IMG/VR virus record: IMGVR_UViG_3300037427_003367
Coordinates: 1-34,922 of that record
Length of the DNA: 34,922 nt
Source: a virus
Direction: 5' to 3' (one strand)
The position numbers were made by a program, and so were the translations under genes. Shown piece by piece: positions 1 through 34,922 of this stretch. Under the pieces are notes generated by a model. It was not told the origin of the DNA and did no database searches. It saw only the letters and a list, made by a program, of their open reading frames with translations. The number at the start of each line of letters is the position of its first letter. The first letter of the stretch is position 1.

Positions 1-170
1 CATCGCGACCAAACTGCACCCCGCAGCAGTCCCGCGCGTGGGACATGCTCGACACCTTGACCGCGCTCAGGATGCGCGCTCATCAGCGCGGCGACCTCGT
101 CGCCGTCGAGCTCGGGCGGGAGATCGAGCGCGCTCTGCTCCTCGTGCTGCGGGGGTCGTACGCATCATGA
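1..170 (+). CDS. Small hypothetical protein, 5' end cut off by window (left copy)
   Basis: The reading frame starts at base 3 and ends at TGA 168-170. It is the truncated twin of the complete gene at 34570-34746. Visible residues include the stretch QQSRAWDMLDTLTALRMRAH and a C-terminus ending in LLVLRGSYAS. The right-hand copy ends in LRSSYQH instead, because its last codons come from sequence that in this copy lies beyond the HTH gene. The stop overlaps the next start (ATGA at 167-170), so the two genes are probably translationally coupled. It is a short helical, charged protein of unknown function. Confidence 0.7.
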   Translation, partial: SRPNCTPQQSRAWDMLDTLTALRMRAHQRGDLVAVELGREIERALLLVLRGSYAS

Positions 171-403
171 GCAGACGACCCGCACAGCCCACCCGTCTGG
201 TACGCATGTACCAGATCCTGGCCGGTCGCGCCCTGGGTGCGACCGTGGCCGAACTGGCCGCAGCTCTCGACGTCAGCGCCCGGACCATCGACCGCGACAT
301 CGAGGCACTCTCTGAGGTCGTGGGCCTCAGGCGCTGCGCATGCAGAGGCGCACGCGGCGTCCGGCTCGATAATCACCAATCGCCATGGCTCGATCCACTG
401 TGA
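167..403 (+). CDS. Small helix-turn-helix DNA-binding protein (DeoR/HTH_11-like N-terminal domain only)
   Basis: The product is 78 aa and starts in an ATGA overlap with the preceding gene. Residues about 10-50 form a classic winged-HTH start: RLVRMYQILAGRALGATVAE, then ELAAALDVSARTIDRDIEAL, where the second part matches the recognition helix of the DeoR/WYL-type HTH_11 family. Full-length members are over 200 aa and carry a ligand-sensing domain; here only the DNA-binding domain is present, as in some phage regulators. The gene is missing from the other copy of this locus at 34577-34922, so it is a dispensable or recently gained/lost regulator. It could act on the hairpin region or lysis promoter just downstream, or on the palindromes at 1718-1745; both are guesses. 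Confidence 0.75.
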   Translation: MSRRPAQPTRLVRMYQILAGRALGATVAELAAALDVSARTIDRDIEALSEVVGLRRCACRGARGVRLDNHQSPWLDPL

Positions 404-440
404 CCCATGTCGTACCAACACTGACAGTCCCCGGGATGGT

Positions 441-473
441 CTAGCTAGCGTGTGTAGCTACGCGCTAAGCTAG
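441..473. promoter_or_regulatory. Imperfect hairpin immediately upstream of lysis gene (left copy)
   Basis: CTAGCTAGCG (441-450) can pair with CGCTAAGCTAG (463-473) with one bulged A. The structure lies directly before the ATG at 477, where no clear Shine-Dalgarno sequence is visible. The equivalent site at 34763-34795 has a different sequence but also folds. It may be an operator or a translation-controlling hairpin. Confidence 0.45.
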
Positions 474-476
474 ATC

Positions 477-1043
477 ATGACGTACATACGTTTGACGGTT
501 TGCATCGCCCTCCTCTGCGCCCCGCTGGTGTTTCCTGCTTCCACCAGCGCGCAGGGCGAGGGCGATGTCTTTTCCTCTCCCGAGATAGGGGCAGCGCTGC
601 TCCCGATCGCTCAATGCGTGGTCGCTGAAAGCGGCGGTCACACCTCCGATGTCATCGCAATCGCTCACGTATTGGCCAAGCGCGCGCGCCAGGCGGGGGT
701 CACAGCGGCGGAGATGGCGCGCAGGTATTGCCGCATCCACCGGGACGCAGCGAAGGGCGTGGAGCATATCCGCCCGCACAGGCGCTGGATACTGGAGCTG
801 GTGTGGCGGCCGGTCCAGCCGCAGCCAGCGAGCTGGCCCGGCGGGCGGTGGGAGCAGATGCGCGACGCATGGCGGAAAGTTCAGCTGCTGGTCGTCCTGG
901 TCGCTACCGGCGAGCTCGATGACCCGTGCCCTGATGCATTTCACTGGGGTGGTCACATGGACGGCAGGCCAAAGCGGACCGGGCCTGTCTCGTGTGGTGC
1001 TACGCGGAACCTGTTCTGGAGCCGCCCCGGGCGTAGTATCTAG
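477..1043 (+). CDS. Secreted cell-wall-hydrolase-like protein (SleB/Hydrolase_2-like), candidate endolysin
   Basis: The product is 188 aa. Residues 1-26 form a signal peptide or signal anchor: a short basic start, a hydrophobic core (VCIALLCAPLVFP) and a Ser/Ala-rich region ending near SAQG. Export would therefore use the host Sec system. The mature part has a layout like SleB-type hydrolases: CVVAESGG near residue 48 (E51 as possible catalytic acid), a helix with IAIAHVLAKRA, a later Trp-rich helix, and a late DPCPDAFHWGG block resembling the family's DP-x(n)-A-x-H-F/W motif. It is followed after 2 bp by a membrane protein gene, as expected for a lysis cassette. The family assignment comes from motif pattern only, and other glycoside-hydrolase-like lysins are possible. 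Confidence 0.5.
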   Translation: MTYIRLTVCIALLCAPLVFPASTSAQGEGDVFSSPEIGAALLPIAQCVVAESGGHTSDVIAIAHVLAKRARQAGVTAAEMARRYCRIHRDAAKGVEHIRPHRRWILELVWRPVQPQPASWPGGRWEQMRDAWRKVQLLVVLVATGELDDPCPDAFHWGGHMDGRPKRTGPVSCGATRNLFWSRPGRSI

Positions 1044-1045
1044 TC

Positions 1046-1315
1046 ATGGACGGACTAGAGGTCATCACGGGCGCTGGTGGTGCGCTGGGGGTTGCCGGGT
1101 GGGTCATCTGGCAGCAATCGCAGCTCATCGAGCGGATGAGGCGTGACCTGCGGGAGCTGGGTGACGCGCACCGGGACGACCAGCGCGCTGTGTATGCGCG
1201 GCTGGTCGAGGTCGTGGGAGACCTGCAACGGTCGCTGACGGCGCTCGAAGGGGCGGTTATGCAGCTCGGGTCACGGGCGAGCAGAGGGGGCGAGAATGGA
1301 CAGGCGAGAGAGTGA
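1046..1315 (+). CDS. Small membrane protein with N-terminal TM segment and coiled coil (holin/spanin-like)
   Basis: The product is 89 aa. Residues 5-22 (EVITGAGGALGVAGWVIW) form one hydrophobic, glycine-rich helix. A charged amphipathic stretch rich in Arg, Glu and Leu (about 27-75) follows and looks like a coiled coil. It starts 2 bp after the hydrolase gene and overlaps the next gene by 20 bp. The position suggests a lysis helper, a holin or an inner-membrane spanin-like protein. The topology is too simple to decide, and no lipobox is present. Confidence 0.55.
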   Translation: MDGLEVITGAGGALGVAGWVIWQQSQLIERMRRDLRELGDAHRDDQRAVYARLVEVVGDLQRSLTALEGAVMQLGSRASRGGENGQARE

Positions 1316-1490
1316 GATAGCCCGCGAGACGTCCCAGCTATTGGACGTCATAGACGATCTACGGGATGCGGCCGAGCGCATCCGCGCGAGTGCTCGGGTG
1401 GTCGCAGTGCTGGAGCAGTTACGTACCGCAGACTCGCGGGATAGCTCCTCGTACGCCAGGCGAGCGCATGATGCTCTGTCACGTCTGTAA
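1296..1490 (+). CDS. Small helical hypothetical protein
   Basis: The product is 64 aa, with a start overlapping the end of the preceding gene by 20 bp. The sequence is almost entirely charged helix (SQLLDVIDDLRDAAERIRAS) with no Cys, no signal and no membrane segment. It could partner the coiled coil of the upstream membrane protein. Its overlaps with both neighbours and codon use like theirs support a real gene; the function is unknown. Confidence 0.5.
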   Translation: MDRRESEIARETSQLLDVIDDLRDAAERIRASARVVAVLEQLRTADSRDSSSYARRAHDALSRL

Positions 1491-1641
1491 GGAGCGAAGA
1501 GCGCAGCGGGTAGGGGGATTCTGGACGCCCGAGCGGCTGATCAGGGTGTGTAGCTACAGGTGCTGGACGAGGGCCAGGAGCGCTTACCTCAAGGGTGTAG
1601 GCTTGACACCTACTGTGAATAATCTTCACACTACCCGATAG
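1468..1641 (+). CDS. Tiny zinc-finger-like protein (CxxC...CxxxC)
   Basis: The product is 57 aa from ATG 1468; an adjacent second ATG at 1471 is also possible. Four cysteines, C4-x2-C7 and C28-x3-C32, flank a short basic segment, the pattern of a small treble-clef or zinc-ribbon module. The start overlaps the preceding gene by 23 bp. The C-terminal 20 residues are less structured and run into the gene-free region. An upstream in-frame ATG at 1366 would add 34 residues that read like an antisense or shadow sequence, so the shorter form is preferred. Confidence 0.5.
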   Translation: MMLCHVCKERRAQRVGGFWTPERLIRVCSYRCWTRARSAYLKGVGLTPTVNNLHTTR

Positions 1642-1717
1642 TGACTGGCCTCTAGACGCGTTATGACCGTGCGCTTCACGTGCAACGAGTCGAGGCCAGG
1701 GGGTATGTGGAACCGAT

Positions 1718-1745
1718 GTATCACGCGTGATACGTATCATGATAC
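1718..1745. promoter_or_regulatory. Two abutting perfect palindromes built from GTATCA half-sites
   Basis: GTATCACGCGTGATAC (1718-1733) is a perfect 16-bp palindrome. It directly abuts GTATCATGATAC (1734-1745), a perfect 12-bp palindrome. Together they give four inverted GTATCA half-sites at close spacing. Such arrays bind dimeric repressors or initiator proteins. The binding protein is not known; the HTH protein at 167-403 and the RHH protein at 29799-30050 are candidates. Confidence 0.65.
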
Positions 1746-1760
1746 GGGGTGCAAGGTCCC

Positions 1761-1930
1761 TAGCAGGTATCACGGCACAGCAGTGTGCCACTTGCGCAAG
1801 CGCGCATGCACTGAACATTGTTCCGTGGGTGGAACAGTGGCACCCATGCAAGTTTGGTAGCAGGTATCGTGGCACAGGGGTGTCAGGTTTCTTGCGGTAT
1901 CAACCCCCTCCCCCCGGGTCCAGACTTGAT
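1761..1930. repeat. Further GTATCA repeats and a 30-bp imperfect direct repeat
   Basis: TAGCAGGTATC recurs at 1761 and 1858. Each copy is followed by a closely similar GGCACAG...GTGT tail, giving about 30 bp of imperfect direct repeat. Further half-sites are GTATCAA near 1898 and its inverse TTGATAC near 1926. Between the long copies, GTGCCACT (1785-1792) and AGTGGCAC (1836-1843) form an inverted repeat enclosing TTGCGCAA and GTTCC/GGAAC. The density is typical of iterons or operators. Confidence 0.55.
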
Positions 1931-1962
1931 ACCCCCGTGGGGGGGTTAGGGGGGGTACCCCC
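1904..1962. other. Runs of C and G with palindrome; hairpin/G-quadruplex potential
   Basis: C5-T-C6 (1904-1915) is followed by CCCCCGTGGGGG and two seven-G runs, 1939-1945 and 1949-1955, separated by TTA. GGGGGTACCCCC (1951-1962) is a perfect 12-bp palindrome. The C and G tracts can pair with each other in several registers. Nothing comparable occurs elsewhere in the window. It may be a terminator, a replication barrier or an origin structure. Confidence 0.5.
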
Positions 1963-2053
1963 TACACAAAAACTACCTATTTGGTAACCGGTGTCCATCC
2001 CGGGCAGACGCGAGACGGCACCAGGGCGAGACGCCGGGAGAGCTCGCCCCGAG

Positions 2054-2074
2054 GTCCCGCGGCCAGCGCGGGAC
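2054..2074. other. Hairpin in control region
   Basis: GTCCCGC (2054-2060) pairs perfectly with GCGGGAC (2068-2074) around a 7-base loop. There is no T-run after it. A second perfect palindrome, GTAGCGCGCTAC, lies 27 bases on (2101-2112). Confidence 0.45.
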
Positions 2075-2204
2075 GAATGGGCAATGAGGAGACAGGTGGG
2101 GTAGCGCGCTACTCTCAGATAGGTTGTGCAGCGCCGACATCTGCCCCGATTGGACATGAGCCACCGGCCGAGGAGCTGCTGGCAGACTTCCCCACCCACC
2201 TGGG

Positions 2205-2280
2205 CGTCTCCGGGCCACATCGAGCGGCGCGCGCTAGCGCGGCTGCGGAGCAGCTCTCAACGAGCGGTGACCCGGAGACG
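2205..2280. other. Long stem enclosing 56 bases in control region
   Basis: CGTCTCCGGG (2205-2214) pairs perfectly with CCCGGAGACG (2271-2280). The enclosed segment contains smaller inverted repeats such as GCGC-gcta-GCGC. This is compatible with a structured RNA or a DNA structure. No known RNA family is recognised. Confidence 0.45.
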
Positions 2281-2329
2281 TGACCAGCATAACGCGCGCA
2301 GCACTAACTGGCTCCTCCCAAGCTCTTCT

Positions 2330-2350
2330 GGCCTGCGCCTGTCGCAGGCC
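2330..2350. terminator. Perfect 8-bp hairpin, possible terminator
   Basis: GGCCTGCG (2330-2337) and CGCAGGCC (2343-2350) form a perfect stem with a 5-base loop. No U-run follows, so intrinsic termination is uncertain. A regulatory or processing hairpin is equally possible. Confidence 0.35.
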
Positions 2351-2420
2351 ATGCATGGAGGGGTGGTAGCGCTCTCACCTCCGCCTGGTGCGCTGCTACG
2401 GGCGTAAACCTGGAGCGCAT

Positions 2421-2460
2421 CGAGCGGCTCGGCGCCATCAGAGCGCCCGAGCCGCGCTCG
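2421..2460. terminator. GC-rich hairpin at the edge of the AT-richer leader
   Basis: CGAGCGGCTCGGCGC (2421-2435) pairs with GCGCCCGAGCCGCGCTCG (2443-2460), leaving small bulges and a 7-base loop. It is followed by the AT-rich sequence starting TGACTTGATTCG. It sits exactly where composition changes and could end transcription entering from the left. Confidence 0.4.
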
Positions 2461-2527
2461 TGACTTGATTCGAGCTTAAATAGATCTAATCCACGAAACA
2501 AATACAGCTCTCGTCTACCCGTGGACT

Positions 2528-2568
2528 CCCTACGTCCGTGGGTATCCGGCCACTTGTTTTACGTAGGG
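2528..2568. other. Hairpin with internal helix in the AT-richer leader
   Basis: CCCTACGT (2528-2535) pairs with ACGTAGGG (2561-2568). Inside, GTGG and CCAC form a second helix around an 8-base loop. It lies in the probable 5' leader of the packaging operon and may be a leader RNA structure or DNA operator. Confidence 0.4.
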
Positions 2569-2934
2569 CCGAGCCTGCAACGCTTACGCTGGTCTGCTAC
2601 TGCGCTTGGGGCGCAGCAGCCCAGCTAGTTCCTGGCCTGGTGGAAGAGGTAAAGGTTTGCATCCTTACCCCCGGTTGCGGATCCGGCCTGCTCTAGGGCT
2701 CGGCACAAGCTAGAGCGTGACCTGCAATGGTTGCTCTGTGCTTGAACCGAAACGAGCGTTAGGGGGAGTTTATCATACTCCACCAAATCATTGAAAGAAC
2801 TAGCATGTAAGATATTGGAACCTAAGGGCAATCGGGGAAAGTGAACCTGGACTGTAAAGCGCAATACCCGTACCAATCTTGATAATTGTTAAGCAATCTG
2901 CACTACTGTATCCTGTCACCGGAGCAATGAGGAC

Positions 2935-3408
2935 ATGAGCGAAGACAAGCCCAGGAGGCGGATCGTAACCGTCGAGAGCGGTGAGCGCGCGGATGAGTAC
3001 ATGCGCGAGCAGGAACAGCTGCGCCCTGCGCCCATCAAGCCCAGCAGGGACGATGGCGCTCACCCAACCGAGTACATCCACGCTCGTGAGCGCCTGGCGA
3101 AGGCCAGGACCTACCGGGTGAGTCTGCGCCCGCACATCGGCCAGCTTCTCGGAGACGCGTATCATGTGGCGGCTGCGGAGCTCGCAGCGATGCGCGCTAA
3201 GACGGGCTCGGGTGAGGAGCTCACCGCCAGCGAAGCGGGCAAGTTCGCCAAAGTGACCGAGGCCGTCGTTAAGCTGATGAAGGAGGAGCGAGCCCAGGAG
3301 GCGCGCTCCGATCCTGCTCAGCTCTCCGATGCTCAGCTACTTGAGCAGGCCGAGGAAGCGCGGAAGTATCTCCAGGTCCTCAAGCCGGAGTCACCCGATG
3401 AGGAGTGA
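2935..3408 (+). CDS. Candidate terminase small subunit / DNA-recognition protein
   Basis: The product is 157 aa, highly charged and predicted helical with no membrane segment. Its C-terminal half, with GEELTASEAGKFAKVTEAVV and then LLEQAEEARKYLQVL, has the helix-linker-helix flavour of phage small terminase subunits. It is the first gene of the packaging operon and ends with an 11-bp overlap into the methyltransferase. GAGGAC sits just before the ATG, within a GCAATGAGG leader seen before other genes. The large terminase lies 2.5 kb downstream, which is farther than usual, so the assignment is by position and character only. Confidence 0.4.
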   Translation: MSEDKPRRRIVTVESGERADEYMREQEQLRPAPIKPSRDDGAHPTEYIHARERLAKARTYRVSLRPHIGQLLGDAYHVAAAELAAMRAKTGSGEELTASEAGKFAKVTEAVVKLMKEERAQEARSDPAQLSDAQLLEQAEEARKYLQVLKPESPDEE

Positions 3409-4624
3409 GCTCATCCAGTCCGATTGCATCGAGGCGCTTCGGGCCATGAAGCCCGGGAGCGCCGACTCGATAGTGACCGATCCTCCCTACGGACTCTCAC
3501 CCGATGGGAAGGCCCGCACATGGGACGAGGTGGGCGATGGTAGGGCCAAGGGCGGGTTTATGTGCAAGGACTGGGATAGCGCCGTCCCGGGCCTCACGTG
3601 GGCGCGTGCGTGCCTGGATGCGCTCAAGCCTGGCGGGTGGATTGCTGCGTTCTCATCGACCAGAACTCAGCACCGTCTGACGTGCGCTCTTGAGGATGCC
3701 GGTTTCCAGATTCGAGACGTGATAGCCGTTGCCCAGTTCCAGGGGTTCCCAAAGTCACAGGATGCATCAAAGGCGCTTGATGCTCACTTCGGTGCGGAGC
3801 GTGAAGTGGTGGGTAAGGGAGAAGCGGGCACCACCACAATGGGGCACGGTGGGAGCGGTGGCCTGGGCGGTGGCTTCGGTTATCGTCCTGAATTCGATCG
3901 AACAGCACCAGCAACCCCCCAAGCCAAGCGTTTCAACGGCTACGGTACAGCGCTCAAACCCTCGTATGAGCCCTGCATTCTCGCCCGAAAACCCATGATA
4001 GGAACGCTGGCTGAAAACCTGTTAGCGCATGGAACCGGATCGCTCAACATCGATGGATGCCGGTTTGCCTATGGTGACCCGGCTTGGCTGGGGCCGAATG
4101 ATAGAGAGAGCGCAGCAGCCATTCATGCACGGGTGGCAGGATTGGCTACCCCGTCTCACGTCCGAACTCATGGACAGTGGGACCGGACGCGCACAAATGG
4201 ATTCAGCGAAGCGGGCCGCTGGCCTGCGAATCTGTACCACGCTGCCAAGCCATCCAGAGGTGAGCGTGAAGCGGGTTGCGAGTCGTTACCGGCGCCAGAT
4301 GCCCACGAGATCACCGACCGCCAAGAGGGCAGCGCTGGGTCAAAGAACCCCCGTGCTGGCAAGACCTCGGACGCAGTTCACAACGTGCACCCCACCGTGA
4401 AGCCAGTCCAAGCAATGCGCTGGATCGTGAGGCTCTTAACTCCGCCTGGCGGGCTGTGCATTGACCCGTTTCTGGGGTCGGGAACGACGGGCATAGCGGC
4501 TGCGCTGGAGCAGCGGGATTTTATCGGCATCGAGCGGGAGGCAGAGTATATCGCTATCGCTCGGGCGAGGATTGACCACTGGGGACGTCAGCAACAATTC
4601 GACTTTGGGAGGGCCGCAGAATGA
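3398..4624 (+). CDS. DNA N6-adenine / N4-cytosine methyltransferase (DPPY type, beta-like motif order)
   Basis: The product is 408 aa. Start ATG 3398 is chosen because residue 2 onward (RSELIQSDCIEALRAMKPG) matches the usual start of this family; the open frame upstream is not family-like. The catalytic motif DPPY is at residues 28-31. The AdoMet-binding motif DPFLGSGTTG is near the C-terminus (about 356-365), preceded by HPTVKP. Catalytic motif first and AdoMet motif last is the beta-class order. The central part (about 130-300) would be target recognition. It transfers a methyl group from AdoMet to an exocyclic amine in DNA. No partner restriction enzyme is visible, so self-protection against host restriction or marking of packaging sites is likely. 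It overlaps both neighbours by a few bases. Confidence 0.92.
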   Translation: MRSELIQSDCIEALRAMKPGSADSIVTDPPYGLSPDGKARTWDEVGDGRAKGGFMCKDWDSAVPGLTWARACLDALKPGGWIAAFSSTRTQHRLTCALEDAGFQIRDVIAVAQFQGFPKSQDASKALDAHFGAEREVVGKGEAGTTTMGHGGSGGLGGGFGYRPEFDRTAPATPQAKRFNGYGTALKPSYEPCILARKPMIGTLAENLLAHGTGSLNIDGCRFAYGDPAWLGPNDRESAAAIHARVAGLATPSHVRTHGQWDRTRTNGFSEAGRWPANLYHAAKPSRGEREAGCESLPAPDAHEITDRQEGSAGSKNPRAGKTSDAVHNVHPTVKPVQAMRWIVRLLTPPGGLCIDPFLGSGTTGIAAALEQRDFIGIEREAEYIAIARARIDHWGRQQQFDFGRAAE

Positions 4625-4794
4625 ATGGCGATAGACCCGTACCGCCCACGAGCTCACCTGTTCACCGGGTCGAGCAAATCTCGTTTGAAGTGCGGCGGAT
4701 CATGGCGGAGATAGACCGCCATGAGAAGCGCATCAAAGAGCTACAGGTTGAGGTGCAGGCGCTCGTGACCGTGGTGAAGGGCTACATGCGATGA
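4621..4794 (+). CDS. Tiny coiled-coil protein
   Basis: The product is 57 aa, starting at ATG 4621 inside an ATGA overlap with the methyltransferase stop and ending in an ATGA overlap with the next gene at 4791. Such tight coupling on both sides is good evidence that it is translated. Residues about 17-53 (VEQISFEVRRIMAEIDRHEK, then RIKELQVEVQALVTVV) have heptad-like hydrophobic spacing, so a coiled-coil oligomer is likely. The function is unknown; a small packaging accessory protein is possible. Confidence 0.65.
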   Translation: MNGDRPVPPTSSPVHRVEQISFEVRRIMAEIDRHEKRIKELQVEVQALVTVVKGYMR

Positions 4795-5261
4795 GTGAAG
4801 AGGAGGTCGTGCAGCTCCGGGAGGGTCGGAGCTCTGATATTGCGTTCGTGACTAACTCGTGGCTCAAGTCGATGAGGGCCGGGGGTACGTTCACCCAGGG
4901 CGTGCCGAACGACATCTACTACCAAATGCACCACAAGCTGCTTGAGACGCTGATTCCGCGCTCGCTGCTGTTGGTGCTGTGCAACATGGATGACCCGGAT
5001 CAAATCATCGGGTGGGCTTGTGTCGAGCGTCAGCCGCAAATCCTGATGCTCCACTATGTCTATGTGAAGCACTCGCTACGCAAACAGGGCTTCATGAAGC
5101 TTCTGCTTGAGGAGCTGCTCGCACATGAGGATGTGCGCTTCAAATTTACCACCCACCAGACCACCGCCTGGGACGCCATGAGGCCAAAGGACCAGGGGTG
5201 GATATACAACCCATATGCGCTGTTCACAGCGCTACCCGAGGACTGGGGAGCCGAGCCATGA
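4791..5261 (+). CDS. GNAT-like acetyltransferase-fold protein
   Basis: The product is 156 aa. After the strands VLCNMDDPDQIIGWACVERQ comes MLHYVYVKHSLRKQGFMKLL (about residues 87-105), which matches GNAT motif A: a beta-strand, then R-x-x-G (here R97-K-Q-G100) and a helix. The acetyl-CoA pyrophosphate loop is somewhat degenerate. Proteins of this type are often found beside terminase and portal genes in environmental podovirus-like phages. The substrate is unknown. It starts in an ATGA overlap and ends 4 bp into the next gene. Confidence 0.65.
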   Translation: MSEEEVVQLREGRSSDIAFVTNSWLKSMRAGGTFTQGVPNDIYYQMHHKLLETLIPRSLLLVLCNMDDPDQIIGWACVERQPQILMLHYVYVKHSLRKQGFMKLLLEELLAHEDVRFKFTTHQTTAWDAMRPKDQGWIYNPYALFTALPEDWGAEP

Positions 5262-5623
5262 GAATCAACCTAAGCGACGTTCAATTCGAGCACTACACGC
5301 CAGACCCGGCGAGGGGCATGGGGCGCACCTCGAAGCGCTTCAAGGCCGGTGAGAAGCTGGAGATCTGGACCGATGAAAAGACGATCTTTATCACCGCCGG
5401 AGCCCGCACAATCGCCGTCCCCTACGGTCGAGCAATCTGGCTCGAACATGGACCAGAGGAGAGCTCGCCGAATCCTGGCAGAGGCAAGCGAGCGCGCAAG
5501 AAGGCGAAGCAGCCTGGACTTCAGGAGGCTGCTCTTCCCGGAACAGCAGAGGCTTCTGGACGACGAGAGCCGGACGAAAGTAGCGGTCTGCTCGCGGCGA
5601 GCGGGCAAGAGCTTCGCGCTTAG
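5258..5623 (+). CDS. Small protein overlapping the terminase start out of frame
   Basis: The product is 121 aa, starting in an ATGA overlap at 5258. The N-terminal 70 residues look like a genuine small beta protein (FKAGEKLEIWTDEKTIFITA, then ARTIAVPYGRAIWLEHG). The last ~58 residues are low-complexity (Gly, Arg, Glu, Ala) and are encoded by the same DNA as the terminase N-terminus in another frame (5448-5623). The conserved-looking part ends where the terminase begins, so the tail is probably read-through added by overlap. The function is unknown; position suggests a packaging accessory. Confidence 0.6.
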   Translation: MRINLSDVQFEHYTPDPARGMGRTSKRFKAGEKLEIWTDEKTIFITAGARTIAVPYGRAIWLEHGPEESSPNPGRGKRARKKAKQPGLQEAALPGTAEASGRREPDESSGLLAASGQELRA

Positions 5624-6869
5624 CGTCCTGGCGCTGGATACCGCGTTTCAGTACGAGTCTTGCCTGATTCCGGTGATCTCAATCACCCGGAGTCAGGCCA
5701 AGCGCATCGTCTGGCCCGTGTTCCAGCAGCTCGATCGTCAGAACGATCTAGGCCTGCGCTTCAACGCCTCGGAGCTCTCATGCACGCTCCCGAATGGAAG
5801 CCAGATCTTCCTGACTGGAGCCAGCACCGAGGAGGAGATACAGCGCCTGCGAGGTCCCAAATACCCGCTCGTACTCATCGACGAGGCGCAGGCCTTCAAG
5901 AGTTACCTCGCGGAGCTCATCAGTGACGTCCTGGAGCCTGCGGTTCTTGATTACGATGGTTCCATAGTCCTGGCTGGCACACCGAACCAGATATGCCGGG
6001 GCTTCTTTTACGATGCGAGCCAGGAGCAGTCCGCCTGGTCAGTGCATCACTGGACGCTCCTCGACAATCCGCACATCCCGAAAGCCGCTGAATGGCTGGC
6101 TGACCGCTGCCGGCGCTATGGCTGGAGCGAGTCTCACCCGACCTATCTGCGAGAGTACAAAGGCCAGTGGATACGAGACAGCAGCTCCCTCATCTATCCC
6201 AAGATCCCAGTCATCAGCGAGCTACCCGATCAGGATGAGTGGGAGTATGTGCTCGGGCTCGACCTGGGTTACATCGACTCCACCGCGTTTGTGATCTGCG
6301 CCTACTCCACGGCAACCGGCCGCCTGGTCGTCGTCGAGAGCTTCAAGAAAACAAAGCTTCTCCCGAGCGACGTCGCTCAGATTGTTTCGGACCTGAACAG
6401 CCAATTCAGGTTCGAATCAATCGTCGCTGACGCTGGCGGCCTGGGCAAAGCCTACGCCGCTGAGATGTCCGAGCGCTGGGGACTGAAGATAAAGAACGCT
6501 GAGAAGCGGGAGAAGCGGGCCTACATCGAGTTGCTGGCCGGTGACATGGCCACCGGGGTGGCCTCGATTGTCGAGGAGTACAACGGCCCGCTCCTTGACG
6601 AGCTCCATTCTCTGCAGTGGGATGATCACCGGCTCGCTCCGCACGAGCGCTGTGAGGACCATCTAGCTGATGCCTATCTATACGCCTGGCGCTGGTGTCA
6701 TCAGTATTGGCGCGATGAGATTGTCCCGGAGCCTCCGCGCCAGGGCTCCCCGGAATACTGGAAACAGCAAGAGGACCAGCTGGAAGAAGAGCAGGAGAGG
6801 CTGCTAGACAAGCAGCTTGATCGTACGTGGTGGGATGATTTGGAGGTGAGCGATGGCGAAAGCTGGTGA
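5448..6869 (+). CDS. terL: Terminase large subunit (ATPase and nuclease)
   Basis: The product is 473 aa from ATG 5448; the 33 codons upstream in frame are not family-like. It drives DNA into the prohead and cuts the concatemer. ATPase domain: Walker A CSRRAGKS at 48-55, Walker B LVLIDEAQ at 141-148, and coupling motif VLAGTPN at 174-180. Nuclease domain (RNase H fold): acidic residues D272 in VLGLDLGY, D328 in SIVADAGG and D408 in HLADAYLYAW. Length and motif spacing are normal for the family. The C-terminal tail (430-473) is rich in Glu/Gln and Trp and may contact the portal. It overlaps the preceding gene by 176 bp and the next by 17 bp. Confidence 0.95.
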   Translation: MDQRRARRILAEASERARRRSSLDFRRLLFPEQQRLLDDESRTKVAVCSRRAGKSFALSVLALDTAFQYESCLIPVISITRSQAKRIVWPVFQQLDRQNDLGLRFNASELSCTLPNGSQIFLTGASTEEEIQRLRGPKYPLVLIDEAQAFKSYLAELISDVLEPAVLDYDGSIVLAGTPNQICRGFFYDASQEQSAWSVHHWTLLDNPHIPKAAEWLADRCRRYGWSESHPTYLREYKGQWIRDSSSLIYPKIPVISELPDQDEWEYVLGLDLGYIDSTAFVICAYSTATGRLVVVESFKKTKLLPSDVAQIVSDLNSQFRFESIVADAGGLGKAYAAEMSERWGLKIKNAEKREKRAYIELLAGDMATGVASIVEEYNGPLLDELHSLQWDDHRLAPHERCEDHLADAYLYAWRWCHQYWRDEIVPEPPRQGSPEYWKQQEDQLEEEQERLLDKQLDRTWWDDLEVSDGESW

Positions 6870-7068
6870 AGAGGAGCAGGCTCCTAGCCTGGAGATAAAG
6901 ACGGTTGAGGAGCTAATCAACCTCGTCAAACAACTGAAGTTCTTAGGGGTAACTCAATTCAAGATCGGGGATATTGCTATGGACATCACCGGCGATTCTT
7001 TCCCGCAGCCCGAGGACGCAACAGAGGAGGAGATACCTGACGAAGAATTGCTATACTATTCCTCATAA
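6853..7068 (+). CDS. Small acidic protein between terminase and portal
   Basis: The product is 71 aa. It has a helical segment (VEELINLVKQLKFLGVTQFK), a short strand (IGDIAMDI) and a strongly acidic tail (EDATEEEIPDEELLYYSS). It overlaps the terminase end by 17 bp and lies 2 bp before the portal gene. Small acidic proteins are often seen at this position in podovirus-like genomes. The function is unknown; a portal or terminase assembly partner is possible. Confidence 0.6.
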   Translation: MAKAGEEEQAPSLEIKTVEELINLVKQLKFLGVTQFKIGDIAMDITGDSFPQPEDATEEEIPDEELLYYSS

Positions 7069-7070
7069 CC

Positions 7071-8903
7071 ATGCAGGAAGAGCCATACATCGCCTTACAG
7101 TGGTGGACCGCTGATCGTCCGTATGCGGACTTGATCGAGGCGTTCCGGGTCATCGAGACGGCGGACACGCTGCGCCTATCGTCACTGTTGCGATACGTCC
7201 GACTGTACGGCAACAGCGAGTATGGGGGTTACACGCCGTTCTCTCATAATCAGGTAGTCGATACGGCCCGGGTCACAATGAACGTGATCAAGGCCGTTTG
7301 TGACACCGCAGTGTCGCGACTGTCGAGGCAACGCCCGAGGCCCCGGTTTCTCACTCACGGTGGTAACTGGAGCCTACAGCGGCGGGCACGCCTCCTGGAG
7401 CAGTTCACAGATCAGGCCTTCTATCAGGGCGGGCTCTATCAGCTCGCCCCGAAGGTGTTACTTGATGCCGCGGTGCTGGGGACCGGATGCCTCAAGGTTT
7501 ACCGCAAGGATCGGGTAGTTCAGTTTGAACGCGTCTTTCCCGGCGAGCTCTTCGTCGACCCGGTCGATGGCTTCTATGGCTCACCCCGCAATTTCTATCA
7601 GCGAAAGTTCATCGACCGTCAGGTCTTGATGCGTCTGTTCCCAGATTTCAGCGAGGAGATCCGTCAGGCCTCCCGAACCACCGATAACATCGACTACGCG
7701 AACACCACGCTTGTCGATCAAATCGAGGTCCTTGAGGCGTGGCATCTGCCCTCAGGCGAAGGTGCGACGGACGGCCGCCACGTCATCTGCATATCCAACG
7801 CCACGCTACTCGATGAGCCCTGGGACAAAGGGTCGTTCCCGTTCGTTTTCGTTCGCTGGACGGACCCGATGCTCGGGTTCTGGGGTGAGGGCGTTTGCGC
7901 TGACATCCAGGGGATGCAGGTCGAGATCAATAAGCTCCTGATGAAAATTCAGCGAGCGTTCCACCTGATGAGCGTGCCCAGGATCTACGTCGAGAACGGC
8001 TCGAAGATCCGTAAAAGTTTCTTCAACAATGAGATCGGGACCATCATCCCCTACACCGGACAGGTCCCGGTACAGATGACGCCCCCGAGCCTGAACCGCG
8101 AGATCTTCGACCATCTAGAGCGCCTCTACTCTCGGTCCTTTGAGATCGCCGGTATCAGTCAGATGGCAGCGACGAGCATGAAGCCAGCCGGACTGAACTC
8201 GGGCGCAGCGCTCCGCGAATATCAGGACGTCGAGAGCCTTCGGTTCACCACGGTGTCGCGCCAGTATGAAGAGATGTTCATGCAGGCCGCCCGCCTGGTG
8301 GTCGGTGTCGGCAAGGAAATCTATGGCGAGGACAACAGCCACGAGGTGGTGGTCGCCAAGGACAGCAAGACGATCGACGTGGTCGACTGGGCCGCGGTCG
8401 ACATGGACGCTGACAGCTACGTACTCAAGGTTCACCCGAGTTCCAGCCTACCGGTCACGCCATCGGGTCGCCTGGCCTTCGTCGAGCAGCTCACCGCGCT
8501 CGGCTTGATCGGTCCCGAGGAGGCAAAGGACCTCCTCGACTTCCCCGACCTCGAAGCGAAGCTCAGCCTCGACCGGGCCGCGTCAACGCTCATCGATCGG
8601 AACGTTGAGCTGATGCTCGATGAGGGCGTCTACACACCGCCCGAGCCCTATCAGGACCATCAGCTGGCGCTGAAGAAGGTAACCGCCGCGCTCATGAAGG
8701 CCGAGCAGAACAACGTTGAGCCCGAGCGGCTCTCGTTGATGCGCGAGTACCTCGCGCAGACTCACCTGATGATGGAGCAGGCGAGGCAGCAAGCCCTGGC
8801 CAATGCGCAGGGGATGATGATGCCTGGAGCCCCACCGGCCCCGGGGATGGGTGGCGCTCCGCCTACAGCAATTGGAGCGACTGACGGCACCATGCCGGTC
8901 TAA
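7071..8903 (+). CDS. Portal protein
   Basis: The product is 610 aa, in the size range of podovirus portals. It forms the dodecameric ring at one head vertex through which DNA enters and leaves and on which terminase docks. Features typical of the family: an N-terminal helical region, RVTMNVIKAVCDTAVSRLSR (about 66-85) leading into the clip/wing, a strand-rich section with KVYRKDRVVQFERVFPGELF, and a long C-terminal helical barrel region. The end is Met/Pro/Gly-rich (GMMMPGAPPAPGMGG). Its position between terminase and scaffold/capsid genes is diagnostic. The assignment rests on fold pattern and context, as portals share little sequence. Confidence 0.85.
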   Translation: MQEEPYIALQWWTADRPYADLIEAFRVIETADTLRLSSLLRYVRLYGNSEYGGYTPFSHNQVVDTARVTMNVIKAVCDTAVSRLSRQRPRPRFLTHGGNWSLQRRARLLEQFTDQAFYQGGLYQLAPKVLLDAAVLGTGCLKVYRKDRVVQFERVFPGELFVDPVDGFYGSPRNFYQRKFIDRQVLMRLFPDFSEEIRQASRTTDNIDYANTTLVDQIEVLEAWHLPSGEGATDGRHVICISNATLLDEPWDKGSFPFVFVRWTDPMLGFWGEGVCADIQGMQVEINKLLMKIQRAFHLMSVPRIYVENGSKIRKSFFNNEIGTIIPYTGQVPVQMTPPSLNREIFDHLERLYSRSFEIAGISQMAATSMKPAGLNSGAALREYQDVESLRFTTVSRQYEEMFMQAARLVVGVGKEIYGEDNSHEVVVAKDSKTIDVVDWAAVDMDADSYVLKVHPSSSLPVTPSGRLAFVEQLTALGLIGPEEAKDLLDFPDLEAKLSLDRAASTLIDRNVELMLDEGVYTPPEPYQDHQLALKKVTAALMKAEQNNVEPERLSLMREYLAQTHLMMEQARQQALANAQGMMMPGAPPAPGMGGAPPTAIGATDGTMPV

Positions 8904-8911
8904 GGAACGCA

Positions 8912-9706
8912 ATGTCAGACGAGCAAACACCGACAACGAGTGAGCCGGCAAGTGAAGCGCCGGAAACCCCTGCAGCCGATCCGCGAGCGGACCGGGACTA
9001 CATCAACACCCCCAAAGCCGCCGAGGCTCTGCGGGCGCTGATGCAGCAGGAAAAGAGCAGCCGCGAGGCTCGGCAGATTGCCGAGGACCAGCACGCTGCC
9101 GTACAGCAGAGCCAAGCTCTGCAGCAGCTGGCGAAGGCCGACCCGGTGGCGTTCCTTGAGCGCTCGGGCATCAAGCGCGAGGATGTCTCTAAGCGCCTGG
9201 CCAGCCAAGACGATCCTGTCGCCGGTATGCGCGACGAGATGGCGCAGATGCGCCAAGAGCTCAGCCAGCAACGTGAAGCCGCCGATCAAGCGAGGATGGA
9301 TGCGGCACTAGGCGAGGCTCGGGAGCAGGTCAGAACCTATATCAGCAGCGCGGAGGATACTCCGCTCACCCGAATCACTGGGAGTGCAGATCAGGTCTGG
9401 CAGCTCATGACGCAGCACCATCAAAGCACCGGAGAGGTCATGAGTGAGCAGGAGGCCGCTCGTAAAGTGGAGGCCCATCTCACCGGTCAAATCGATAAGC
9501 TGCTTGAGTCCGAAGCGACTCGAAAGCTTATCCAAGACAAACTGCAGGCGGAGGGCGGGAAGACTCCCGCGCGCGCGCCTGCACCATCATCCACGCTGAC
9601 CAATGCGATGCAGACCGAGGAAAACCAGCGCTTGCGCCAGGACCCCAACATGAATCGAGAGGCCAGTATTGCAGAGGCTGCGAAGCTTCTGTCGTGGGAA
9701 GGTTGA
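8912..9706 (+). CDS. Scaffolding protein
   Basis: The product is 264 aa, rich in Glu, Gln, Ala and Ser, with a disordered acidic N-terminus and long coiled-coil stretches (about 45-75 and 100-145). It lies between the portal and major capsid genes, the standard place for a scaffold that templates prohead assembly and is then lost. The C-terminus is short and mixed-charge and would be the capsid-binding end by analogy with P22-like scaffolds. No protease motif is visible, so the scaffold probably exits intact. Confidence 0.8.
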   Translation: MSDEQTPTTSEPASEAPETPAADPRADRDYINTPKAAEALRALMQQEKSSREARQIAEDQHAAVQQSQALQQLAKADPVAFLERSGIKREDVSKRLASQDDPVAGMRDEMAQMRQELSQQREAADQARMDAALGEAREQVRTYISSAEDTPLTRITGSADQVWQLMTQHHQSTGEVMSEQEAARKVEAHLTGQIDKLLESEATRKLIQDKLQAEGGKTPARAPAPSSTLTNAMQTEENQRLRQDPNMNREASIAEAAKLLSWEG

Positions 9707-9712
9707 TCAGTC

Positions 9713-10948
9713 ATGGCATCTCTAGATCTCGACAGCTTTGAGGCGGCGCTTAAGGTCCATTACACGGACCTACGCGTCAAGAACCTCGTCTACCGCAACA
9801 ACCCATTCCTCGCGGCCGTCCCGAAGTACGAATACTTCGGCGGCAAGAACCTTCCGATCCCGGTGCAGTTCGGAACTCCCCAGGGACGCTCGGCGACCTT
9901 CACCGACGCCAACAACCAGAACGTCCAGACGCCTGGTGAGTACACTGATTTCGTGCTCAAGCGCGTTCGGAACTACTCGGTCGCAGCCATCGACAACGAG
10001 ACTCTCGAAGCCTCTGTCGGTCGTCCAAACGCCTTCATGGAGGCCGCAGCTTCCGAGATTGATGGAGCGCTCCGCTCCCTCACCCAGGACCTCGCGGGCA
10101 ACCTCTATCGCGACCAGTTCGGTGTGCGCGGCGAGGTAGCCAATATCGTCGTCAACGAGATCACGCTGACGAACCCGTCAGACATCGTGTTCTTCGAGGT
10201 GGGTATGACCCTCGTGTCTGTCGCAGCGGCTACCCCCGCAGCGATCACCACGGGCGGTGGTATCGGTACGACCATCGACACCATCAACCGCGACAATGGA
10301 ACCTTCACGGTGACGGCCCCTGCGGGTATCGTCAACGGCGATGCGTTGTTCCAGCTGGGCGACGCGGCGAACGGTGGCGACCCGCTCAAGATGGCTGGCC
10401 TGGCTGGCTGGCTTCCTGCGACCGCTCCCATCACCGGCGTCACGCCAGATTTCTTCCAAGTCGATCGAGGGATCGATTCCAGCCGCCTCGCAGGTCAGCG
10501 ATACGACGGCACCGCGGAGACCATCGAGGAGGCGCTCATCGGCGCTGGTTCGCTTCTGTTTAGAGAAGGCGGGCGTCCGGACATGGTATTCATGAACCCG
10601 CTGTCATACAGCGAGCTCATCAAGTCCCTCGGGTCGAAGGTCGTCTACGACGTGGTCCGCAGCTCCGACGTCGCGGAGGTCTTCTTCGACAGCGTCAGGG
10701 TCTACACCCCGAGCGGCCAGGTCAGCGTCGTGGCCGATCCCAACTGTCCCACGGGCGTCGCTTACATGGTCCAGATGGACACGTGGAAGCTGTACAGCCT
10801 GGGTATGGCCCCGAAGATCCTCATGACTGACGGACTACGGTTCTTGCGTACTGATAATGCGGACAGTGTGACCGTAAGGTGTGGATATTATTCACAACTT
10901 GGCAACACGGCTCCCGGCTGGAACGCACGAATCGCCCTGGCCACGTGA
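9713..10948 (+). CDS. Major capsid protein
   Basis: The product is 411 aa. The N-terminal region (LRVKNLVYRNNPFLAAVPKY, then FGGKNLPIPVQFGTPQGRSA) is typical of an HK97-fold capsid family common in podovirus-like phages. A beta-rich central insertion (about 145-230) carries Thr/Ala/Gly repeats. The C-terminal half holds the spine and axial domains (DMVFMNPLSYSELIKSLGSK, and KLYSLGMAPKIL). It follows the scaffold gene by 6 bp with AAGG before the ATG and is followed by a strong hairpin. The absence of an N-terminal delta domain fits a separate scaffold. Confidence 0.88.
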   Translation: MASLDLDSFEAALKVHYTDLRVKNLVYRNNPFLAAVPKYEYFGGKNLPIPVQFGTPQGRSATFTDANNQNVQTPGEYTDFVLKRVRNYSVAAIDNETLEASVGRPNAFMEAAASEIDGALRSLTQDLAGNLYRDQFGVRGEVANIVVNEITLTNPSDIVFFEVGMTLVSVAAATPAAITTGGGIGTTIDTINRDNGTFTVTAPAGIVNGDALFQLGDAANGGDPLKMAGLAGWLPATAPITGVTPDFFQVDRGIDSSRLAGQRYDGTAETIEEALIGAGSLLFREGGRPDMVFMNPLSYSELIKSLGSKVVYDVVRSSDVAEVFFDSVRVYTPSGQVSVVADPNCPTGVAYMVQMDTWKLYSLGMAPKILMTDGLRFLRTDNADSVTVRCGYYSQLGNTAPGWNARIALAT

Positions 10949-10954
10949 TGAGAT

Positions 10955-10984
10955 GAGCGAGGCGGTTTCACCGCCGCCTCGCTC
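10955..10984 (+). terminator. Strong hairpin after the major capsid gene
   Basis: GAGCGAGGCGG (10955-10965) pairs perfectly with CCGCCTCGCTC (10974-10984) around an 8-base loop. It sits in the only gap of the head operon, 7 bp after the capsid stop. No T-run follows. It may act as a partial terminator or an mRNA 3'-end stabiliser that raises capsid expression above downstream genes. Confidence 0.6.
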
Positions 10985-10998
10985 TGGAGAACGCCGCA

Positions 10999-12282
10999 AT
11001 GCCGAATATGAGCAACAAAAACTTTCCGCACGCGCACGGCTCCGGTCGTGTGTTTGCGGCGTTCTCTCTCTCGCATCTCGCGGGGACGCCTGGATCGTTT
11101 GATGAGGAGTATCTGCCTGGCGCATCGGAGATGCTGACGAAGCCTCCAGCGTTCGTCGATCCAGCGCTGCCCGCTTTTTACCCGTTCCCGGGCGTCATCA
11201 CGAGCGGCCCCACGCAGACGTTCAACATCCAGCGCCAGCCCTACAACGCGACGAGCCTGGGTGTGTTCGTCACGGGCTCGGGCACGCGGCGCTTGCCCTA
11301 CCGCGAGGCGCTCGGCCTCTTCGTCTCTAACGGGACCAGCCCGACGCTGGCGCAGGCCTGGCCGAATAACGACCTATACCCGTTCGCCCTGGTCGATGAC
11401 ACGAACCTCGGATCTACGCATGGACAGGTCGTGTGTGGAGTCATTGGAGGAGGGACCGAGGAGGAACTCGGGGAGCTCGCCTATTACGAGGTCGGCCTGA
11501 ACTGGGAGCTCCCGCCCTACAAGATCACCGCGGATTTTGGACCCCCCTCAGCGATCACGTCCTCCAACTGGGAGCACACCGCGATCGCGAGTTTCCAGCG
11601 AGCGCTGGAGCGAACCTTCTGGGTGACCGCCAGCGTCAGCGGCAACGCGCTCAGCGAGTACCACCCAGAGGTCGATTGGGGGCCTGGAGGAGTGCAGACC
11701 GCCAACGCCGCCAGAGGCCCGGTCTCCGGCTCGTTATCTCTGGGCGCTCCGCCGCCCGGAGATAGCTACTACACCGCGCCCTACGCTGGCGTCATCGTCC
11801 CCACACTGACGCCCTCTGGGTTCCCATGGAGCTCGGGTGAGGCCGAGGCTTTCCGCCAGCGCCCCGCGGTCGTACAGACGCAGCTGAGCGCAGTGATTAC
11901 GTCGCTGTCGCAGACGGAGCTACCCTCTGGGGAGTTTGAGCTCGTGGCCAAGGCCGCGCCTGTGATCCGGGTCTGGTGCTCGGTGCCTGTCGCGCCTGTC
12001 GCGCCTGGTGGCTCTCCGATGGTCGCGCCTCGCCCGCTCCCGCGGGGTGGCGTGAATCCGTACCTGAGCGACCCTCTGGATCTGCCCAAGCTTCCGCCCG
12101 CGATCAATGTTCAGGTAATGCAGAAAAACACGACCGCGATCGATAGCACGGACGGACCGATTTATGACCTCGGGGGTAACTGGGCAAATCTCGGCGTAGC
12201 CACCGCGACCGCCTCCCGCTCCACCCCGCCCAAGCTCTCGGGGCCACCGCTCAAGCCCTCGAAGAAGAAGGACAGCAAATAA
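10999..12282 (+). CDS. Putative virion structural protein, beta-rich (head decoration/fiber candidate)
   Basis: The product is 427 aa; ATG 10999 has GGAG 9 bases upstream. It is rich in Pro, Gly, Ser and Thr with many short strands and few charged helices, as in virion surface proteins. The C-terminal region is proline-rich (PVAPVAPGG, coded by a 9-bp tandem repeat near 11990) and ends in a Lys-rich tail KPSKKKDSK. It is the first gene after the capsid hairpin, a place often taken by decoration or head-fiber genes. No family recognised. Confidence 0.5.
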   Translation: MPNMSNKNFPHAHGSGRVFAAFSLSHLAGTPGSFDEEYLPGASEMLTKPPAFVDPALPAFYPFPGVITSGPTQTFNIQRQPYNATSLGVFVTGSGTRRLPYREALGLFVSNGTSPTLAQAWPNNDLYPFALVDDTNLGSTHGQVVCGVIGGGTEEELGELAYYEVGLNWELPPYKITADFGPPSAITSSNWEHTAIASFQRALERTFWVTASVSGNALSEYHPEVDWGPGGVQTANAARGPVSGSLSLGAPPPGDSYYTAPYAGVIVPTLTPSGFPWSSGEAEAFRQRPAVVQTQLSAVITSLSQTELPSGEFELVAKAAPVIRVWCSVPVAPVAPGGSPMVAPRPLPRGGVNPYLSDPLDLPKLPPAINVQVMQKNTTAIDSTDGPIYDLGGNWANLGVATATASRSTPPKLSGPPLKPSKKKDSK

Positions 12283-12719
12283 TGCCGATCCAACGACCGT
12301 TAGATTTCTTCACTACGATGGGCCCCGGGGACGTCCTGCTCGCGGGTCATCTGCAAGTGCTCGACGACCCTGGACGGCTGCAGGTCACCCCGCCGCAGTG
12401 CGTCCCCGCGTACGACAGCGACCCGGGTCCGCCCGTCCAAGAGCGCTACTATGTGACGCTTCCCGGCAAAGGCTCGCTGGATATCGCGGGCGTTTGCACC
12501 GCGTTCATGCCCGAGAATGCCTCGTCGCCGTTCAAACACATTGTGCATAGCTACGACCGCACCACGCGGACTATCGAGTTTCGGCTGCTCGAAGAGACCG
12601 CACCAGGGCCGAGCGCCCCTGTCGAGACTCCGCTGGTGGTCGGTGAGCGGATATATTTCTGGGTGCATCTGTACGACTCGACACCCGACCCCATTAACCT
12701 AGTCATCGAGGCCCCCTGA
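12282..12719 (+). CDS. Small beta-rich putative virion protein 1
   Basis: The product is 145 aa, starting in a TAATG overlap. Strand-rich segments (RYYVTLPGKGSLDIAGVCTA, and VVGERIYFWVHLYD) and a Pro-rich N-terminal half suggest a compact beta-sandwich. It is one of three consecutive small beta proteins (12282-13590) of similar size, coupled by stop/start overlaps. They could be head fibers, decoration proteins or part of a receptor-binding complex. No family recognised. Confidence 0.5.
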   Translation: MPIQRPLDFFTTMGPGDVLLAGHLQVLDDPGRLQVTPPQCVPAYDSDPGPPVQERYYVTLPGKGSLDIAGVCTAFMPENASSPFKHIVHSYDRTTRTIEFRLLEETAPGPSAPVETPLVVGERIYFWVHLYDSTPDPINLVIEAP

Positions 12720-13141
12720 TGCCGCTCTACTCGAACAAACAGCCCATCGAGTCACTCGGTGGAAACTGCATCCTCTGGCGCGCTCGATTCGAGAGCGCCG
12801 ACAACGAGCTGCGCTGTACTATCCCGCCTGCGCAAGTCGACGTCACCCAGTGGTACACGTTCGCGGGCAGTGACTACGCGGGGGCCTGGGAGATCACAGT
12901 CGACGCGCCTGGTGAGCTGGACTTGCTGAGCTTCGATATCTCCCACAACGAGCAGCCAGCCCTCGGGCGAGGCTTCCCGACTGTCCAGTGGGTCAAGGCG
13001 CAGTCGAAACTGATCATCACGATGGTCAATTGGGACGGCGGAGCGACGCCGGTATTCGCTGGCCCGGGCGATGCAATCATGATCAGCGTCTGGTTTCAAA
13101 ACACGTCCATCGGTCGCACCTACGCGAGGCAGACAGCATGA
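12719..13141 (+). CDS. Small beta-rich putative virion protein 2
   Basis: The product is 140 aa, start overlapping the previous stop (TGATG). Trp and aromatic residues alternate with strands (VTQWYTFAGSDYAGAWEITV, then AQSKLIITMVNWDGG), typical of a beta-sandwich such as an Ig-like or jelly-roll decoration domain. The DNA shares the GC-rich codon use of its neighbours. No catalytic motif is visible. The function is inferred only from context and fold pattern. Confidence 0.5.
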   Translation: MPLYSNKQPIESLGGNCILWRARFESADNELRCTIPPAQVDVTQWYTFAGSDYAGAWEITVDAPGELDLLSFDISHNEQPALGRGFPTVQWVKAQSKLIITMVNWDGGATPVFAGPGDAIMISVWFQNTSIGRTYARQTA

Positions 13142-13590
13142 TCCAGAATGAGAGCCTACCAGTCTGGCACTACGGCCGAGGGCGAGCGCTCACCACCGGG
13201 CGCATCACCTACGTCGGCACGGACCCTGCGGACCTCAATGACTATCGCATCGAGGGCGCGCTCAAGTGGGAGCGCGCCACCATGGTCACGCCTGGTGGGC
13301 CTGTCGTCATGTGGAAGGCGGATCTTGACGCTGACGGCATCACCCCGATCATCTACGCCTCGGCCGACTTGCTCAGCAGCACTGCAGGCAGCGAGGCCAT
13401 TCAGGCCATGGTTTACACCCGAGACGGCAACGTCGCCACGGGTGAACCGGCGAGCGTGATCGTCACGCTTCGCAACCTCACCGATCCCGAGATCGGCGTC
13501 GACCTCGACCTCGATCAAGCGCTCTGCATCACCGCAATCGTGAGTCAGATCGGACCGCCCGAATACAGCGAGATTCCCTACGCAGTCTGA
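13138..13590 (+). CDS. Small beta-rich putative virion protein 3
   Basis: The product is 150 aa from ATG 13138, which overlaps the preceding stop (ATGA). The 50 codons upstream in frame are the shadow of the previous gene. Strands are visible in LTTGRITYVGTDPADLNDYR, VVMWKADLDADG and ASVIVTLRNLTDPEIGVDLD. Overall character matches its two upstream neighbours, so the three probably act together. Function unknown. Confidence 0.5.
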   Translation: MIQNESLPVWHYGRGRALTTGRITYVGTDPADLNDYRIEGALKWERATMVTPGGPVVMWKADLDADGITPIIYASADLLSSTAGSEAIQAMVYTRDGNVATGEPASVIVTLRNLTDPEIGVDLDLDQALCITAIVSQIGPPEYSEIPYAV

Positions 13591-13599
13591 GGTGAGCAC

Positions 13600-13899
13600 A
13601 TGGCGCAGGCTCGAAAGAAAAAGATCAGCGTGGGTCGAGGCATGAAGGAGAGCGCGGCGAAGGTCGCCCGCGCTCGCAAGAAGCCTGGCGGCTCGAACGT
13701 CGGGAGCTACGCCTCGGTGGCGAAGAAGTCCTTCGCGGGCACCAAGGGCGGAGCGCCGAAGGGCAGCTACCCGATCAACACCAAGAAGCGCGCCGAAAGC
13801 GCTCTGCGTTTGGCGCACAACGCGCCTAACCCTGCCGGGATCCGGCGGGCGGTTTACAAGAAGTATCCGAGTCTACGACCGAAGGGCGGTAAGCGATGA
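13600..13899 (+). CDS. Small basic protein (DUF6582-like C-terminus)
   Basis: The product is 99 aa, very rich in Lys, Arg, Ala and Gly. The second half contains KGSYPINTKKRAESALRLAH followed by NAPNPAGIRRAVYKK, closely resembling a short phage motif of the form SFPI-x-D/N-x-K-x-RA-x-AL-x-LA-x-(n)-P-x-x-I known from capsid-region proteins. GAGGTGAG lies before the ATG. The basic N-terminus could bind packaged DNA. Assignment of the motif is from memory of the family pattern. It overlaps the next gene by 4 bp. Confidence 0.55.
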   Translation: MAQARKKKISVGRGMKESAAKVARARKKPGGSNVGSYASVAKKSFAGTKGGAPKGSYPINTKKRAESALRLAHNAPNPAGIRRAVYKKYPSLRPKGGKR

Positions 13900-14258
13900 A
13901 GGTGAGTAAAAAGGGACGGAGGGCGATGGCGGTAGGCGCTGCCAAGTCCGACATGCGGCGAGGCGATAAGGCGCGATGGAAGGACCACAAGGGACGCAGG
14001 GGCGAGGCCGTCGGCATGGCCGAGCGTGCGCTCATCGACAAGTGGCACCGCCAGAAGACCCGCGAGGCGAGCCACTCTGATCGAGTCGTTCCGCCTGGTC
14101 GAGAGGAGCGCGCAGCGCGTCACGGGCGCATGACTCACCACGTCGCCCGCAGCCATCACGACCTGTACGACAAGCATCACCAGAGCCTGGGCTCTCGCAT
14201 TCGCGAGTCTGCGGGCATGGCTGCGTACGACGCGACCCGCGGAAAGCGTCGCCGCTAA
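13896..14258 (+). CDS. Very basic His/Arg-rich protein
   Basis: The product is 120 aa, starting in an ATGA overlap. Charge is overwhelmingly positive (RRAMAVGAAKSDMRRGDKAR, KWHRQKTREASHS) with a His-rich centre (HHVARSHHDLYDKHH). There are no hydrophobic core segments, so it is likely extended or folded on nucleic acid. With its basic upstream neighbour it may neutralise packaged DNA or sit at the head-connector interface. No family recognised. Confidence 0.5.
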   Translation: MKVSKKGRRAMAVGAAKSDMRRGDKARWKDHKGRRGEAVGMAERALIDKWHRQKTREASHSDRVVPPGREERAARHGRMTHHVARSHHDLYDKHHQSLGSRIRESAGMAAYDATRGKRRR

Positions 14259-15176
14259 ATGTACAATCAGGTCTCACTCGCTGATTTGATCCTGCGGTGT
14301 CGCCAGCGCGCCGACATGATCAATACCCAGTTCGTCACGGATGAGGAAATCACCTCCTATCTGAACGAATCGCTGGGCGAGCTCTATGACCTGATAGTGC
14401 AGAACGCTGGACAGGAGTTCTTTCTACGGCGGGCGTGGATCGAAGAGACCGCGCCCGCCAATCCTCCTGACGCCAGCCTTAACGGCTACATGGTGCGCGA
14501 TGCGCAGGATGGAAGCTACGCCGTCCTGCCTCCTGATTTCTATCGGCTGCTCGGCGTCGAGGCCCACTTCGGTGACGGTATCCCGTGGCTCATGAGGCCC
14601 TACACGTTTACGCAGCGCTACATGAACTCGCCACGTAACGGCAGCTTTATGAAGGGGATGAACCTGAGCTATCGCTTGGGCGGCGCAATCAACACCCTCG
14701 CTGATGCGGTCTCGGGCGTGGGCGTAGGGCAGCGCGGGAATACGCCGACGGCCGACCCGCTGGCCACGCCGGAAGAGGCGACGTGGGTGCATCAGCAGAG
14801 GCTTTACTTCACGCCGGTGCCGCCTGACCTCACCGAAAAGCCGCGCATGATCTCGGTCTGGTACATCCCGCTACCTCCGACCTTCCGCCCGCCCACCGGT
14901 AATGATCCCCTCGAAGCTCAACAGATCGTGCCTGGTTTCGCTCACTGGGACGAATACATGGTCGCGGACGTCGCTGCACGGATGCTCGGCAAAGAGGAGA
15001 GCAGCGCCGAGCAGCTGCTCATCCTGAAGGCGCAGATTACAGAGCGCCTCCTCGCCAACGTCCCAGACCGGGAAGCGGAGTTCCCCGAGAAGGTCCAGGA
15101 CACCACCTCTGGATTCCAAGTCAGAGCGTATCCATATTATTTCCCGCAGTACTGGCCCAACTTCTGGAATTACTGA
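14259..15176 (+). CDS. Head-tail adaptor (connector) protein
   Basis: The product is 305 aa. The N-terminal helices (ADLILRCRQRADMINTQFVT, DEEITSYLNESLGELYDLIV) are the hallmark of the adaptor family that docks under the portal (gp4-like in P22, gp11/tail tubular A-like in T7 relatives). The middle carries PPDFYRLLGVEAHFG and the C-terminus has VADVAARMLGKEES, helices that usually pack against the portal. It starts one base after the previous stop. This is one of the stronger indicators of a short-tailed virion. Confidence 0.75.
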   Translation: MYNQVSLADLILRCRQRADMINTQFVTDEEITSYLNESLGELYDLIVQNAGQEFFLRRAWIEETAPANPPDASLNGYMVRDAQDGSYAVLPPDFYRLLGVEAHFGDGIPWLMRPYTFTQRYMNSPRNGSFMKGMNLSYRLGGAINTLADAVSGVGVGQRGNTPTADPLATPEEATWVHQQRLYFTPVPPDLTEKPRMISVWYIPLPPTFRPPTGNDPLEAQQIVPGFAHWDEYMVADVAARMLGKEESSAEQLLILKAQITERLLANVPDREAEFPEKVQDTTSGFQVRAYPYYFPQYWPNFWNY

Positions 15177-15559
15177 TGGCGCGCTTCAACCGACTTCAGC
15201 CCGGGCCTGGCGCATCGTTTCGAGGGACAGAGCCCGCGATCGGGGCGCGAGTGCAGACCAGCACTCAGGACGGGCTAGACGCGCTGGAGCGCTCGTCCCT
15301 CGGGCCAGCCTCCCAGAACGGTGCAGCGCAGGCCAGCAACGGCGTTCTGACGCCTCGGAAGTCGATCAAGGCGAACAAGCCGACGCTTATACCGCATAAG
15401 CTCGGCCGCCCTTACAGAGGCTGGAATGTGGCCCTAAAGAATCAGGGCGTGTCGTTCTTCTGCCCGAGCGGCGAGCAGTACGACAAGTCAAAATTCATCT
15501 GCGTTCAGTTTCCCTCCGGTGGACCCACCGAAGCGGAAGCCGAGTTCTGGGTCTTCTGA
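15176..15559 (+). CDS. Small structural protein next to adaptor
   Basis: The product is 127 aa, starting in a TGATGG overlap with the adaptor stop. The N-terminal half is Gly/Ser/Gln-rich and probably flexible. The C-terminal half is compact and aromatic (GWNVALKNQGVSFFCPSGEQ, then FICVQFPSGG). Its place between adaptor and hub suggests a connector or tail-knob component. No family recognised. Confidence 0.5.
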   Translation: MARFNRLQPGPGASFRGTEPAIGARVQTSTQDGLDALERSSLGPASQNGAAQASNGVLTPRKSIKANKPTLIPHKLGRPYRGWNVALKNQGVSFFCPSGEQYDKSKFICVQFPSGGPTEAEAEFWVF

Positions 15560-18500
15560 TGGCGCTCGAAAAGTTTCCAGTCGAAGTGCCCCTCGGCGGC
15601 GCAGTGAACGAAGGCGACGCCCCGGTGGTGGTTCAGCCTCCTCGCATCCGCGAGGCGAAGGACTGCGCCAGCATCAAGGGCGGCGCTTACCAGAAGAAGG
15701 ACGCCCAGACGGTCGGTCAGGCGGTGAACCCGCAGACGCTGGCCATCGAGCACACTCGTGACGCCACCACCACGTTTCAGACCACGAGCATCGAGGTCTA
15801 TCCTGATGACGGGAGCTCGAACACCGAGAGCTACCCCAGCCCGGTCACAGGCCGCGAGCTCCGCGGCTACTCGCCCACCGAGTCAGACGCGGTCAAGCAG
15901 CACGGTGATCACGCGACGCTTGAGCTCGCCACGGGCGAGCAGCGAACCTTTGCCGCGTGGAATGCCGATCCGTCAGGCGATTACCGCATCGTCCAGGACC
16001 TCACCGGCGCGGTGACTCCGGTGACGCCCACCACCTCCATGTACCGGGCCAGCGAGAACCCCAGCTCGGCTGTTTACCGTACCGAAGGCTGCGCCTATGG
16101 GATATTCGATGGAGACACCCAGAAGGGCCCAGAGCAGCCATACGAGGAGCTGACCGGCATCGAGGCTGGAGTGCTGGCGAATAACTACGCCGAGGGCGCT
16201 CCTCCTGCGTTTCCCAAGGTGCGAGCGGACACCGACAACACCGTTTTCTGGAGCGCATGTGCTCTCGCGTATCCGGTGCAGTTTGGCTCTCCAGGCACCG
16301 AGGGCTACGGGTTCACGCTCTCGACTCGTGAGCCGCCGCCCGGCCCTGCGCCCGGCACGAACACGAGTGATCAGCGCGATGTTTTGAACACGCTGCCTAA
16401 CTCATCGAACAATTTTGGAAACCCAGGCGATGACATCACGCCCGCCTGCAAGATCTATGTGCATGACGTGGATGGGGCGCAAGAGGCCGCGCGGGTAACC
16501 GATGACACCGGCGCTCAGCTGACGCCCGCCCTCGATCTGCTGGTGGTGCCCGGCGAGGGCACATACACGCTTCACAGCGACGGCGCTGACAGCTGTGTCG
16601 TACGCAAATGGCAGTTCGTGGGCGGGGTGATAGTGGCTGACCCGGTCAACCCCTCCTATACACCGATCGGGTCAGCTACGACCCGGTGGCCCGCGGGTCT
16701 GCATGATACTGGCCAGGGGCTGCTGATCGTCTGGTGTACGAGTGAGACCCTGCGGGTCACGTATGATTTCGGATTCAACCAGCTTAACGACCCGTTTTCC
16801 TATGAGCTCGGAATCACCGCGGCGCTGCCTCCGGTATTGCCCGGCAACGCCGGCGAGTTTGCGCGCCAGAGTCAGGACGCCCCCCCCGCGACGCTCGACG
16901 TGACGTCAACCGTTGCCATGACCCGAGGCGCGTGGACCGGCAGTTTTATCGCCCCGCTTAACGACGGGAGCGGGCGTCTCTGGTGCGGCGTGCAGATGAT
17001 CTCTCCCCCGCTAACCCCGTTCGCCTCGACGGCGACAGGCGGCGGAATCTACAGTGCCTGCGTGGTTCATGCCTTGCTGGAGAATGACGGCGCGCTAGTG
17101 GCTGGAGCGCAGAGTGTGAGCTCGTTTCCAGGCGCAGCCATCGCCAGCCAAGGCGCTTACATCGAGGGCATCGGCCCGAGCGTGGGCCTGTATGCATCGG
17201 CACCAGGCGACGACAGAACGCAGGTCGGCCAGCAAGGCCCGACCGCGTTCGCTGACGTATGCACCAGCACATACCTCCTCGTGAGCCGCCGTGAGATCGA
17301 GGAGCTCGCTGATGTCCCGCTACCTGCGGACTGGAACGATGGATCAAGCGCCAAAAATCAGGCCATCGCGATCACCCAGCTGGTCCCCCAGGCGCAGGCC
17401 ATGGGAACGTACATCAGCAATCCATTCCAGCAGCGCACCAATCTATTCACCCGCAGCGATGGGCGGGTGAGCCTGCAGTGTTTCGAGCGGAGCGCTCCGC
17501 TGGCGTTCACGACCGATGACTGGGGAGCGAGCGGGGAGGCCGCGACCAAGCTGTCAGGAGGAGCCTCGCGGGCTCGCCCTTACATCGCGCACCTCGACCC
17601 TACCGCTGACCCATCCACTGTCACCGCTGGCGACTATGCAGCGATGGACGGCGCGCAGGTGGTATCCAGCGGCGGACCCCAAGCGCCAGCGGCGGGCTGG
17701 GGTCCGCAAGCTATCCTCGACATCCCGCAAATCTACGGCGAGAACAGCGCGGGAGAGCGGGAGGGCATGCCGATGGTCGGTAAGCTCACCGAGTCCGGCG
17801 TGGGCACTGCGGGTACTCTTTTCACGTTCGCCGGTCACGCGGTCACGTATGACGAGAGTGGAGGGGTTCACCGCTCGGTGCCATGGCAGAGCGCAGCGAC
17901 GGCGGCGTACAGCTTCTCCGCCAGCAGCGACGAGCGGGCTAATATCCGGTGCGCAGCCTACCCTATCCCCTACCCGTTGATTGGCCTGTCCAATTCCCGA
18001 ACCGCTCTGATCGAGGTCTACGCCTCGGGGCCGGACGAGAGTACCGGGCCACAGCAATGCGGGATGCTCGAAATGTACCCGGTAGGTACGGCGGTCTGGC
18101 AAGCGACGATCCCCGGTCTGGCGCTCGATCCGGCGACGTTCCTCGACACCCGCATCGGCAGCGAGGAGCTCCTCTATACATCCGCCGGTGAGCTCGCAGC
18201 GGACGCACCAGACCCGAGCGCCGCGCTGGCTGCTGCCAATAACCGCCTCTGGTCGGTGAGCTCCATCAACCCGCGCCAGGCGCAATACACGAAGCTTTTG
18301 CGGCGAGGCTATGCGCCCGAGTGGAACGGCAATCTGACTGTGAGAGTTCCCGGCAGCGAGGATCCTCTGACGGCGGTCGGTGTGCTCCCTGATGGTCGAG
18401 TGCTGCTGTTCTCCCGGAGCGCCATCTATTACACCTACGGCGAAGGGCCGAGCGACACGGGGCAGGGCGCAGGCTTTGCCGAGCCTGCGCTGCTGACCGA

Positions 18501-19278
18501 TACGGTGGGATGCGAAAACAAGCGCAGCGTGGTCTTCGGTGACTTCGGTTGCATGTTCCAGGGCGAGCGCGGTTTTTACCTCGTGGATCGTGGGCTGACC
18601 CTCTCCTATGTGGGTCTCCCCTACGAGGACTCCACGACTGGACCCGTTCTGGCGACAGCGATCGATGGCCTCAGGAGCGACGTCATCTTTTACTCGGGCC
18701 GTGTGCAGGACGGGAACCAGCAGCGCTGGGTGTTCAATTACCTGCGTCAGCAGTGGTCGACCTTTGGACAGACCGAGCTCGGGTTTGCGGCGACGCAGCG
18801 CCAGGGGCGGCCGCTGCTCGCCGAGGCCAGCGCGGGCGGGGTGACGCTGGTCGCGCTTACCGAGCAGCCTGCACCCGTGACAACGGTCCCGTTTGACTCG
18901 GGGCTCATGGCGCTCACCACGGGCTGGCTCGCCATGGGACGGATCCAGGGCTTCGGGCGAGTCTGGGAGCTGCAGCTCGAAGGTCAGCAACAACTCTCAA
19001 GCGCGAGCGGGCTACGCGTCGAGCTGTCATATGATTACGAGGACGCACCCACCGAAACGTTTGACTACGACACACCCGCCGCAGCAGGCGGACGAATCAA
19101 GATCCGCGTTCGCCCGCGCCGTCAGAAATGCGAGAGCATCTCTGTACGCATGAGTGAGTACGTTCCGAGCACTGCGATCCCCGAGGTCTGTACCGGCTGG
19201 CAGCTCGAAATGTTGACCCTGCTCTGCGGCGTGAAGGTCGGGCTGGACAAGGTTCCTACGACGGAGGCGAGCACATGA
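15559..19278 (+). CDS. Very large hub/nozzle-like tail protein
   Basis: The product is 1239 aa, the largest gene. The N-terminus (FPVEVPLGGAVNEGDAPVVV) has the common 'no-mutation/zero-offset' start of podovirus nozzle or stabilisation proteins. The last third has propeller-like repeats: VLPDGRVLLFSRSAIYYTYG (about 945-965), GCENKRSVVFGDFGCMFQGE (about 984-1003) and RWVFNYLRQQWSTFG (about 1055-1070). This matches the general pattern of P22 gp10-like or T7 gp12-like beta-propeller proteins that plug and extend the tail. It is longer than those, so the middle (300-850), rich in Ser/Thr/Pro/Gly strands, may carry extra surface or host-binding domains. Start and stop overlap both neighbours. Confidence 0.6.
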   Translation: MALEKFPVEVPLGGAVNEGDAPVVVQPPRIREAKDCASIKGGAYQKKDAQTVGQAVNPQTLAIEHTRDATTTFQTTSIEVYPDDGSSNTESYPSPVTGRELRGYSPTESDAVKQHGDHATLELATGEQRTFAAWNADPSGDYRIVQDLTGAVTPVTPTTSMYRASENPSSAVYRTEGCAYGIFDGDTQKGPEQPYEELTGIEAGVLANNYAEGAPPAFPKVRADTDNTVFWSACALAYPVQFGSPGTEGYGFTLSTREPPPGPAPGTNTSDQRDVLNTLPNSSNNFGNPGDDITPACKIYVHDVDGAQEAARVTDDTGAQLTPALDLLVVPGEGTYTLHSDGADSCVVRKWQFVGGVIVADPVNPSYTPIGSATTRWPAGLHDTGQGLLIVWCTSETLRVTYDFGFNQLNDPFSYELGITAALPPVLPGNAGEFARQSQDAPPATLDVTSTVAMTRGAWTGSFIAPLNDGSGRLWCGVQMISPPLTPFASTATGGGIYSACVVHALLENDGALVAGAQSVSSFPGAAIASQGAYIEGIGPSVGLYASAPGDDRTQVGQQGPTAFADVCTSTYLLVSRREIEELADVPLPADWNDGSSAKNQAIAITQLVPQAQAMGTYISNPFQQRTNLFTRSDGRVSLQCFERSAPLAFTTDDWGASGEAATKLSGGASRARPYIAHLDPTADPSTVTAGDYAAMDGAQVVSSGGPQAPAAGWGPQAILDIPQIYGENSAGEREGMPMVGKLTESGVGTAGTLFTFAGHAVTYDESGGVHRSVPWQSAATAAYSFSASSDERANIRCAAYPIPYPLIGLSNSRTALIEVYASGPDESTGPQQCGMLEMYPVGTAVWQATIPGLALDPATFLDTRIGSEELLYTSAGELAADAPDPSAALAAANNRLWSVSSINPRQAQYTKLLRRGYAPEWNGNLTVRVPGSEDPLTAVGVLPDGRVLLFSRSAIYYTYGEGPSDTGQGAGFAEPALLTDTVGCENKRSVVFGDFGCMFQGERGFYLVDRGLTLSYVGLPYEDSTTGPVLATAIDGLRSDVIFYSGRVQDGNQQRWVFNYLRQQWSTFGQTELGFAATQRQGRPLLAEASAGGVTLVALTEQPAPVTTVPFDSGLMALTTGWLAMGRIQGFGRVWELQLEGQQQLSSASGLRVELSYDYEDAPTETFDYDTPAAAGGRIKIRVRPRRQKCESISVRMSEYVPSTAIPEVCTGWQLEMLTLLCGVKVGLDKVPTTEAST

Positions 19279-19688
19279 TCAGACTCCGCGCAGACATCGC
19301 TGAGATCCAAGGGCTCGCCCAGGCGCAGGCTCAGCGCCAACAGCCTTTCGCCGGCATCGCCAGCCAATGGAGCGCAGCGAACGCAGGGATGGGACCGAGC
19401 CCGCTCGGCCCGCTCGCCCAGGCCAATCCGCTCCCGGCGGGATTGGCCGCACCGACCGCCGAGCCAATGCCCATGCAATCCAGGCCGCAGGCCAGGCGTC
19501 AGCCGCTGGAGGTCGAGGAGGTGGAGGCTAGCTGGGAGCAGCAGACCGCCGCCACGCTGCAGGGCGGCATGAGCGGGGGCGCGCTTGGTGCCAAGATCGG
19601 CAGCGTGGTTCCGGGCGTGGGGACTATCGCCGGGGCAATCGGTGGATCTGTAATCGGTGGTCTGGCGGGCTACCTGCAATCGAGGTGA
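19275..19688 (+). CDS. Small ejection-type protein with glycine-zipper membrane segment
   Basis: The product is 137 aa, starting in an ATGA overlap. The N-terminal 90 residues are Ala/Gln/Pro-rich and helical. Residues about 96-133 (GGMSGGALGAKIGSVVPGVG, TIAGAIGGSVIGGLAGYLQ) show regular GxxxG spacing, a glycine zipper that inserts into membranes. Such proteins are stored in the head or tail and ejected to form a DNA channel across the envelope. The three larger genes that follow look like its partners. Confidence 0.6.
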   Translation: MIRLRADIAEIQGLAQAQAQRQQPFAGIASQWSAANAGMGPSPLGPLAQANPLPAGLAAPTAEPMPMQSRPQARRQPLEVEEVEASWEQQTAATLQGGMSGGALGAKIGSVVPGVGTIAGAIGGSVIGGLAGYLQSR

Positions 19689-19691
19689 GAC

Positions 19692-20993
19692 ATGGCAGAG
19701 CAGGATCTACGCAGCGGCTCGCAAGGAAAAACAATTCCTATCGTCCTCAAGGATTTTCTGGAGCGCCTCCGCGAGGAGGGCTACAGCGACGAGCAGTTAA
19801 AGCGCGCGGGTCGAGAGTGGGTGCAGAACTATAGCCACGACATGACGAAGCCGACGCTGGACGGCCCGAGCTTTGACAGTCTGGAGCAGCTCGCGCGTCA
19901 AGTCCTCGCGCCCGATGCGGATGAGCAGCAGGCCCTGCGGGACGCGATCGCTGTGGGTGCCGAGACCGACCCGGAGGGAATGGCTGAGCTCACCGCGAGC
20001 CTGACCGCGCTCGATGATGGGTTTAACGTGGCCGACGCCGATCTAGTCAGCGCCGAGGATGCGCCCAACCTCGGCGCGTACCTCGGCCAGCGTTACGGCC
20101 TCGACGCCCTCTCGACGCTCGCCGCCGACGAGACCTTGGGCGATGGGTCAGAGGCCACATGGATGATGGGTGGAGGGGACGGGGGCGTCGTTGACCTGGA
20201 GCGCGCCTCCGCGCCGCTACCCACCGCAGCGCCGCGGCTCTCGCTCTCCGATCCGCTCCAAAATGAGCAGGCGCGCATTGGTCAGGAGCTCGACGCGCTC
20301 GGCGACGGGCTGATGCTGCCGCCCGAGCAGCCCGTCCCCACCTACCGCAACGAGGAGGCCGCGGCGCGCCTCGCAGCGCGCCAGCAGGCCGCGCCGACAG
20401 AGACCATCACCGAGGCGGCGGGTGAGACGCCAGGCGGCGGCTTCTGGGACAGCGTGACTCTACAAGATAAGCTGGGCCTCGGCCTCGGGCTGGCAGGGTC
20501 AGCGCTCGGCGTAGTGGCTCCGATGCTGGAGCGCGACAAGAAATTCGAGGGCCAATTGCGGGACCGCGCAGGCGGTGACACCATTGCCAGGCGTGAGGGT
20601 GCGCTAGCTGCTGGACAGCTCGCCAGAGGCATCAGGGGGGCCAGCCTCGGGCGTCGAGACATCTCCCCGGCGCTGGCCATGCGTAATGCGCAGATGGCGG
20701 CGGCAAGGGCGGGCTCTGACGTCATGGCTCAAGCCGCCATCGCCTCGGCTCGTGAGCGCCAGGCGGCACAGCAGCAGCTAGCCGACATCCGCAAGTCGCG
20801 GATCCAGACCCAGATAAACGCAGGGCTCGGGGCGCTCTCCGCCACGGGTGCATGGTTATCGAGTCAGGGAGCCGCGCAGAAACAGGACGCGCGGGCGCAG
20901 CAGCAGCTCGGCGCAGCTCAGGAGCGTAACCGGCTCCAGGCTGAGCAGAACAAGCTCTTTGCCGAGTCGCTCCAGGGGAGGGGCAAGCGATGA
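19692..20993 (+). CDS. Internal virion (ejection) protein A
   Basis: The product is 433 aa. It begins with a compact helical domain (VLKDFLERLREEGYSDEQLK), passes through a long acidic Ala/Asp-rich region, then a hydrophobic glycine-rich segment near 261-280 (LGLGLGLAGSALGVVAPML), and ends in a long Gln/Ala/Arg coiled coil. The order of soluble head, membrane patch and coiled coil is common in podovirus ejection proteins. It overlaps the next gene by 4 bp. Confidence 0.55.
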   Translation: MAEQDLRSGSQGKTIPIVLKDFLERLREEGYSDEQLKRAGREWVQNYSHDMTKPTLDGPSFDSLEQLARQVLAPDADEQQALRDAIAVGAETDPEGMAELTASLTALDDGFNVADADLVSAEDAPNLGAYLGQRYGLDALSTLAADETLGDGSEATWMMGGGDGGVVDLERASAPLPTAAPRLSLSDPLQNEQARIGQELDALGDGLMLPPEQPVPTYRNEEAAARLAARQQAAPTETITEAAGETPGGGFWDSVTLQDKLGLGLGLAGSALGVVAPMLERDKKFEGQLRDRAGGDTIARREGALAAGQLARGIRGASLGRRDISPALAMRNAQMAAARAGSDVMAQAAIASARERQAAQQQLADIRKSRIQTQINAGLGALSATGAWLSSQGAAQKQDARAQQQLGAAQERNRLQAEQNKLFAESLQGRGKR

Positions 20994-23188
20994 TCTTTGG
21001 GATCAGAGACGTCCTGCGGGAGGTGACGAGCGACGGGGCAGGCGGCGCGGGCGCGACGGCCCCCAAGCCGAAACCCACCGTCAGCTCCACCATCAGCGGA
21101 TTCGTCGACATGCTCAGCGGCGGCGATGACAGCGCTCCGGTGCCTGCGCCCTCGGCTCCCGAGCTCCCCGCGAAGCCTGCGCCCGAGCCCGCGGCGAATC
21201 AAGGCGCAGCGCGCGCGGCTGCGGCTGGAGGCCAGGCGGCCACGCCTGCGCCCGCTCCCCAGATGCGGCCGAACGTCATGCGTGATCAGATGCTCAAGGG
21301 CGGCGGATACCGTGTCGACCAGAGCGGAAGGCTGGTCAAGATCACCGAATCCGTTGTCTCTCCCAAGGCTCCGAAGGGGCGGCGGGGTCCGCCCATGGCG
21401 CAGGTCACCCGGCAGGGTATCGACTCGCCTAACCTGGGGATGCTGGCGGAAGCGCTCGGAGAACAGCAGCAAACACAGGCAAATCTCACGCGAGCGTTTC
21501 AGCGCCAGGAGGAGGCCAAGGCAAAGGCTCTGCAGGACACCAGCGACGTACTCGCAGCCGAGGCTAACAGGCTAGCCCAGCAGCGCGAGACCGCGATGCA
21601 GGATGCGATCGACCGTTCGCGCAAGCTGCAGGCGCAGGCCGACGAGCTCGGGGCGATGGCTCCGAGCGCAGGGCGGCTCTTCGGAAGCGACGCCCAGGCG
21701 GCGAGCTTCGGAGCGGCGCTCTCGATTGCTACCGGAGCCATGCTATCGGCTCGAACGGGTGGCCCTAACGTGGCGCTCAAGATCATCGACCGGGCGATTC
21801 AGCGCGACATGGAGAGCCAGCGCGAGGCCATCAAGAACAAGCAGTTCTCAGCGCAGATGGGGCTGCAGCTCGCCCAGGAGATGCGCGCAGCGTTTCGGGA
21901 CGACATGGTTGCTAGCGAAGCGATGCAAGCGACGCTCCTGCGCTACACCGAGAATCGGCTGCAGGCCATTATCAGCCAGACCAATGATCAGGTCTTGCGC
22001 GCTCGGGGTGAGGAAGCGATCGCAAACCTACGCATGCAATACGCTGAGAAGATCGAGGCGGCGACCCGAGGCAGCTTTGGTGTGACCATGGCGATGCCCG
22101 TGCGCAAAGCTCAGGCCATGCTCGCGGCCAGCCAGGGCCAAACGCTCCCACCCATCTCCACGCATGACATGCAGCGCGATGCAGCCGAGGGCGGCGGCGA
22201 GGCCACCCAGGCGGGACTGGGCGCAGCCTCCGAGCAGAAGGCCGCCGAGGCGCGGGAGGACGCCCAGAGGGCGCAGGACGCAAAGCGCGACGCAGACAAG
22301 AAACAGGCGAACGCCAACAAGCTCAAGCGCCGCGGGAGGCGTAGGGAGCGACCGCAGCAGCCCGCCGCCGAAAACCCGCTTGCTCGATGGGGCGTCAAGG
22401 TCGACCCGGACAATCCGAGTACGGGCATCCTTCCAGACGGCTCCGGCCTTCGGGTGCCTCTGGGCGCTGTACCTCTGGAACACGCGGGCCAGGGTCGGCA
22501 GCTCTGGCAACGGATCCGAGTGCCTGAAGAATATAAGGACGTAATCTTCCGAGGCTGGCAGCGTGGTGCCCGACCGAACGAATGGGTACGCGTCGGTGCG
22601 CTTAAGCAGGAAAAGGTCACCCCCAAGGAACGTAAGGACTACGAGGCAACCGCCCCGCGTGAGGTGACGATTCTCGACACCGTTGCAGTATCCCCGGACC
22701 TCCGGTCCACCGAGGTGAGCGGCGGGCGTCGGGTCAGCATCCCGCCCTATGCAGGCATCGATAAGGACCTCACCGAGTTCAACACGATTGCGAGCGATCT
22801 GAGCGAATGGAAGCGCCTTTACGACAACGTGATCACCAAGTTCGACCAGGACGCATGGGAGGACCTCGGAGACAAAGAGGCGGACGCGCAGGTGCTGGCA
22901 GCGATCGCGCTCTTTAACAAGAACATCTCCCAAGGCGGAGTCCTTAATCAGGGCGAAGTGGCGACGATCGGCAGCTTCCTCAGCAATCCGGCCTCATGGA
23001 AAGCCTTTGCCAATCAGCGCGGCTGGGAGGCTATGGATGAGATGATGCGCGAGCATTACAGCGCGAAGGCTCGCAAGATTCAGAACTTCGGAAACCAGCC
23101 CACGCTGAATACTCGCCGTGCGCAGAAGCTCAAGCGGGATGCCAAGAACGCAGCGATAGGATCTCGCGGATCGAGAGGTAAGCGATGA
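20990..23188 (+). CDS. Internal virion (ejection) protein B
   Basis: The product is 732 aa, starting in an ATGA overlap. There is an Ala/Pro-rich linker in the first 90 residues, then long coiled coils rich in Gln, Ala and Arg (about 145-225 and 300-480). Inside is GGPNVALKIIDRAIQRDMES preceded by a Gly/Ala segment, a pattern seen in other phage injection proteins. The C-terminal 200 residues form a more globular domain (LTEFNTIASDLSEWKRLYDN). It ends with Lys/Arg-rich residues like its neighbours. No lytic transglycosylase motif was found. Confidence 0.55.
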   Translation: MIFGIRDVLREVTSDGAGGAGATAPKPKPTVSSTISGFVDMLSGGDDSAPVPAPSAPELPAKPAPEPAANQGAARAAAAGGQAATPAPAPQMRPNVMRDQMLKGGGYRVDQSGRLVKITESVVSPKAPKGRRGPPMAQVTRQGIDSPNLGMLAEALGEQQQTQANLTRAFQRQEEAKAKALQDTSDVLAAEANRLAQQRETAMQDAIDRSRKLQAQADELGAMAPSAGRLFGSDAQAASFGAALSIATGAMLSARTGGPNVALKIIDRAIQRDMESQREAIKNKQFSAQMGLQLAQEMRAAFRDDMVASEAMQATLLRYTENRLQAIISQTNDQVLRARGEEAIANLRMQYAEKIEAATRGSFGVTMAMPVRKAQAMLAASQGQTLPPISTHDMQRDAAEGGGEATQAGLGAASEQKAAEAREDAQRAQDAKRDADKKQANANKLKRRGRRRERPQQPAAENPLARWGVKVDPDNPSTGILPDGSGLRVPLGAVPLEHAGQGRQLWQRIRVPEEYKDVIFRGWQRGARPNEWVRVGALKQEKVTPKERKDYEATAPREVTILDTVAVSPDLRSTEVSGGRRVSIPPYAGIDKDLTEFNTIASDLSEWKRLYDNVITKFDQDAWEDLGDKEADAQVLAAIALFNKNISQGGVLNQGEVATIGSFLSNPASWKAFANQRGWEAMDEMMREHYSAKARKIQNFGNQPTLNTRRAQKLKRDAKNAAIGSRGSRGKR

Positions 23189-26100
23189 GCGACGAACGGA
23201 CGATCCCCACGCCACCGGAGGACTCGTCCAAAGATCCCGAGCTCATCGCCTATGAGCAATTGACGCAGGGCATCGACCCGGCGGCGATTCAGGATCCCGA
23301 GATCCGATCAATGCTCAGCGACCGGTCGAAGGACCTGGCCGACATCATGCGCGGCGAGTCCGCCGAGCAAGTCGTCGATGGGCGCAGATTTGTTCACGTC
23401 CTCGATCCTCAGACTCAAGAGGTCGGCTGGATCGCGTGGGAGGATTACGAGCCGAACCGAGGGCGCTATACCCGCGCTGACGCGGGCGAGGGCGGACGGC
23501 TCAAGGTCGCAGAGGCCATCGTCAACCGTACCGCTGGCGACGTACAAGAGCAGCTCGCTACGCTCGGAGGGCTGGAGACCTTCGCGGTATCTACCGCCAC
23601 GGGAGCGACGGCAGGCAAAGCTCTGGAGTGGTTCGGCGATGACCTCGCCGCTGCGCGGGTTCGAGCGTCACGAGACGCCAATCCAAACGCCGCGCTCGCT
23701 GGTGACCTGAACGCGGCCATCTCCACCAGCATCATCGGAGGTGCAGCGGTGGGGGGTCTCGCAGCAGGCGCGGCGCGCGCCGCTACGACCCTCGGAGCCC
23801 AGGCGCTACCCTCTGGCCTGCTCGGCTATGGAGCGGCGAACCTGCTTAGCCGTGGCCGTCAGATGCAGAACTTCCTTGCCACCCGAGCCGCAGCCGCAGG
23901 CGTGAGCCCTGCGGTGAGCGGCGCTGCTCTGTCTGCTACCCGCTCCGCTTCCACCCTCGCTGCCGAGGGCGCGCTCGGTGAGATGCAAATGGCATACGCC
24001 CAGGCGGCAATCGACCAGCGCGAGCTAACGAGTGAGGAGATCTGGTCTAGCGCGGGCACCGGAGCGTTCTGGGGTCTCGGTGCATACGTGGCAGGCACAG
24101 CCATGAGGGGCGCTTACAACGTCCCAGGCTGGCTAGCCAAGCGCAAGCTGCGCAACGACGCGGGCAAGCTCGTGAACGGTGCAGAGGCAGCAAACGCCGC
24201 CGGTAAGCACTACCACAGCAAAAGCGACTTCAGCGAGATGATCCGCAACCGCAACACCCCACCGGAGCGCGGGGGCACGTTCGAGGAGTATGCCGAGTGG
24301 AACACGGGCGCGGGCGGTGAGACCGTCCCCGATGTGGTCCTGCGCGAGATGAATGAACCGGGATTCTCAGCCCGCTATGCAGCGGCGGACGGTACGCCAG
24401 CCAGGCGCAGGGCCGCAGAGTACGGCGAGACCGTCGAGCAGATGGGCAACGTGGTCGAGACAGAGGGGCGGGTGCTACGCGAGGCCGCAGCAGCGCCCTC
24501 GACCACCCAGGCCGATGAGCTGATGGAGGGCATCGAGGGGACCTCAGGACCCGCCCACACGAAGCGCGGCAAAGCGATTCTCAAGCATAACGGCGTGGCC
24601 GGGCGTGACGTCGACAAGGCTGTCCGTTGGAAGTTTGCCGAGGACACGCTCAATAGATCTCGGGAGTCCTTCGCTCAGCAGAAGGCGCGCATCTTTGCGG
24701 CACTCGACGACGCGCCCGCAGGGACCGCCCTTGCAAACGCATCGAAGCAGATCAAAGACGAACTCGAAGCTCTGTACCCATCGCAGCCCCGAGGCAAGGG
24801 GGCGCGTGCTCCTGGCGAGAGCGTCAAGCAACCGAAGAAAAGGCGCGGGCCTTTCGATGGTCCCCAGGAAGGGTCACGCGTTGCCGCTCGCAACGTCGGC
24901 GCAGCCTTCCACGCGTTCGACCAGGCGGGCGAGGCGCTGCGCAAGGTCGCAGGCGCATCAACCGCAGCTGATGACGTGAGCAAGCAGACCGCCTCGACCC
25001 TCCTCGATGGTCTGCGCAAAGCGCAGCTAGGGCGCGGGACCGAGCCGGGTGCATTTGGAACCTTCGGCGAGAAGATCAGGACCGAGGTCGCCGCCCTTCA
25101 AGAGGTCGAGGGCGCACAGGCCAGGCTCTACGGTGTGGCAGGTGCAGAGGGTGGTGCAGCTGCAGGGCTCATCGGGCGAGGCGGTAAGTTTGACGCGGCC
25201 AAATGGGATGAGCTCGTGAGCACGGGCGAGAACGGCAGCTTGCAGGACGTGGCGGACGGCCTCGACAGCTACCGCACCGCGCTCGGCACGTATGCCGAAG
25301 CGGCACCCGAGGCAGCGGAGCGCATCGCTCCAGCGCTCAAGCAACTGAACAAAGCCGGTGAGAAGGTGATCCCGCAGCTCAAGACTCGGGGCGTGGTCGA
25401 TGACTCCTACAGGGCGCAGTACCGCAAGCCCACCCCAGTCGGTGAGCCCTCGGGCTACCGGGTCACTGTCAAAAAGCTCTATGACGTAGCCCAGGACGTC
25501 GCGAGCGGTGACATTCCCACGATGGCAGCAATCGCCATCGACCCGACCCTCGGCGCAATCTATGGCGTAGGCAAGCGCATCGCCCAGTCAGAGACAGCCC
25601 GCAGCTTCGTGGTCGGAGCAGTCACCCAGGCCAAACAGCGCTTCGCGGGAGCCATGGGCCGAGCCTCGCGAGCGTTCGAATATGCAAAGCTGGCCCACAA
25701 GCCGCACCTGCTCGGCGCAGCGGTCACGCGGGGCACGGGTGCGCCGGACCCCAACGAGATCGACAGGATGACGCCGAGCGCGAAGGGTGAGACCTACGCC
25801 AAGATCTCCGAGGCCATCCGGGGACAGATGCAGCAAATGGATCTAACGATTGCGCAGCTCGGCCAGGCGACCCGCAGCGCTACCGCGCTCGACCCTGGAC
25901 TCGGAGAAGCGATGCAGCTCCAGGGAGCTCGGGCGCTGACCTATCTGGCGCGAGAGCTCCCGCAGCAGGGCACCGACCCGCTGACCGGCAAGCGCCAGCC
26001 CGCCAGCGCTGGTCAGGTCGATTCGTTCTTGCTCACCTATCGCGCGGTCGAGGACCCGCTGGTGTTGCTCGATGACCTCGGCGCGGGACGCCTGCGCACC

Positions 26101-26436
26101 GAGACCGCAGAGGCGGTACAGTGGGTGTATCCCAACCTCTTTGCAGACATGGCAATCGGAGTGAGCGAGCAGATGCAGAAGGCCAAGGACGTCCCGTTTA
26201 CCACGCGCATACAGGTCGGGCTGATGATGGGCATACCGGGCGACAACCTGATGACCGGCCCCGCGCTCCTGAGCTTTCAGCAGAACTACGCAGGAGCGCA
26301 GACACCCGAGCAAGCCCAGGTCATGGGGCTCAACGAACGTCGAGCGGCGCAGGCTGCGGCACGCATGCCCGCAGCCTCGCGCAGTAGCTCAGGTAGATAT
26401 CAGACACTGTCAGACCGACTGGAGAGTGACGCATGA
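23185..26436 (+). CDS. Large internal virion (ejection) protein C
   Basis: The product is 1083 aa, coupled by an ATGA overlap. It contains an acidic N-terminal domain, a Gly/Ala hydrophobic stretch near 180-205 (SIIGGAAVGGLAAGAARAAT) compatible with membrane insertion, and then a very long, Ala-rich helical body. The C-terminal part has FLLTYRAVEDPLVLLDDLGA and TTRIQVGLMMGIPGDNLMTG. Size and location match the biggest ejection protein of podovirus-like phages. No peptidoglycan hydrolase signature is visible, which sets it apart from T7 gp16. Function is inferred from order and composition. Confidence 0.55.
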   Translation: MSDERTIPTPPEDSSKDPELIAYEQLTQGIDPAAIQDPEIRSMLSDRSKDLADIMRGESAEQVVDGRRFVHVLDPQTQEVGWIAWEDYEPNRGRYTRADAGEGGRLKVAEAIVNRTAGDVQEQLATLGGLETFAVSTATGATAGKALEWFGDDLAAARVRASRDANPNAALAGDLNAAISTSIIGGAAVGGLAAGAARAATTLGAQALPSGLLGYGAANLLSRGRQMQNFLATRAAAAGVSPAVSGAALSATRSASTLAAEGALGEMQMAYAQAAIDQRELTSEEIWSSAGTGAFWGLGAYVAGTAMRGAYNVPGWLAKRKLRNDAGKLVNGAEAANAAGKHYHSKSDFSEMIRNRNTPPERGGTFEEYAEWNTGAGGETVPDVVLREMNEPGFSARYAAADGTPARRRAAEYGETVEQMGNVVETEGRVLREAAAAPSTTQADELMEGIEGTSGPAHTKRGKAILKHNGVAGRDVDKAVRWKFAEDTLNRSRESFAQQKARIFAALDDAPAGTALANASKQIKDELEALYPSQPRGKGARAPGESVKQPKKRRGPFDGPQEGSRVAARNVGAAFHAFDQAGEALRKVAGASTAADDVSKQTASTLLDGLRKAQLGRGTEPGAFGTFGEKIRTEVAALQEVEGAQARLYGVAGAEGGAAAGLIGRGGKFDAAKWDELVSTGENGSLQDVADGLDSYRTALGTYAEAAPEAAERIAPALKQLNKAGEKVIPQLKTRGVVDDSYRAQYRKPTPVGEPSGYRVTVKKLYDVAQDVASGDIPTMAAIAIDPTLGAIYGVGKRIAQSETARSFVVGAVTQAKQRFAGAMGRASRAFEYAKLAHKPHLLGAAVTRGTGAPDPNEIDRMTPSAKGETYAKISEAIRGQMQQMDLTIAQLGQATRSATALDPGLGEAMQLQGARALTYLARELPQQGTDPLTGKRQPASAGQVDSFLLTYRAVEDPLVLLDDLGAGRLRTETAEAVQWVYPNLFADMAIGVSEQMQKAKDVPFTTRIQVGLMMGIPGDNLMTGPALLSFQQNYAGAQTPEQAQVMGLNERRAAQAAARMPAASRSSSGRYQTLSDRLESDA

Positions 26437-26891
26437 GTGCAAACGTAGACAAAGCCCAGCAGGTCAGACCGCCCATTGCGGTCTACGCGTATGAGGTGGG
26501 GTTGGGCATCGTGATCCCGTTGCCCGGAGTCCCGGCCGACATCTCGGGGAGCGCGCCAGGTGGAAGCCACGGGCTGCTTTTGAATTTCTTGACGATTCAA
26601 AATGCGTCGGTCGGTGGACCCGCTGACAAGGCGCTTAAGTACTATTTCAACGGCGATCCTACGACCGGGTTTGCAGCGGGACCGAACACCAACGCATATC
26701 CCGATCCGCCTCCCTCCCCTCTCTCGGGTCAGTATGCCATCCTGCCACCAGGCGAGACCGTGCGCTTCGACATGTCGAACCTGTATGATCACAATCTGCC
26801 CGGGCGCGTTCCGGTCCAGTATCTCCACGTAGAAAGCGTCCTTCCTGCGGACCCGGTAGATATGCGGTTCTGGAGGAGCTCGGGGCGATGA
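26433..26891 (+). CDS. Small beta-rich putative virion protein
   Basis: The product is 152 aa, starting in an ATGA overlap with the ejection protein. It is Pro/Gly-rich and strand-rich (VYAYEVGLGIVIPLPGVPAD, ALKYYFNGDPTTGF, GQYAILPPGETVRFDMSNLY). The overall look resembles the small beta proteins at 12282-13590. Placed at the end of the structural operon, it may be an accessory capsid, tail or spike component. No family recognised. Confidence 0.5.
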   Translation: MSANVDKAQQVRPPIAVYAYEVGLGIVIPLPGVPADISGSAPGGSHGLLLNFLTIQNASVGGPADKALKYYFNGDPTTGFAAGPNTNAYPDPPPSPLSGQYAILPPGETVRFDMSNLYDHNLPGRVPVQYLHVESVLPADPVDMRFWRSSGR

Positions 26892-27121
26892 GCTGGCTGC
26901 TCAACCACTGGGGTGAGCTCGTGGCCGCCGCGGGCGCGCTCGTGGCTGCGGCGAGCTTCATCACCCGGCTCACCCCCACCCCAAAAGACGACGCCGCGCT
27001 ACTGCTGATACAGCAGACCCTAGCGCGGCTGAGCGTCCTGCAGCCCCTGGACAGTCACCGCAAGCTCAAGCTGCCCCTGACAAAGCCGAGCCCGCCGCCG
27101 CACCCGGACGACCTTCCCTAG
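26888..27121 (+). CDS. Small membrane protein, holin-like
   Basis: The product is 77 aa, coupled by an ATGA overlap. Residues about 8-28 (WGELVAAAGALVAAASFITR) form a single Ala/Gly-rich transmembrane helix. The remainder is soluble and ends in a proline-rich tail (PPPHPDDLP). Size and topology fit a one-segment holin, with the enzyme-like gene directly after it. The membrane gene at 1046 is the competing holin candidate. Confidence 0.55.
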   Translation: MSWLLNHWGELVAAAGALVAAASFITRLTPTPKDDAALLLIQQTLARLSVLQPLDSHRKLKLPLTKPSPPPHPDDLP

Positions 27122-27126
27122 CTTTT

Positions 27127-27717
27127 GTGCGCGGCACTAACAGCCCAGGCAAACACGACGCCAGCGGGGCATTCATACCGGAGGCCCGTAAATGGTGCGA
27201 GATGAACAACGGCCACGCTGTGCTTCTCGATCCCGAAGAGCGCAGCAAAGGGCAGCTGCGTGATCTGGTGCTGGCCGAGCTCTGGAGCCGCGAGAACCGC
27301 CAGGCGTCACAGCTGGCCTTCTTCTGCCACGGGTGGCGCTCCGGGATTGAGCTGGGCTTCACGGGCAAGACGGGCGCAGAGTGTCTGGCCGAGGGCATCA
27401 AGAGCTGTACCGACCGAGCCACCATCATCCTGTACGCCTGCTCGACGGGCCAGTGGTTCGCCCGAGAGCTAGCCGCGCACCTCGGTCCGAGCTTCGACGT
27501 CTGGAGCCACACGAGCAGGGGTCACACCACGCGTAACCCGCAGCTCGTGTTCTCTCGGGGCATCCAGACAGAGGACGTGTGGGCTGGCCTCACGAATCGC
27601 CAGCGTCGCCAGCTTCGGGAGCTGCTGACGAGTCAGTATCGTTTGATGCTGGGTGACCAGACTCCCCCTTTACTATCTGAAATTCTGGATCGAGAGCCTT
27701 CTGATACTCTTGGATGA
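27127..27717 (+). CDS. Protein with caspase-like (clan CD) HG/AC signature
   Basis: The product is 196 aa from a GTG start at 27127; the frame is also open upstream, so the start is uncertain. The core is LAFFCHGW (H68-G69) at the end of one hydrophobic strand and IILYACSTG (A104-C105) at the end of another, 36 residues later, each strand followed by a helix. A strand ending in His-Gly and a second ending in Ala-Cys is the catalytic dyad layout of clan CD cysteine peptidases (caspases, CHAT, gingipains, DUF4347-type domains). A third strand, FDVWSHTSRGHTT, follows. It sits directly after a holin-like gene. A lysis enzyme, a maturation protease or an anti-host effector are all possible. Its last 128 bp overlap a gene on the other strand. 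Confidence 0.5.
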   Translation: MRGTNSPGKHDASGAFIPEARKWCEMNNGHAVLLDPEERSKGQLRDLVLAELWSRENRQASQLAFFCHGWRSGIELGFTGKTGAECLAEGIKSCTDRATIILYACSTGQWFARELAAHLGPSFDVWSHTSRGHTTRNPQLVFSRGIQTEDVWAGLTNRQRRQLRELLTSQYRLMLGDQTPPLLSEILDREPSDTLG

Positions 27718-28048
27718 TGCGGACGAGGTGAATGAACCGCTCCAGGCTCATCGTTGCGAGCCACACGCTGCGGTCCTTCCGGCTCACCACCAGCGGCGGC
27801 CTCCCGTCGGTCTCGCTCGTGGCCTGCTCGAACGCCCCTTGAATGTTCGGTCGAGCTCCTCGTTTCACCTCCACCCACCATGGGGTGTGCTCGACGTCGC
27901 AGGCATTCGAGCCGCGCCCGTATTGGGTCTGGAGCAGCCCTCCTCGGGCTGCGTCCGGGTAGATGACGCGTAGCTCATTGGCGACGTCTCGCTCGCCCTG
28001 CGCCCCTTTCTGGCGGCTCCTACGTCCGATCTTAGCGTGGTCGGTCAT
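27590..28048 (-). CDS. PD-(D/E)XK nuclease, Holliday-junction-resolvase/VRR-NUC-like
   Basis: The product is 152 aa, start ATG at 28048 (reverse strand), chosen because the N-terminal residues from MTDHAKIGRRSRQKG onward are family-like. Catalytic pattern: GERD (E19), then CDVE (D51) and WVEVKRG (E60-x-K62), with GRPPLVVSRKDRSVWLATM after it. This matches a phage nuclease family that acts on branched DNA, which would clear recombination junctions before packaging. Its start overlaps the upstream ATPase gene by 17 bp and its 3' end overlaps the convergent gene by 128 bp. The last ~25 residues (Ser/Ala/Asp-rich) lie in that overlap and are probably dispensable. Confidence 0.75.
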   Translation of the reverse strand: MTDHAKIGRRSRQKGAQGERDVANELRVIYPDAARGGLLQTQYGRGSNACDVEHTPWWVEVKRGARPNIQGAFEQATSETDGRPPLVVSRKDRSVWLATMSLERFIHLVRIIQEYQKALDPEFQIVKGESGHPASNDTDSSAAPEAGDAGDS

Positions 28049-28886
28049 CGCTGTATTCCTTCGGTGAGAGGCCATACCCACACTCTGACTCATGGACCAG
28101 ATTGGCCCCCGAGCGAACGAACCGATCCGTCGTGCCCACCCCACCCCAGATGTTTTTCGCTAGCTTGACGCTGATCACCTGGGTGTCTTCGCGCATCTCA
28201 TCGGGGGCAGTCCAGGCCATCAGCGCAAAGCGCGCCTCGATCTCGATAGAGCTCGACTCGCTCGGAGACTGCAAGCTCGGTTCGCCTCGCTGGCTGGAGC
28301 GATTGAGCTGGGTGACCGCGATCACAGCTACCTGCTCATCCACTGCGCAGCGCTGGAGGCCAGCCCAGAGGCGCTGTATGTCGCTCCTCCGGTCTGCTCC
28401 AGGGTCAGAGCGTATCTTGGTGAGGTAGTCGATCACGATGACCTTGCATCCCGCCTGCGCCAGGCGTCGAGCGCAGACGAGCGCCTCCTCCTGCGTCGCG
28501 TCGGTCGGGCACTCAAAAAGCGGAAACTGACGCTCCAGCAGCTCGCTCACCGAGGCGTCGAGCTCCAGCCCCATGGTCCCTCGCAGCAGCCGCCGCGAGT
28601 CGATGCGCGCAGCCATCGCCACCGCCCGCAGCCCGAGCTGCGCCGCGTTGTCCTCAAGGCTGACCACCCCCCATTGGTCCTCGCTGTTGAGAGCCATGTG
28701 CATCGCCAGCGTGGATTTACAGGACCCTGTACCACCTCCGAGTATGCCCACCGTGCCGGGCTGGATGCCCGCTCCTCCCATCGCTCGATCAATCTCCGGT
28801 AGTCCCAGGCGCATCCACTGAGGCGGATTCGGCTGGAGCAATCCGCTCCCCATGGCCTCGTGTACGAGGTCGGCTAATGTCTGCAT
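28032..28886 (-). CDS. DnaB-like / RecA-fold helicase ATPase
   Basis: The product is 284 aa. Walker A is GGTGSCKST (51-59), preceded by GLPEIDRAMGGAGIQPGTVG as in SF4 helicases. Walker B is VIVIDYLTK (D153), followed by the sensor-like VTQLNRSSQR (about 191-200) and an Arg-rich end. The protein has only the C-terminal RecA-like domain of DnaB; the N-terminal primase-interacting domain is absent. It is probably the replicative or recombination helicase/loader of the phage, relying on host primase and polymerase. The G-rich GGGGGA just upstream of the ATG serves as ribosome binding site. It is the first gene of the leftward operon. Confidence 0.85.
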   Translation of the reverse strand: MQTLADLVHEAMGSGLLQPNPPQWMRLGLPEIDRAMGGAGIQPGTVGILGGGTGSCKSTLAMHMALNSEDQWGVVSLEDNAAQLGLRAVAMAARIDSRRLLRGTMGLELDASVSELLERQFPLFECPTDATQEEALVCARRLAQAGCKVIVIDYLTKIRSDPGADRRSDIQRLWAGLQRCAVDEQVAVIAVTQLNRSSQRGEPSLQSPSESSSIEIEARFALMAWTAPDEMREDTQVISVKLAKNIWGGVGTTDRFVRSGANLVHESECGYGLSPKEYSDDRPR

Positions 28887-28901
28887 GACTCATTTTCCCC
28901 C

Positions 28902-28943
28902 TTGCTCCCTATGGCCATATACGTATATCACTCTGGACGTCAA
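28902..28943. promoter_or_regulatory. Divergent promoters overlapping two palindromes
   Basis: Leftward: TTGACG (complement of 28938-28943), 16-bp spacer, TATATG (complement of 28916-28921). Rightward: TTGCTC (28902-28907), 16 bp, TATATC (28924-28929). The -10 regions sit on the perfect palindromes TATGGCCATA (28910-28919) and ATATACGTATAT (28917-28928). One dimeric repressor could block both operons. This is an unusually AT-rich spot in a GC-rich genome. Confidence 0.55.
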
Positions 28944-28966
28944 CACCTGAGCAACGAGGGGACACC

Positions 28967-29827
28967 ATGAGTGACGATATGGAGCGGGTCGGAATCGACC
29001 CGATGGCGGGGGTAGACCCGCAGGCGTGCCTCTATGGCGGCGATGCGGGCGAGGACACCGAGGCATGGAAGGCCCGCCGCTGGCAGAACCTGACAGCCTC
29101 CTGGGCCTCTGCGCTGCTCGGGCAGTGTCAGTACCACCGACGCGACGCCGCTGACTGGGGACTCAGCGAGCGCGCTGCGCTGCTGCGCAAATTCCGAGAG
29201 CGCCAGGAGCTCACGGTCAACACGGCGATGGCGTGGGGCTCGCGCTGTGAGCCGCGCATCCTCGCGGACGCGGGACACGTCATCGGGGTGCCGATGGTCC
29301 GCGTGAATCACATGTACGAGTCGCTGGCGTATCCACGCATGGGCGCGACCATTGACGGGTGGTGTCTGCCCGATCCGATGTGGGAAGTGGAAGCGCATCC
29401 CGAGTTTCTGGACGGCCGCGACGAGCGCGACACAGGCTGGCTAGCGCCGCTGCGTAAAGAGGTCTACCGCCTCGGTCAGGAGCACGGGCCCGGGCTGGTA
29501 GAGGTCAAAATGAAGCGCCAGCGGGCGATATTCAAGCCCAAGGGCGGCGAGCGAGATCCCAAGATGCTCTTCGAGCGCGGACCCGAGGCGCATCACGAGA
29601 CGTGGGGCATTCCGTATCAGCACGCCTATCAAGTGCAGATGCAGCTTGCTGTGCTGGGCTCCAGGCGCGCTGGCCCGCAGTGGTCGATGCTTGTCACGAA
29701 CATCGGCGGCATGGATTTGCGGGCGTGGGTGTGCATGCGTGACCACGACTTTTGCGACTACCTCGGTGAGCAGGTCTCGCAGTTCTGGGAGGAGTTCGAT
29801 GGCGTACGTGACGATATACATCCCTGA
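28967..29827 (+). CDS. Lambda-exonuclease / YqaJ-type recombination nuclease
   Basis: The product is 286 aa. It is a PD-(D/E)XK exonuclease that resects double-strand ends 5' to 3' for annealing recombination. Motifs: WASALLGQ near 46-53, MAWGSRCEPRI with E95, ATIDGW with D130, LVEVKMK with E179-x-K181, and HAYQVQMQLAV with Q222/Q226, all in the order of the family. Length is slightly above lambda Exo. GAGGGG lies 8 bases before the ATG in a GCAACGAGG leader. It is the first gene of the rightward early operon and pairs with the annealing protein at 29962. Confidence 0.9.
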   Translation: MSDDMERVGIDPMAGVDPQACLYGGDAGEDTEAWKARRWQNLTASWASALLGQCQYHRRDAADWGLSERAALLRKFRERQELTVNTAMAWGSRCEPRILADAGHVIGVPMVRVNHMYESLAYPRMGATIDGWCLPDPMWEVEAHPEFLDGRDERDTGWLAPLRKEVYRLGQEHGPGLVEVKMKRQRAIFKPKGGERDPKMLFERGPEAHHETWGIPYQHAYQVQMQLAVLGSRRAGPQWSMLVTNIGGMDLRAWVCMRDHDFCDYLGEQVSQFWEEFDGVRDDIHP

Positions 29828-30050
29828 CGATCACAGGAAGCGCATGCGCCGCATCGCCCGGGTCGACCCGGGCGTGAACTTCTCTCGCGCAGCGGCGGCG
29901 GGGATCAAACGGATACTGACCCTGGCTGAGAAACGCCATGGACTGGCAGGAGGCAACGAGGATGACACCAGAGCAACGACGGAAGAAGGCAGCGGAGATA
30001 TGGCAGACCTTGAGCGCCATCGACGTGAGCAAGAGAGTTCAGAAGCGTAA
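29799..30050 (+). CDS. Nested ribbon-helix-helix (RHH) DNA-binding protein
   Basis: The product is 83 aa from ATG 29799. The N-terminus has the RHH signature: a strand with VTIYIPDDHRKRM, then helix RRIARVDPGVNFSRAAAAGI ending in a second helix IKRILTLAE. It overlaps the exonuclease end by 29 bp and the annealing-protein start by 89 bp in another frame. The C-terminal 30 residues, lying in the second overlap, are polar and unstructured. RHH dimers bind short palindromes, so it may repress the divergent promoters at 28902-28943. A 20-bp perfect palindrome lies inside its own gene (29855-29874). Confidence 0.6.
   Translation: MAYVTIYIPDDHRKRMRRIARVDPGVNFSRAAAAGIKRILTLAEKRHGLAGGNEDDTRATTEEGSGDMADLERHRREQESSEA
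29855..29874. promoter_or_regulatory. 20-bp perfect palindrome inside the RHH gene
   Basis: CGCCCGGGTCGACCCGGGCG is perfectly self-complementary. It is too long to expect by chance in a window of this size, even with high GC. It codes for the turn IARVDPG between the strand and helix of the RHH protein. It may be an operator or a protein-binding site, or simply a codon coincidence. Confidence 0.4.
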
Positions 30051-30717
30051 CGGGCTCTCGTATCTCTCATGGGCGTGGGCGTGGGGAGTACTCATGGAGA
30101 ACTACCCCGACGCAGCGCTTCACTACGAGCGGTTCGGGGAGCGCGACGTGATGACCTACGAGGATGGCACGTGCGCTGTGTTCTGCTCCATCGAGATCGA
30201 AGGACTGCGCCGCGAGATGTCATTGCCCGTGATGGACCACCGGCACAAGGCCGTGGCTCAGCCCACCGCTCGGCAGATCAATGACTGTCGCCAGCGAGCC
30301 ATGACCAAATGCCTCGCCCTCTTCGGGCTCGGTCATTACATCTACGCAGGCGAGGATGTCCCGCCGCAGGACACGCCAGAGACCGCACCAGTCACGCCCA
30401 GACCGGGCGTGGGCACCAAGCCCACACGCCCGGTCAACGGGGGCTCAAAGCCCGCTCCCGTCGACGCACGGCACCAGGCGCTTGCCGACTCCATCGCGAA
30501 AAAGCGCACGCTGGCCGAGCTTTACGGCGATGACATTTTGAAGGGCGCGATCAAGTCTCTACAGGATGATTTGTCCGGCAGCTATGGACAGCTCATGACC
30601 TCGTGGGTGGCGCGAGAGAAGGCGCTCGGTGGCGGCGCACACACCCGCCCCGCTCCCGCTCCCGCCCAGGCGCAGGAGCCCGAGGCGTACAGCATCCAGG
30701 ACACCAGTCGTTCCTGA
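29962..30717 (+). CDS. Single-strand annealing recombinase (DUF1071/Sak-like)
   Basis: The product is 251 aa. ATG 29962 is preferred over 29938 because AGGAGG (29948-29953) stands 8 bases upstream. The conserved core includes GLSYLSWAWAWGVLMENYPD (about 31-50), DGTCAVFCSIEIEGLRREMS (about 68-87) and ARQINDCRQRAMTKCLALFG (about 103-122), ending GLGHYIYAGEDVP. This is the pattern of DUF1071-type annealing proteins of the Rad52-like group, which coat resected ends and pair them. The C-terminus is Pro/Ala-rich (PAPAPAQAQEPEAY) like an SSB-type interaction tail. With the upstream exonuclease it forms a complete Red-like recombination pair. Confidence 0.8.
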   Translation: MTPEQRRKKAAEIWQTLSAIDVSKRVQKRNGLSYLSWAWAWGVLMENYPDAALHYERFGERDVMTYEDGTCAVFCSIEIEGLRREMSLPVMDHRHKAVAQPTARQINDCRQRAMTKCLALFGLGHYIYAGEDVPPQDTPETAPVTPRPGVGTKPTRPVNGGSKPAPVDARHQALADSIAKKRTLAELYGDDILKGAIKSLQDDLSGSYGQLMTSWVAREKALGGGAHTRPAPAPAQAQEPEAYSIQDTSRS

Positions 30718-30731
30718 CCCACGGTGGGTCA
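30715..30731 (+). terminator. Hairpin spanning the stop codon of the annealing protein
   Basis: TGACCCA (30715-30721, starting with the stop codon TGA) and TGGGTCA (30725-30731) form a perfect 7-bp stem with a 3-base loop. There is no T-run. It may attenuate transcription or protect the 3' end of the recombination mRNA. Confidence 0.45.
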
Positions 30732-30767
30732 CGGTCCAGGTAGTAGCGAGTAACGAAAGGCAGACAA

Positions 30768-31064
30768 ATGGCAGGACCTCTATTTTCAGTTTCCATCACA
30801 AACAAAGAGAACACCGAGGAGCGGTTCGACATCCTCACGGCGTGGCGTAACCAGCGCATGAGCAATCGCATCTCCATCAGCATCGCTGAGAAGAGCGACG
30901 AGGGCGGCGACACCAGCAAGTACCCCATGAAAATGATCACGGACTGGTTGAGGTCGCTCGCGGAGGGTAAGCGCTGGTTCGTCGATGTGAGATGCGACCA
31001 GCCGCAGCTGCTCGCATGGCTCCAGAGCGCTCCCGCCGAGCAGCGGAGCGATGCCCCATTCTGA
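30768..31064 (+). CDS. Hypothetical early protein, mixed alpha/beta
   Basis: The product is 98 aa with AAAGG upstream of the ATG. It starts with strands (PLFSVSITNKENTEERFDIL), then a helix and a second strand pair (ISISIAEKSDEGGD), and ends with KMITDWLRSLAEGKRWFVDV. No Cys cluster or membrane segment. It follows the annealing protein after a hairpin, a place where small single-strand-binding or recombination-helper proteins occur, but no family is recognised. It overlaps the next gene by 14 bp. Confidence 0.5.
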   Translation: MAGPLFSVSITNKENTEERFDILTAWRNQRMSNRISISIAEKSDEGGDTSKYPMKMITDWLRSLAEGKRWFVDVRCDQPQLLAWLQSAPAEQRSDAPF

Positions 31065-31239
31065 GAGTGAGCGCCCTTCTCGGAACTACCAGATACAGGT
31101 AGGACGAGACGGGCAGCTCTGGCGCGCGGTCATCCATGACCGGGTGGGCCGCACGCATCAGGTCACCGAGGAGCCGTATGCGCTCGGTACCCTGCTCCAC
31201 GTCGCCTCGCAGGAGATCCTGAGACTGGAGCAGCCATGA
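31051..31239 (+). CDS. Small hypothetical protein
   Basis: The product is 62 aa, overlapping both neighbours (14 bp upstream, 4 bp downstream). It has a strand pair (NYQIQVGRDGQLWRAVIHDR) and a helix (LGTLLHVASQEILRLEQ), like a tiny alpha/beta domain. The function is unknown; translational coupling to the methyltransferase that follows supports expression. Confidence 0.5.
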   Translation: MPHSESERPSRNYQIQVGRDGQLWRAVIHDRVGRTHQVTEEPYALGTLLHVASQEILRLEQP

Positions 31240-31853
31240 ACATCCTGAGTCTGTTCTCAGGGATTGGGGGCCTTGAGCTCGGCCTCGAATGGGCCGGGCT
31301 CGGGGTGACCCGGTGGCAGGTTGAGCAGGACGCATTTGCTCGCCAGGTGCTGGCGCACCACTGGCCCGAGGCGCAGCGTTTCGAGGACGTCCGCGAGGTC
31401 ACGGGCGAGGACTTCCCTGGCTGTGACGTGATCTGCGGCGGGTTTCCGTGTCAGGACATCAGCGCACCAGGCAAGGGGGAGGGTTTAGATGGAGCGAGAT
31501 CAGGACTCTGGCGCGAGTTTGGGCGTCTGTGTGGCGAGCTACGACCGCGCCTCATCGTCGCTGAGAATGTCTCAGCGCTCATTATTCGAGGACTCGACCG
31601 CGTCCTCGGCGACCTTGCCGCGCTCGGCCGACGAGTGGAATCGACACCGGCCCACCGACCAGGCGCGCACCACTGGAGCGCTGAGCCCGAGATGGGTCGG
31701 TTGGTTAATGGGTTTCCCGGACGAGTGGACCAGCTGCGCTGCCTCGGAAACGCCGTGGTCCCCCAAGTCGGTCAAATCGTCGGGCAGCGAGCCCGGCTCA
31801 TCCTCGAACGCGGACACGTGAGCGATGACGCATGGGAGCTGAACTATGACTGA
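31236..31853 (+). CDS. Compact C5-cytosine DNA methyltransferase lacking motif VIII and target-recognition domain
   Basis: The product is 205 aa, starting in an ATGA overlap. Present: AdoMet motif I FSGIGG (7-12), catalytic motif IV GGFPCQD (68-74, nucleophile C72), motif VI ENV (E110-N111-V112), and the closing motifs WSAEPEMGRLVNGFPGRVDQ then LRCLGNAVVPQVGQIVG (about 147-183). Missing: the usual ~90-150 residues between LGDLAALG and the W-x-x-EP block, which carry motif VIII (QRRxR-like) and the target-recognition domain. It may be inactive, may need a partner for specificity, or may be a trimmed relic. The frame is intact. A second protein is read from the same DNA in another frame (31489-31821). 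Confidence 0.8.
   Translation: MNILSLFSGIGGLELGLEWAGLGVTRWQVEQDAFARQVLAHHWPEAQRFEDVREVTGEDFPGCDVICGGFPCQDISAPGKGEGLDGARSGLWREFGRLCGELRPRLIVAENVSALIIRGLDRVLGDLAALGRRVESTPAHRPGAHHWSAEPEMGRLVNGFPGRVDQLRCLGNAVVPQVGQIVGQRARLILERGHVSDDAWELNYD
31489..31821 (+). CDS. Out-of-frame gene inside the methyltransferase (WLMGFP-type protein)
   Basis: The product is 110 aa, fully inside the methyltransferase gene in another frame. A strong Shine-Dalgarno sequence, GGGGGAGGG (31475-31483), lies 5 bases before its ATG. The sequence has SSLRMSQRSLFEDSTASSAT and LSPRWVGWLMGFPDEWT followed by a Ser/Pro/Lys-rich tail. This resembles a family of phage proteins with an LPRSG-like block and a closing WLMGFP-x-x-WT motif, known next to or fused with C5 methyltransferases. 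The resemblance is from memory of the pattern. It could be the recognition or accessory part missing from the main frame, or a chance consequence of GC-rich codons. Confidence 0.45.
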   Translation: MERDQDSGASLGVCVASYDRASSSLRMSQRSLFEDSTASSATLPRSADEWNRHRPTDQARTTGALSPRWVGWLMGFPDEWTSCAASETPWSPKSVKSSGSEPGSSSNADT

Positions 31854-32097
31854 GCGTGAACCGATGGCCGCTGACGGCCTTGAAGAGGCGCTCATCGGCC
31901 TCGGCTCGCAGGGTGACCGGATGCTCCTGGTCTATGACCTCGCAGCCGTGCGGCGCGTCCTCGTGGCGCAGGGATGCCCCGAGGAGGAGGTCGATGAATA
32001 CATCTCGTTTAACGTCACGGGGGCGTGGGTGGGACCAGGCACCCCGGTGTTCGTCGAGCGCATGACGATCGAGGAGGTGAGCGAGCGGCTCGAGTGA
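31846..32097 (+). CDS. Small acidic hypothetical protein
   Basis: The product is 83 aa, overlapping the methyltransferase end by 8 bp. It contains LEEALIGLGSQGDRMLLVYD and a second half with CPEEEVDEYISFNVTGAWVG, typical of small phage accessory proteins with one alpha/beta unit. It has one cysteine and no obvious zinc site. Function unknown. It is the last gene before a 76-bp gap. Confidence 0.5.
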   Translation: MTEREPMAADGLEEALIGLGSQGDRMLLVYDLAAVRRVLVAQGCPEEEVDEYISFNVTGAWVGPGTPVFVERMTIEEVSERLE

Positions 32098-32126
32098 TTG
32101 TCCCACCGGGGCACAGGTGTTTTGCA

Positions 32127-32146
32127 ATTTGAGGGCCTAATCAAAT
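32127..32146. promoter_or_regulatory. Inverted repeat upstream of SWIM gene
   Basis: ATTTGA (32127-32132) and TCAAAT (32141-32146) form a perfect inverted repeat with an 8-base spacer. It lies in a relatively AT-rich 76-bp gap before the gene at 32174. It may be an operator or part of a promoter. Confidence 0.35.
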
Positions 32147-32173
32147 CGGCGTTTCGGCCTCATAGTTATTCTC

Positions 32174-32554
32174 ATGAGCGACGAGAACACCACGCAAATC
32201 ACCGACATCAACAGCCCGCTTCGCTTCACCGTGCGCGCCGACGGCCTCATGGTCATGCGCATCGCTGGTGACACCGGCAACAGCTACGAGCTCTCGGGAC
32301 GCGAGGCCGATGGCTCCGACGTCAGCTGCACCTGCCTCGGCTGGACGCACCACGGCAAGTGCTACCACGTCACCGCGCTCCGCGCTCGCCTCGCCGGTCA
32401 GCCCATTCCGGCTCGCAGGACTCGCGCCAGCCGCAAGCCCTCAGCCCGCCGAGTGAGCGCCCGACCCCTGACCGCCTCCATCATCGAGCCGGTCATCGAG
32501 ACCGCCCCGGCCCCCACCAAGAAGCGCCGGCCCTCAGCCCGCCGCATCCACTGA
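32174..32554 (+). CDS. SWIM zinc-finger protein with basic tail
   Basis: The product is 126 aa. C52-x-C54-x8-C63-x-H65 (VSCTCLGWTHHGKCYHVTAL) is a SWIM zinc-binding motif, known for DNA or protein contacts in recombination and transposition factors. It is preceded by a small beta domain (LRFTVRADGLMVMRIAGDTG). The C-terminal half is Arg/Ser/Pro-rich with repeated PSARR blocks, likely to bind nucleic acid. The stop codon lies at the very start of a hammerhead ribozyme, so its mRNA 3' end would be set by self-cleavage. Confidence 0.75.
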   Translation: MSDENTTQITDINSPLRFTVRADGLMVMRIAGDTGNSYELSGREADGSDVSCTCLGWTHHGKCYHVTALRARLAGQPIPARRTRASRKPSARRVSARPLTASIIEPVIETAPAPTKKRRPSARRIH

Positions 32555-32606
32555 GCCGACTGATGAGGCCGGGTGGTTCCCGGCCGAAACCCTGCGGGGT
32601 CTCGGT
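32555..32606 (+). ncRNA. Type I hammerhead self-cleaving ribozyme
   Basis: All core parts are present in order. Stem I 5' strand CCGA (32556-32559) is followed by CUGAUGA (32560-32566). Stem II is GGCCGGG / CCCGGCC (32567-32573 / 32579-32585) with loop UGGUU. GAA (32586-32588) follows, then stem III ACCC / GGGU (32589-32592 / 32597-32600) with loop UGCG. The cleavage triplet is GUC, with cleavage after C32601. Stem I 3' strand UCGG (32602-32605) pairs perfectly with CCGA, and G32555 with U32606 adds a wobble pair. Open stem I makes it type I. Cleavage would separate the SWIM gene mRNA from the next gene and give the latter a 30-nt 5'-OH leader containing its ribosome binding site. Confidence 0.93.
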
Positions 32607-32631
32607 AAACCAAGCAACGAGGAGACGAGTG

Positions 32632-33069
32632 ATGACACCGAATTGGAAACCCGAGTGTAAGCCGACGTACCACCGTGACGGCAGTGTGAGCTACTGGGAC
32701 GTCTACCTGCAGCAGTGGGCGCGCCGCCCCGCCCAGGAGGTCACCGAGGCCGTCCAGGCGTCCCACGATGACGTGTTCCGCCGCCGCGTGGGCAACATGA
32801 CCGCGCAGTACCACCGCAGCTGCGCGGAGCGCTGCATCGCCGCTGTGTACGTCGAGGAGGTGGATGGCTGCATCGTGACGCGTGGCGAGGACCCCGAGAC
32901 GGGCAACCGCTACGCGTTTCTCTACCGCTCGGGCGGCGCAGCGTTCGCCGAGCTCTGGCGGGACCTGCCCGACCAGACGGACTACCTATGGCGCGCTCTG
33001 CCCACCCCGCTCGGCATGATGGCGGCGATCCGCCAGGCCATCAGCGAGCGGCTGGAGGTGGCACAGTGA
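32632..33069 (+). CDS. Hypothetical protein downstream of the ribozyme
   Basis: The product is 145 aa from ATG 32632, chosen because GAGGAG lies 8 bases upstream inside a GCAACGAGG leader; the frame upstream is the ribozyme and a shadow of the SWIM gene. It has an aromatic N-terminus (PTYHRDGSVSYWDVYLQQWA), a Cys pair (CAERC) and a mixed alpha/beta body (YAFLYRSGGAAFAELWRDLP). It ends in a GTGA overlap with the next gene. No family recognised; its translation would depend on a ribozyme-processed leader. Confidence 0.55.
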   Translation: MTPNWKPECKPTYHRDGSVSYWDVYLQQWARRPAQEVTEAVQASHDDVFRRRVGNMTAQYHRSCAERCIAAVYVEEVDGCIVTRGEDPETGNRYAFLYRSGGAAFAELWRDLPDQTDYLWRALPTPLGMMAAIRQAISERLEVAQ

Positions 33070-33359
33070 AGAACTTCTACATCATGCAGACGCTGACCAT
33101 CACGGGCGGCGGCGGGGACGCGGTCGAGATCGAGGTCGAGACCGAGGTCGAGGTCGAGTACCACATCGAGCCCGCTCAGCGCGGCGGCATGACCGATCCC
33201 TCATGGCCTGCTCACGCGGTCGTCGAGGGTGCAACCCGAGCGGAGGATCTGGTGATCGGTGGGGTGACCGTGGCGGCGAAGGGTGATGCGGTCGAGCTGG
33301 ACGACGGGCAGCGCGAGAGCGTCGAGACCGAGATCACCGAGTACCTGGGTGAGCCATGA
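33066..33359 (+). CDS. Small acidic protein with Val/Glu strand repeat
   Basis: The product is 97 aa from GTG 33066, in a GTGA overlap with the previous stop; ATG 33084 is an alternative. The segment AVEIEVETEVEVEYHIE alternates Val/Ile and Glu, coded by a near-perfect repeat of GAGGTC/GAGATC hexamers (about 33121-33159). It would form an unusually charged beta strand. The rest is acidic alpha/beta. Function unknown. Confidence 0.5.
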   Translation: MKNFYIMQTLTITGGGGDAVEIEVETEVEVEYHIEPAQRGGMTDPSWPAHAVVEGATRAEDLVIGGVTVAAKGDAVELDDGQRESVETEITEYLGEP

Positions 33360-33517
33360 GCGAGCAGGAGAGCGAGCGGCTGCTCTGGGCGTTTCTGGCC
33401 GGGATGCTCGTGACCCTGGCGCTCGTCGCGCTCGGTGTACACGTCACCGAGCCGACCCCCCAGGAGATGTACGATTTCCGAGACCGATTGTGCTCGGGCT
33501 ACGAGCCCGGCGAGTGA
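33356..33517 (+). CDS. Tiny single-pass membrane protein
   Basis: The product is 53 aa, starting in an ATGA overlap with the previous gene. Residues about 9-30 (LLWAFLAGMLVTLALVALGV) form one clear transmembrane helix with a charged N-terminal head (SEQESER). The short outer/periplasmic tail contains one Cys. It may be a holin-like, superinfection-exclusion or envelope-targeted early protein. No family recognised. Confidence 0.65.
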   Translation: MSEQESERLLWAFLAGMLVTLALVALGVHVTEPTPQEMYDFRDRLCSGYEPGE

Positions 33518-33528
33518 GGAGATAGACG

Positions 33529-33726
33529 ATGAGTGATGAGACGATCAAAATCCTGACCAGGCTGGCGGACGAATTCGAGACCATCGACGAGGCGGGCCAC
33601 CAGAGCCCGCCCTCCCAGGCGCTCCCGCGCTCCTTCGTCGTGGCGCACATCCGCGCTATCGTCGTGAGCTACCGGATGGCCCTCGAAGCGGTCCAGGCGG
33701 TGCAGCGCATGGAGGGCAAGTCATGA
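33529..33726 (+). CDS. Small helical hypothetical protein
   Basis: The product is 65 aa with GAGGAGA upstream of the ATG. It is helical (IKILTRLADEFETIDEAGHQ, then VVAHIRAIVVSYRMALEAVQ) with no zinc or membrane motif. It overlaps the next gene by 4 bp. Function unknown. Confidence 0.5.
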   Translation: MSDETIKILTRLADEFETIDEAGHQSPPSQALPRSFVVAHIRAIVVSYRMALEAVQAVQRMEGKS

Positions 33727-34220
33727 GCTGCTCAGCCTGCGCATACTGCGGGACCGAGACGCCCCGCGCTCAGATGACCGACACCACGTTCGGGCTCACG
33801 TGCCCCAAGTGCCAGCGCCTCGCCCAGGCCGAGGTGATGCGCGCTCGTGACGAGCAGCCGCGCCAGGCTCCCGAGGAGGGCGAGCCCGTCCGCCTCGACC
33901 AGCTTCCCGCGCATCTGCTCGACCAGGTGAGTGTGGACATGCCACCGAGCGAGCCGGACTACCCGACCGCGCTGGTCGCGGCGTTCGGGCGGCTCGAAAC
34001 TGCCATCCTGAGCGTTGACCTCGGCGCGCTCATCCGGTCGCAGGAGGACGCCTACGACCGAGTGAACCAGACCGAGTACACGATCCGTGAGCTGCTCTGG
34101 CTCGCTCGGTGGCAGACCCGAGAGCTGGCGCACGCGGCCCGCGAGCTGGCCTCGACACGGGAGCAGCTCACGGATGCGAACAATGCACAGCTTCGAATCG
34201 TGAAGGGCGGTGACGCATGA
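33723..34220 (+). CDS. Zinc-ribbon plus coiled-coil protein
   Basis: The product is 165 aa, starting in an ATGA overlap. The N-terminus has C6-x2-C9 (CAYC) and C27-x2-C30 (CPKC), a zinc ribbon. A helical section and a long C-terminal coiled coil (ELAHAARELASTREQLTDAN) follow. Such a layout suits a DNA-binding or adaptor protein. No family recognised. It is coupled to the next gene by an ATGA overlap. Confidence 0.6.
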   Translation: MSCSACAYCGTETPRAQMTDTTFGLTCPKCQRLAQAEVMRARDEQPRQAPEEGEPVRLDQLPAHLLDQVSVDMPPSEPDYPTALVAAFGRLETAILSVDLGALIRSQEDAYDRVNQTEYTIRELLWLARWQTRELAHAARELASTREQLTDANNAQLRIVKGGDA

Positions 34221-34570
34221 GCAAATCAGGCGACAAGGCGCTCCAGGCGCAGGAGGCCGAGGCGCAGTCCGAGGCCGAGGCTAACCCGTACTCATTCACC
34301 GCGCCGCCCGACTCGCCTCGGGCGGTGCTGGAGGATGGGACGCTGTCCGCCCGCGTGGGCGTCGAGGACCTCATTGGAGAGGCCCAGGCGCTCGTGGACG
34401 GGCTCGTGCGGCTGCGGGAGGACATGGACCGGTTCTCCGGTCGACACGTGCCTGACCCCCTGGTCCTGCGCTCCGAGCATCTGCGGGCTCGGCTCGGTCA
34501 GCTCGTGGACGCGCTCTCGCTCGTGAGCGCGACCTATGCCGTCATGCACTCGCGGATCAGGCCCTTCTGA
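34217..34570 (+). CDS. Helical hypothetical protein
   Basis: The product is 117 aa, starting in an ATGA overlap. It has an Ala/Glu/Gln-rich N-terminus (QAQEAEAQSEAEANPYSFTA) then a regular helical body (EDLIGEAQALVDGLVRLRED, and RARLGQLVDALSLVSATYAV). No motif recognised. It is coupled to the gene at 34570 by a one-base stop/start overlap. Confidence 0.5.
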   Translation: MSKSGDKALQAQEAEAQSEAEANPYSFTAPPDSPRAVLEDGTLSARVGVEDLIGEAQALVDGLVRLREDMDRFSGRHVPDPLVLRSEHLRARLGQLVDALSLVSATYAVMHSRIRPF

Positions 34571-34746
34571 TGCGGCCATCGCGACCAAACTGCACCCCGC
34601 AGCAGTCCCGCGCGTGGGACATGCTCGACACCTTGACCGCGCTCAGGATGCGCGCTCATCAGCGCGGCGACCTCGTCGCGGTCGAGCTCGGGCGGGAGAT
34701 GGAGCACGCGCTACTACAGGTACTGCGCTCGTCGTACCAACACTGA
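34570..34746 (+). CDS. Small hypothetical protein, complete right-hand copy
   Basis: The product is 58 aa from ATG 34570, coupled to the preceding stop. It is the full version of the gene cut at the left edge. Its last codons (SSYQH then TGA) come from sequence that in the left copy lies downstream of the HTH gene. This copy therefore records a deletion, or an ancestral state before insertion. The body is a charged helix; function unknown. Confidence 0.6.
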   Translation: MRPSRPNCTPQQSRAWDMLDTLTALRMRAHQRGDLVAVELGREMEHALLQVLRSSYQH

Positions 34747-34762
34747 CAGTCCCCGTGCTGGT

Positions 34763-34795
34763 CTAGCTAGCGCGCCCGTCAGCGCGCTAGACTAG
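34763..34795. promoter_or_regulatory. Strong hairpin upstream of lysis gene (right copy)
   Basis: CTAGCTAGCGCGC (34763-34775) pairs with GCGCGCTAGACTAG (34782-34795), with one bulged A and a 6-base loop. The stem is longer and better than its counterpart at 441-473, although most differing bases lie in or next to the loop. It ends 3 bases before the ATG at 34799. Confidence 0.55.
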
Positions 34796-34798
34796 GTC

Positions 34799-34922
34799 AT
34801 GACGTACATACGTTTGACGGTTTGCATCGCCCTCCTCTGCGCCCCGCTGGTGTTTCCTGCTTCCACCAGCGCGCAGGGCGAGGGCGATGTCTTTTCCTCT
34901 CCCGAGATAGGGGCAGCGCTGC
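34799..34922 (+). CDS. Secreted cell-wall-hydrolase-like protein, 3' end cut off by window (right copy)
   Basis: These first 41 codons are base-for-base identical to those of the gene at 477-1043, covering the signal peptide (VCIALLCAPLVFP core) and the start of the mature protein. It is the same gene seen again through the terminal redundancy, not a paralogue with its own sequence. Its function is as for the left copy. Confidence 0.75.
   Translation, partial: MTYIRLTVCIALLCAPLVFPASTSAQGEGDVFSSPEIGAAL

Follow-up and report, generated by a model that had tools for sequence, protein, structure and literature searches.

A predicted pseudoknot-stabilised type I hammerhead ribozyme between two phage genes

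Introduction

What do hammerhead ribozymes do in phage genomes? Their function there is an acknowledged open question (PMC6155905), and the locus described here raises it in a compact form. The viral record IMGVR_UViG_3300037427_003367 (34,922 nt of an uncultured phage, analysed in full and called the window below) carries, between the stop codon of a gene for a SWIM-like protein and the following gene, a stretch which a first-pass annotation had read as a complete type I hammerhead. We asked whether this element is a genuine ribozyme, whether its setting is exceptional, and what its cleavage would mean for the two genes it separates.

Phage hammerheads and a pseudoknot of the loop II type were described by Perreault et al. 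(2011; PMC3088659). According to that work such a pseudoknot is critical for fast cleavage, and native prophage polycistronic RNAs cleave in vitro. The same paper describes a halovirus hammerhead that lies 13 nt 5' of a start codon and whose cut is no more than three nucleotides from a mapped 5' end. It also lists an active intergenic hammerhead of PaP3, which may or may not be the PaP3 element at 44112-44027 considered below (PMC3088659). The annotation's statement that hammerheads are known in phages and bacteria thus agrees with the literature (PMC3088659).

Results

Structure of the element

The window has one hammerhead in the whole 34.9-kb record, and its parts (Table 1) lie where the first-pass annotation had put them: CUGAUGA, the 7-bp stem II, GAA, the 4-bp stem III, GUC and stem I. 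Its claim that all invariant core nucleotides are present was confirmed by the sequence and the pair check, the type I set of CUGANGA, GAA and A15.1-U16.1 being complete. As type I requires, three helices surround the core, two of them (stems II and III) capped by loops and stem I left open, and the minimum-energy fold of 32550-32612 is exactly the hammerhead structure. A further part had been overlooked, namely a predicted loop II pseudoknot of five perfect base pairs between UGGUU and AACCA. Its 3' strand lies beyond stem I, and therefore the element extends to 32612.

The SWIM-gene stop codon (TGA, 32552-32554) directly abuts stem I, and AGGAG precedes the next gene, so that the annotated position between stop codon and ribosome binding site is correct. 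The annotated leader length is correct as well: from the predicted cut after C32601 to the ATG there are 30 nt, with U32602 as the first base of the predicted 3' product.

Table 1. Features of the hammerhead locus in the window
Feature	Position	Strand	Basis or remark
Upstream gene, 126 aa, SWIM-like CxC-x8-CxH motif	32174-32554	+	ORF; Pfam; homologue in the nearest relative (L002)
Stem I, 5' strand GCCGA	32555-32559	+	Pairs checked (5 bp with 32602-32606, outermost pair G-U); stem I covaries in relatives
Catalytic core CUGAUGA	32560-32566	+	
Stem II, 7 bp, GGCCGGG/CCCGGCC, loop UGGUU	32567-32585	+	Fold, pair check (7 Watson-Crick pairs, 32567-32573/32579-32585), stem II swap test
Loop II UGGUU, pseudoknot 5' strand	32574-32578	+	Family-wide complementarity
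Core GAA	32586-32588	+	
Stem III, ACCC/GGGU, loop UGCG	32589-32600	+	Fold and pair check (4 bp, 32589-32592/32597-32600)
GUC triplet	32599-32601	+	NUH, as a type I hammerhead requires
C17, predicted cleavage 3' of this base	32601	+	
Stem I, 3' strand UCGGU, first bases of the predicted 5'-OH product	32602-32606	+	
AACCA, pseudoknot 3' strand, pairs with loop II	32608-32612	+	
Predicted 30-nt 5'-OH leader of the downstream mRNA	32602-32631	+	AGGAG at 32620-32624
Downstream gene, 145 aa	32632-33069	+	ATG at 32632; GTG at 32629 is an alternative start

Chance, terminators and Rfam

The structure might be a coincidence or simply the hairpin of a terminator, as the sequence here is rich in G and C and hairpins of that kind are commonplace 3' of a stop codon. 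Chance is ruled out by the simulations and by pattern controls with a scrambled core or a mispaired stem: 5,652 order-2 Markov simulations covering both strands of the window produced no motif whose stems reached 7/4/4 bp, and the hammerhead pattern gave 0 matches in 100 shuffles. A terminator is likewise ruled out, since the U tract is absent and the terminator scan did not flag the element. The intact core, the covariation and the independent covariance model described below contradict both explanations, to which we assign a negligible probability.

The covariance search with Rfam models, proposed by the first-pass annotation as a check, returned no hit at gathering level in the window. The element scored 14.9 bits against Hammerhead_3 (RF00008, gathering score 48.5) and 12.9 bits against RAGATH-1-hammerhead (RF03152, gathering score 56.3); these are weak core alignments to families with a different open stem or differing stem lengths. 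The LUZ24 element fails too (18.6 against 48.5 bits), and the same models gave no hammerhead match in 18 further loci. Therefore, the Rfam miss is explained by the low sensitivity of these models for short phage types, Rfam assignment being a database criterion and not a defining feature of a ribozyme. When 27 motifs from other phages, with the window left out, were used to build a covariance model, it found the element at 58.8 bits (E 9e-17).

The family in viral contigs

The pattern CTGATGAGGCC..GGCCGAAAC..GTC occurs at no fewer than 119 loci in viral contigs, and a control pattern with scrambled core at none. When stem II was swapped to GTCC/GGAC at least 120 viral loci were found, against 1 for the mispaired GTCC/GGCC. 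Because stem II had to begin with GGCC or GTCC in these searches, and the first two pairs of stem III were likewise preset, we claim no alignment-based covariation for those pairs; the pairing of stem II rests on the swap test. Stem I can be judged from the alignments: among the matches listed, 84-86 of 89 distinct motifs retain its pairs 1-4, compared with 36-47 in shuffles, and do so via many different pair types. The covariation score of alignment A1 is 0.431, against 0.107 when shuffled (0/500 shuffles as high), and 0.101 is the highest value reached when it is slid. Of 94 distinct motifs among the matches listed, 28 show loop II complementarity of 4 bp or more, with 5.4 expected and a maximum of 15 in 1000 shuffles. 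Judged by their sequences, stem I and the pseudoknot covary across the phage family. Compensatory changes, which the annotation had named as a further check, are thus present (stem I covariation, stem II swap) in a comparison that spans the phage family, no orthologous copy having been found at the window locus.

The same pattern yielded 17 stretches in 84,980 bacterial and archaeal genomes, and hence is strongly associated with viruses. A dense array was seen in a Geminicoccaceae MAG (L327, 1905-6349, minus strand), where six hammerhead matches lie within 4.4 kb and would cut one transcript into many pieces. One viral contig (L229, 1892-6196) holds five exact pattern matches in 4.3 kb.

Position between stop and start codons

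The first-pass annotation regarded the genomic setting as unusual, which turned out to be wrong. In a first set of 84 motifs, an open-frame stop codon is near stem I in 69, and 44 have both a stop and a start with a Shine-Dalgarno site no more than 60 nt from the cut (among the matches listed); random positions gave 51 of 1,680 (about 3%) and the opposite strand 1 of 84. In a second set, stop and Shine-Dalgarno start accompany 25 of 91 motifs among the matches listed, against 46 of 1,820 random positions and 1 of 91 on the opposite strand. Within the first set the commonest stop offset, again among the matches listed, is -3, the same as in the window. The starts of relatives lie mostly 22-48 nt from the predicted cut (among the matches listed), a clustering with which the predicted leader of the window agrees. 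The place between a stop codon and a ribosome binding site is therefore the usual one for phage hammerheads, shared by many unrelated phages, and the recurrent order of stop, hammerhead, Shine-Dalgarno site and start makes the setting typical; the same placement is known from PaP3/LUZ24 and the haloviruses HF1/HF2 (PMC3088659).

Flanking genes and the nearest relative

The upstream protein matches Pfam SWIM with E 0.0055 and 16.7 bits, under the curated cut-off of 19.6, and the CxC-xn-CxH motif is present in its translation; its homologue in IMGVR_UViG_3300012952_000128 (L002), the nearest relative, is 59% identical. The 145-aa downstream protein has no PHROG or Pfam match, belongs to no known family and has no relative in viral contigs.

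The relative is 77-87% identical to the window on either side of the junction, which reads CACTGA-TTAGA-ACCACCTGAGCAACGAGGAGAC in L002 and CACTGA-[hammerhead]-ACCAAGCAACGAGGAGAC in the window. There a different gene follows the SWIM gene, homology returns near the end of that gene, and the whole 25-kb record has no hammerhead-like pattern. The junction 3' of the SWIM gene is thus a gene-exchange site at which the ribozyme is an optional insert, and that phage group does not need it. Comparison of window 32632-33069 with L002 3446-3973 shows that the next gene is wholly different in two otherwise closely similar phages.

Searches for an orthologous hammerhead at this locus with the SWIM gene, the next gene and the third neighbour returned this one relative only, which lacks the ribozyme. 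The phage model matched none of 80 loci of Sak-protein relatives except LUZ24, added as the positive control. Named phages showed no close relative when searched at the DNA level with the 4.2-kb region, and terminase and Sak searches of named phages found distant relatives only.

Discussion

Our data imply, with a probability of roughly 0.8, that the element is a genuine pseudoknot-stabilised type I hammerhead which would cut the mRNA of the SWIM gene and its downstream neighbour in cis after C32601. Structure, covariation and repeated context make a type I hammerhead with cis cleavage of polycistronic phage mRNA a well supported reading; cleavage itself, its rate in the cell and any effect on stability or expression we infer. 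On this account the transcript of the two genes would be cut in cis after C32601. According to the established hammerhead reaction, the upstream message would then end in two GC-rich hairpins (stems II and III) with a 2',3'-cyclic phosphate, and the downstream message would start with a 5'-OH and a 30-nt leader that has its own Shine-Dalgarno site. Such cleavage would uncouple the fates of the two co-transcribed messages and would probably protect the downstream message from decay that starts from a 5'-phosphate. The effect on stability could go in either direction, depending on the host nucleases. Nothing usable was found in the literature on LUZ24 5' ends in vivo or on what becomes of mRNA with a 5'-OH.

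The closest known systems are those of the Pseudomonas phages LUZ24 and PaP3 (Bruynoghevirus). In LUZ24 the gp5 stop is followed by stem I, a GGCC stem II, the pseudoknot UGAUU/AAUCA and GUC; the PaP3 hammerhead (44112-44027, minus strand) lies directly 3' of orf67. They share with the window a stop directly before stem I, a GGCC stem II, a pseudoknot from loop II to the 3' side, GUC and a small gene next downstream. They differ in a long stem III instead of 4 bp, in an annotated start codon that is farther off, and in unrelated genes. The pseudoknot-type hammerheads of bacteria and prophages (PMC3088659) resemble the window in their type I core and stem I-II pseudoknot and, in prophages, in a place between the genes of polycistronic RNAs, with cleavage shown for several of them; however, they often occur around a gene as runs of two or three, whereas the window has one. 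HHphage of HF1/HF2 (PMC3088659) is likewise just 5' of the start codon of a phage gene, but has core insertions in its high-salt variants, only 13 nt to the start and an archaeal host. PaP3 (L339) also has a weak second hammerhead-like match of 15.6 bits inside orf41 (31858-31798, minus strand), with broken stems.

Phage hammerheads, their pseudoknot and the PaP3/LUZ24-type layout are therefore already known. The present analysis adds the pseudoknot of the window, the layout statistics across viral contigs, the insensitivity of the Rfam thresholds, and two phages to compare, one that has the ribozyme and one that lacks it.

One prediction speaks against ready activity: once some 50 nt of upstream RNA are included, the hammerhead fold makes up 6e-6 of the ensemble, in a calculation that ignores the pseudoknot, co-transcriptional folding and ribosomes. 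The same prediction gives a family median of 0.13, with only 3 of 93 relatives below 1e-4. The competing strand lies within the SWIM coding sequence and is present also in L002, which has no ribozyme. The pseudoknot, co-transcriptional folding and translating ribosomes may rescue folding. As naked upstream RNA is predicted to misfold the hammerhead, its activity may depend on translation. A ribosome on the SWIM gene would hold the competing strand (about 32500-32520) open, and a ribosome at the adjacent stop would block stem I, so that cutting follows termination. We consider this form of a real hammerhead a tentative possibility. Besides the misfolding predicted for the window, it is favoured by stops no more than 7 nt from stem I in most relatives, the offset of -3 being commonest (among the matches listed); however, such tight packing may be mere genome economy, and most relatives fold acceptably unaided, as their median indicates. 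If cutting were decided by translation, the ribozyme would be a translation-responsive splitter of phage operons. It is rather doubtful that one can go further and see in stop-abutting hammerheads 22-48 nt before a start a widespread mRNA-processing system of phages, largely invisible at Rfam thresholds, in which upstream translation decides the cut.

The glmS ribozyme of Bacillus subtilis illustrates another outcome, as its cleavage leads to faster degradation of the product and lowered expression. Analogously, a real hammerhead might destroy one product here: the downstream 5'-OH RNA or the upstream RNA would decay faster and expression would fall. Which product is stable depends on the nucleases of the host, and this speaks for such an outcome; nevertheless, we think it unlikely, because a Shine-Dalgarno site and a start recurring 22-48 nt past the cut suggest that the downstream product is translated. 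It is quite improbable that the element is a decayed or inactive relic that came along when a gene cassette was swapped. Two points favour a relic, namely that the nearest relative differs in both the ribozyme and the next gene, and that misfolding is predicted in context. Against it, the core bases, all base pairs and the pseudoknot are complete, which would not be expected once function is lost.

Under the preferred reading of a genuine, cis-cleaving hammerhead, the regular layout of stop, ribozyme, short leader and start makes programmed cutting of phage operons directly testable. The window phage and L002, which is ribozyme-free at the same junction, form a natural comparison pair, and a phage-trained model can recover members below the Rfam thresholds.

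Other features of the window

A Shine-Dalgarno linker, GCAACGAGGAGAC, is found at window 32614-32626 and in seven other places (8 occurrences with at most 2 mismatches, against 1.4 expected), and it also stands 5' of the exchanged gene in L002. Ahead of the SWIM gene, window 32095-32173 has a terminator-like hairpin with a T run and then a stretch conserved in L002, with no Shine-Dalgarno site before the ATG; this arrangement suggests a boundary between operons, possibly with a leaderless promoter. The contig ends (window 1-161 and 409-600 against 34577-34922) are about 93% alike, the first copy having some 248 extra bases. This fits a circularly permuted genome with ends from slightly different strains, which would probably measure about 34.5 kb and be almost complete.
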